From Bacteroidaceae bacterium (GTDB taxonomy: Bacteria > Bacteroidota > Bacteroidia > Bacteroidales > Bacteroidaceae), in the NCBI GenBank assembly GCA_017483605.1, contig JAFUWG010000043.1:1-41793 (forward strand): a stretch of 41,793 nt of DNA. The letters run 5' to 3'. A program made the position numbers and the translations under genes. Shown piece by piece: positions 1 through 41,793 of the stretch. How positions within the stretch are numbered: the stretch's first letter is position 1; each line of letters starts with the position of its first letter. A model generated the notes under the pieces. That model was given only the letters and a program-made list of their open reading frames with translations. It did not search any database and had not been told where the DNA came from.

Positions 1-65
1 CCATGTCATGGATGATTTTTGCTTGTCTTGATTTGCAGCACTAAGGTAAGTGAAAAATCTGACAT

Positions 66-98
66 GGCAAAATCCTGGGCAACTTTTTGTTGCTCAGG
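66..98 (-). terminator. Probable terminator of the 610-residue secreted protein gene
   Basis: A 10-base stem (CCTGGGCAAC at 74-83 against GTTGCTCAGG at 89-98, one mismatch) closes a five-base loop. Read on the minus strand it lies about 20 bases past the stop of the gene at 119-1951 and is followed by ATTTTGCC. The T-run is short, so the terminator call is moderate. The rest of 1-118 shows no gene. Confidence 0.5.
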
Positions 99-118
99 AA
101 CTTATAAAAATAGTTAAA

Positions 119-1951
119 CTAAAGTGCTGCGGAATTAAGGCAATCCATGTTTTCAGCCAAACAATTGGCCTTCACAACATCAATCATCGCAGAAATTTTG
201 TCACACTCTGCCAGCATCTCCTCTGTAGAAAGAGATTTGTCTGCCTTAATCTTCTCCATGCCAGCAGGATCAATCAGATAATCATAAAGTTCATCTGCTT
301 CCTCTCCTTCATAACCTGCCCCCTGCAATGCTTCTGCTTCTGCAATAAGAGATTCATATTTAGCATATGCATCTGCATTCTCTTTCATCTTTGCAATAGC
401 AGCATTCAATACGTCATTGAAAGCAAGCACATCCTCTGCCGTTGTATAAACAGAGACATCGGTAGCAAGTACCTTATTGTATTCAGCAAGAGCATCTTTC
501 TGCACAAAGTCCTCGTCTGTGTACTTCGGAGCATTCTCAATATTTGTCTTCACCCAGAAGTTATAAGAGGCTGCCGTATTGCCCAGATAAATCAATTTGA
601 CATCATCGATACCAATCCAGTTCTGTACGGCATTTGGCATATTAAGACCAACTTCAAGTTCACCATTCTCTACGCGAGTGAATACTGAATAAGGAGCCAT
701 GTTGTTAGAAGTAACCTCTACAGAGTCTGTTCCAGCATAAACATAACTTGCTTCACCACCATTTGATGCAACAGACATAGAGAATTGGTAAACACCATTT
801 GGCAAACCAGTCAAAGCCACATACAACTTACCTGTAAATGGATTGGCATCCCAAATCTCAAGGAAATAAGTATCATCATTGAACTTACCCGGTGTGCCAT
901 TGGTCTGGAAATTCTGACCTCCTGTCGTTTCTTTCCACACACCAGGGCCAGGATTGCTATCAAAATCACCATCAGGGATATATGCATCTGTCAAATCCTG
1001 TGGGTTATCTGGAGTTGCTGCACTTTCTTTATAATCATTGATTTTTTTCTGGGCAGCCTCTGTTGCAGCCTGAAGTTCCTCTACTGTAGCAGAAGTGTTG
1101 CTATAAATACTCTTAGAATCAGAAACGTCAAGACCAAATCCCTCTGCTTCATCCAATGTCTTCTTCAGAGCAAGAACTGCATTCAGGATTTCTGTAGCAG
1201 CATCAAAATCTTCTACAGCAGAAGACGTATTATTATATACGGCATCTAACTTAGAATAATCATAGGAAGGATTTGTAGTCTTTGCTGCATCCAAAGCGGC
1301 CTTATAAGCAGCAGCAGCGAAATAGGCTTCGACTTTGGGCTGGAAGGTCTCATATTCTTCTTCTGTAATAAAGACCCACTCATCATAAAATGCTCCCTCA
1401 AACGAGTTTGCCACAATTTCCTCATCGTTTTCAACATAAGTGTATGTGGCTGTTGGAACGTAAATATAAAGGCGAGTGTTTCCCTTCTCTCCATTATAAA
1501 TTTCGGCAACACCAAGAGTTCCTGTATCATACTCTGTATTCTTTAACTTGTAAGTCCCATTTGGCTGCTTTTCAACAATCCAGCCATCTGTACCAGGATA
1601 GTTATCGTTAGCAGTTGCATTACTTGCATCAACCCACAAGTTGTCATACGAGTTACAAGAAACGTAAAGCCAAGCGTTCTTGTCTGCATAAACAGAAGGG
1701 TAAATACCAAGATTCCAAGTGTCAGTCAGTTTGTTCATACGTACAGGGTCACCTTTGTCAGCAACCGATGCACGAGTATTCCAATCATTATGACCTGCCA
1801 AGAAGGCACCAGCACCCTTGTTGTAAAGATACTGCGTCGTCGCACCGTCATCAGCCATGTCCACCGTCGCGGATGGTACAGGAGCAGTCCACTGTGCGAA
1901 ACCTACCACGCTACACAACATGGTAGCCAAAAGAAGTAAAGATTTCTTCAT
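119..1951 (-). CDS. Secreted modular protein, paralogue of the 1213-residue protein at 5351-8992
   Basis: The product has 610 residues and starts with a clear signal peptide (MKKSLLLLATMLCSVVGFAQ). The first ~230 residues match the N-terminus of the 1213-residue protein across the gap between them (shared stretches VDMADDG, TTQYLYN, AGHND, NTRAS, EIYNGEKGNTRLYI). Then come alanine/glutamate-rich helical segments of FIVAR type (about 215-310) and one beta-sandwich, carbohydrate-binding-like module (about 320-460, from YIPDGDFDSNPG to DDVKLIYLG), then another helical stretch to the end. Unlike its paralogue it has no visible C-terminal type IX sorting tail; it ends in LNSAAL. The start at 1951 is the only one that gives the signal peptide. 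The substrate is unknown; a cell-surface glycan-binding or structural role is inference. Confidence 0.85.
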   Translation of the reverse strand: MKKSLLLLATMLCSVVGFAQWTAPVPSATVDMADDGATTQYLYNKGAGAFLAGHNDWNTRASVADKGDPVRMNKLTDTWNLGIYPSVYADKNAWLYVSCNSYDNLWVDASNATANDNYPGTDGWIVEKQPNGTYKLKNTEYDTGTLGVAEIYNGEKGNTRLYIYVPTATYTYVENDEEIVANSFEGAFYDEWVFITEEEYETFQPKVEAYFAAAAYKAALDAAKTTNPSYDYSKLDAVYNNTSSAVEDFDAATEILNAVLALKKTLDEAEGFGLDVSDSKSIYSNTSATVEELQAATEAAQKKINDYKESAATPDNPQDLTDAYIPDGDFDSNPGPGVWKETTGGQNFQTNGTPGKFNDDTYFLEIWDANPFTGKLYVALTGLPNGVYQFSMSVASNGGEASYVYAGTDSVEVTSNNMAPYSVFTRVENGELEVGLNMPNAVQNWIGIDDVKLIYLGNTAASYNFWVKTNIENAPKYTDEDFVQKDALAEYNKVLATDVSVYTTAEDVLAFNDVLNAAIAKMKENADAYAKYESLIAEAEALQGAGYEGEEADELYDYLIDPAGMEKIKADKSLSTEEMLAECDKISAMIDVVKANCLAENMDCLNSAAL

Positions 1952-2106
1952 AAAAGATTAGTAATTAAAAGTTAGTATTGGTAATAAAATTTGTTAGATA
2001 ATTATTGTCTTTCAATCCTATCAAGACCGCATCAACATGCACGCTATCATGCCTCTCGCACACGTACATATATATTAAATACATCAGCACGTCAAAAAAT
2101 CAATCA

Positions 2107-2114
2107 CAAAGGTA
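2107..2114 (-). promoter_or_regulatory. -7 box of the 610-residue protein gene
   Basis: Read on the minus strand, TACCTTTG matches the Bacteroidetes -7 consensus TAnnTTTG. No TTTG is seen 19 bases upstream, so this is a partial match. It implies a leader of about 150 bases before the start at 1951, ending in an AT-rich segment like the leaders at 4721 and 5303. Confidence 0.45.
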
Positions 2115-2274
2115 CAGAAATAGTATTCATTTCCACCCCCCCCGAACGTTAAATCTTATTAAATTGCCTAATAAAGTCTTGACACAACTCAAAAAAGGGT
2201 CAAAATGCCACATTTGCCAAGTCCCACAACCCTCAATCTGCCCAATCAAAAAAATCCACCCAATCGCCCCTACA

Positions 2275-2582
2275 ATGAACAACAACAGCACAAAACCCCG
2301 AAGGGGTGAAAGACCACAGGCAGGAGGTGGAGCGGCAGCGAAACCCCTGCTATGAACAACAACAGCACAAAGCCCCGAAGGGGTGAAAGACCACAGGCAG
2401 GAGGTGGAGCAGCAGCGAAACCCCTGCAATGAACAACAACAGCACAAAACCCCGAAGGGGCGAAAGACTACAGGCAGGAGGTGGAGCGGCAGCGAAACCC
2501 CTGCGATGAACAACAACAGCGCAAAGCCCTGAAGGGGTGAAAGACCACAGGCAGGAGGTGGAGCGGCAGCGAAACCCCTGTT
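2275..2582. repeat. Four tandem 77-bp repeats
   Basis: Units begin with ATGAACAACAACAGC at 2275, 2352, 2429 and 2506, each exactly 77 bases and differing at only a few positions. Each unit contains the palindrome CCCCGAAGGGG (or CCCTGAAGGGG), then AGACCACAGGCAGGAGGTGG and AGCGAAACCCCTG. The same core recurs at 21951-22004 and, inverted, at 2691-2753 and 22103-22158, so it is a dispersed family in this genome. Confidence 0.95.
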
Positions 2583-2760
2583 GAAGAGTATCATATTCAT
2601 CCAAGCCCTGAAGGGGCGACGGAGTTCCCCACCAGAAGGCACACACACCTGTCCGTCACCCCTTTGGGGTTCCCGTGGGGGGGGCCACTCAACAGGGGTT
2701 CCGTCCTTTCAGGACTCCACACCCTGCCTGTGGTCTTTCGTCCCTTCGGGACTTTGGCGG
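2583..2760. repeat. Degenerate palindromic repeat copies flanking the 77-bp array
   Basis: Contains CCCTGAAGGGGCGACGG, CACCCCTTTGGGGTTCC, a run of eight G, and then an inverted copy of the array core (AACAGGGGTTCCGTCC ... CCTGCCTGTGGTCTTTCG ... CCCTTCGGGAC). The inverted copy could pair with the last 77-bp unit to form a long hairpin. Confidence 0.7.
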
Positions 2761-2784
2761 CACGACTGCGGATAATCATATAAA

Positions 2785-2825
2785 ATTCATGATAATTCGT
2801 GGCTTATTCATGGTAATTCGTGTTC
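2785..2825. repeat. 21-bp direct doublet
   Basis: ATTCATGATAATTCGTG at 2785 recurs as ATTCATGGTAATTCGTG at 2806, 21 bases apart. It is AT-rich and non-coding; no function is seen. Confidence 0.5.
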
Positions 2826-2930
2826 TATTTTAACATAAATTGCCGTGCATTAACCATAAATTATTCACAAATTTTTAATGACCTTTCGAGTTAAAAGCCT
2901 CCACAAGGCCCTACCCTACACCCCTTTTCC

Positions 2931-3113
2931 ATTTAGCATTGCAACAAAAGACCTATTAGCCTTTATACAAAAAGTTATTTACCTTTGATACAAAATTCTA
3001 TTTAGCATTGTTACATGTTTTTGTCCCAATGCCAAATTGAATTTTGTTCCAACGCTAAATTAATTTGTGTTCCAATGCTAAATTAAATGGTGTCCCAACG
3101 CTAAATTGTTCAT
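2931..3113. repeat. Eight-unit 23-bp array with reversed polarity halfway
   Basis: Four units starting at about 2931, 2954, 2977 and 3000 follow ATTTAGCATTGnTACAAAA with decay in the inner two. They are followed by four units at 3022, 3045, 3068 and 3091 following TGTYCCAAYGCYAAATT, which is the reverse complement of the same unit. Spacing is 23 bases throughout and the polarity switches near 3022. It lies about 200 bases upstream of the antitoxin promoter. Confidence 0.8.
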
Positions 3114-3305
3114 AGGATACGGGCAACAGAAGAATGAGGACAAAAGAGCGTGTCAAATCAGGAGGTTCGCACCCTAAAAAAGCACAGAAAAGAGTCACGT
3201 TGCAACACGAATTCCGATTTAATGACCGAAAAAGCAGAAAAAGGTCTCGTTTTCCCCCTCTTTCGTCCCCTTCCACCCCAAAAACAAAGTTTTTACCCCA
3301 TTTTT

Positions 3306-3336
3306 TTTGCAGGTAACAAGAAAAGTAGTAACTTTG
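3306..3336 (+). promoter_or_regulatory. Promoter of the antitoxin gene
   Basis: TTTG at 3306-3309, a 19-base spacer, then TAACTTTG at 3329-3336: a full match to the Bacteroidetes -33/-7 consensus. The start codon at 3361 follows 25 bases after the box, the same spacing seen at the other promoters of this type in the window. Confidence 0.8.
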
Positions 3337-3360
3337 GCGGCGAAAATAAATGGAAAAAGC

Positions 3361-3624
3361 ATGATGGAAACGTTGACGGCAAGAAATTTCAGAAACAGAA
3401 TGGCAGCGTCGCTTGACAGGGTTGATGCAGGAGAGCAAATCGTCTTCCGCCGCAGAAATCGTCTGTATGCCGTTGTACAGGTGGCTGATGACACCCCTGT
3501 CCTCACCCCACAACTATTAAGCCAAATAGAGAAAGGCCGAAAGGAGCACAAGGAGGGCAAAACACTACGTTTCAACAGTGCGGCAGAAGCACAAAGATGG
3601 ATGGATCATATACGACATTTATGA
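3361..3624 (+). CDS. Phd/YefM-type antitoxin
   Basis: The product has 87 residues. The N-terminus (METLTARNFRNRMAASLDRV) and the following DAGEQIVFRRRNRLYAVV match the DNA-binding fold of Phd/YefM antitoxins, which repress their own promoter and bind a RelE/YoeB/Doc-type toxin. The C-terminal toxin-binding half carries a typical FNSAAEAQRWMD segment. Two adjacent ATG codons (3361, 3364) are possible; upstream in-frame starts would precede the promoter. The toxin gene that should follow survives only as a C-terminal fragment (3596-3679), so this antitoxin is an orphan. The final residues HIRHL probably derive from the deletion junction. Confidence 0.8.
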   Translation: MMETLTARNFRNRMAASLDRVDAGEQIVFRRRNRLYAVVQVADDTPVLTPQLLSQIEKGRKEHKEGKTLRFNSAAEAQRWMDHIRHL

Positions 3625-3679
3625 TGACTGTGTAACAGTGCTTTTCCTTGCTGCCGGAGGGCATTACAACGATAAATAG
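3596..3679 (+). pseudogene. C-terminal remnant of a RelE/YoeB-family toxin
   Basis: In the +1 frame relative to the antitoxin, the sequence overlapping and following its stop reads WIIYDIYDDCVTVLFLAAGG followed by HYNDK and a stop at 3677-3679. This is the usual end of RelE/YoeB-type toxins (arginine or tryptophan, then VYxIxDDxVxV and a GHYxDK tail). No start codon or N-terminal half is present, so most of the toxin has been deleted and the end is joined to the antitoxin tail. The frame and length match the family's last ~25 residues. The call rests on pattern recognition only. Confidence 0.6.
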
Positions 3680-3761
3680 ACCGAATTTGTTCTCTTCCAT
3701 TGCCACTGCATGGCTTGCGAATAGATTGCTGATTTATTAAAAACATAAAAACGGGAAAATT

Positions 3762-3878
3762 ATGGTATTCACTGTTACACCTATCATGTTTCTGTTTGCG
3801 CTCATAGCACTCATAGCCTCCATTCTTGTTGCTTGGACTTACGCCAAACCAGGCAAGAAGTGGCTGGCAAACCTATAG
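3762..3878 (+). CDS. 38-residue single-pass membrane peptide
   Basis: The ORF begins ATGGTATTC after the A-rich stretch ACGGGAAAATT and encodes a short N-terminus (MVFTVTP), one hydrophobic helix (about residues 8-25, IMFLFALIALIASILVAW) and a basic tail with AKPGKKW. The composition is typical of small bacterial inner-membrane peptides. I do not recognise the family. It could instead be a random hydrophobic frame; the lysine-rich tail and the good start context argue for coding. Its stop lies two bases before a 70-bp repeat copy (3881-3950). Confidence 0.45.
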   Translation: MVFTVTPIMFLFALIALIASILVAWTYAKPGKKWLANL

Positions 3879-3880
3879 AC

Positions 3881-3950
3881 TAAAAATATTTAATTAACCA
3901 TATTGTTTAACTAATCTTTAATTACTAACTCAATGAAAAAAGGTTGACTT
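3881..3950 (+). repeat. Upstream 70-bp direct repeat: leader plus start of a broken gene
   Basis: This copy matches 4721-4789 with few differences, from TAAAAATATTTAATTAACC through TTTAACTAATCTTTAATTAC and ACTC to the start codon and first codons ATGAAAAAAGGT. The reading frame stops at once (ATG AAA AAA GGT TGA, 3933-3947), where the second copy has TTA and opens the gene at 4772. It is therefore a duplicated leader with a dead start. Confidence 0.85.
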
Positions 3951-3953
3951 CTT

Positions 3954-3985
3954 TTTGGAGGAAACAAAGAAAAGTGGTAACTTTG
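3954..3985 (+). promoter_or_regulatory. Promoter of the small-ORF/retropepsin module
   Basis: TTTG at 3954-3957, a 20-base spacer and TAACTTTG at 3978-3985 match the Bacteroidetes consensus. The ATG at 4008 lies 23 bases past the box. The promoter lies inside the module, just past the upstream repeat copy. Confidence 0.75.
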
Positions 3986-4007
3986 TATTCACAAAAGAAG
4001 ATGACAC

Positions 4008-4124
4008 ATGAATTATACAGAAGTGATTACTATAAAAAGACCATCCCGAAAGTTGGAGGAACGTCTGCGTTGGGTGGGCGTACAGAAATATCTGCGGCTT
4101 GAAAAACTCCGTACAAAGTACTGA
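4008..4124 (+). CDS. 38-residue basic small protein, function unknown
   Basis: The ORF starts 23 bases after a good promoter and encodes MNYTEVITIKRPSRKLEERL followed by a basic, tryptophan- and leucine-containing helix ending RTKY. It is strongly basic and probably helical. An overlapping ORF begins at 4001 (MTHELYRSD, 34 residues); the 4008 frame is preferred for promoter spacing and composition. It is the first of three ORFs in the module upstream of the retropepsin-like gene. I do not recognise the family. Confidence 0.4.
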   Translation: MNYTEVITIKRPSRKLEERLRWVGVQKYLRLEKLRTKY

Positions 4125-4155
4125 CTCAAAAACCTACTTAAAAAGCATCTAAGTC

Positions 4156-4335
4156 ATGACAAAGAAGTCTGAGGAAATGGTAACAGGACGTGTCGGACTC
4201 ATCAGTCCGAGGGTGTTGACGCTACATCGCAAGAGGCAGCGTGCCATCAGCATGGAAGAAAAAGAACGATTGGTCGCACAAGCCAAAGCCGCCTATGAAA
4301 TACGTATCAATCCCCCTGCACGAATACCTCGTTGA
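4156..4335 (+). CDS. 59-residue small basic protein upstream of the retropepsin gene
   Basis: The ORF starts MTKKSEEMVTGRVGLISPRV, continues with a basic helix (HRKRQRAISMEEKERLVAQA) and ends NPPARIPR. It overlaps the start of the retropepsin-like gene at 4295 by 41 bases in a different frame, which suggests translational coupling. The highly charged helix and position immediately before an effector-like gene resemble a small regulatory or antitoxin partner, but this is inference. No family is recognised. Confidence 0.5.
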   Translation: MTKKSEEMVTGRVGLISPRVLTLHRKRQRAISMEEKERLVAQAKAAYEIRINPPARIPR

Positions 4336-4708
4336 ACCATCTTTCAAGATGTGTACTGACTGCATCCTCTTCTCAGAAGACTACGAAAACTTGTTTGTGG
4401 CAGATGCGGCATTGATTGACACAGGAGCGACACGTACCGCTGTCGGATTGGATGTTATTCATGCACTTGGTGTAAAGTCAAAGTGGCAAGAGCGGATAGA
4501 GATTGGGAATGAGTTGTGTGATGTTGATGTGTACGAGGTAAAAATTATGTTGACGCCTGACTTGGTTTTTGACATTGATGTATATGGGTTACCAGGAGAA
4601 GGAACGGGAGCGGTGATTATAGGCATGGACATTATAGGCGTAGGAAAGTTGACGATAGAACCTGCTGGGAAACGACATCAAGGTGAACTTTTGTTCCCCA
4701 CACCATAA
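4295..4708 (+). CDS. Retropepsin-like (clan AA) aspartic protease
   Basis: The product has 137 residues from the ATG at 4295 (MKYVSIPLHE). The aspartic protease motif is IDTGATRTAV, with catalytic Asp42 in D-T-G-A. A later flap-like glycine segment and AVIIGMDIIG complete a single retropepsin lobe, which would act as a homodimer. There is no signal peptide, so it is probably cytoplasmic. An in-frame upstream ATG at 4241 would add 18 residues of poor quality read through the preceding small ORF, so 4295 is preferred. It is the last gene of a small module between direct repeats. The target protein is unknown. The residues IPLHEYL resemble the IPVHELI units at 11392-11476. Confidence 0.75.
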   Translation: MKYVSIPLHEYLVEPSFKMCTDCILFSEDYENLFVADAALIDTGATRTAVGLDVIHALGVKSKWQERIEIGNELCDVDVYEVKIMLTPDLVFDIDVYGLPGEGTGAVIIGMDIIGVGKLTIEPAGKRHQGELLFPTP

Positions 4709-4720
4709 CGGACAGAATAA

Positions 4721-4789
4721 TAAAAATTTAATTAATCATATTGTTTAACTAATCTTTAATTACTAACTCTTATGAAAAAAGGTTTACTT
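4721..4789 (+). repeat. Downstream 69-bp direct repeat: intact leader and start of the gene at 4772
   Basis: Partner of 3881-3950. It begins 12 bases after the retropepsin stop and covers the AT-rich leader with TTTAACTAATCTTTAATTAC, ACTCTT and the codons ATGAAAAAAGGTTTACTT. This copy leads into an open gene, so the pair brackets the module at about 3951-4720. Confidence 0.85.
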
Positions 4790-5302
4790 ATATTCGTTTT
4801 ATTTGTGACCTCTTTGCCAATGATGAGGGCACAAAATAATGTATATGTGTCTGTTAGTGGTAATAACTTACAATTCTGGAGTTATGGTGATCCCACGACA
4901 AGTGGTGAATATTTCCGTTTAGTTGACAACCAGCAGAATACATATTACGATTTTATGTATTTGGTGTATTCCAATATGTTTATCAATGCCGGTTTATATA
5001 ATCTAATTAGCCAAGTTTCTTTACAGCCTGGCAGATTATACAGAATTGAATACAATATTCCTCTCTATTTTAACATTCAAGTATGGGGGAATAATAATCC
5101 CGAGTCTGTAGCATTTTACTTTGAAAACAGTACAGATCCGACAGACCGCTATAATCTAACTCATATGCATTTCTACAAAACTCAATACAGCACATATTAC
5201 AATCTGTCATATCCATATAGTGCAGGATATAGCAACTGGTTCGATTCCAGCAATTTAAGTGATAATATAAGTAATTACAATGTGATGATGTGTATAGAAT
5301 GA
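4772..5302 (+). CDS. Small secreted protein of unknown function
   Basis: The product has 176 residues with a signal peptide (MKKGLLIFVLFVTSLPMMRA, then QNNVYVSVSGN). The mature part is rich in Asn, Tyr and Ser and looks like an all-beta domain. There is no C-terminal sorting tail and no known motif. Its leader (4721-4771) is shared with the next gene's leader at 5303-5350, so the two are likely controlled or expressed in similar ways. The coding sequence is more AT-rich than the genes after 10 kb, which suggests accessory DNA. Confidence 0.75.
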   Translation: MKKGLLIFVLFVTSLPMMRAQNNVYVSVSGNNLQFWSYGDPTTSGEYFRLVDNQQNTYYDFMYLVYSNMFINAGLYNLISQVSLQPGRLYRIEYNIPLYFNIQVWGNNNPESVAFYFENSTDPTDRYNLTHMHFYKTQYSTYYNLSYPYSAGYSNWFDSSNLSDNISNYNVMMCIE

Positions 5303-5350
5303 TAAAATAATTAACCCAAATGTTTAACTAATCTTTAATTACTAACTCTT
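5303..5350 (+). promoter_or_regulatory. Conserved leader of the 1213-residue protein gene
   Basis: TTAACCCAAATGTTTAACTA followed by ATCTTTAATTACTAACTCTT directly precedes the ATG at 5351. The block TTTAACTAATCTTTAATTAC with ACTC is identical to the leaders at 3905-3931 and 4742-4769, and a related AT-rich sequence precedes the gene starting at 1951 on the other strand. No -7 box is seen inside this interval, so transcription may come from further upstream. Confidence 0.6.
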
Positions 5351-8300
5351 ATGAAGAAGAATCTACTTTTTCTTGCTTCGCTTGTGATGAGTGTTAGTGT
5401 GTTTGCACAGTGGACTAAGCCTGTCCCGACTCAGTTTGTGGACATGGCAGACGACGGTGAGACGACACAATATCTCTACAATGCAAAAGCAGGTGGCTTC
5501 TTAGCAGGTCACAATGATTACAACACACGTGCATCAATTGCCGAGAAGGGTGACCAAGTACGTATGAAGGCGTTGGAAGGTGGCACATGGAATTTGGGGT
5601 TATACCCAGCCACTTATGTCAGCAAAAACGCTTGGCTTTATGTGTCATGTAACAGTTTTGATGCACAATGGGTAGATGCCCCCAATGCTGCTGAAAACGA
5701 ATCTTATCCAGGTACAGACCAATGGGTTGTAGAAAAACAAGCCAACGGAACTTACAAGTTTACAAACAAGGCGTGCGAGGCTAATCCTGGAACATGGGGT
5801 ATGGCTGAGATTTACAATGGAGAAAAAGGCAATACCCGCCTTTACATCAAGGACAGCGCTGCCAAGTACAGTTATGAAGACAATGGCGAAACGCTTGAAG
5901 CAGATGCTTTCTCTGGTGAGTTCTATGATGAATGGCAGTTTGTTACTGTTGAAGAATATGAGAGTTTGCTCGATAAACTTTCCCAGTACGAGGCTGCAAT
6001 GGCTCTGAAAGCCGCCATTGATGCTGCCAAGGCAGACCATCCAGACATTGACCTTTCAAAGCAGGAGGCTGTTTATAACAACACCGCTTCTACTGTAGAA
6101 GAACTCAATGCTGCAGAAAAGGAAATCGGTCCTGCTGTCGTGGATTTCCTCAAGGACAAGGCTTCTGTAGATAACCCTGTCAACTTTACAACTTCTATCA
6201 TCAACCCAACATTTGATGAGATTGGAAACTTCACAGGTTGGTTGGGTACTGCGTTCGGTGCTGGTGGTACAACGTCAACCAACGCTGAGCACTACGGCAA
6301 GACTTTTGACACTTATCAAGACATCGAAGGTCTGCCTGCAGGTATCTACATGGTTTCATGCAATGGTTATACTCGCTATCAGAATGCATCAGCAGACTAT
6401 GCTGCATGGGCTGCTGGTTCTCCTTCCGAAACGAAGATTTATCTCTCTTCTGAGACAAATGGCCAGTTCTTCACTCCTATCAAACACGTTTCTGCAGGTG
6501 GTTCTTACACTTCTATTCATAGCCAAGAGACGACAGTTACAACAAATGACGGACAGACACTCTATTGTCCGAATACAATGGCCGCTGCAACTGTTTACTT
6601 CCACGAGACTGATGACCCGAAGCGTTATTACAATGAAGCATTTGGTCCTCTCGCCGATAATGAAACACTCCGCATTGGTGTCATCAACCAGAAGGCAACA
6701 GGCTCAGACTGGTCAATCTTCGATGACTTCCAACTCTTCTACTATGGCGACAACCTTGATGCATATCAACTTTGGGGTGCTAAGGTAAAAGAGAATAACG
6801 TACTCAACTTCGACGGCGTTTATTATGGTGCTCCAGAGAAGGCTCTCTACGAGAAGACAATGGAGACTTTGACTTCTGCATCAACTAAGGAAGACATTGC
6901 TGCCGCAGTTCTCAATGTTGATGCTGTTATCGATTCTGTTGCTGTAAGTAGAGCAAACTACCTTGCTTATGTAAACGCTTTGAAGGATGCCATGGAGTGG
7001 CTGATTCAAGCAGACGAGCAGGGCATCTTCGGTGATGACGTAGATAAACTCTCCGACTACCTCCAGGCAGATTCTGACGATGGCTGGAACTTCCCTCACG
7101 GCGTTGCTAAGAGCATTCTTGACTATGAAGCAGACCAATTTGAAGGAAAACTTTCTGCTGCTGAAATTGCAGAGGAAACAACATACGTTCAGGATTTGAA
7201 GCAGACTGCTATCAAGAACGGTCTTTCTGAAGGTGGCGACTGCACAAATATGATTGTGAACGCTTCTTTCAAGGATGGCTTCACTGGTTGGACAAAGACT
7301 GCTGGTAACGTAGGTGGTCTTGCATCATTCCCCAATGTAGAGTGCTACGAAACCGTAGTAGAGATTTCTCAGGTAGTGAACGATGTTCCTGATGGTATCT
7401 ACTCTCTCTCTTGTAAGGCATTCGAGCGTCCAGGTGCAAACGGCAACTATGATGGCTCTGAAGAATCTATCGTGTACCTCTTCATGAACGACTTCCAGAC
7501 TCAAGTTCAGAACATCTGCCAAGATGCTCTTCCTGAGGATCAGGCTGAAGACCAAGTAAACTGCTACATCGGTGGTGGTGGTGGCGCCTGGCCATACGAC
7601 TACAATGTTTCTGGCTTCGGTTGGGTTCCTAACTCTATGGACGGCGCTTCATACGCATTCCAAGCAGGCCGTTACGAGCAGAAGGTTTACGGTCTTGTAG
7701 AAGGTGGTACCATGAAGATTGGTCTTACATCTAATGGACAGACTCTCGGTTCGCAGTGCTGGGTTCTTTGGGCTGACTTCAAGTTGACTTACGAAGGCAA
7801 GTCTGTAACGGCTTTGAAGAACGTTCTTCCTACTTTCATTGAGTCTCTCGAGAAGTTTGTGGATGAAAATTCGAGCAGCATGACAACTCCATCAACAGAA
7901 TCTGCTACTGCTATCATTACTGCTGCTAACCAAGCCATCGATGATGAAGATGCAGAGGCCATGTGGACTGCTTTGACTTCCATCAATGCCACTCTTCTTG
8001 ACGCAAAGGCAAATGTGGCTGCTGTAGCCGCTCTCAACACAGCCAAAGACGCTTTGGATGAGGCAATCAACCAATATGGGGAAACTGCTTCTCAGGATGC
8101 TATCAACAACTACTACTCAGTCGCAGAAAAGGCAGAAAACTTCTCTGAATTGACAACTGCTGAGGTTGAAGCACTGACAGAAGAAATCAATGCTGCTGCA
8201 TCTGCTCTGAAGATTCCAGCATACGAAAATGCTTCAGACGAGACTCCTGTTGACTTCACAGCCCTCATCGTGAACTCTACATTCGACACTATCGGTGATT

Positions 8301-8992
8301 TCACTGGTTGGTCTGACGGATTTGGTGCTGGTGGTACAACTTCTACCAACGCTGAGTGCTACAACAAGAATTTTGATGTACATCAGGACATCGTTGGTCT
8401 GCCAGCAGGTACTTATCAGGTGGCTTGCTACGGTTACTATCGTCAAGGTTCTGCTGAAAATGACTATAACAATACTCAGACAGAGGACGGCACTCCTGCT
8501 TACAACGCCATCATTTACGCTCTTGGTGAGAATGCCGACACATGCTCTGCTCCAATCATGAGCATCTGTGCTGGTATGGTTTCTGTTGGTCTTGGTGGTG
8601 ATACAAGCAATGTTGGTTCTGGCAGTGTTGTTCCTAACACAATGGCTGCTGCAACTTACTGGTTCGAGGCTGGCTACTATGCTCCAACAGAGAAGTTCAA
8701 TGCTGCTATCGTGAAGGTTGGCGAGGACGGCAAACTCCGCATCGGTGTGAAGAAGGATGTCACTATCTCTACAGACTGGGCTATCTTCGACAACTTCACT
8801 TTGACTTACTACGGCACAAACAGTGCTAAGGAGCCATCTGTTGGCACAGACATCGCTTCTATCGCTCCTGCTGTTTCTGCTGCTCCTGCTGGCATCTACA
8901 CGATCTCTGGTGCTAAGGTTGCTACTCTGCAGAAGGGTATCAACATCGTTCGCCTGAGCGACGGCACAGTGAAGAAGGTGCTCGTGAAGTAA
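5351..8992 (+). CDS. Large modular secreted/surface protein with type IX-like C-terminal tail
   Basis: The product has 1213 residues with a signal peptide (MKKNLLFLASLVMSVSVFAQ). Residues ~1-235 match the protein at 119-1951. Three beta-sandwich, carbohydrate-binding-like modules follow at about 275-468, 630-816 and 965-1155. Modules one and three are close copies: both contain FGAGGTTSTNAE, GLPAG and PNTMAAAT. Helical FIVAR-like segments separate them (for example about 893-955). The last ~45 residues (GIYTISGAKVATLQKGINIV ... KKVLVK) look like a type IX secretion sorting tail of the short Prevotella kind. It is probably exported by the type IX system, of which porZ lies 2.5 kb downstream. 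The ligand is unknown. Its last codons and terminator are duplicated at 10116. Confidence 0.85.
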   Translation: MKKNLLFLASLVMSVSVFAQWTKPVPTQFVDMADDGETTQYLYNAKAGGFLAGHNDYNTRASIAEKGDQVRMKALEGGTWNLGLYPATYVSKNAWLYVSCNSFDAQWVDAPNAAENESYPGTDQWVVEKQANGTYKFTNKACEANPGTWGMAEIYNGEKGNTRLYIKDSAAKYSYEDNGETLEADAFSGEFYDEWQFVTVEEYESLLDKLSQYEAAMALKAAIDAAKADHPDIDLSKQEAVYNNTASTVEELNAAEKEIGPAVVDFLKDKASVDNPVNFTTSIINPTFDEIGNFTGWLGTAFGAGGTTSTNAEHYGKTFDTYQDIEGLPAGIYMVSCNGYTRYQNASADYAAWAAGSPSETKIYLSSETNGQFFTPIKHVSAGGSYTSIHSQETTVTTNDGQTLYCPNTMAAATVYFHETDDPKRYYNEAFGPLADNETLRIGVINQKATGSDWSIFDDFQLFYYGDNLDAYQLWGAKVKENNVLNFDGVYYGAPEKALYEKTMETLTSASTKEDIAAAVLNVDAVIDSVAVSRANYLAYVNALKDAMEWLIQADEQGIFGDDVDKLSDYLQADSDDGWNFPHGVAKSILDYEADQFEGKLSAAEIAEETTYVQDLKQTAIKNGLSEGGDCTNMIVNASFKDGFTGWTKTAGNVGGLASFPNVECYETVVEISQVVNDVPDGIYSLSCKAFERPGANGNYDGSEESIVYLFMNDFQTQVQNICQDALPEDQAEDQVNCYIGGGGGAWPYDYNVSGFGWVPNSMDGASYAFQAGRYEQKVYGLVEGGTMKIGLTSNGQTLGSQCWVLWADFKLTYEGKSVTALKNVLPTFIESLEKFVDENSSSMTTPSTESATAIITAANQAIDDEDAEAMWTALTSINATLLDAKANVAAVAALNTAKDALDEAINQYGETASQDAINNYYSVAEKAENFSELTTAEVEALTEEINAAASALKIPAYENASDETPVDFTALIVNSTFDTIGDFTGWSDGFGAGGTTSTNAECYNKNFDVHQDIVGLPAGTYQVACYGYYRQGSAENDYNNTQTEDGTPAYNAIIYALGENADTCSAPIMSICAGMVSVGLGGDTSNVGSGSVVPNTMAAATYWFEAGYYAPTEKFNAAIVKVGEDGKLRIGVKKDVTISTDWAIFDNFTLTYYGTNSAKEPSVGTDIASIAPAVSAAPAGIYTISGAKVATLQKGINIVRLSDGTVKKVLVK

Positions 8993-9015
8993 ACATTCTG
9001 ACGATTCATCATACG

Positions 9016-9049
9016 AGTGGCGGCTCTGCAAAGGGGCGCCACTTTTTTT
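9016..9049 (+). terminator. Rho-independent terminator of the 1213-residue protein gene
   Basis: Stem AGTGGCG (9016-9022) pairs with CGCCACT (9037-9043), followed by a run of T to 9049. It starts 24 bases after the stop codon. Confidence 0.9.
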
Positions 9050-9059
9050 GCCTTTTTAT

Positions 9060-9090
9060 TTTGTGGGATTGGAGAAATGTTGTAACTTTG
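9060..9090 (+). promoter_or_regulatory. Promoter of the two-gene module
   Basis: TTTG at 9060-9063, 19 bases, TAACTTTG at 9083-9090. It lies at the 3' end of the first repeat copy and is a duplicate of the prmC promoter at 10206-10236. The start codon at 9119 lies 29 bases past the box. Confidence 0.85.
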
Positions 9091-9118
9091 CGGTTGGAAA
9101 TCAGAACTTTTGTTCATC

Positions 9119-9658
9119 ATGAAAGAACTTTTATTGGACTCTATCTTAGAAGGTATGCCTGGGATTACGGCTGTGGAAGGGGCAAATCTGTTAGAAAATT
9201 GCATTTATCTCCTTCATGAAAAAGGGCATGTTTCTCCGACAGACATGGAAGTATCTGGAATGGAGAATCTCATGCTACCTGTTGTTTGGAGAGACACCTA
9301 TGATGAGCAGATGAAACGGACGTATGCAGACCGCCAATCGGCGACGGAGCGTGCCGCGATATGTATAAGTGCCTTGTTGGCTACTACAATGACGGAATAT
9401 ACCATCGTGGAACGTTCGCGTAGAGGCACTGGTTTTGACTACTATTTGGGGAACAAGGAAGACAAGTTCTTTTTGCCAAAAGCGAGATTGGAAGTTTCTG
9501 GCATTGAAGAAGAAAAAAGCGGGAACACTTTATTACAGCGATATAGAATGAAGTTGAAGCAAGTGGAACGGTCTGACTATTTGAAACTACCTGTATATAT
9601 TGCAGTCGTGGAGTTTGACACACCCAAATCCATATTTGACAGAAAGGAGACAATATGA
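9119..9658 (+). CDS. Uncharacterised protein, first gene of a two-gene module
   Basis: The product has 179 residues with no signal peptide or membrane segment. The most motif-like part is ERSRRGTGFDYYLG (about 98-111) followed by ARLEVSGI (122-129). I recall similar motifs in uncharacterised proteins of Bacteroidota and cyanobacteria that sit next to a helical partner like the next gene, but cannot confirm this here. Asp107 and Glu125 are spaced as in PD-(D/E)XK nucleases, though the usual Lys is replaced (E-V-S), so a nuclease role is only a guess. The ATG at 9119 is preferred to an upstream in-frame TTG at 9110. The stop overlaps the next start (ATGA), so the two are co-translated. Both neighbours across the repeats are unrelated genes. 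Confidence 0.8.
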   Translation: MKELLLDSILEGMPGITAVEGANLLENCIYLLHEKGHVSPTDMEVSGMENLMLPVVWRDTYDEQMKRTYADRQSATERAAICISALLATTMTEYTIVERSRRGTGFDYYLGNKEDKFFLPKARLEVSGIEEEKSGNTLLQRYRMKLKQVERSDYLKLPVYIAVVEFDTPKSIFDRKETI

Positions 9659-10119
9659 GTGAACTTCTTGACATGCATCACGAGGCGATGGAATTAGCCT
9701 ATTGTGGTGACAAAGCAGAAAAAGAGGGTGACGTTGAAATGGCAAAGAACTATTTCGACAAGGCCTTCGAGAAAGAACGAGAGGCTGCCTTCTTGGCAGA
9801 ATCGTTGGGAAACCCCGAGCCAGGATTGTCTATTCTGTTTCGCAGTGCGGCAAGTTTGGGGATACAATGCGGACGATTGCGTGATACGGAACGCCTTATA
9901 GCCCATATTTTAAGTGGCGACCCTGATGATTCTGTGGCAAGTGACATGCGTGAATTGTTACAGCAAATCTATTCTCTTCGTGAGGTTGATGACAAGTCTG
10001 AGGAAGCATTCCGTTTGCTCGTTCCCAAAGAGGAAACATCACTCTTCAAGACGCTTGTTGGCAAAATGGGGTGGCCTTTCTCATCAATTTCCAAAATTGG
10101 CCGTGTAGCGGTATTGTGA
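9655..10119 (+). CDS. Uncharacterised helical (TPR-like) protein, second gene of the module
   Basis: The product has 154 residues, essentially all helical. The pattern AYCGDKAEKEGDVEMAKNYF followed by AFEKEREAA resembles a tetratricopeptide-type helix pair. The block EPGLSILFRSAASLG (55-69), then CGRLRDTERLIAHILSGDP, is the part that looks conserved from memory of similar paired proteins. It is read with the previous gene through a four-base ATGA overlap and probably forms a complex with it. The TGA stop (10117-10119) lies within the second repeat copy, one base after the repeat begins, so the native C-terminus may have been trimmed at the junction. The function is unknown. Confidence 0.8.
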   Translation: MSELLDMHHEAMELAYCGDKAEKEGDVEMAKNYFDKAFEKEREAAFLAESLGNPEPGLSILFRSAASLGIQCGRLRDTERLIAHILSGDPDDSVASDMRELLQQIYSLREVDDKSEEAFRLLVPKEETSLFKTLVGKMGWPFSSISKIGRVAVL

Positions 10120-10162
10120 AGAAGGTGCTCGTGAAGTAAACATTCTGACGATTCATCATACG

Positions 10163-10195
10163 AGTGGCGGCTCTGCAAAGGGTCGCCACTTTTTT
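10163..10195 (+). terminator. Terminator of the two-gene module (duplicated copy)
   Basis: AGTGGCG (10163-10169) pairs with CGCCACT (10184-10190), followed by T to 10195. It is the duplicate of the hairpin at 9016, with one loop change and a T-run one base shorter. Confidence 0.9.
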
Positions 10196-10205
10196 GTCTT
10201 TTTAT

Positions 10206-10236
10206 TTTGTGGGATTGGAGAAATGTTGTACTTTTG
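10206..10236 (+). promoter_or_regulatory. Promoter of prmC
   Basis: TTTG at 10206-10209, a 19-base spacer and TACTTTTG at 10229-10236. With the usual 21-29 base distance from box to start codon in this window, it places the prmC start at 10262 rather than at the in-frame ATG codons at 10223 (inside the promoter) or 10241 (at the likely transcript start). Confidence 0.85.
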
Positions 10237-10261
10237 TGGTATGAATGGATTGTATGGAAAT

Positions 10262-11332
10262 ATGAAGAGGGTGCTGCGGGAGGGCGGCATGGAGGATGGC
10301 GAGGCACGGGCTGTTGTGCTTCTGCTGTTGGAGAAGGTGTGTGGGTGGAGTGCCGCGGAGGCGTTGATGGCTGAGGATGATGGAAGCGAAGAGGGGAAGA
10401 GGGTGATGGAGATGGTGAGGAGGGTGGCGAAGGGAGAGCCTGTGCAGTATGTGTTGGGAGAGGCGGAGTTTTGCGGGTTGAGGTTGAAGGTGGAGAAGGG
10501 GGTGTTGATTCCGCGGGTGGAGACGGAGGAGTTGGTGGAATGGGTGGTGGAGGAGATGGGGTTGCGACAGCGTCGCAACATAGAGAACCTGATGGGGGAA
10601 GAGAGGGAGAAGGGAAAAGAAGAAGAGGGGGAAGAAGAAGAGGGAGAAGAGAGAGAAGAGAGAGAGGGAGGAGGGCTGCAACAGTGTTGCAGCATGGAGG
10701 ACAAGAGGGAAGGAGAGGAAGAGGACAGAAGGAGAGAGGGGATGAGGGTGTTGGATGTGGGGACGGGAAGTGGGTGTATTGCGGTGGCTTTGGCGAAGAA
10801 GTTGGAGGGAGTGAAGGTGGAGGCTTGGGATGTGAGCGAGGAGGCGTTGAGGGTGGCGAGAGAGAACGGGAAGAGATGTGGGGTGAAGGTGGAGTTTAGG
10901 AGGGTGGATGTGCTGAACCTTGAGCCTAACTCAAAAACTCAAGAACTCAAAAACTTAAAAACTCAAAAAACCCAAAACTTAAAAACTCAAAAACTTAAAA
11001 ACCCAAAAACTCAAAAACCCAACCATTACGATGCGATAGTGAGCAATCCGCCGTACATCTGCGAGGTGGAGCGAGGGGAGATGGAGGTGAATGTGGTAGA
11101 GCATGAACCTTGGGGGGCGTTGTTTGTGCCGGATGATGACCCGCTGGTGTTCTATCGGAAGATTGCGGAGATGGGACGAGGGATGCTGAAGGAGAGGGGG
11201 ATGCTGTTCTTCGAGATTAACAGGCGGTTTGGCAGGGAGGTGGTGCAGTTGCTGGAAGGGCTGGGCTATCGGGAAGTGGAGTTGAGACAGGACATGTTTG
11301 GCAACGACCGCATGGTGAAGGCAATAAAATGA
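10262..11332 (+). CDS. prmC: PrmC, release factor glutamine methyltransferase, with two low-complexity insertions
   Basis: PrmC (HemK) methylates the GGQ glutamine of peptide-chain release factors using S-adenosylmethionine. GEPVQYVLGEAEFCG and VLIPRVETEELVEW are the N-terminal signature, DVGTGSGCIA (165-174) is the SAM loop and SNPPYI (261-266) holds the catalytic NPPY. The product has 356 residues against a usual ~280. The excess is two insertions: residues ~101-160, mostly Glu/Arg/Gly, and ~221-254, a Lys/Thr/Gln/Asn/Leu repeat just before NPPY. Both keep the frame, so the enzyme may still fold with exposed loops, but activity is not certain. The start is chosen by promoter spacing. The stop overlaps a small downstream ORF (ATGA at 11329). 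Confidence 0.9.
   Translation: MKRVLREGGMEDGEARAVVLLLLEKVCGWSAAEALMAEDDGSEEGKRVMEMVRRVAKGEPVQYVLGEAEFCGLRLKVEKGVLIPRVETEELVEWVVEEMGLRQRRNIENLMGEEREKGKEEEGEEEEGEEREEREGGGLQQCCSMEDKREGEEEDRRREGMRVLDVGTGSGCIAVALAKKLEGVKVEAWDVSEEALRVARENGKRCGVKVEFRRVDVLNLEPNSKTQELKNLKTQKTQNLKTQKLKNPKTQKPNHYDAIVSNPPYICEVERGEMEVNVVEHEPWGALFVPDDDPLVFYRKIAEMGRGMLKERGMLFFEINRRFGREVVQLLEGLGYREVELRQDMFGNDRMVKAIK
10561..10693 (+). repeat. Homopurine tract flanked by two related palindromes, inside prmC
   Basis: Bases 10594-10675 are 82 consecutive purines. The tract is flanked by GTTGCGACAGCGTCGCAAC (10561-10579) and GCTGCAACAGTGTTGCAGC (10675-10693), each a perfect 8-bp stem with a three-base loop. The palindromes are clearly related to each other, and both are followed by CAT(A/G)GAG or similar. 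Together with the purine-rich stretch to about 10740 this encodes the first extra segment of PrmC. Confidence 0.9.
10928..11022 (+). repeat. A-rich ~10-bp microrepeat (ACTCAAAAAC type) inside prmC
   Basis: The units ACTCAAAAAC, ACTTAAAAAC and ACCCAAAAAC recur about nine times with small variations. They encode KTQELKNLKTQ-like repeats between the last strand before NPPY and the NPPY motif itself. Many unit differences are T/C changes at one position. Confidence 0.85.
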
Positions 11333-11427
11333 GGAAAAATTCGTTCTTTTTAGTGTGGGGAAGTCGCAAAAGGAGGAACCCCCTTTCGGCGATACCCGTA
11401 CACGAGTTAATTTGTGTACCGCATTGA
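11329..11427 (+). CDS. Possible 32-residue ORF overlapping the prmC stop
   Basis: The start codon overlaps the prmC stop (ATGA), the coupling arrangement seen elsewhere in this window. It reads MRKNSFFLVWGSRKRRNPLS then AIPVHELICVPH. The IPVHELI part is the first unit of a duplicated coding-like repeat (11392-11476). A second micro-ORF (11429-11485, MNTIPVHELIRIEVTTSI) follows two bases (AA) after the first stop. It may be a decayed gene rather than a functional peptide. Confidence 0.3.
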   Translation: MRKNSFFLVWGSRKRRNPLSAIPVHELICVPH

Positions 11428-11476
11428 AATGAATACAATACCCGTGCATGAATTGATACGCATCGAGGTAACAACT
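11392..11476 (+). repeat. Two coding-like repeat units encoding IPVHELIRIE
   Basis: Unit 1 (11392-11437) and unit 2 (11438-11476) are adjacent. The first seven codons encode IPVHELI in both and differ at five positions, all third-codon positions. After removal of seven bases (TGTGTAC, 11413-11419) from unit 1, both continue CGC AT(T/C) GA(A/G), that is R-I-E. The seven extra bases make GTACAC/GTGTAC inverted arms at 11398-11419. Confidence 0.65.
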
Positions 11477-11497
11477 AGTATCTGACAAGAATTTTTA

Positions 11498-13555
11498 ATG
11501 GATATGAGACGATTTACGATAGGAACACTCTTGCTGATTCTGTGTGGCATCTTCTTCGCTTCCCCCATGCGGGCGGACGAATGGACCATCTATGCCTCCT
11601 ACCATCAGGCGACCAAGGCGGTGAAGGCGGATGCACGCATCTTCGTGCTTGCCAACGGCGACCTGTTCAGTTACGACACGGAGGACGAGACCGTAGAGCG
11701 GTATGACAAGACGGAAGCCCTGAGCGACTTCGGCATCTACGACATTGCCTACTCGGCGGACACCAAGCAGTTGGTTGTCGTTTACGAAAACGGCAACATC
11801 GACCTGCTGGGCTTGGACGGCGAGACGTGGAACATGCCCGACATCAAGAACAAGTCGATGGCAGACAAGACGCTGAACGAACTGAAGGTCATCGGCAATG
11901 AAGCACTCATCAGCCTCAACTCAGGACTGGTGCTGATTGACCTATCCAAGAGGTATTTCATCGACTTCTACGCCCTGGGCAGCCGTGTGACCAACGCCAC
12001 CATCGCCAACGGAAAAATCTATGCCAAGACGGTGGCGGGGGTGATGGAGGGCGACCGAAGCCAGAACCTGCTGGACATCAGCAACTGGACCAAGACCTCT
12101 TCTGCATCGGTCACTTTCGGGTTGACGGAAGAGGAGAAGACAGAGGCCGCTTCGCTGCTGGAACGGGTGAAGGACATCGTGCCCGACTCGCCCATACGCA
12201 ACTATGCCTACAAACTCAACATGCAGGGAAGCCGACTGCTGGTGGCTGGCGGCAACTTCTACTACCCCAACGTGCAGTATGCCGGCACGGCGATGAAGTA
12301 TGAGGGCGGCAAGTGGATGGCTTTTGACGAAGATGCAGCCATCGAACTGATGGGCGAAAACGGCTATCAAAACGTGACGGACATCTTGCAGGATCCGCTC
12401 GACACGGAGCATCACTGGCTGGGCACGATGCGGAGCGGCATCTACGAGTTTCAGAACTATCAACTGGTGAACCACTACGGCAACGAAAACTCGCCGCTGA
12501 CGAGCATTCTGCCGACCAACGCCCATGCTGACTGGTTTGTGCGTGTGACGGGGCTGAGTTATGATAAGGACGGCAACATCTGGATGTGCAACAACGAGTG
12601 CGACACCATTGTGCGAATCTTGAAGAAAGACGGCACGTGGAAGGCGTACTACTATGACGAGATTGCGGGTTATCCGACGTTTGACCACATCGTGTTTGAC
12701 CAGCGTGGATGGGCATGGATTCAGCAACGAAGAACGACGAGCAAGGGTGATTTGGCAGGCATCTTGGTGGTGAATCCTAACGGCACGATAGACACACAGG
12801 CGGACGATGAACACAGGTTCCTCTATTCGTTCTACAACCAAGACGGCACACGCTACACGCCCAACCTCTACTATTGCATGGCAGAGGATGCCAATGGGGC
12901 AATGTGGATTGGCACCAACGAGGGCGTGTTTGTCAGTTACGACCCCAGCCAGGTGTTCCAGAATGACTTCATCTTGAGCCAAGTGAAGGTGGCACGCAAC
13001 GACGGCAGCAACTTGGCAGACTACCTGCTGAGCGGTGTGGCTGTGAAATGCATTGCCATCGATGGCGGCAACCGCAAATGGGTGGGCACGCTGAACAACG
13101 GCGTCTATCTCATCAGTGCCGACGGGCAGGAAACCATCGAGCACTTCACGACAGAAAACAGCCCGCTCATCAGCGACGAAATCAACGACATCGCCATCAA
13201 CGGCGAGACGGGCGAAGTGTTCATTGCCACGACCAAGGGACTGTGCTCGTTCCACGGCGACGCCACCGACCCTGCTGTCAGGATGAAATCGAGCAACCTG
13301 AAGGTCTTCCCCAACCCTGTACGCCCTGAGTACCAAGGAAATGTACACATCACAGGACTGATGTACAACTCGAACGTGAAGATTGTGAGTGCGGCAGGAA
13401 AGTTGGTGACGGAAGGCACGAGCGTGGGTGGCGAGTTCTCATGGAACTGCTGCTACAAGACAGGCAGACGGGTCGGCTCGGGCATCTACTATGCCCTCTG
13501 CACCGACGAGGAAGGAGACAATGGGGCTGTGGCAAAGATTCTGATTATCAAGTAA
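11498..13555 (+). CDS. porZ: PorZ-like type IX secretion system protein
   Basis: The product has 685 residues. A signal peptide (MDMRRFTIGTLLLILCGIFF ... ADEW) is followed by WTIYASYHQATKAV and a long beta-propeller with repeated propeller strands such as SYDKDGNIWMCNN, QRGWAWIQQ, ANGAMWIGTNEG and GNRKWVGTLNNG, then a C-terminal beta domain (NLKVFPNPVRPEY ... VGSGIYYALC ... KILIIK). This is the PorZ plan: two propellers and a C-terminal domain resembling a type IX sorting signal; in Porphyromonas PorZ works with the sortase PorU in delivering anionic LPS to cargo. The match is by architecture and the N-terminal motif. A second in-frame ATG at 11504 is possible. No clear promoter precedes it. 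Confidence 0.8.
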   Translation: MDMRRFTIGTLLLILCGIFFASPMRADEWTIYASYHQATKAVKADARIFVLANGDLFSYDTEDETVERYDKTEALSDFGIYDIAYSADTKQLVVVYENGNIDLLGLDGETWNMPDIKNKSMADKTLNELKVIGNEALISLNSGLVLIDLSKRYFIDFYALGSRVTNATIANGKIYAKTVAGVMEGDRSQNLLDISNWTKTSSASVTFGLTEEEKTEAASLLERVKDIVPDSPIRNYAYKLNMQGSRLLVAGGNFYYPNVQYAGTAMKYEGGKWMAFDEDAAIELMGENGYQNVTDILQDPLDTEHHWLGTMRSGIYEFQNYQLVNHYGNENSPLTSILPTNAHADWFVRVTGLSYDKDGNIWMCNNECDTIVRILKKDGTWKAYYYDEIAGYPTFDHIVFDQRGWAWIQQRRTTSKGDLAGILVVNPNGTIDTQADDEHRFLYSFYNQDGTRYTPNLYYCMAEDANGAMWIGTNEGVFVSYDPSQVFQNDFILSQVKVARNDGSNLADYLLSGVAVKCIAIDGGNRKWVGTLNNGVYLISADGQETIEHFTTENSPLISDEINDIAINGETGEVFIATTKGLCSFHGDATDPAVRMKSSNLKVFPNPVRPEYQGNVHITGLMYNSNVKIVSAAGKLVTEGTSVGGEFSWNCCYKTGRRVGSGIYYALCTDEEGDNGAVAKILIIK

Positions 13556-13558
13556 GCG

Positions 13559-14434
13559 ATGCTGTCGATTCTGATTCCCACATACGACTACACGTGCTAT
13601 CAACTGGTACACGACCTGCACGAACAGGCAGAACGACTGGGGGTGCCGTATGAAATCATCGTGGCAGAAGACGGCAGCCGCTCGCAGGTGAACATCATCG
13701 CCAACCACAAAATCGCAGACCTCAGCCATTGCCGGCACCATGTACGCAAGCACAACCTCGGATTGGCGGCGACACGCAATGAGTTGGCGGAAATGGCACA
13801 GTATGACTGGCTTCTCCTCATCGACAGCGATGCAAAAGTAGAGAAACCAGACTTTCTTTACACCTATTTAAATCATACAGAAAAGGCAGAGGTCGTGGTG
13901 GGTGGTTTGTATCATCAAGCCATCAACCACGACCCCAACAAGAGCCTACGCTTCAAGTACGAAAAGGAGGCAGACAAACATCGTCTTGCCGCCGAAAGAA
14001 GCCAGCACCCCTATCAGCACCTGTCGTGCTTCAACATCATGCTGCATAAGCCCACGTTTATGCAGATTCTTTTCGATAAGGACTGCAAGGAATACGGCTA
14101 CGAGGATGCCCTGTTCGGCGTAGAACTCCAAAAGAGAGGCATCCCCATCCTCCACATCGACAACCCGCTCATGCACACGGGCTTGGACACCAACGAGCGC
14201 TTCCTTCAGAAGAGCGAAACCGCCCTCAGAACGCTGAAGAAACTGAACGGGAAAATGGAAAGCCACAGCCACGTGGGAAAGGCTTTGCAAAGACTACAGA
14301 AAAACCACATCGCATGGGTGATGCGGCTGTTTTTCAAGGCGTTCAAGCCCCTCATGCGACACAACCTGCTCTCCAAGAACCCTTCCTTGTTCTGGTTCTC
14401 GGTGTATAAATTGGGATACTACTCTACCCTGTAA
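13559..14434 (+). CDS. Family 2 glycosyltransferase
   Basis: The product has 291 residues. A GT-A fold is indicated by MLSILIPTYDYTCYQLVHDL, IIVAEDGS and the nucleotide-sugar/metal motif LLLIDSDAK (D89-S-D91), with HNLGLAATRNELAE before it. The C-terminal third is basic with amphipathic helices, suggesting peripheral membrane contact, but there is no clear membrane segment. It starts three bases after the porZ stop, so the two are probably co-transcribed. The acceptor is unknown; because of porZ, a role in surface polysaccharide or LPS is possible but unproven. It converges on the C10 protease gene with only nine bases between. Confidence 0.85.
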   Translation: MLSILIPTYDYTCYQLVHDLHEQAERLGVPYEIIVAEDGSRSQVNIIANHKIADLSHCRHHVRKHNLGLAATRNELAEMAQYDWLLLIDSDAKVEKPDFLYTYLNHTEKAEVVVGGLYHQAINHDPNKSLRFKYEKEADKHRLAAERSQHPYQHLSCFNIMLHKPTFMQILFDKDCKEYGYEDALFGVELQKRGIPILHIDNPLMHTGLDTNERFLQKSETALRTLKKLNGKMESHSHVGKALQRLQKNHIAWVMRLFFKAFKPLMRHNLLSKNPSLFWFSVYKLGYYSTL

Positions 14435-14443
14435 ACGGAGCGG

Positions 14444-16099
14444 CTATCGCTGAGCCAATTGAATCTGGCTGGCAGCAATGACTTCTATCACCTTTTCTTC
14501 GGGCAATTCCAGTTCGATGAGTTCATCTGCAAAGAGGTTGGACTCGTAGTAAACATGCAGACGGAACTTGCCACGCTGCGGAGCCGTCACCTTGCTCTTG
14601 TAGAAGCGGCGTTCGCTCACCTCTTCCTTTGCCAGCGTGATGCCCTGACGTTGCAAGATGAAAGACCGTCCACCTTCGTCAAGGCTTTCCATCATGAGAT
14701 AGAAACGTCCTGCCATTTCGGTGTTGTGGTTCTTGAAGGTGACGCTGAAATCGGGTGCCGTACCATTGACGATAAAGTCAGGCACATCGATGTCTTCAAG
14801 GGTGAGATAAGCCGTGGAAGCGGTATCGCTCTGGAGGGTGACGGTATTGCTCTGCACGTTGGCAATGAGATAGTTCGGAGTGCCGGTACAGGTCAATGCT
14901 TCACGCCATTCGGTACCACCATCGAGGGCATTGTCACGATACATGGGGACGATGGTATAGGCTCCGTCTTCCACCCATGAGGGCAGTTTCAGGGTCAGGG
15001 AGTCTGTGTAGGTCGTATCGTCCACCTCTTCGAGTTGGAAATCGCGACCGTAAACATAGAGTGGGCAGACCCTATCATCACCTTTCTTCAACATGAGTAC
15101 TACAGAGTCGGCATGAAGGTTCCAGCCGATATTGCAGAGGTCGTGAACCGTCAATGCCACCTCGCCACGAGGATAGACAGGCAGAGGCTGGAGGCTGTCG
15201 GTCACGGCACTGATGTACTGAAAAGCGAAGTCGTGGCGTTCGATGCCTGTGGCTTCGGCATGATTTTCGGGCATGATGCCAATAGTGAACATTTGCAAGA
15301 GGTTATAGCCGTTCTCTGGGCTGCTCTTGTCGTACCATGTGGGTTGGTCAGGAACCATGTTGGGAAGATAAGTCCAGCCGTCACCATCACCATCGGGATT
15401 GCCCAAACGAATATGGAAATTGTCCTCTTCATCATAGCCATCCAGCACGTAGGCATGGCCTCCGTTCTTATTATAGCCAGAGATAAGGACGGGACGACCT
15501 GCTGCCAACTCCTTCTTGAGCATGAGGGTGATTTCAGCCAGTGAATAGAAATCGCGGAAATGCGTCTGCACGGAGCGGTCGTAGCCGAAGTAGTTGGCAA
15601 GGGCTATCGACTGATAGATGGAACGTGCTCCGCTCGACTCTGCCCCAAACCGCATATCGACAGCCACGGCACAATCGAGACTCAGCAAGGCAATGGCATC
15701 AGCCTGTGCCTGTGTATATTGTCCCTCGGTGTAGCGGTCGAGCATATTGCTCCAGTCGTAGGTGTGTTCAGAGAAGTTGATGGAAAAGGTTTGTCCGCTG
15801 CCGATGCTGTCGGTGTATTCATGCGAGCCAGTTCCTTGCTTGGGCCACTGCCAATAGTGCATCACCTGAGTCATGGCTGTTGCCACACAGCCCACCACAG
15901 AGCGTTCGCCTGTGCTGTCGAGAGGGCACAGGTTGTTGAATGGGGCATACTGGTCCCACACATCGGTGAGCAGAGGGTCCACTCGGTCGGGAAGCGTCTG
16001 TGCCTCGATGTAGTGGCGGCTGTTGCGACGGATAAGCCGCTGGGCTGAGAGCATCTGTGTCAGGCACAACAAAAAAAGCAGATAGGTCAGTCTCTTCAT
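14444..16099 (-). CDS. C10-family (streptopain-like) cysteine protease
   Basis: The product has 551 residues with a signal peptide (MKRLTYLLFLLCLTQMLSAQ). The catalytic cysteine is Cys71 in VVGCVATAMTQVMHYW and the catalytic histidine His215 in NGGHAYVLDGYDEED; both are typical of SpeB/prevotellain-type C10 peptidases. The region between signal peptide and protease is only about 30-40 residues, so the usual inhibitory prodomain (~100 residues or more) is missing or very short. The C-terminal ~260 residues look like beta-sandwich domains. No type IX tail is visible at the end (IQLAQR). It is the last gene of a minus-strand run, 31 bases after murF-alr. It may degrade host or dietary protein outside the cell; control of its activity is unclear. 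Confidence 0.85.
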   Translation of the reverse strand: MKRLTYLLFLLCLTQMLSAQRLIRRNSRHYIEAQTLPDRVDPLLTDVWDQYAPFNNLCPLDSTGERSVVGCVATAMTQVMHYWQWPKQGTGSHEYTDSIGSGQTFSINFSEHTYDWSNMLDRYTEGQYTQAQADAIALLSLDCAVAVDMRFGAESSGARSIYQSIALANYFGYDRSVQTHFRDFYSLAEITLMLKKELAAGRPVLISGYNKNGGHAYVLDGYDEEDNFHIRLGNPDGDGDGWTYLPNMVPDQPTWYDKSSPENGYNLLQMFTIGIMPENHAEATGIERHDFAFQYISAVTDSLQPLPVYPRGEVALTVHDLCNIGWNLHADSVVLMLKKGDDRVCPLYVYGRDFQLEEVDDTTYTDSLTLKLPSWVEDGAYTIVPMYRDNALDGGTEWREALTCTGTPNYLIANVQSNTVTLQSDTASTAYLTLEDIDVPDFIVNGTAPDFSVTFKNHNTEMAGRFYLMMESLDEGGRSFILQRQGITLAKEEVSERRFYKSKVTAPQRGKFRLHVYYESNLFADELIELELPEEKVIEVIAASQIQLAQR

Positions 16100-16130
16100 G
16101 ATGATTTCGTGTTTGTCGTTTTATGGTACA

Positions 16131-18596
16131 TCATTCTTGGATATATACTCGTTGAACACGGTTGCTGATACAGGTGAGAATCTCGTAGGGGATGGTGCCA
16201 AGAGCATCGCTGAGGATGGTGACAGGCAGGTTGTCGCCGAAAATCTCCACTTGGTCGCCTTCCTGACAATCGATGTCGGTCACGTCAATCATGCAGACAT
16301 CCATGCAGATATTGCCCACATACTCCGCCTTCTGCCCGTTGACCAGACAGTAGCAACCACGGTTGCCAAGATGGCGGTTCAAGCCATCGGCATAGCCAAT
16401 CGGGATGGCGGCAATACGGCTGTCACGGTCGAGCGTTGTGCGGCGAGAATAGCCAATGGTGTCACCCTTCGGCACGTTGCGAATCTGGAGGATGGTCGTC
16501 TTGAGGGTTGCCACATTGTTGAGAATCTGATTGTTGCGGGCATTGATGCCATAGAGTCCCAAGCCGAGACGCACCATGTCGAGGTGATATTCAGGGAAGT
16601 GCTCGATGCCGGCAGAGTTGCAGATGTGGCGAATAATCTTATGTCCGTAGGCAGCCTGCAACTGGCGGCTCGCCTTGTCGAAGAGGTCGAACTGACGGTG
16701 AGAGAAGGCATCGAACTCGTCGCCATCGCTGCCCACGAAATGGCTGAACACCGAACAGGGCACGAGGGCGGTCTGTCGGCGAAGTCGCTCGATGAGACGG
16801 GGCATGTCGGTCTCGGGATTGAAACCGAGTCGGTGCATACCCGTGTCGAGTTTGATGTGGATGGGGAAGTTGGTGATACCCTCTTTCTCGGCAGCATGAA
16901 TGAGTTGTTCGAGCAGGGAGAAACTGAACACTTCGGGCTCCAGACGATAGTCGAAAAGCATCTTGAAGGAAGTGGTCTCAGGGTTCATAATCATGATGTT
17001 TGCCGTGATGCCCGCCTCTCGCAAGTCGGCACCTTCGTCGGCAACCGCCACGGCGAGGTAATCCACCCCATTGTCCTGCAAGGTCTTGCTCGTCTCCAGC
17101 GAACCGACGCCATAGCCGCTCGCCTTCACCATGCAGACCATCTTCGTCTCGGGCTTCATGAAGCGGCGATAATAACGGACATTGTTCACAAGGGCATTGA
17201 GGTTGACTTCGAGGATGGTCTGATGCACCTTCAATGTCAAGAGGTCGCTGAGTTTGTCGAAACGGAACTGACGAGCCCCTTTAATCAGGATGAACTCATC
17301 CTTCAGATGGTCGAAAACCTCGCTACGAATCAAAGCATCGGAGGTTCGGAACATATAGTGCTCCATGGGAAAATAGTCGGCACAAGCACTGATTTCCTCG
17401 CCCACGCCAATCACCTTCTCGATGCCACGAGAGGCTGCCATCTGTGCCACACGGGAGTAGAGACTGCGGGGCGACTCACCGCTCTGGAGGATGTCGGAGA
17501 GAATCAACGTGCGATGCTGCTTGCGAGTCTCGGGACGACGATTCATGAAGTCGAGGGCAATGTCCAGCGACTGCACGTCTGAGTTATAGGAGTCGTTGAT
17601 GAGGGTACATCCGTTCTTGCCCACCTTCACCTCCAGACGCATGGCAACCTGCTCCAGACGGCTCATGCGGTCGCACAAATCAGAGACCCTCATTCCTAAA
17701 TCCTGTAGTGCCAGCACGGTCGAGAAGCACGTGATGGAGTTCTCGATGGAGGCGTCATCGATGAAGTGGATGGTGTACTGCCCCACCTCGCCTTGATATT
17801 CAAAGTGTATCGTCGCCTGCCCATCCTCTTTCTCAATCTGACGCACTTGCAGCCTTTCTCGCTTCACGCTCTCGGGCAACACCGATGCACACTTCTGGAT
17901 GGTGGCATTATCGGAATTGATGACCACCGTCTGGCAATGCTCGAAGAGTTTCATCTTTTCCGCGCACTTGATGTCGTAACTCATGAAGTTCTCCTGATGG
18001 GCTGCCCCCAGATTGGTCATCACACCGATGGTGGGCTTCACGATGCGTTCCAACTTCTCCATCTCACCAGGCTGCGAGATGCCTGCCTCGATGATGGCAA
18101 CATCGTTATGGTTGTTAATCAGCCACACACTCAGCGGCACACCCACCTGACTGTTGTAACTGCGAGGGGAACGGCACACGTTGCAGTCGGGGGAGAGCAA
18201 CTGATAGAGCCATTCCTTCACCGTAGTCTTACCGTTCGAGCCCGTGATGGCAATGACGGGGATGTCCAACTGGCTGCGATGATAAGCCGCCAAGTCCTGC
18301 AGTGCCTCCAAGGGCTTCCTGACGATGAGGAAGTTGGCATCCGTCATGCTCTCCATCTTAAAGAACTCCTCCCGTGGGGAAGGAGGAGCAATCACGAAGT
18401 TCCTCACACCGCGTCGGTAAAGTTCGTTGATGTACTTGTGTCCGTCGTTCTTCTCCGTCTTCAAGGCAAAGAACAACGTTTCCTCCGGAAAACAGAGGCT
18501 GCGGCTGTCGATGAGCAGCCAGTTAATCCTCGCATCGGCAGTGCCCTTCCTCTGGGCACCCATGATTTGCGATATCTCTTCGATTGTGTATGTCAT
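16131..18596 (-). CDS. murF-alr: Bifunctional MurF / alanine racemase
   Basis: The product has 821 residues. The N-terminal half is a MurF-type ligase that joins D-Ala-D-Ala to the UDP-MurNAc tripeptide: P-loop AITGSNGKTTVKEW (117-129) and TNLGAAHQENF. The C-terminal half is a PLP alanine racemase with the PLP lysine at Lys491 in CMVKASGYGVGSLE, SHFVGSDGDEFD, and IPIGYADGLNRHLGNRG. This fusion is typical of Bacteroidota. The start at 18596 overlaps the GSCFA gene's stop by four bases (ATGA); a longer in-frame start at 18629 would run into that gene and adds unlikely residues. It makes D-alanine and uses D-Ala-D-Ala in peptidoglycan precursor synthesis in the cytoplasm. Confidence 0.95.
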   Translation of the reverse strand: MTYTIEEISQIMGAQRKGTADARINWLLIDSRSLCFPEETLFFALKTEKNDGHKYINELYRRGVRNFVIAPPSPREEFFKMESMTDANFLIVRKPLEALQDLAAYHRSQLDIPVIAITGSNGKTTVKEWLYQLLSPDCNVCRSPRSYNSQVGVPLSVWLINNHNDVAIIEAGISQPGEMEKLERIVKPTIGVMTNLGAAHQENFMSYDIKCAEKMKLFEHCQTVVINSDNATIQKCASVLPESVKRERLQVRQIEKEDGQATIHFEYQGEVGQYTIHFIDDASIENSITCFSTVLALQDLGMRVSDLCDRMSRLEQVAMRLEVKVGKNGCTLINDSYNSDVQSLDIALDFMNRRPETRKQHRTLILSDILQSGESPRSLYSRVAQMAASRGIEKVIGVGEEISACADYFPMEHYMFRTSDALIRSEVFDHLKDEFILIKGARQFRFDKLSDLLTLKVHQTILEVNLNALVNNVRYYRRFMKPETKMVCMVKASGYGVGSLETSKTLQDNGVDYLAVAVADEGADLREAGITANIMIMNPETTSFKMLFDYRLEPEVFSFSLLEQLIHAAEKEGITNFPIHIKLDTGMHRLGFNPETDMPRLIERLRRQTALVPCSVFSHFVGSDGDEFDAFSHRQFDLFDKASRQLQAAYGHKIIRHICNSAGIEHFPEYHLDMVRLGLGLYGINARNNQILNNVATLKTTILQIRNVPKGDTIGYSRRTTLDRDSRIAAIPIGYADGLNRHLGNRGCYCLVNGQKAEYVGNICMDVCMIDVTDIDCQEGDQVEIFGDNLPVTILSDALGTIPYEILTCISNRVQRVYIQE

Positions 18597-19555
18597 TGTA
18601 TGATGGTTCGGTGCTGATGACGCAGCCACTCCTTCGTCGCTTTCGCCACCGCATCCTTTGTTTTGTTGTCAAAATAAGTGTCCTGAAATCGTTGCCAGAT
18701 ATACTCCACCGCCTTTTCGGACGGGTGAATCATGTCGTCGGCATAGAAACGGTAATCACGCAATTCGTCCATCATGATTTCGTAGGCAGGGAAATAATTG
18801 CATGTACAATTTGACAATGTACCATGTACAATTTCATCGACACCTTGCAGCAGAATGCCCTTAGAAATCTGGTTGACATGAAAGCCATCCCGCTTGTGGC
18901 GGATGGGGCTGACCGTGAAAATCACTTTCAAGCGAGGATTCACACTCTCCAGCAGTTGCAAGAGCATGTGCCATTGGTCAGCGATGTCGTATGCCGAAAG
19001 CCGCTCTCGCACAAAAAGGCTGTCGGGCTGCTTGTGGCAGTTGGCGACCAGCATTCCTGTCTCCTTGAGTCGATAGACAATGGCTGTGCCCAATGTGACA
19101 ATCAGCACATTGGCTTCACGCAGAAACGCTGCCACCTCATGCATGGTGCGGTTTACCCGCTCCACCAACTCCGCAGGGTCGGCAGAAGAGAATTGGCTAT
19201 GGTGCATCCACGAGTGCCATACACCCGTCGCATCTCTAAAAACGTACCCCTCGGCTGCGGTTTGCCGTACCCGAGGGGTACGCCCCATCGTACCCCTCGG
19301 GTACAATTCATCAGAAGCCCAACCGGCATCTTCATCACCGATAGGAATCTCCACCTCCTTTTCACTCACGCTCCTCAACAGGCTCGCAGCGATGCTGGCA
19401 GGGTTGTACAAGGTGCCAAAGGGGTTGACCATAGCGTTGAATCCTCCCCGCACCATCTTCTGCCCCACCTCATCGGCAAAGCAAGAGCCCACCAGCAGCA
19501 CTTTGCTGCCCATTTTCATCTTCCACTCCGACACTGGAATGTCTATGCGTGTCAT
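18593..19555 (-). CDS. GSCFA-domain protein with two in-frame repeat insertions
   Basis: The product has 320 residues from the ATG at 19555 (MTRIDIPVSEWKMK). The family signature is LLVGSCFADEVGQKM, followed by NPFGTLYNPASIA and, later, YFPAYEIMMDELRDYRFYAD. GSCFA proteins are thought to be SGNH-like esterases acting on polysaccharide or cell wall; the substrate is unknown. They often adjoin murF-alr, as here (ATGA overlap). Promoter spacing favours 19555; alternatives in frame are 19564 and 19576. Two segments not expected in the family coincide with palindromic DNA: ELYPRGTMGRTPRVRQTAAE (DNA ~19244-19304) and VHGTLSNCTCN (DNA ~18802-18834). Confidence 0.85.
   Translation of the reverse strand: MTRIDIPVSEWKMKMGSKVLLVGSCFADEVGQKMVRGGFNAMVNPFGTLYNPASIAASLLRSVSEKEVEIPIGDEDAGWASDELYPRGTMGRTPRVRQTAAEGYVFRDATGVWHSWMHHSQFSSADPAELVERVNRTMHEVAAFLREANVLIVTLGTAIVYRLKETGMLVANCHKQPDSLFVRERLSAYDIADQWHMLLQLLESVNPRLKVIFTVSPIRHKRDGFHVNQISKGILLQGVDEIVHGTLSNCTCNYFPAYEIMMDELRDYRFYADDMIHPSEKAVEYIWQRFQDTYFDNKTKDAVAKATKEWLRHQHRTIIQ
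18802..18834. repeat. ATGTACAATTT repeat inside the GSCFA gene
   Basis: Two copies of ATGTACAATTT (18802-18812 and 18824-18834) flank GACAATGTACC, which is a variant of the same TGTAC-containing unit. It is read in frame just before the conserved YFPAYE block. Confidence 0.7.
19244..19304. repeat. Three GTACCCGAGGGGTAC palindromes inside the GSCFA gene
   Basis: GTACCCCTCGG (19244-19254), GTACCCGAGGGGTAC (19267-19281) and GTACCCCTCGGGTAC (19290-19304) alternate in orientation within 61 bases and keep the reading frame. Confidence 0.85.
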
Positions 19556-19573
19556 CAGTTCCATTTCGAGACA

Positions 19574-19602
19574 CAAAAGTATGGAATCAATCTTCTCACA
19601 AA
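19574..19602 (-). promoter_or_regulatory. Promoter of the GSCFA / murF-alr / protease run
   Basis: On the minus strand: TTTG (19602-19599), a 17-base spacer, then TACTTTTG (19581-19574). The ATG at 19555 follows 19 bases later. Confidence 0.7.
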
Positions 19603-19627
19603 AAGAATCGTTTTTGCTTAAGCCCTT

Positions 19628-20212
19628 CTAATCACCATAAAAACTGAATTCTTCAGTGGTGCCATCAACGTGTGTACAAGTGCCCGAGTAGGACTCTGAA
19701 CCCTGCATGAATTCTCCTTCCTCATCGTATTCGGCGAACGAAGAGTATTCACCCTCATAGCGAGCCACAAACTCCTTCGTCTTGAGGTCGTAGGCATCCA
19801 CCACGAGTTTTCCGCTCCTGTTGTGCTCTTTGCCACCATCTTCCAGTGCTTCCTCCGTATCTTCGGTCACCTCATAACTAACTTGACGAAGGATATAGAT
19901 GGTGTCGGACTCCCCGATGTGGTCTTCGACGAATCGGCTCTCATCACCTTCGACAATGAACATACGGTAACCGCCATCAGGCAGATAACCGGCTGGCAGC
20001 CAAACGGTAATTGGTTCGCCCTTCGGTGCAGGAGCATTGTCCAACGTGCGTGGTTGGTCAGAAGGAACGGCTTCGTCTTCGCTGGCAGCAACCGTATCGC
20101 TGTCTGACGAAATCTCGGAGGTCGGGGTCGCAGAATTTTTACATGAAGTCGTGCCGCAGATGGTCAAAGCGGCAAAGGCTACAAGAAGTAGCGACAAAAA
20201 ACTTTTTTTCAT
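19628..20212 (-). CDS. Lipoprotein of unknown function
   Basis: The product has 194 residues. A hydrophobic signal sequence (MKKSFLSLLLVAFAALTICG) is followed by TTSCKNS, consistent with lipidation at Cys24. An acidic, Ser/Thr-rich linker (SEISSDSDTVAASEDEAVPS) leads to a compact domain with ITVWLPAGYLPDGGYRMFIV. The C-terminus reads like repeated strands with antiparallel pattern (SGKLVVDAYDLKTKEFVARY, GTCTHVDGTTEEFSFYGD). I do not recognise the family. It has its own -7 box (20243-20250) and is divergent from gpmI. Confidence 0.8.
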   Translation of the reverse strand: MKKSFLSLLLVAFAALTICGTTSCKNSATPTSEISSDSDTVAASEDEAVPSDQPRTLDNAPAPKGEPITVWLPAGYLPDGGYRMFIVEGDESRFVEDHIGESDTIYILRQVSYEVTEDTEEALEDGGKEHNRSGKLVVDAYDLKTKEFVARYEGEYSSFAEYDEEGEFMQGSESYSGTCTHVDGTTEEFSFYGD

Positions 20213-20242
20213 CTTTTTATCGATTTTGTTTGTTCACGAGTA

Positions 20243-20250
20243 CAAAGGTA
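20243..20250 (-). promoter_or_regulatory. -7 box of the lipoprotein gene
   Basis: TACCTTTG on the minus strand, 31 bases before the ATG at 20212. No well-spaced TTTG is seen upstream. Confidence 0.5.
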
Positions 20251-20336
20251 CAAAATCTTCCCAAAAGAACATCGCATTTTGGAGGTCAAATAACGATTAT
20301 CCACCCAAATATGGCTTTTATGTCATCCCTTTTTCG

Positions 20337-20344
20337 TACCTTTG
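20337..20344 (+). promoter_or_regulatory. -7 box of gpmI
   Basis: TACCTTTG fits the -7 consensus. It implies a leader of about 65 bases before the ATG at 20413. The -33 element is weak. Confidence 0.55.
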
Positions 20345-20412
20345 CATCCACAAAGTACATCTAACACTTTGATTTTTTTGATTTTCATGTACTAAAATAA
20401 AGAGATATTATT

Positions 20413-21948
20413 ATGGCAAAGAAAGCACTTTTGATGATTCTCGATGGTTGGGGAATCGGTGACAAAAGTAAGGGTGACGTGATTTATCAGACTCCCACTC
20501 CTTACATGGATTATCTGAACGCAAATTATCCTCACTCTCAGTTGCAGGCATCGGGCGAGAACGTGGGTCTCCCCGATGGTCAGATGGGCAACTCGGAAGT
20601 GGGACACCTCAATATCGGTGCAGGACGCATTGTGTATCAGGACTTGGTGAAGATTAACCGTGCCTGTGCCAACAACTCCATCTTGGAGAATCCCGAAATT
20701 AAGTCTGCCTACGGCTATGCCAAAGAGCATGGCAAGAGCGTTCACCTGATGGGCTTGACCTCGACGGGCGGCGTTCACTCTTCTTTCAACCACATCTTGA
20801 AACTCATCGACATCGCCAAGGTGTATGGCATCGAGAACTGCTACGTACACTGTTTCATGGACGGTCGCGACACCGACCCGAAGTCGGGTAAGGGCTTTAT
20901 CGCTGACTTGCAGAAGCACATCGATGAAGTGGGCGTAGGTGCCATCGCTTCCATTATCGGTCGTTTCTACGCCATGGACCGCGACAAGCGTTGGGACCGC
21001 ATCAAGGTGGCATACGACCAGTTGGTGAATGGCAAGGGACGTGAGGTGTCAGACATGGTGGAGGCCGTGCAAGGCTGCTACGACCGTCACACCGAGGAGA
21101 ACAAAGACACGGACGAATTCATGGAGCCGCTGGTGAACTGCAACGTGGACGGCCGCATCAAGGAAGGCGACGTAGTCATCTTCTACAACTACCGCAACGA
21201 CCGTGCCAAGGAACTCACTATCGTGCTGACACAGAAGGACATGGAGGAACAGGGCATGAAGACTATCCCTGGACTCCAGTATTACTGCATGACACCTTAC
21301 GACGCTTCATTTACAGGCGTACACATCCTCTTCCCGAAAGAGAACGTGGAGAACACACTGGGCGAATACATCAGCAGCAAGGGTCTGAAGCAGTTGCACA
21401 CGGCTGAAACAGAGAAATATGCCCACGTGACTTTCTTCTTCAACGGTGGTCGTGAAGAACCCTACGCTGGCGAAGACCGCATCCTCGTGAACTCGCCGAA
21501 GGTGGCTACTTACGACCTGAAGCCTGAGATGTCCGCTTTTGAAGTAAAGGACAAACTCGTGGCTGCCATCAAGGAAAACAAATATGACTGGATTGTGGTG
21601 AACTTCGCCAATGGCGACATGGTGGGTCACACCGGCGTTTATCCTGCCATCGAAAAGGCGGTGGTGGCTGTTGACCAGTGTGTGAACGAGGTGGTGGAAG
21701 CCGCCAAGGCACAAGATTATGAGACCATCATCATCGCCGACCACGGCAACGCAGACAACGCCCTCAATCCTGACGGCACACCCAACACGGCACACTCGCT
21801 TAACCCCGTTCCGTTTATCTACGTGACGGAGAACAAGAACGCCAAGGTGAAAGACGGTGTGCTGGCAGACGTCGCTCCTTCCATCCTCCACATCATGGGT
21901 CTGGAACAGCCGAAGGAAATGACGGGCAACTGTCTGATTGAAGACTAA
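20413..21948 (+). CDS. gpmI: 2,3-bisphosphoglycerate-independent phosphoglycerate mutase
   Basis: The product has 511 residues, the normal family length. It interconverts 3- and 2-phosphoglycerate in glycolysis and gluconeogenesis using two manganese ions. LLMILDGWG (metal-binding Asp) opens the protein and the phospho-acceptor serine is Ser61 in [36 protein letters not shown] and, near the end, [11 protein letters not shown] with [11 protein letters not shown] complete the active site. It is cytoplasmic. It shares metabolic direction with pckA at the window's end. The stop is followed within two bases by a palindromic repeat element (21951-22158). Confidence 0.95.
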
Positions 21949-21950
21949 AA

Positions 21951-22158
21951 CCCCGAAGGGGTAAAAAGACCATAGGCAGGCGGTGCAGCGAAGCGGAACC
22001 CCTGCTTGACGGCATAGAACAAACCACAAACCCCGAGGGGGTGACGGAATAAACAATCCGTCGCCCCTTCAGGGCTTTTCAGAAATAAATTCGTCTATTC
22101 ACAGCAGGGGTTGCACTCCGTTCCACCACCTGCCTGTAATCTATCAGCCCCTTGGGCT
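21951..22158. repeat. Dispersed inverted repeat element between gpmI and the DUF5686 gene
   Basis: The left arm (21951-22004: CCCCGAAGGGG, GACCATAGGCAGGCGGTG, GGAACCCCTGC) is a variant of the 77-bp unit core at 2275-2582. The right arm (22103-22158: GCAGGGGTTGCACTCCG, CCACCTGCCTGTAATC, CAGCCCCTTGGG) is the same core inverted. Two smaller GGGG/CCCC copies lie between. Read as RNA the arms would form a long hairpin that may end gpmI transcription and shape the next gene's leader. Confidence 0.8.
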
Positions 22159-22164
22159 TTTCAC

Positions 22165-24696
22165 ATGAAAAAAATCGCCTTTTCCCTCCTTCTTTTTCTT
22201 TGTGCCGTGCTGACGAATGCTCAGTTTTATGGCACCGTCATTGATGCCAGCACAGGCGAACCCATCCCGTATGCGGCAGTAAAATATATCGGCACATCCG
22301 AAGGTCGTTCCACCGATTTGGACGGCAAATTTGTGCTGCCCATCTTGAACAACTACAACAAGTTCGAGGTGACCTATCTGGGTTACAAGCCTGTGACCGT
22401 TACTGTCAACCGTGCACAGCAAGAGATTCACAGCACCATCAAACTCTATTCCGACGACATCCTGCTGGGCGAAGTGGTAGTGAAAAAGTCGAAGATTCAC
22501 TACTCCCGCAAGAACAACCCCGCCGTTGACCTCATGCGGAAAGTCATCGCCAACAAGAAACTGAGCGACATCAAGGAAAAGGATTTCTACCACTTCGACA
22601 AGTACGAGAAGCAGACCTTCTCCTACAACGACGTGGAGAAAAGTTCATTGGCAGAAGTCTGTCCCGAGACAGGTAAACTGATTATCCCCATCATGGTGAA
22701 TGAGACCTCCTCGGAAGAGAACTACCGCAAGAGCCCCAAGACGGTGAAGACCACCATCAATGCCCGACGCAGCGACGGCTTCCAGTCCATGCTCTCGTCT
22801 GGCGACATGCTCACCACCTACGTGAAGGACATCTTCACCGACGTGGACATCTACAAGGACAACATCCGCCTCTTGCAACACCCCTTCATCAGCCCCATCT
22901 CCACCTCGGAGGCCATCGGCTTCTACCATTATTACATACAGGACACCATCATGGTGAACGACGAACGTTGCATCGACGTGGTCTTCCTGCCCAACAACAC
23001 ACAGGACTTTGGCTTTGCCGGTCACCTCTTCATCACGGACGACAACCTCAACCAAGTGAAGAAAGCCGTGCTCAACATCCCCAACAACTCGGGTGTGAAC
23101 TTTGTGGAGAACCTGCTGGTCATTCAGGAGTTTATGACCCTGCCCACAGGCGAACGTGTGATGAAGGTAGATGACATGGTGGTGGAACTGAGCGGACTCT
23201 ACGGAGCCATCAAGTTCCAGAGCCAACGCTACTCCCAGTACAGCAACTACCGCTTCGACCCCATCACCGACAAGAAAGCCTTCAAGTCCCCCAGCATCGA
23301 CTACGTGAAAGCCGATGCCGACTTCAAAGACTCCACCTACTGGGCATCCATCCGCCCTATCCAGTTGACCAATACGGAGAGCAACCTTGGCAAGTCGGTG
23401 GACATGATTAACGAAGACCTTGGCGGCTTCTGGAAGTTCCTCCTCACGGCTGTGGTCGAGAACTCTGTGGAACTGACGCCGAAACCCAACAAGATTGACT
23501 TCATCCCTCTCAATGCCATCGTCTCCCACAACGACATCGACGGCTGGCGTTATCAGGCAAGCCTCCAGACCACGGGCAACCTCTCGCCTCACCTCTTCCT
23601 GCGAGGTTATGGAGCCTACGGAACAAAAGACGAGAAAGCCAAGTATAAGATAGAGGCAGAGTATTCCTTCAACAAGAAGAAGTACATGGCACACGAGTTT
23701 CCACGCCGCTCCATCACCGCCAGTTACATGTACGACGACATGTCGCCCGTGGACAAATTCTCCAACACCACCAAGGACAACGTCTATAGTTCGTTCAAGA
23801 CCAGTAAGGTGGATCAGATGATGTACGTCAACGACTTCAACCTCAAGTATCAGTACGAGACCAATAACTTCATCACCTGGTCGGTGGCACTCGACAACTC
23901 TAAACTCACCCCCACAGGCAAACTCATCTACATGCGGAACGCTGACCAGAGCCTCATCCCACACATCAAGACCACCGACGTGAAACTGGGCTTCCGCTAT
24001 GCTCCCCGCGAAACCTTCATCAACAGCAAGCAGCAGCGACTGCCCATCAACAACGATGCTCCCATCTTCACGTTGGAGCACACCCTCGGCATGGACGGTC
24101 CTCTGGGCGGTCAGTACAACTACAACATGACCGAAGCCACCGTCTTCAAAAAAGTGTGGCTGCCAGGAGCCTGCGGCAGCATCGAGGCTTACCTGAAAGG
24201 TGGCGTGCAGTGGAACAAAGTTCCTTTTCCCATGCTCTTCACCCCTCAATCCAACCTCTCCTACTTCGTGCAGTTCGACAGTTGGTCGTTCAATATGCTT
24301 CGCAACATGGAGTTCCTGAACGACCGCTACGTATCCCTGCTCGTCAACTGGAGTTTCGACGGAAAAATCCTCAACCGCATTCCCCTCCTGAAGAAACTCA
24401 AACTGCGTGAATACGTCGGTTTCAAGATGCTCTACGGCAAGTTGTCCGACAAGAACAACCCCTTCCTCCATCCCGAAGACAACAACCTCATGCGATTCCC
24501 CACCCGCGACGGCGAACAGACCTCCTTCGTCATGGGTGATACCCCCTACATGGAACTTTCCGTCGGCATCAGCAACATCTTCAAGATACTCACCATCCAA
24601 TACGTGCGTCGCCTCAACTACACCGACTTGCCCGACCTCGAAGGCGGAAAACTCCACAAGAACGGCATCCGCTTCGCTGTCGATTTCAAGTTCTAA
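22165..24696 (+). CDS. DUF5686-type outer membrane protein with carboxypeptidase-regulatory-like domain
   Basis: The product has 843 residues. The signal peptide (MKKIAFSLLLFLCAVLTNAQ) fixes the start at 22165; an in-frame ATG at 22111 would read 18 codons of repeat DNA. Residues ~20-110 form a carboxypeptidase D regulatory-like beta domain (GTVIDASTGEPIPYAAV ... STDLDGKFVLP). The middle part and the C-terminal ~350 residues, with alternating strands ending GIRFAVDFKF, look like an outer membrane beta-barrel. DUF5686 proteins resemble TonB-dependent receptors without a plug, and their substrate is unknown. The leader overlaps the palindromic repeat. The next gene starts six bases after the stop. 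Confidence 0.8.
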   Translation: MKKIAFSLLLFLCAVLTNAQFYGTVIDASTGEPIPYAAVKYIGTSEGRSTDLDGKFVLPILNNYNKFEVTYLGYKPVTVTVNRAQQEIHSTIKLYSDDILLGEVVVKKSKIHYSRKNNPAVDLMRKVIANKKLSDIKEKDFYHFDKYEKQTFSYNDVEKSSLAEVCPETGKLIIPIMVNETSSEENYRKSPKTVKTTINARRSDGFQSMLSSGDMLTTYVKDIFTDVDIYKDNIRLLQHPFISPISTSEAIGFYHYYIQDTIMVNDERCIDVVFLPNNTQDFGFAGHLFITDDNLNQVKKAVLNIPNNSGVNFVENLLVIQEFMTLPTGERVMKVDDMVVELSGLYGAIKFQSQRYSQYSNYRFDPITDKKAFKSPSIDYVKADADFKDSTYWASIRPIQLTNTESNLGKSVDMINEDLGGFWKFLLTAVVENSVELTPKPNKIDFIPLNAIVSHNDIDGWRYQASLQTTGNLSPHLFLRGYGAYGTKDEKAKYKIEAEYSFNKKKYMAHEFPRRSITASYMYDDMSPVDKFSNTTKDNVYSSFKTSKVDQMMYVNDFNLKYQYETNNFITWSVALDNSKLTPTGKLIYMRNADQSLIPHIKTTDVKLGFRYAPRETFINSKQQRLPINNDAPIFTLEHTLGMDGPLGGQYNYNMTEATVFKKVWLPGACGSIEAYLKGGVQWNKVPFPMLFTPQSNLSYFVQFDSWSFNMLRNMEFLNDRYVSLLVNWSFDGKILNRIPLLKKLKLREYVGFKMLYGKLSDKNNPFLHPEDNNLMRFPTRDGEQTSFVMGDTPYMELSVGISNIFKILTIQYVRRLNYTDLPDLEGGKLHKNGIRFAVDFKF

Positions 24697-24702
24697 CCCC
24701 AC

Positions 24703-25887
24703 ATGAAACTTCCTCTCCTCCTCCGCATCCTCATTGCCATCACCCTCGGAGTCCTCCTCGGGCTATTCGTCCCCGACGTTATCGTTCGAGGCATGAACAC
24801 TCTCTGTGGCATCTTTGACCAGATGCTCAAGTTCCTCATCCCCCTCATCATCGTGGGACTCGTCACCCCCGCCATTGCCGACGTGGGACGAGGAGCAGGC
24901 AAGATGCTCGCCCTCACTGCCCTCATGGCATACGGAGCCACCGTTTTCTCAGGCGTGTTCAGTTACGCCTGTAGCATCAACATCTTCCCTTCCCTCATCG
25001 ATACCCACCAGTCCCTTTCTCTCGCCAGCCAAGACACGCAATTTGCCCCCTACTTCACCATCGAGATACCCCCTGTCATGCCTGTCATGACGGCTCTCGT
25101 TCTTTCTTTCCTTCTTGGTCTCGGCATCGCCTTCTTCGGCAAGGAAGGCTTGAAGAAAGGTTTCGACGAGTTCAAGGACATCGTCACCCTTGCCATCGAG
25201 CGAGTCATCATCCCCCTCCTCCCCCTCTATGTCTTCGGGCTCTTCCTCGACATGTCCGCCGCTGGACAAGTCGGAGCCGTCATCTTCGCCTTCATCCAGG
25301 TTATCATCGTCATCTTTGTCCTCACCGCCATCCTGCTCATGCTGCAATATACCGTGGCAGGCATCATCACCCGACGCAACCCCATCCGGCTCTTCGTCAC
25401 TATGCTGCCCGCCTACTTCACTGCCCTCGGCACCTCATCCTCCGCAGCCACCATCCCCGTCACTCTCCGTCAGACTATCCGCAACGGTGTGGACGAAAAC
25501 ATCGCCAGTTTCGTCATCCCTCTCTGTGCCACCATCCACCTCTCAGGCAGCACCCTCAAAATTGTCGCTTGTGCCGTTGCCATCATGCTTCTGCAAGGCA
25601 CCGCCGACCCCACACTGGAAAGTGCCCTCCCCAGTCCTTACGATTTTCCCCTCATGTTTGGCTTCATCCTCATGCTTGGCATCACGATGGTAGCCGCTCC
25701 TGGAGTACCAGGTGGAGCCATCATGGCAGCCCTCGGCATCCTCTCCTCCATTCTTCATTTCTCTGCCGATCAACAAGCCATGATGATTACCCTCTACATC
25801 GCCATGGACTCCTTCGGCACCGCCTGCAACGTCACTGGCGACGGAGCCATCGCCCTCATCGTGGACAAGATGAAACGAGGCAATTGA
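24703..25887 (+). CDS. Dicarboxylate/amino acid:cation symporter
   Basis: The product has 394 residues with about eight hydrophobic helices. The DAACS (GltP/SstT/DctA) family shows in LGVLLGLFVPDVI at the N-terminus, the serine-rich reentrant loop ALGTSSSAATIPVTLR, the helix FVIPLCATIHLSGS and the second hairpin region with APGVPGGAIMAA and AMDSFGTACNVTGDGAIALIV. It would import acidic or small neutral amino acids, or dicarboxylates, with sodium or protons at the inner membrane. The exact substrate cannot be read from the sequence. It starts six bases after the upstream gene and converges on rnr. Confidence 0.9.
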   Translation: MKLPLLLRILIAITLGVLLGLFVPDVIVRGMNTLCGIFDQMLKFLIPLIIVGLVTPAIADVGRGAGKMLALTALMAYGATVFSGVFSYACSINIFPSLIDTHQSLSLASQDTQFAPYFTIEIPPVMPVMTALVLSFLLGLGIAFFGKEGLKKGFDEFKDIVTLAIERVIIPLLPLYVFGLFLDMSAAGQVGAVIFAFIQVIIVIFVLTAILLMLQYTVAGIITRRNPIRLFVTMLPAYFTALGTSSSAATIPVTLRQTIRNGVDENIASFVIPLCATIHLSGSTLKIVACAVAIMLLQGTADPTLESALPSPYDFPLMFGFILMLGITMVAAPGVPGGAIMAALGILSSILHFSADQQAMMITLYIAMDSFGTACNVTGDGAIALIVDKMKRGN

Positions 25888-25905
25888 CCCCACCGCCGAA
25901 CATCG

Positions 25906-28359
25906 CTATTTCCGTTTCCTCGTTTTCTGCTTCCCTCTTGAAGAAACCTTAGGTGCCTTGCCTGTGTGCTTGGCACCTTTCTTTTGCTCTTTGCCGATGA
26001 AAGGTTGGTAGAAAGTGGTATGGAGGGGGTCGTCTTCGGTAGCGAGTTTTCTGACCAGTTCGTAGTCGAGTTGCTTGCGATAGAGGTTGGCTTGTGCCAC
26101 TCGGATGCGGACGGCATCGCCAAGAGAGAAGACGTGACGGGTTTGGCGACCGATGAGACAGAAGTTCTTGTCGTCGAAATCGAAGGCTTCGTCGCCTAAG
26201 TAGCGGACAGCGATGAAGCCCTCGCAGTGGTTTTCGTCAATTTCAGCATAGATGCCAAATTCGGTCACACCGCTGATGTGGGCATCGTATTCCTCGCCTA
26301 TCTTGTCTGCCATGAATTCAACCTGCTTGTACTTGATGCTGGCACGTTCGGCTGTGGCAGCAAGTTGTTCCATCTGCGAAGAGTGGTCGCACAGGTTCTC
26401 GTACTTCTTCTGGCTGGCAGAAGCAGAACCCTGCTCGTAGCGAGTGAGCAGACGGTGTACCATCAGGTCGGGATAGCGACGGATGGGAGAGGTGAAGTGG
26501 GTATAGTAGTCGAAGCCGAGTCCGTAGTGTCCGATGTTGTAGGTAGAGTAACGAGCCTTCTGCATGGCACGGAGTGATGCCATCTCTATGAGGTTCTGCA
26601 TCTTCTTGCCTCTCACGTCATAAAGGAGTTTGTTCAAACTGTGTGCCACATCAGCGTTCTTGCCTTGGGTGATGATGTGGAAGCCGAAACGGGCAGCGAT
26701 ATGGGCGAGGTTGTCGAGTTTGGTGGCATCAGGTTGTTCGTGAATGCGGTAAGGCAACGTCTTCGCCTTTTCGTTACTTTTCACCTTACCGATACTTTCC
26801 GCCACCGTCCTGTTTGCCAAAAGCATGAATTCTTCGACGAGTTTGTTGGCATCCTTGGCGTGTTTGAAATAGACACGGATGGGCTTGCCTTGGGGGTCTA
26901 TCTCGAAGCGAAACTCTTCGCGGTCGAAGTTGATGGCTCCGTCCTTGAATCGCTCGTCACGCAGTTTGTGGGCCAGTCGATTGAGGGTGATGAGTTGGTT
27001 GGCATTCTCACCCTTGCGATGGTCGTCGGGCACAGGGGTGACAGGGATGGTGGCAGGGTCGATAGGTGGCAAACCATCACGGAAGGCGTTCAATTCTGTG
27101 TCTGCCAACACTTCCTGAGCCGGAACGGGTTGCGTAGGCACCAACTGACCCTGACGGATGGATTCACACTCACGTGCCTCGCCGTTCTGTTCGAGCAGGT
27201 ACTGCACTTCCTCGTAAGTGTAGCGTCGGCAACTCTTGATGACGGTATGCTTGATGCGGGAACGCAACACTTCCGCCTCTTCGTTCATGTCGAAAATGAC
27301 GGAGAAGGTGAGTTTCTCTTCGTTGGGCCGAAGCGAACAGAGTTGGTTGCAGAGGTGTTCGGGCAGCATGGGGATGGTGCGGTCAACGAGATAGACAGAG
27401 GTGGCACGTTGCTGTGCCTCGGTGTCGATGATGGAGCCTTCGAGCACGTAGTGGCTCACGTCGGCGATGTGTACACCCACTTCCCAGAGGCCATCCTTGA
27501 TTTTCTTGATGGAGATGGCATCGTCAAAGTCCTTGGCATCGCGTGGGTCGATGGTGATGGTGAAGGTGTCGCGGAAGTCCTCACGCTGAGCAATCTCTTC
27601 GGGGGTGATGCCTGCATCGATTTTGTTGGCAGCGGCTTCCACCTTCTCGGGGTACTTGTAGGGCAAGCCATACTCGGCAAGGATGGCATGCATTTCGGCG
27701 TTGTTGTCACCTTCTGTACCCAACACATCCACCACTTCGCCTATCGGATTGCGTGCATCTCTCGGCCAACCAACCACTTTCACCACCACCTTCTCGCCGT
27801 TCTTCGCCCCTTTCAGTTTCTCCACAGGAATGACGATGTCGTTCAAGAGTTGTTCGTTGGGAAGGTCAAGGAATGCCACATTGTGATGCACCTGCACCGT
27901 GCCCACAAAGGGCTTTTCGCTCCGCTTCACAATCTCAATCACCTCACCATGCAACTTTTGGCTGCCACGGCGTTTGGCATGGATGCTCACCTTCACACGG
28001 TCGCCTGGCAGGGCATGGAGCGTGTCCTCATCGTAGATGGAGATGCCCACGCCGTTGTCCATATCCACAAAGTTGCGACCACCCGACGTGCGTTTGAAGG
28101 TGCCTTCGACCGTCTGAGCCACGCCATTATAGACGATGTCGCCGTCGTTGTTTCGGACGATATAGCCATCGTCAATCATTTCGTTCAGCACATCCACACA
28201 GAGCATTCGGAGCGGATGGGTCTTAAGTGCCAATTCGCGGAACAAGGTCTTCAGCGTGAACGCCTGTCCTGGGTGACTGCTCAAAAAACTGCCGACCAAC
28301 TCAGCCAACTCTCGCTTGTTGATGCTGGACTTCACAAGTTTGGATTCTTTCTTTCCCAT
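25906..28359 (-). CDS. rnr: Ribonuclease R
   Basis: The product has 817 residues from the ATG at 28359 (MGKKESKLVKSS). RNase R degrades structured RNA 3' to 5' hydrolytically. An N-terminal helix-turn-helix-like part is followed by two cold-shock domains (VEGTFKRTSGGRNFVD ... FVGTVQVHHNVAFL), the RNB catalytic domain with TIDPRDAKDFDDAISI and the metal-binding aspartates, FTSPIRRYPDLMVHR, an S1 domain (GVTEFGIYAEI) and a lysine-rich tail ending KTRKRK. In-frame ATG codons at 28386 and 28368 are alternatives; 28359 is preferred because it lies 25 bases past a -7 box (28384-28391). It is divergent from the epimerase gene. Confidence 0.95.
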   Translation of the reverse strand: MGKKESKLVKSSINKRELAELVGSFLSSHPGQAFTLKTLFRELALKTHPLRMLCVDVLNEMIDDGYIVRNNDGDIVYNGVAQTVEGTFKRTSGGRNFVDMDNGVGISIYDEDTLHALPGDRVKVSIHAKRRGSQKLHGEVIEIVKRSEKPFVGTVQVHHNVAFLDLPNEQLLNDIVIPVEKLKGAKNGEKVVVKVVGWPRDARNPIGEVVDVLGTEGDNNAEMHAILAEYGLPYKYPEKVEAAANKIDAGITPEEIAQREDFRDTFTITIDPRDAKDFDDAISIKKIKDGLWEVGVHIADVSHYVLEGSIIDTEAQQRATSVYLVDRTIPMLPEHLCNQLCSLRPNEEKLTFSVIFDMNEEAEVLRSRIKHTVIKSCRRYTYEEVQYLLEQNGEARECESIRQGQLVPTQPVPAQEVLADTELNAFRDGLPPIDPATIPVTPVPDDHRKGENANQLITLNRLAHKLRDERFKDGAINFDREEFRFEIDPQGKPIRVYFKHAKDANKLVEEFMLLANRTVAESIGKVKSNEKAKTLPYRIHEQPDATKLDNLAHIAARFGFHIITQGKNADVAHSLNKLLYDVRGKKMQNLIEMASLRAMQKARYSTYNIGHYGLGFDYYTHFTSPIRRYPDLMVHRLLTRYEQGSASASQKKYENLCDHSSQMEQLAATAERASIKYKQVEFMADKIGEEYDAHISGVTEFGIYAEIDENHCEGFIAVRYLGDEAFDFDDKNFCLIGRQTRHVFSLGDAVRIRVAQANLYRKQLDYELVRKLATEDDPLHTTFYQPFIGKEQKKGAKHTGKAPKVSSRGKQKTRKRK

Positions 28360-28383
28360 AGTCTTCATTTTTAACTTCTTGGT

Positions 28384-28391
28384 CAAAATTA
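28384..28391 (-). promoter_or_regulatory. -7 box of rnr
   Basis: TAATTTTG on the minus strand; a TTTG lies 14 bases further upstream, shorter than the usual 19. Confidence 0.45.
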
Positions 28392-28432
28392 GTGATTTTC
28401 TTCGACAAATGCAGTCACATTTTCCTTAAATT

Positions 28433-28463
28433 GTTGAAAATAGGGTAAAAAGTAGTAACTTTG
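28433..28463 (+). promoter_or_regulatory. Promoter of the epimerase gene run
   Basis: GTTG at 28433-28436 (one change from TTTG), a 19-base spacer and TAACTTTG at 28456-28463, 21 bases before the ATG at 28484. Confidence 0.75.
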
Positions 28464-28483
28464 CAGCCAAATTCAACAAAAAC

Positions 28484-29524
28484 ATGAAGATTTTAATTAC
28501 AGGAGCGAGTGGTTTCATCGGCAGTTTTCTCTGCGAGGAAGGGTTGAAACGCGGGATGGAAACATGGGCAGGGATGAGGGAACATTCGAGCAGACGATGG
28601 TTGCAACAAGAGAGACTTAAGTTTGCGTTTCTCGACATGACCGATGCCGACAAACTCCGCAAGCAACTCACGGCGTATAAGGAGAAAGTGGGGCGATGGG
28701 ACGTGATTATCCATGCGGCGGGGGCAACGAAGTGTCTGAGACGCGAGGACTTTGACAAGCACAACTTCTTCTGCACCCAAAACTTGGTGAACACGCTCGA
28801 CGAGTTGGAGATGCTGCCCGAGCAGTTCTTGTATGTGAGCAGCCTGAGTGTGTTGGGGCCTATCAGAGAGGAGCAAAACGCTGACGGAACATACAACGAC
28901 ATGGTGGCTTCGGACGAACCAAAGCCCAATACGGCGTATGGAGAAAGCAAGGTGAAGAGCGAGCAGTTCCTTGCCGAAAAACGCATCAAGACCGATGGAC
29001 GATTCCACTTCACCATCTTCCGCCCCACAGGGGTGTATGGCCCACGCGAAAAGGACTATTTCATGATGGCGAAGAGCATCCGACAGCATGTGGATTTTGC
29101 GGTAGGGTATAAGAAACAGGTGATTACGTTCGTGTATGTACGTGACCTCGTCAGTGCCATTTTCGCCGCCATCGGGAAGAAAGACGTGGCGAACGGAAAG
29201 GCGTACTTCGTCAGCGACGGTTGCAATTACTCCAGCCGTGCGTTCAGCGACTTGATACAGAAGGAGTTGGGTGTGAAGGGAGTGCTCCGCATCAAAGCCC
29301 CGTTGTGGTTGCTGAAAGTCATTTCGAGTGTGGCTGAATGGTTCTCGCACCTCACAGGTAAGCCCAGCACCCTGAACGGCGACAAGTATAAAATCATGTG
29401 CCAACGCAACTGGCAGTGCGACATCACCCCCATCAAGGAAGACCTCGGCTTCGTGCCTGAGTGGCCGTTGGAACGCGGTGTGAAGGAGTGCATGGCATGG
29501 TACAAAGAAAACAAATGGCTGTAA
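28484..29524 (+). CDS. NAD(P)-dependent epimerase/dehydratase (extended SDR)
   Basis: The product has 346 residues. The Rossmann nucleotide motif is ILITGASGFIGSFL (3-16), followed by VIIHAAG (74-80), the catalytic serine region LYVSSLSVLG and the YxxxK pair Tyr152/Lys156 in NTAYGESKVKSEQ. The substrate-binding C-terminal part follows FRPTGVYGP. It is a soluble enzyme likely to act on a nucleotide sugar or a lipid-linked substrate; the exact reaction cannot be told. It is followed by a membrane PAP2 enzyme three bases later, so a shared lipid or sugar-lipid pathway is plausible. Confidence 0.9.
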   Translation: MKILITGASGFIGSFLCEEGLKRGMETWAGMREHSSRRWLQQERLKFAFLDMTDADKLRKQLTAYKEKVGRWDVIIHAAGATKCLRREDFDKHNFFCTQNLVNTLDELEMLPEQFLYVSSLSVLGPIREEQNADGTYNDMVASDEPKPNTAYGESKVKSEQFLAEKRIKTDGRFHFTIFRPTGVYGPREKDYFMMAKSIRQHVDFAVGYKKQVITFVYVRDLVSAIFAAIGKKDVANGKAYFVSDGCNYSSRAFSDLIQKELGVKGVLRIKAPLWLLKVISSVAEWFSHLTGKPSTLNGDKYKIMCQRNWQCDITPIKEDLGFVPEWPLERGVKECMAWYKENKWL

Positions 29525-29526
29525 GC

Positions 29527-30498
29527 ATGACAATACAAGAATACTTCAAAAAGGACTACGAGAAAGGGCTGTGGAGCGTGGAGGTTTTGACCCTCCTCTA
29601 CATGCTCTTCACCACAATATTGACCCTCGTTTATTGGAACGGCATCGCCGACCCTAAGGGCATGATTCTCACACGAGTGGTGATGCTGCTCATCATGGCC
29701 GCCGTTTATGGTCTTTACCGTCTCTACCCCTGTCGGGCATTGCGGATTCTGCGGGTCTTCCCCACCCTGTTGGGACTCATCTTTTGGTATCCCGAGACGT
29801 ATGACTTTTGTAGCCAGATGCCCTACCTCGACCACGTGTTTGCCCAGATTGACCAAGTGCTCTTCGGATGCCAACCTGCCCTCGTTTTCAATCAGTTAGT
29901 GACAAGCACCTTCTGGAGCGAAGCGTTCAATCTCGGCTACTACGCCTACTACTACATGATGGGTGCCACCATCCTGTTCTATCTGTTTTGCCGCTACCCC
30001 GAGGCAGACAAGGCGGGCTTCGTGTTCCTTGGTTCGTTTTTCCTCTACTACATCATCTATGAGTTCCTGCCCGTGGCAGGGCCTCAATACTATTTCAAGG
30101 CCGTGGGCGTGGAGACTGCCGACACGGGCATCTTCCCTGCCGTCGGCTACTACTTCCAGACACATACCGATATGCTCAGCCCCGAAATCAAGGGCATTTT
30201 CAGCCAGTTGGTACAGGGAGCACAAGACGTGGGCGAGCGTCCCACCGCCGCCTTCCCCAGCAGCCACGTGGGCATGAGCACGATCACCATGATGTTGGCA
30301 TGGCAGAGCCGCAACCGCTGGCTCTTCTGGGTCATGTTCCCTGTTTATTTGCTGCTCTGTGCCGCCACGGTTTACATTCAGGCACACTACCTCATCGACT
30401 CCATCTGCGGCTTCATCAGTGCAGCATTGTTTTTCTACCTGACAAGCAAACTCTATGACAATTATCTTCCCTTCTCCCATCTTCGGGCCCATCCATAG
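29527..30498 (+). CDS. PAP2-family membrane phosphatase/phosphotransferase
   Basis: The product has 323 residues with about six membrane helices. The PAP2 signature is present in part: AAFPSSHVGMSTITMMLAW (PSSH motif) and, in the last helices, QAHYLIDSICGFISA (His and Asp of the third motif). The wider arrangement resembles inositolphosphotransferase Aur1-like members of the superfamily, which in Bacteroidota can act in sphingolipid or inositol-lipid synthesis, but a plain lipid phosphatase is equally possible. The start at 29527 (MTIQEYFKKD) is three bases after the epimerase stop; an upstream in-frame ATG at 29461 lies inside that gene. Its 3' end overlaps the next gene by 44 bases. Confidence 0.85.
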   Translation: MTIQEYFKKDYEKGLWSVEVLTLLYMLFTTILTLVYWNGIADPKGMILTRVVMLLIMAAVYGLYRLYPCRALRILRVFPTLLGLIFWYPETYDFCSQMPYLDHVFAQIDQVLFGCQPALVFNQLVTSTFWSEAFNLGYYAYYYMMGATILFYLFCRYPEADKAGFVFLGSFFLYYIIYEFLPVAGPQYYFKAVGVETADTGIFPAVGYYFQTHTDMLSPEIKGIFSQLVQGAQDVGERPTAAFPSSHVGMSTITMMLAWQSRNRWLFWVMFPVYLLLCAATVYIQAHYLIDSICGFISAALFFYLTSKLYDNYLPFSHLRAHP

Positions 30499-31228
30499 CC
30501 GCCGACTCGGCATCTCTCTGGGCATCAACCTTTTGCCTTCCGACGGCAAGTGCTGTTCGTTCGACTGCATCTACTGCGAATGTGGCTTCAACCACGACTT
30601 TGTGCCCAAGCAGAAACTGCCCACCCGCGAGGAGGTACGAACAGCCCTTGAGGCTCAACTCCAGAAAATGCAGCAAGAGGGCGTCACTCCCGATGTCTTC
30701 ACGTTTGCCGGCAATGGCGAGCCGACCCTCAACCCTCATTTCCCCGAGATTATCGACGACACGCTCGCCCTGCGTGACCAATATTTCCCCAACGCCAAGG
30801 TGAGCGTCTTGACCAACGCTGTCCAAAGTCTGCGTCAACCCGTGTTCGATGCCCTCTGCAAAGTGGACAACAACATTTGCAAACTCGACACCATCTCACC
30901 CGACTACATTGCCCAGGTTGACCGTCCCAACGGCAACTACGACGTGCAGAAAATCATTGCCCGCCTGAAAGAGTTTGGCAATCGCTGCATCATCCAGACG
31001 ATGTTCATGAAGGGAGAGTTTGGAGGCAAATCGGTGGACAACACAGGCGAAGCATTTGTCGAGCCGTGGTTGCAAGCCGTCAAAGAGATACAGCCACGCG
31101 AGGTGATGATATACACCATCGACCGCGAGACCCCTGCCCACCACCTGAAAAAAGCATCGCCAGCAGAACTGGATGCCATCGGCGAACGGGTGCGGCAGTT
31201 GGGATTGGCTTGTTCCGTCGCCTATTGA
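30455..31228 (+). CDS. Radical SAM protein
   Basis: The product has 257 residues. The radical SAM cluster motif is Cys34-x3-Cys38-x2-Cys41 in CCSFDCIYCECG, preceded by the family-specific GPIHSRRLGISLGINLLP. FAGNGEPTLNPHF and VLTNAVQSL follow the usual SAM-barrel pattern. It is a stand-alone short radical SAM enzyme, reaction unknown; similar proteins are often annotated only as 'radical SAM protein'. The start at 30455 is supported because GPxxSRRLG sits about ten residues from the N-terminus in the family. This makes a 44-base overlap with the upstream gene in a different frame. Confidence 0.9.
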   Translation: MTIIFPSPIFGPIHSRRLGISLGINLLPSDGKCCSFDCIYCECGFNHDFVPKQKLPTREEVRTALEAQLQKMQQEGVTPDVFTFAGNGEPTLNPHFPEIIDDTLALRDQYFPNAKVSVLTNAVQSLRQPVFDALCKVDNNICKLDTISPDYIAQVDRPNGNYDVQKIIARLKEFGNRCIIQTMFMKGEFGGKSVDNTGEAFVEPWLQAVKEIQPREVMIYTIDRETPAHHLKKASPAELDAIGERVRQLGLACSVAY

Positions 31229-31258
31229 GAGGTGTCCTCTGAATAGGTTCCCTCGAAG

Positions 31259-31339
31259 CCTCTAAAGTGGTCTGAGTCACACCGCCTCGGCGGTCTGAGT
31301 CACACCACTTGGGCGGTCTGAGTCAGACCACTTTTGAGG
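31259..31339. repeat. Three 23-bp palindromic units forming a long hairpin
   Basis: GGTCTGAGTCA starts at 31269, 31292 and 31315, exactly 23 bases apart. The outer arms CCTCTAAAGTGGTCTGAGTCA (31259-31279, two mismatches) and TGAGTCAGACCACTTTTGAGG (31319-31339) are inverted copies; the 3' arm is followed by TCTTTTCTG. It lies between the radical SAM gene and the sirtuin gene and may act as a terminator. Confidence 0.75.
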
Positions 31340-31382
31340 TCTTTTCTGTCAGTATCTTTTATCAACCCCAATACCATCCAAC

Positions 31383-32087
31383 ATGAAAAACTTAGTATTC
31401 CTTACCGGTGCAGGAATGTCGGCAGAAAGCGGCATCAGCACCTTCCGCGACAGCGGTGGCCTCTGGGAGCAGTATCCCGTGGAGGCAGTGGCAAGCATCC
31501 AAGGCTATGAACGTGACCCCGAACTGGTGCAGAAGTTCTACAACGAGCGTCGGGCACAACTGAGCAGCGTGGTTCCGAACGAGGGGCACAAACTGGTGGC
31601 AAGCCTGGAGGACAAGTTCCACGTGACGGTCGTGACCCAGAATGTGGACGACCTGCATGAGCGTGCTGGCTCCAAGCACATCATCCACCTGCACGGCGAA
31701 CTGATGAAGGCGACATCGAGCCGCAACCCCAACGACCCCGACTGCATCGTCACCCTCCCCGAAGACAACCCCGTCATCCAGATGGGCGATAAGGCGAAGG
31801 ACGGAAGCCAACTGCGCCCCTTCATCGTGTGGTTTGGCGAGAGTGTGCCCATGATTGAGCCCGCCATTGCCGAGGTGAGCAAGGCAGACATTCTGGTGGT
31901 CATCGGCACGTCGCTCAACGTCTATCCCGCTGCGGGACTGCTCAACTTCACCAACGCCCACTGCAAAATCTACCTCATCGACCCCAAACCTGTGCCTTAC
32001 GACCCCAGCCTCGGCATCCGCCACATCATGAAAGGTGCCAGCGAGGGCATGAAGGAACTTTGCGAGATTCTGAACGAGGAAAAGTAA
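31383..32087 (+). CDS. Sirtuin-type NAD-dependent protein deacylase
   Basis: The product has 234 residues. GAGMSAESGISTFRDSGGLW binds NAD, TQNVDDLHERAG (85-96) forms the next conserved loop, and His104 in HLHGE is the catalytic base. Tyr53 and Arg56 (FYNERR) form the Y-x-x-R pair typical of class III sirtuins (SIRT5/CobB) that remove succinyl or malonyl groups. The four zinc cysteines usual for sirtuins are absent; between HLHGE and FIVWFGE is a loop with TSSRNPNDPDCIV and PEDNP instead. This zinc-less form recurs in Bacteroidota as far as I recall. It is a cytoplasmic single gene between two repeat-bearing intervals. Confidence 0.9.
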   Translation: MKNLVFLTGAGMSAESGISTFRDSGGLWEQYPVEAVASIQGYERDPELVQKFYNERRAQLSSVVPNEGHKLVASLEDKFHVTVVTQNVDDLHERAGSKHIIHLHGELMKATSSRNPNDPDCIVTLPEDNPVIQMGDKAKDGSQLRPFIVWFGESVPMIEPAIAEVSKADILVVIGTSLNVYPAAGLLNFTNAHCKIYLIDPKPVPYDPSLGIRHIMKGASEGMKELCEILNEEK

Positions 32088-32236
32088 AAATTGCGATGAA
32101 GCGAGAACAAAAGAAAACACGTTTTCATTTTGTCAAGCGTGAGCAATTTATGCAAAAGTAAAGGCAAATTAGTCTTAATATCCTATAAAATCCGTTAAAA
32201 TAGGGCGTATCCCTTCGTAGATGCAAAAAATGTTCG

Positions 32237-32244
32237 TAATTTTG
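32237..32244 (+). promoter_or_regulatory. -7 box before the DUF6242 lipoprotein gene
   Basis: TAATTTTG lies 33 bases before the ATG at 32277. The -33 element is not clear. It probably begins the envelope run down to murI, since later gaps are short. Confidence 0.5.
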
Positions 32245-32276
32245 CCGAGAATTTATACATTGGCTTATTGCGGAAA

Positions 32277-33659
32277 ATGAGAAAAACATATATCAAACAG
32301 ACCTTTTACAGTGTGGCAGTGCTGGTTTTGGCACTGCTTACCTGTGTGTCTTGTATCAAAGATGACGAAACGGAAACGGCGCCAGAAAGTGCCATCCTTT
32401 CGTTCTCGGTGAGCAGCATCACCAGTTCTGTCATCACGAAAAAATACGACAGTTCGGGCAATGCGACCGACACGGTGGTGTCGAAAACCATCAACGGAAG
32501 CGACATCTACTTCAACATTGACCAGGTGAACGGTCACATCTCCAACGTGGACTCCCTGCCCAACTGGGTGGACTTGACTCGTGTGGTACCGACCTTCACG
32601 TGCTACGGCAGCGTGTTTGGCAAGGTGGTGGCAGGCGACGAGACCTACTATATGCTCACTTCGGGCAGCGACTCGATTGACTTCAGCAAGACGGTGGAAC
32701 TGGTTTGCATCTCCACCGATGGAGAGTCGAGCAAGCACTACACGGTGGACATCTACAAGCACGTCAATGCGACCGACACACTGGAATGGAAGTCCATCAC
32801 GTCAGACCTTTCCATCAGCGGGCAATGCAAGTTGTACGTGGCTGACGAAAGGGTTTACGCCTTTGCCCAAAATGCGGAAGGAGAGGACGTGGTGACCTTT
32901 GCCCAAGGCAACGCGGCTGCCTACCGCCAACCCGTCTATGATGCCACCACATGGAGCACCCCTGTCTCCATTCCTGTGGAGAGCGGTTCGGTCGTGCTGT
33001 TCGACGGCAACTTCTACGGACGAGGCACGGACGGCTACCTCTACCGTGCGAAACCAGAACAACTGGCAGCCACCTGGACGAAGGTTTCTGGCCAACCCAT
33101 CGAACGCTTGTTGGCCGCCGACGAATATTACCTTTACGCGTATGACGGGACGGCCATCATCGGCACTTCCGACCTAAACACGTGGACGGTGCAAGGTACG
33201 GCAAACCTCGACAAACTGCCCGAAACGTCGGTCAACTCGTTCGCCTACACATCGAACACCAACAGCACGATTCAAGTGGCTGTCATGACGGGATTGTCAA
33301 GCAACGACACCCGGCACGGAGTGGCTTGGTACAAGATGACATCGCCCGATGACAACATCAACCAGCCGTGGTCTTACATAGAAGTGACGCTCGACAATCC
33401 ATACGGGCTGCCACATCTTGACCACCTGAGTGTCACCCGCTATAACGATGCACTCTATGCCATCGGCTCGGAAGCAGGGGCGTATGAATACCTCTACCGC
33501 TCGGACGACAACGGCATCACGTGGCATCCACAGACAGAGATGTATCCTCTGCCAGCCGACCTTGACGCAGCCAACGGGGCAGCAAGCATCACGACGGTGG
33601 GCAACAGCCTCTGGATTATACAGGAAAACGGAAAGATATGGCAAGGCTCTATACGATAA
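32277..33659 (+). CDS. DUF6242-type lipoprotein with beta-propeller-like repeats
   Basis: The product has 460 residues. A hydrophobic signal (TFYSVAVLVLALLTCVSC) ends in a lipobox Cys followed by IKDDE. A beta-rich N-terminal domain (ILSFSVSSITSSVITKKYD ... SNVDSLPNWVDLTRVVPTFT) is followed by propeller-like strands with aromatic/Asp pairs (YDGTAIIGTSDLNTWTVQ, YRSDDNGITWHPQTEM, GNSLWIIQENGKIWQG). The start at 32277 is an ATG; TTG at 32268 is less likely. Its end overlaps the next gene by 22 bases. The function is unknown; it is probably exposed at the outer membrane. Confidence 0.8.
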   Translation: MRKTYIKQTFYSVAVLVLALLTCVSCIKDDETETAPESAILSFSVSSITSSVITKKYDSSGNATDTVVSKTINGSDIYFNIDQVNGHISNVDSLPNWVDLTRVVPTFTCYGSVFGKVVAGDETYYMLTSGSDSIDFSKTVELVCISTDGESSKHYTVDIYKHVNATDTLEWKSITSDLSISGQCKLYVADERVYAFAQNAEGEDVVTFAQGNAAAYRQPVYDATTWSTPVSIPVESGSVVLFDGNFYGRGTDGYLYRAKPEQLAATWTKVSGQPIERLLAADEYYLYAYDGTAIIGTSDLNTWTVQGTANLDKLPETSVNSFAYTSNTNSTIQVAVMTGLSSNDTRHGVAWYKMTSPDDNINQPWSYIEVTLDNPYGLPHLDHLSVTRYNDALYAIGSEAGAYEYLYRSDDNGITWHPQTEMYPLPADLDAANGAASITTVGNSLWIIQENGKIWQGSIR

Positions 33660-34300
33660 TCGCCGCCCTACTCTTCGCCACGGGGCTGAAGGCTCAAGAA
33701 CTGGAGTATGCCTTGGAACTCGGTGCGATGGCTGGTCCCAGTTTCTACATGGGCGATGCCAACCTGAACGGATTCTACAAGAACGTGACGATGGCAGGCG
33801 GACTGATGGGCAGATACAACATCAACCCACGCATGGCGCTGAAGTTTGACCTCGGCTATGGCAGCGTGAAAGGCAATGCCCTGAAGGGGAAAAACTGGTT
33901 CCCGATGGAATGGGACAAAGAGTGGGAGTTTAACAACTCGCTCGTGGATCTCGGCTGCCAATACGAACTCAGTTTCTGGGGCTATGGCACGGGCAACAGT
34001 TACAAGGGGCACAAACGCCTCACGCCATACATCCAACTGGGATTGGGCTTTACCTACTGCAACGATGCCTTGACCATGAACATACCGATAGGATTCGGCA
34101 TTAAGTATAAATTCAGACCTCGCTGGAACGTCGGCATCGATTGGAGTATGCGGTTCTCTATGAGCGACAAACTGGACGGCATCGAAGACCCCTACCGCAC
34201 CCAAAGCGGATTCCTCAAAAACAAGGACAGTTACTCGTGGACGATGGTATATATCTCCTACGACCTCTGCCCCAAATACCGCAAATGTAACAACGATTAG
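33638..34300 (+). CDS. DUF6089-type outer membrane beta-barrel protein
   Basis: The product has 220 residues. A signal peptide (MARLYTIIAALLFATGLKAQ) is followed by a barrel of alternating strands starting YALELGAMAGPSFYMGDANL and ending SYSWTMVYISYDLCPK. Proteins of this family often precede uppS and bamA in Bacteroidota, as they do here, which links it to outer membrane assembly by context only. The start lies inside the upstream gene (22-base overlap), and the signal peptide would be lost with any later start. Confidence 0.8.
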   Translation: MARLYTIIAALLFATGLKAQELEYALELGAMAGPSFYMGDANLNGFYKNVTMAGGLMGRYNINPRMALKFDLGYGSVKGNALKGKNWFPMEWDKEWEFNNSLVDLGCQYELSFWGYGTGNSYKGHKRLTPYIQLGLGFTYCNDALTMNIPIGFGIKYKFRPRWNVGIDWSMRFSMSDKLDGIEDPYRTQSGFLKNKDSYSWTMVYISYDLCPKYRKCNND

Positions 34301-34340
34301 AGAGAGTTAGAAGCCTCTGAAAATAAAAAATTGCAAGCCA

Positions 34341-35081
34341 ATGTATAAAGAACAAGTAGATATGACCCGTGTGCCACGCCATGTGGCAATCATCATGGAC
34401 GGCAACGGACGCTGGGCACAGGCTCGCGGCAAAGAACGCACATACGGACATCAAGAGGGTGCCGAACGTGTACACGACATCATGACTGCCGCGGTGAACC
34501 TCGGTATCGACTACCTGACACTCTATACATTCTCTACCGAAAACTGGAACCGCCCAGAGGCAGAGATTGCCGCCTTGATGGCATTGCTGTTGAAGCATCT
34601 GGAAGAAGAACTCTTCATGAAGAAGAACGCTCGCTTCCGTGTCATCGGCGAAATCGAGCGGTTGCCCAAGGTTGTGCAGGATGCCTGCCACTATCTGGAG
34701 GAAAGAACCCGACAGAACACGGGCACTTGCATGGTGCTGGCACTCAGTTACTCGTCGAAGTGGGAAATCACCAACGCCGTGAAGCAAATCGCCGAGCAGG
34801 TGAAGGCGGGAGAAATTGCCCCGGAGGACATCACCGACAAGACTATCGATGCACACCTTGCCACGAACTTCATGCCTGACCCCGAACTGATGATTCGCAC
34901 AGGCGGCGAAGAGCGACTGAGCAACTACCTGCTGTGGCAGTGTGCTTATTCGGAGTTCTATTTCACAGAGACTTATTGGCCCGACTTCAAGGAGGAGGAC
35001 CTCTGCAAAGCCATTGTTGACTATCAGGGCCGCCAACGCCGATTTGGCAAGACGGGTGAACAGGTTACCGAGAAAAAATAA
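34341..35081 (+). CDS. uppS: Undecaprenyl diphosphate synthase (isoprenyl transferase)
   Basis: The product has 246 residues. It makes the C55 carrier lipid for peptidoglycan and surface polysaccharides from farnesyl and isopentenyl diphosphates. [17 protein letters not shown] carries the catalytic Asp20 and the diphosphate-binding loop, [15 protein letters not shown] follows, and [20 protein letters not shown] with [13 protein letters not shown] ends the active site. It is cytoplasmic to membrane-associated. It lies directly before bamA in the envelope run. Confidence 0.95.
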
Positions 35082-35105
35082 CGCTACACATTATATAATA
35101 TATAC

Positions 35106-37739
35106 ATGAAGATTTTAAGGAGTTTGATGCTTTTGATGCTTGCTGCCGCCTTTGCCACCCATGCGATGGCACAGGTGCAGACAAAACCCACCGTCGTATA
35201 TGGGCAACCTCAACGGTACGAAATTGGCGGCATAGCAGTGGAAGGTGTCGATAACTATGAAGATTACATCATCATCGGACTTTCAGGACTGACCGTAGGC
35301 GAGACCATCTCCATGCCCGGTGACGAAATTACCGATGCCATCAAGCGATACTGGAAGCATGGGCTTTTCTCTACCGTAAGGATCGAGGCTGACAGCATTG
35401 TCGATGAGAAAGTGTATCTGAAGATTGTGCTTGCCACTCGCCCCCGTGTGTCGCAAATCAACATCAATGGCGTGAGGAAATCGGAGCGTGAAGACCTGGA
35501 GGAGAAGATGGGTCTGGTGAAAGGCAACCAGTTGACTCCCAACATGGTGGACAAGGCAAAGATTGTGATTAAGAAGTATCTGGACGAGAAGGGTTTCAAG
35601 AATGCGGAGGTGAATATTGTGCAGCGAGATGATTCGGTACGTTCTGACCAGATGATTGTCGATGTCAACATTGACAAGAAAGAAAAAGTGAAGGTCAATC
35701 AAATCTTCATCAGCGGTAACAAAAACTTGGCAACCAAGAAGTTCCATGGTGGATTCTTCTCGGGCGGTCTGTTGAAGAAGACAAACGAAAAGGGCTTCAA
35801 GAGTTTCTTCAAGGCAAAGAAATTTGTGGAGGAGAAGTATGAAGAAGACAAAGACCGTGTCATCGAAAAGTATAATGAGTTAGGTTTTCGCGATGCCAAC
35901 ATTTATGCAGATAGCGTGGTGGACATTGGCAACAATCTGGTCAATGTCTATCTCTACATCGACGAAGGAGACAAGTACTATGTGCGTGACATCAACTGGG
36001 TGGGTAACACCATCTTCAACACAGATGCCCTTCGAGAGTCCTTGCAGATGAAGCGTGGAGATGTGTACAACCGAAAGCACCTCAACGAACGCCTGTATCA
36101 AGATGACAACTCCATCAGCCAAGAATATTACAACAATGGCTATGTGTTTAACAATGTGAGTGATGTTGAGGTGAATGTGGACGGCGATTCCATCGACCTT
36201 GAAGTCCGCATCTACGAAGGCATACAGGCGACCATCAACAAAATCAAGATTTATGGTAACACCCGTGTGTATGAGGAGGTGATTCGTCGTGAGTTGGAGT
36301 TGAAACCTGGCGACCTGTTCAGTATGACTGCCTTCAAGGGCTCTTATCAGGACATCGCCCAGATGGGGCACTTCGACCCAGAGGCTCTGAACCCCAACGA
36401 ATGGGTGAAACCTGACCGCACGACAGGCACTGTTGACCTGAATATTGGATTGACCCCCAAAGCAAGTGACCAGATTGAGTTCTCGCTGGGTTGGGGACAG
36501 ACGGGTATCATTGGAAAGGTGGGTCTGAAATTCACCAACTTCTCCATGCGTAACCTCATCGGCAAGAACCGCAACCACCGAGGCATCATCCCTCAAGGCG
36601 ATGGTCAGGAGTTTGAAATCAGTGCTTCGACCAATGGTTCTTACTACCAATCTTACAGCATCTCCTTCCTTGACCCCTGGTTCGGCAGAAAACGTCCTAA
36701 CCAGTTGTCTGTCAGTGCGTTCTTCTCACGTCAGACGGACATCAGTAGCAGTTATTACAATAGTGCCTACTACAACAACTATTACTCGATGCTCTATGGT
36801 GTCGGCAACTACAACAGCAGTTACTACAACAACTACTCCAGTTACTACGACCCTGATAAGTACATCGAACTGTTTGGCTTGAGCGTCGGCTTTGGTAAGC
36901 ACCTCACATGGCCTGACAATCGTTTCAACTTTATGGCAACACTCGGTTACACACGCTACATGATGAAAGACTGGGAATATTTCATCATCCAGAACGGTAA
37001 CTGTAACGATATCAACCTGACACTCAACCTGACTCGCCGCTCAATCGACAACCCCATCTTCCCACGAAGCGGTTCTGACATCAGTGCGTCCGTGTCGTTC
37101 ACTCCGCCTTACTCGCTCTTCGACAACGTGGATTACGAGCACATGGCAACAGACCCTTACAATGCCAACTACCAAAACGACATCGGTCGCAAACACCGTT
37201 GGATTGAGTACCACAAATGGAAGTTCAACTCCAAGTTCTATACCCCGCTGTCAGGAACCAACAAATGTTTTGTGCTGATGACTCGTTTCGACTTCGGTAT
37301 CCTCGGACACTACAACAAATACAAGAAATCTCCATTCGGAACCTTCTACATGGGCGGTGACGGTATGTCGGGCTACTCCTACACCTACTACTCTGAGACC
37401 ATCGGTCTGCGTGGTTACGACAACGGAGCACTCACTCAGGGCTTCAATGGCTATGGCTATGCTTATGACCGCATGACCTTGGAACTTCGTTACCCGCTGA
37501 TGCTCAACGGCTCAACCAACATCTATGCACTGGCATTTGTAGAAGGTGGTAACACGTGGCCTGAAGTGAAACAATTTAACCCCTTTGACATGAAGCGTTC
37601 TGCCGGTGTCGGTGTCCGCATCTTCCTTCCAATGGTCGGCATGATGGGTATCGACTGGGCTTACGGTTTCGACAAAATCAATGGTTCTAGCCGATATAGC
37701 GGAAGCCAATTCCACTTCGTGCTCGGCCAAGAGTTCTAA
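35106..37739 (+). CDS. bamA: BamA outer membrane assembly factor
   Basis: The product has 877 residues. The signal peptide (MKILRSLMLLMLAAAFATHA ... AQ) is followed by POTRA domains (for example IGGIAVEGVDNYEDYIII, RVSQININGVRKSEREDL, KVNQIFISGNKNL, YVRDINWVGNTIFNTDAL, TINKIKIYGNTRVYEEVI), five in number as is typical, and then an Omp85 barrel with the family glycine pattern (GYDNGALTQGFNGYG ... ELRYPLM) ending in aromatic HFVLGQEF. A Tyr/Asn/Ser-rich extracellular loop (SSYYNSAYYNNYYSML, about residues 545-590) is unusual in composition. It inserts outer membrane proteins; the OmpH chaperones that deliver them follow directly. Confidence 0.95.
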   Translation: MKILRSLMLLMLAAAFATHAMAQVQTKPTVVYGQPQRYEIGGIAVEGVDNYEDYIIIGLSGLTVGETISMPGDEITDAIKRYWKHGLFSTVRIEADSIVDEKVYLKIVLATRPRVSQININGVRKSEREDLEEKMGLVKGNQLTPNMVDKAKIVIKKYLDEKGFKNAEVNIVQRDDSVRSDQMIVDVNIDKKEKVKVNQIFISGNKNLATKKFHGGFFSGGLLKKTNEKGFKSFFKAKKFVEEKYEEDKDRVIEKYNELGFRDANIYADSVVDIGNNLVNVYLYIDEGDKYYVRDINWVGNTIFNTDALRESLQMKRGDVYNRKHLNERLYQDDNSISQEYYNNGYVFNNVSDVEVNVDGDSIDLEVRIYEGIQATINKIKIYGNTRVYEEVIRRELELKPGDLFSMTAFKGSYQDIAQMGHFDPEALNPNEWVKPDRTTGTVDLNIGLTPKASDQIEFSLGWGQTGIIGKVGLKFTNFSMRNLIGKNRNHRGIIPQGDGQEFEISASTNGSYYQSYSISFLDPWFGRKRPNQLSVSAFFSRQTDISSSYYNSAYYNNYYSMLYGVGNYNSSYYNNYSSYYDPDKYIELFGLSVGFGKHLTWPDNRFNFMATLGYTRYMMKDWEYFIIQNGNCNDINLTLNLTRRSIDNPIFPRSGSDISASVSFTPPYSLFDNVDYEHMATDPYNANYQNDIGRKHRWIEYHKWKFNSKFYTPLSGTNKCFVLMTRFDFGILGHYNKYKKSPFGTFYMGGDGMSGYSYTYYSETIGLRGYDNGALTQGFNGYGYAYDRMTLELRYPLMLNGSTNIYALAFVEGGNTWPEVKQFNPFDMKRSAGVGVRIFLPMVGMMGIDWAYGFDKINGSSRYSGSQFHFVLGQEF

Positions 37740-37750
37740 ACAAAGAATCA

Positions 37751-38275
37751 ATGAAAAAAGCAATGAAAAAGTATCTATTAACCCTTATGGTGCTTGTGGC
37801 TTCGACGGCTGCCCATGCACAGAAGTTCGCCCTCGTGGACATGGAGTACATCCTCAAGAATGTGCCTGCCTACGAACGTGCCAATGAACAACTCAACCAG
37901 GTTTCCAAGAAATGGGAAGGTGAAGTAACCGCTCTCCTCAACGAAGCAGAAACGCTCTACAAGAAATACCAATCAGAATCGGTATTCCTTTCTGATGCTC
38001 AGAAGACGAAAGCCGAGGAAGCCATCATGGCAAAAGAAAAAGAGGCAAGCGATCTGAAGAAAAAATACTTTGGCAGCGAAGGAGAACTCTACAAAAAACG
38101 CCAAAGCCTTCTCGCACCGATACAGGACGAGATTTACAATGCGGTCAAGGACATCAGCGACCAGAAAGGTTATCAACTGGTGCTCGACCGTGCCTCTGGT
38201 GGCAACATCATTTTTGCGTCACCCAAGATTGACATTAGTGAAGAGGTGTTGCAGAAACTGGGTTATGCCAACTAA
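37751..38275 (+). CDS. ompH: OmpH/Skp-family periplasmic chaperone, first of three
   Basis: The product has 174 residues with a signal peptide (MKKAMKKYLLTLMVLVASTA ... HAQ). The mature start KFALVDMEYILKNVPAYERA is the Skp/OmpH signature, followed by a long coiled coil of Glu/Lys-rich heptads and a C-terminal beta strand region (GYQLVLDRASGGNIIFASPK). It would hold unfolded outer membrane proteins in the periplasm for BamA. A second in-frame ATG at 37763 is possible. It starts 11 bases after the bamA stop. Confidence 0.9.
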   Translation: MKKAMKKYLLTLMVLVASTAAHAQKFALVDMEYILKNVPAYERANEQLNQVSKKWEGEVTALLNEAETLYKKYQSESVFLSDAQKTKAEEAIMAKEKEASDLKKKYFGSEGELYKKRQSLLAPIQDEIYNAVKDISDQKGYQLVLDRASGGNIIFASPKIDISEEVLQKLGYAN

Positions 38276-38326
38276 CCCCCTTTATCATCAAAACAAATTA
38301 ACCATCAATAAACAGATTTAAACAAA

Positions 38327-38818
38327 ATGAAAAAGATTATTTTTGCGATGCTCTTGGCACTGCCAATGACCATGTTCGCACAAAAGATTGGACACGTAAA
38401 CATCGACGCTGTGGCTCAAGGTATGCCCGAAACTGCAGCACTCCAGACAGAAATCCAGAATCTGCAGAAGCAATTCCAGGACGAGTTGCAGCGTAAGCAG
38501 AGCGACATTCAAGCCAAGGCTGATGCCTACGACAAGGAGAAAGCAACCCTCTCTGAAACACTCCGCACCTACCGTGAGCAAGAACTGCAGAAAGCATACG
38601 AGGAGTACCAGCAGTTTGGTCAGACCAGCGAGCAAGAGTTGCAGAAAGTCTATCAGACCAAGATGAGTGAGATTCAGGAGAAAATCATGAAGGCAGTAGA
38701 AGAAGTGGGAGCCGCAGGTTCATACACCTATATCCTCCCCGCTGCAGGTATCGCCTTCATCGGCAGTGGAGCAAACGACATCACCGACCAAGTAAAGGCA
38801 AAGGTTGGTGCTAAGTAA
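38327..38818 (+). CDS. ompH: OmpH/Skp-family periplasmic chaperone, second of three
   Basis: The product has 163 residues with a signal peptide (MKKIIFAMLLALPMTMFAQ) and the mature start KIGHVNIDAVAQGMPET, which fits the Skp family (I-D-x-V pattern), then a Gln/Glu-rich coiled coil and a C-terminal beta part (TYILPAAGIAFIGSG). It is close in plan to the previous gene but distinct in sequence, so the duplication is old. The 51-base gap upstream is AT-rich with no clear promoter. Confidence 0.9.
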   Translation: MKKIIFAMLLALPMTMFAQKIGHVNIDAVAQGMPETAALQTEIQNLQKQFQDELQRKQSDIQAKADAYDKEKATLSETLRTYREQELQKAYEEYQQFGQTSEQELQKVYQTKMSEIQEKIMKAVEEVGAAGSYTYILPAAGIAFIGSGANDITDQVKAKVGAK

Positions 38819-38828
38819 TGAAACACGT

Positions 38829-39392
38829 ATGAAGTACATATACACCTTGATAGCACTGTTTGCTTGTGCTGGCTCCTTGTCAGCACAAGAAACAGTGCCT
38901 TCTGTTTCCACAGAGATACCCAAGCAAGTCATCATCCAGGCACAACACTTCGGCTACCTCTCTTACAACGACGTGCTCCATGCCATGCCCGAATATCAGC
39001 AGGCAATGAAGAGCCTCGAGGAGTTGAAAAACACCTATGACCAAGAAATGACACGTGCCGAGCAGGACTTCTCCAAAAAGTTTGCAGAATACATCGATGG
39101 CCAGAAGTCTTTCCCCGAAAACATCATGCTCAAGCGTCAGAAAGAACTGCAGCAGTTGATGGAGCAGAGTATGCAGTTCAAGAAAGAGGCGCAGGAACTC
39201 CTCACCCAAGCCGAAGCAGAACTGATGGCACCTCTCCACAACAAACTGAAAGATGCCATCAGTGCCGTCGGCAAGAGCCGCAACTATGCCTACGTGCTCA
39301 ACACCGACGCCAATGCCTACCCATACATCAGCGGTGAAGGTGAGGCAGAAAACTGCACCGACGCCGTGTTGACCCAACTCGGCATCAAATAA
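38829..39392 (+). CDS. ompH: OmpH/Skp-family protein, third of three
   Basis: The product has 187 residues from the ATG at 38829, which gives a signal peptide (MKYIYTLIALFACAGSLSAQ); a start further upstream would read into the previous gene. After a short linker (ETVPSVSTEIPKQVIIQAQH) come FGYLSYNDVLHAMPEYQQAM and a coiled coil. It is more diverged than the first two and may have a specialised client or partner. It ends exactly before the murI start codon. Confidence 0.85.
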   Translation: MKYIYTLIALFACAGSLSAQETVPSVSTEIPKQVIIQAQHFGYLSYNDVLHAMPEYQQAMKSLEELKNTYDQEMTRAEQDFSKKFAEYIDGQKSFPENIMLKRQKELQQLMEQSMQFKKEAQELLTQAEAELMAPLHNKLKDAISAVGKSRNYAYVLNTDANAYPYISGEGEAENCTDAVLTQLGIK

Positions 39393-40211
39393 ATGGGACC
39401 CATCGGCATCTTCGACTCTGGCTATGGAGGTTTGACCATTCTTGAAGGCATCCGCAACCGCTTGCCCCAATACGACTACATCTACCTCGGCGACAATGCA
39501 CGTGCCCCTTACGGCACGCGCTCGTTCGACGTGGTGTATGAGTTCACCTTGCAAGCCGTCAAGAAACTCTTCGAGTTCGGATGCCCCCTTGTCATTCTGG
39601 GTTGCAACACCGCCTCTGCCAAAGCCCTGCGTTCCATCCAGCAAAACTACCTCCCCACTGCCGCCCCCGACCGCCGGGTGCTTGGAGTCATCCGCCCCAC
39701 GGCTGAAGTGGTGGGTCAGATGTCCCACACAGGACACATCGGCGTGCTCGCCACAGAAGGTACCATCAAGTCTGAGTCTTACAAACTGGAAATCACGAAA
39801 CTCTATCCCCAGTGTACCGTCATCGGGCAAGCATGTCCCATGTGGGTGCCGCTGGTAGAATGTGGCGAATTTGACAAACCAGGAGCCGACTACTTCGTCA
39901 AGGATTCTCTTGACAAACTCCTTGCCCAAGACCCCCTCATTGACACCATTATCCTCGGATGTACCCACTTTCCCCTGCTCCTACCCAAAATTCGCCGCTA
40001 CACACCCGAAGGCATCACGCTTATTCCGCAGGGGCAGTACATTGCCGTCAGCCTTGAAGATTACCTCCATCGCCACCCAGAAATGAACCAACGACTCACA
40101 CAAGGCGGCACCACCCAATACCTCACCAGCGAATCCACCACCAAATTCCGTGAATCCGCCAGCCTTTTCCTCAAAGAAAACATCACGGCACAGCGTGTCA
40201 CATTGAACTGA
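39393..40211 (+). CDS. murI: Glutamate racemase
   Basis: The product has 272 residues. It converts L- to D-glutamate for peptidoglycan. GIFDSGYGGLT (5-15) carries the N-terminal Asp/Ser, GCNTASA (70-76) the first catalytic Cys71, and LGCTHFPLL the second catalytic Cys. YLGDNARAPYGTR binds substrate. It begins directly after the stop of the preceding gene with no spacer (TAA then ATG), so it depends on coupling within the envelope run. Confidence 0.95.
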   Translation: MGPIGIFDSGYGGLTILEGIRNRLPQYDYIYLGDNARAPYGTRSFDVVYEFTLQAVKKLFEFGCPLVILGCNTASAKALRSIQQNYLPTAAPDRRVLGVIRPTAEVVGQMSHTGHIGVLATEGTIKSESYKLEITKLYPQCTVIGQACPMWVPLVECGEFDKPGADYFVKDSLDKLLAQDPLIDTIILGCTHFPLLLPKIRRYTPEGITLIPQGQYIAVSLEDYLHRHPEMNQRLTQGGTTQYLTSESTTKFRESASLFLKENITAQRVTLN

Positions 40212-40232
40212 CGCTATGCCGTGTGTACTAAG

Positions 40233-40305
40233 TCGGGATGACGTGACTCGAACACGCGACCCCTACGTCCCGAACGTAGTGCGCTACCAACTGCGCTACA
40301 TCCCG
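40233..40305 (-). tRNA. tRNA-Pro, anticodon CGG
   Basis: On the minus strand the sequence folds as a 73-base cloverleaf: acceptor arms CGGGATG and CATCCCG, D-arm GCGC ... GCGC, anticodon arm CTACG-TTCGGGA-CGTAG (anticodon CGG) and a T-arm with GTTCGAGT. The discriminator is A and CCA is not encoded. It reads CCG proline codons. Confidence 0.95.
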
Positions 40306-40322
40306 ATTGCGATGATAACAAG

Positions 40323-40350
40323 GCTGTTTCGGACTTTTCTCTGAAACAGC
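40323..40350 (-). other. Hairpin in the tRNA-Pro leader
   Basis: GCTGTTTC (40323-40330) pairs perfectly with GAAACAGC (40343-40350) around a 12-base loop. It lies between the tRNA promoter and the tRNA 5' end, and may guide processing of the precursor. Confidence 0.5.
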
Positions 40351-40353
40351 GTG

Positions 40354-40384
40354 CAAAAGTAGGCATTTTATTTGAGCCTGCCAA
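40354..40384 (-). promoter_or_regulatory. Promoter of tRNA-Pro
   Basis: On the minus strand: TTGG (40384-40381), a 19-base spacer, TACTTTTG (40361-40354). The -33 part deviates from TTTG. Confidence 0.6.
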
Positions 40385-40506
40385 TTTTTTCGGCATATTT
40401 TTGACGAGTTGCAAACCAAATGTTACAACTCATTCTTAAAATTTCCTCTTTTCCTAACATTTTGTGATAAATAAATTAAAAATTTTAGAAATAAGACACG
40501 ATGCCC

Positions 40507-40537
40507 TTTGTGTAGAAAAGAGAAATTCTTACCTTTG
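40507..40537 (+). promoter_or_regulatory. Promoter of pckA
   Basis: TTTG at 40507-40510, a 19-base spacer and TACCTTTG at 40530-40537 fully match the Bacteroidetes consensus. It implies a leader of about 80 bases before the ATG at 40624, long enough for regulation. Confidence 0.85.
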
Positions 40538-40623
40538 TACCTCGGTGGTAGCGGTATGCTTGCCTCCACAGGATAAAAGAGTAGAAAGATTTATTATTCA
40601 CATTATTAAATTATAAAAGTACT

Positions 40624-41793
40624 ATGGCATTAGATTTGACAAAGTATGGCATCACTGGCAGCACAGTGATTGCACACAATCCTTCTTACGAGGAACTCTA
40701 CAAGGCTGAAATCAATCCTGCTCTCGAAGGCTACGAGAAGGGTCAGGAAACTGAACTCGGTGCAGTGAACGTGATGACAGGTATCTTCACAGGTCGTTCT
40801 CCTAAGGACAAGTATATCGTTGACAACGACGAGAGCCACGACAACGTGTGGTGGACTTCTGACGCATACAAGAACGACAACCACCCCATGTCTGAGGACG
40901 TTTGGGCACAGGTGAAGGAAATCGCAAAGAAGGAACTCAGCAACAAGCAACTCTATGTGGTTGACGCATTCTGCGGTGCTAACGAGGCTACTCGTTTGGC
41001 CGTTCGCTTCATCGTTGAGGTGGCATGGCAGGCACACTTCGTTGAGAACATGTTCATCCAGCCAACCAAGGAAGAACTTGCTAACTTCGAGCCAAACTTC
41101 GTTATCTACAATGCTTCTAAGGCAAAGGTTGAGAACTACAAGGAACTGGGTCTGAACTCTGAGACTTGCGTTGCTTTCAACACGAAGAGCCGCGAGCAGG
41201 TCATCATCAACACTTGGTACGGTGGTGAGATGAAGAAGGGTATGTTCTCTATGCAGAACTACTACCTCCCACTCAAGGGCATCGCTTCTATGCACTGCTC
41301 TGCCAACACCGACATGGAAGGCAAGAACACTGCCATCTTCTTCGGCCTCTCTGGTACAGGTAAGACTACCCTCTCTACTGATCCAAAGCGTCTCCTCATC
41401 GGTGACGACGAGCACGGATGGGACGACGAGGGCGTGTTCAACCTCGAAGGTGGTTGCTACGCTAAGGTCATCAACCTCTCTAAGGAGAACGAGCCTGACA
41501 TCTACGGCGCTATCAAGCGTAACGCTCTCCTCGAGAACGTAACCGTTGACAAGGACGGCAAGATTGACTTCGCCGACAAGAGCGTGACTGAGAACACTCG
41601 CGTTTCTTACCCAATCGACCACATCAAGAACATCGTGAAGAAGGTTGCCGGCAAGAGCGCAGGTCCTGCTGCCAAGAACGTTATCTTCCTGTCTGCTGAC
41701 GCATTCGGCGTACTGCCTCCAGTGTCTATCCTCACTCCAGAGCAGACTCAGTACTACTTCCTCTCTGGCTTCACTGCAAAACTCGCCGGTACA
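40624..41793 (+). CDS. pckA: ATP-dependent phosphoenolpyruvate carboxykinase, cut by the window edge
   Basis: 390 residues of about 535 are visible; the frame is open to the last base. The enzyme interconverts oxaloacetate and phosphoenolpyruvate with ATP; in Prevotella-like fermenters it is known mainly for fixing carbon dioxide on the way to succinate. [10 protein letters not shown] binds substrate, [13 protein letters not shown] is the kinase-1a (P-loop) motif with the following acidic metal site [15 protein letters not shown], and GGCYAKVI follows. Codons are strongly biased toward a few per amino acid (for example AAG, AAC, CGT), fitting high expression. Confidence 0.95.

Follow-up and report, generated by a model that had tools for sequence, protein, structure and literature searches.

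A two-gene module lies between near-identical direct repeats of host DNA in a Bacteroidaceae bacterium (assembly GCA_017483605.1, contig JAFUWG010000043.1; the window is the whole stretch analysed, 41,793 nucleotides, positions 1–41,793 of the forward strand); relatives have a single spacer at this site, the module moves between loci as a bare unit, and it recurs beside other genes. It is probably a self-contained nuclease/partner module that spreads in the manner of toxin–antitoxin (TA) and restriction–modification (R-M) units and entered this locus by insertion with a long target duplication. The host assembly is a draft of 56 contigs, 81.5% complete.

As shown in Table 1, the module consists of ORF1 and ORF2, which overlap by 4 bp (ATGA), and it stands between orfA and prmC. 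The two repeats are 95% identical (E 1.9e-51); in the core, whose left edge is sharp, 111 of 113 aligned bases are identical, with 2 substitutions and one 1-bp gap. A first-pass annotation had placed two overlapping genes at 9119–10119 between near-identical direct repeats of about 121 bp, each carrying the last codons of orfA, a terminator and a promoter; the genes are as described, the repeat coordinates were off by a few bases at most, and the codons, hairpins and motif agree with the proposed content of each copy. Equal folding was reached in 0 of 200 shuffles for both terminator hairpins, and the motif TTTG-N19-TAnnTTTG, which we take to be a Bacteroidales-type promoter consensus, was found at both 9060 and 10206. 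The label prmC, from the same annotation, is matched by NCBIfam TIGR03534 (4e-66), and a Pfam search with orfA at E 1 gave zero matches.

Table 1. Features of the orfA–prmC region in the window.
Feature	Position	Strand	Remark
Upstream neighbour orfA, 1213 aa	5351–8992	+	3' end intact and duplicated
Direct repeat, copy 1	8969–9094 (core 8969–9082)	+	Last 7 codons and stop of orfA, terminator, promoter
Terminator hairpin, copy 1	9015–9044	+	Folding, -20.8 kcal/mol
Promoter motif TTTG-N19-TAACTTTG	9060–9090	+	Copy 1, now ahead of ORF1
ORF1, 179 aa	9119–9658	+	Predicted PD-(D/E)XK-like nuclease
ORF2, 154 aa	9655–10119	+	Helical TPR-like N-terminal domain and antitoxin-like C-terminal tail
Direct repeat, copy 2	10116–10240 (core 10116–10228)	+	TGA of ORF2 on its first bases
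Terminator hairpin, copy 2	10162–10191	+	Folding, -22.5 kcal/mol
Promoter motif TTTG-N19-TACTTTTG	10206–10236	+	Copy 2, serves prmC
Downstream neighbour prmC	10241–11332	+	Start at the ATG right behind the promoter; 10223 in the ORF list

The duplication was not traced to a dispersed repeat, a source that was rejected because the host genome holds only two full copies, the third match in the genome search being just 36 bp long. Elsewhere in the same genome, a sample of 364,124 bases from further contigs (roughly 12% of the whole) contained a HigBA-type pair between 86-bp repeats (L189); it was set aside, since by eye these repeats include a unit also present at window positions 31269–31333.

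The empty site that the first-pass annotation expected in relatives was found as an architecture: of 29 prmC loci from the genus, 12, all from other species and judged by architecture rather than nucleotide identity, have an orfA-type gene 89–102 bp ahead of prmC, with one terminator and one promoter between them. The pair does not go back to the ancestor of the genus: none of the 36 other same-genus genomes searched has ORF1, and, with its own genome counted, 3 of 399 genomes of the family do. Neither outcome that would have spoken against the first-pass annotation was seen. One scan of 84,980 species gave 105 matches to the ORF1–ORF2 pair, which is thus sparse yet widespread, occurring in many phyla. 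The closest pair found belongs to a Prevotella-type relative (L126; 53% identity for ORF1 and 46% for ORF2) and lies between 92-bp repeats, 89% identical, with a terminator-like stretch and a leader. In addition, two species of the window's genus (L199 and L200) have another gene pair, again between repeats, in the same orfA–prmC spacer, and the repeat lengths at this spacer differ among species of the genus.

ORF1 is predicted to be a PD-(D/E)XK-like nuclease. In the alignment, its conserved residues are D107, E125-x-S127, R141, K145 and Q148; D107 and E125 are present in 57 of 57 sequences and K145, which lies on the following helix, in 56 of 57, while a serine (S127) sits where the canonical lysine of E-x-K would be. 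The structure model (pLDDT 96.7) led Foldseek to tRNA-splicing endonucleases and SPARDA/Cas4-like nucleases, presumably members of the PD-(D/E)XK superfamily, with a best E of 7.4e-3, nothing below E 1e-3 and query TM-scores under 0.4 among the hits listed. The helices of ORF2 were modelled on a long relative (L043), and its tail resembles small antitoxin-like proteins, one of which adjoins a YafQ toxin fragment. Among 90 sequences picked for having ORF1, the ORF2 domain adjoins ORF1 in 89, and in the one exception (L070) the contig ends inside ORF1; L038 (a weak match with an internal stop) and L042 were left out of this set, the latter having no ORF1 but an ORF2 whose neighbours are an annotated tyrosine recombinase and a Tn3 transposase. 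All 8 locus pairs tested gave dN/dS values of 0.05–0.34 for ORF1 and ORF2 alike, a sign of selection. It was at first suspected that ORF2 had been truncated by the insertion, since many relatives reach about 370 aa; this was rejected because short forms are common and because the closest relative ends alike (...IGKVALL in L126, ...IGRVAVL in the window).

Neither ORF1 nor ORF2 matched a known toxin or antitoxin family in Pfam, NCBIfam, PADLOC or PHROGs, and no methyltransferase or R-M family match was found for either. A known defence system was rejected on the PADLOC result, in which the window pair was unmatched and the pairs of four relatives gave one weak match (E 0.032). Phage origin was likewise rejected, ORF1, as the sole query, being unmatched in 50,697 phage records; three contigs of viral collections do hold the pair, and one of these (L044) is identical to a stretch of a Herpetosiphon chromosome (L101). 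The pair is a candidate for a new addiction or defence system, in which ORF1 would be a toxic nuclease and ORF2 its controller.

The ORF1–ORF2 pair can move bare between loci. Of the locus pairs with at least 90% identity, 24 were testable: in 11 of them the two loci have 100 bp or less in common outside the ORFs, in 7 the similarity takes in the left flank alone and in 6 both flanks; at 80% identity, 116 of 140 locus pairs are bare. Strong flanking repeats, by a cut of E <1e-15 that was chosen after the list had been seen, occur in 15 of 84 loci including the window and vary from 55 to 330 bp among insertions, and 69 of the 84 have no repeat passing the cut; left out of this count were L070, which lacks ORF2, and the loci with short flanks (L083, L091, L094, L109 and L037). 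The module was thus found beside other genes with flanking repeats at several loci, as the first-pass annotation had suggested looking for. In L065, L074, L113 and L073, the neighbouring gene keeps its 3' end intact as one copy and a loose fragment forms the second, and in the last three the repeat stops 1–2 bp past the host stop codon. At L069/L071, a single site, the duplicated part is the 5' end of the neighbouring gene; ORF1/ORF2 there adjoin a gene labelled caspase-like by eye, whose start is duplicated. No repeats spanning the pair were seen in L127, L129, L130 or L203, and in L085 it is adjacent module copies that contain the repeat. Among the 79 loci with sufficient flank, tight repeats surround the ORF1–ORF2 pair in 7, compared with 8 of 126 adjacent same-strand ORF pairs of the same loci (p = 0.58) and 11 of 526 single genes (p = 0.005); an earlier, looser control had given 13/72 against 44/716 sliding windows. 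That the pair is specially repeat-prone is therefore unsupported against neighbouring pairs.

A second host site, occupied by ORF1–ORF2, HicAB, VapBC-type or Phd-PIN pairs, is the end of a Nostoc gene, here gene X. This end has 25 short matches, in 19 of 53 Nostoc genomes; 10 of them begin exactly at query position 429 and 17 at 426–435, and the cassettes between differ. Of 20 fetched loci, picked largely for carrying copies, 8 have a TA pair, ORF1/ORF2 or a remnant between gene X and a loose end copy, and 7 have a cassette or remnant behind gene X with the loose copy absent. Some loci form arrays: L168 reads gene X, ORF1/ORF2, copy, VapBC-type pair, copy; L154 is the same with extra ORFs ahead of the first copy; and L151 reads gene X, Phd/PIN, copy, HicAB, short copy. 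L159 has gene X and a copy, the cassette being absent.

Under the preferred reading, insertion with long target duplication, the incoming DNA would have been linked to the host's orfA–prmC spacer at two positions separated by about 114 bp, and the orfA end, terminator and promoter would therefore stand on both sides. The joining may have proceeded by illegitimate end-joining to sister strands or by template switching between them, insertions sparing both neighbours would have been kept by selection, and the repeats could later have served recombinational excision or cassette exchange. The first-pass annotation's picture of an insertion that duplicates host DNA and spares both neighbours stands, together with the empty architecture in relatives, whereas the route it proposed, single-crossover integration of a circle, is not shown for this locus; the one-step insertion fits the window equally well. 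Circle integration would yield exact direct repeats and arrays, and in its present form a circle of the module and one host-end unit, freed by recombination between repeats, would re-enter other genomes through a RecA single crossover at the same host sequence, which is possible but doubtful. This route predicts Nostoc arrays whose end copies start at, or close to, a single base regardless of the cassette; the near-fixed start with varied cassettes, the three arrays and the cassette-free copy agree with it. However, a fixed start would also result if a single ancestral duplication had been followed by swaps of cassettes, 7 of the 20 Nostoc loci have a cassette or remnant but no loose copy, and the prmC spacer has repeats of unequal length in different species of the genus; moreover, neither an excised circle nor a same-species donor was seen, and the first insertion cannot be explained because the module must already carry host sequence.

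Homology-facilitated illegitimate recombination after DNA uptake is unlikely: a donor fragment would have recombined in orfA at one end, and its other end would have been attached by illegitimate joining upstream of where the sequences match, so that one end from the donor and one from the recipient remain. The core copies differ, as two strains might, and the repeats of L074, L113 and L073 ending just past the host stop codon point the same way, but the differences could be mutations after a single duplication, and a donor strain was not found. Gene-end-targeting integrases leave a duplication of the gene end, and the remnant of a site-specific element of integrase or integron type, restoring the host gene end and having lost its recombinase, would account for such a duplication; the recombinase by the lone ORF2 of L042 and a resolvase-like gene (by eye) downstream in L040 are in line with this. 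It is nevertheless very improbable, as a recombinase is absent between or beside the repeats in the window, the unit common to loci is often just the two ORFs, repeat lengths span 55–330 bp, and inverted repeats around the module are weak. An assembly artefact from mixed strains, for which the fragmented draft gives some cause, is the least probable of all, since the two copies differ and a similar layout occurs in L073, from a nearly complete genome in which the contig concerned measures 11 Mb. Going beyond insertion with long target duplication, it may tentatively be proposed that small addictive pairs, both TA pairs and ORF1–ORF2, enter beside host genes by such duplication and that the duplicated gene ends then act as homology docking units, a recombinase-free cassette system; the Nostoc gene-X arrays and the reused orfA–prmC spacer suggest that pairs stack, swap and excise at one host gene.

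Insertion of R-M genes with long target duplication was reportedly described by Nobusato et al. in 2000 and Furuta et al. in 2010. The traits of such insertions recur here: repeats of host DNA bound the unit, unit-free genomes have a single copy (by architecture), and repeat length varies, in contrast to the near-fixed start at Nostoc gene X. In the published accounts, R-M systems are flanked by direct repeats that derive from target DNA, are variable in length and measure of the order of 100 bp, and the movement of R-M units does not require linkage to a known mobile element (PMC3874152, PMC3031569, PMC1643837). The likeness lies in a gene unit flanked by long, variable target repeats; the module differs in having no methyltransferase or R-M match, being a nuclease-like gene with a TPR-like partner found in many phyla. 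Behind the Microcystis orthocaspase MaOC1, according to the part of that report available, a ParDE-type TA module lies between identical 152-bp direct repeats, the first of which begins 14 bp past the stop codon of the gene, and an insertion mechanism is not given there (PMC7935541). Here too, two partly overlapping small genes stand between direct repeats, and the duplicated start of the caspase-like gene (by eye) at L069/L071 recalls this locus, but the protein families differ from ORF1/ORF2. In these sources, the layout is thus already described for R-M genes and one cyanobacterial TA pair. Type II TA systems share the size, the overlap, the sparse distribution and the Nostoc slot also used by HicAB, VapBC-type and Phd-PIN pairs, although ORF1/ORF2 match no known TA family; similarly, ORF1 has a predicted fold and conserved Asp/Glu that may be those of the PD-(D/E)XK superfamily but has E-x-S for E-x-K and weak structural scores. 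By these accounts, it has been a puzzle ever since the recognition of long target duplications in 2000 by what means R-M and TA units lacking a mobility gene of their own travel. A predicted nuclease/partner family without a family name, present in many phyla, shows the R-M-like layout. Different pairs have entered at two host sites, the end of gene X in Nostoc and the orfA–prmC spacer, and strain comparison at both could separate one-step duplication from homology-driven cassette exchange.

In the window, the ORF1–ORF2 module (a predicted nuclease gene and its partner) lies between two direct repeats, and the near-identity of these flanking copies claimed in the first-pass annotation was borne out. 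Within the repeat core, 111 of 113 aligned bases are identical with one 1-bp gap, the left edge is sharp at GTGAAG, and full copies occur only at these two places in the 3.06-Mb genome. In both copies the final seven codons of orfA, the 1213-residue gene upstream of the module, and its stop codon are followed by a hairpin terminator and a promoter of the form TTTG-N19-TAnnTTTG, the Bacteroidales-type consensus. The downstream gene, prmC, carries low-complexity inserts (window 10610–11030), namely a Glu-rich stretch and roughly 12 arrayed copies of the octamer AACTCAAA, and its frame stays open.

Coordinates of the window features, and arrangements at Nostoc loci (X, host gene whose 3′ end recurs; copy, loose copy of that end)
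Feature or locus	Position in window	Description
Direct repeat copies 1 and 2	8969–9094, 10116–10240	95% identity
Repeat core	8969–9082, 10116–10228	
ORF1	9119–9658	between repeats
ORF2	9655–10119	between repeats; overlap with ORF1 is ATGA
59-aa/protease-like pair	4156–4708	bounded by 76-bp, 91% leader repeats
59-aa gene	4156–4335	overlaps aspartyl-protease-like gene
Aspartyl-protease-like gene	4295–4708	overlaps 59-aa gene
Leader copies, 63–76 bp (n = 3)	3877–3950, 4714–4789, 5296–5358	two bound the 59-aa/protease-like pair; first consists of a loose leader and a start codon
L168		X, ORF1/ORF2, copy, VapBC-type, copy
L154		as L168, with additional ORFs ahead of first copy
L151		X, Phd/PIN, copy, HicAB, short copy
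L152, L153		X, HicA or HicAB, copy
L156		X, HicAB, short copy, copy
L161		X, Phd/PIN remnant, copy
L160		X, PIN remnant and transposase-like ORFs, copy
L159		X and copy, nothing else
L155, L157, L158		lone copy

Single-copy sites, which the annotation had proposed to seek in related genomes, were found by architecture. A prmC search of 45 genomes of the genus, the window's own genome among them, yielded 29 loci in other species, with flanks mostly of 1.5 kb; at 12 of these, an orfA-type gene ends 89–102 bp before prmC, separated by one spacer whose single terminator and promoter were identified by eye. The gap is 158–159 bp at two more, and the remaining loci have different neighbours, longer gaps or contig ends. 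Neither ORF1 nor ORF2 is present at any of the 29, and ORF1 was detected in 0/36 other genomes of the genus, 3/399 of the family and 5/395 of the phylum (own included in the last two counts; one of the five, L038, is doubtful). In two other species of the genus (L199, L200), a pair encoding a 59-aa protein and an aspartyl protease, assigned from matches to the former and a listed ORF for the latter, stands between prmC and an orfA-type gene and is itself bounded by repeats (29 bp, 96.6%, with a terminator inside; 64 bp, 80%). The window homologue of this pair has the appearance of another insertion of the ORF1–ORF2 type. Separately, a 23-bp unit (GGTCTGAGTCACACCACTTCGGC) forms a tandem array at window 31269–31333 and recurs in repeats around a HigBA-type pair elsewhere in the genome (L189, 9582–10842).

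Scanning genomes from 84,980 species gave 105 matches to ORF1–ORF2, of which 80 were kept; many of the matches are cyanobacterial, and the remainder come from Chloroflexi, Planctomycetes, Bacteroidota and other groups. ORF1 is present in two or three copies in 4/8 genomes tested. Among 90 sequences selected for carrying ORF1, the window included, the ORF2 domain adjoins ORF1 in 89, usually overlapping or at most 15 bp apart, the exception being a contig that stops within ORF1 (L070). Outside that set, a cyanobacterial plasmid (L042, 3222–4279) has ORF2 without ORF1, adjoined by an annotated tyrosine recombinase and Tn3 transposase. ORF2 falls into two size classes (79 counted), short (102–149 aa from the domain start) and long (345–394 aa); a Hymenobacter plasmid (L040, 4528–5433) encodes a fusion of its helical domain with a portion whose annotation is sugar transferase, and the gene downstream is by eye resolvase-like. 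For the 24 locus pairs that reach 90% identity and have flanks of 150 bp or more on either side, similarity beyond the ORFs extends for at most 100 bp in 11, into the left flank alone in seven and into both flanks in six; at 80% identity, 116 of 140 locus pairs are bare. Judged from these alignments, ORF1–ORF2 is a bare mobile unit, and dN/dS values of 0.05–0.34 for both ORFs (eight locus pairs) show that both are under purifying selection.

A direct repeat with E < 1e-15, a cut set after the list was seen, spans the pair at 15 of the 84 loci whose flanks could be used, counting the window; L069 and L071 represent a single site, and the L085 repeat lies in adjacent module copies. The module was found beside other genes with repeats, a check that the annotation had suggested: L065, L074, L113 and L073 have the upstream gene's 3′ end duplicated, and at L069/L071 the duplicated stretch is the start (5′ end) of a gene that diverges from the pair. 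The closest pair found (L126, the second in the genome of L047) shares its enclosing repeats, 92 bp long and 89% identical, with a nucleotidyltransferase gene directly 5′ of the ORF1–ORF2 relative (4372–4770; PF01909, MntA model below the NCBIfam cut-off). Six further loci include a 54-bp, 83% repeat (L128) and weak 69–72% repeats (L204); no repeat spanning the pair was found at the other four (L127, L129, L130, L203). Tight repeats surround ORF1–ORF2 in 7/79 cases; for the remaining pairs of adjacent ORFs on one strand at these loci the figure is 8/126 (p = 0.58), so the pair is not exceptional among neighbouring pairs; for single genes at those loci the count is 11/526 (p = 0.005 versus 7/79). 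Three of the eight control pairs are of toxin–antitoxin (TA) type, namely PIN pairs in L065 and L067 and DUF433–DUF5615 in L066, the last presumably TA-linked; the other five are DUF4365 with a partner (L090, L102), an aspartyl-protease pair (L082), ORF1–ORF2 (L085) and one unjudgeable, with labels in L067, L082 and L090 given by likeness or eye. This make-up is therefore a hint, short of a result, that being flanked by repeats characterizes small TA-like pairs.

In Nostoc, HicAB, VapBC-type, Phd-PIN and ORF1/ORF2 pairs recur at one hotspot, the 3′ end of gene X. A 613-bp query from its 3′ part matched 53/53 genomes (G477 and G514 by fragments alone), with 25 short matches to the gene end in 19 genomes, 10 starting exactly at query position 429 and 17 at 426–435. 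The loose copies mostly begin near one base; the L065 copy does so at a GCGATCGC site. Twenty gene X loci (L151–L170), 12 picked for having short matches, were compared, with Pfam-based HicA, HicB, Phd and PIN labels for L151 and L065. In eight, a cassette (a small gene pair) or remnant separates gene X from a loose copy. In seven (L162–L167, L169), a cassette or remnant comes after gene X but no loose copy is present, and L170 lacks both.

ORF1 and ORF2 had no convincing match in Pfam, NCBIfam, PHROGs or PADLOC. The ORF1 model is confident (pLDDT 96.7, pTM 0.92); the best Foldseek E value was 7.4e-3, none being below 1e-3, and the leading entries were tRNA-splicing endonucleases, SPARDA subunits and Cas4-like ACE1, which we take to be PD-(D/E)XK-type folds. 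D107, E125 and S127 are conserved in 57/57 sequences, and R141, K145 and Q148 in 56. Weak TPR matches at the ORF2 N-terminus fit a helical structure, and the model of a long relative (L043; pLDDT 89.8) has a helical N-terminus. The ORF2 tail was matched in four other genomes of 45 at E < 0.006 and in 21/45 (own included) at E 1. In one of these matches (L194) the next gene is a YafQ toxin fragment (PF15738, 3e-18), a weak hint that ORF2 may be the controlling partner. As a separate observation, a DUF6575 protein (L192, 991–1626) ends MGW...IGKVAxL, resembling the tails of the L126 and window ORF2, which suggests that small modules otherwise unrelated have such a C-terminal tail in common.

In the literature searched, which covered the available text of PMC2654758 and PMC2701414 and few subscription journals, no paper was found that deals with these two proteins or with TA cassettes arrayed at gene ends. 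The available text of related reports describes long, variable target duplications for restriction-modification units (PMC3874152, PMC3031569, PMC1643837) and a TA pair of Microcystis that lies between repeats of 152 bp (PMC7935541). Two observations weigh slightly against the insertion mode, namely Nostoc loci that have a cassette but no loose copy and the recombinase next to a solitary ORF2; we consider it reasonably probable that the window holds a new family using this known but unexplained mode of insertion.
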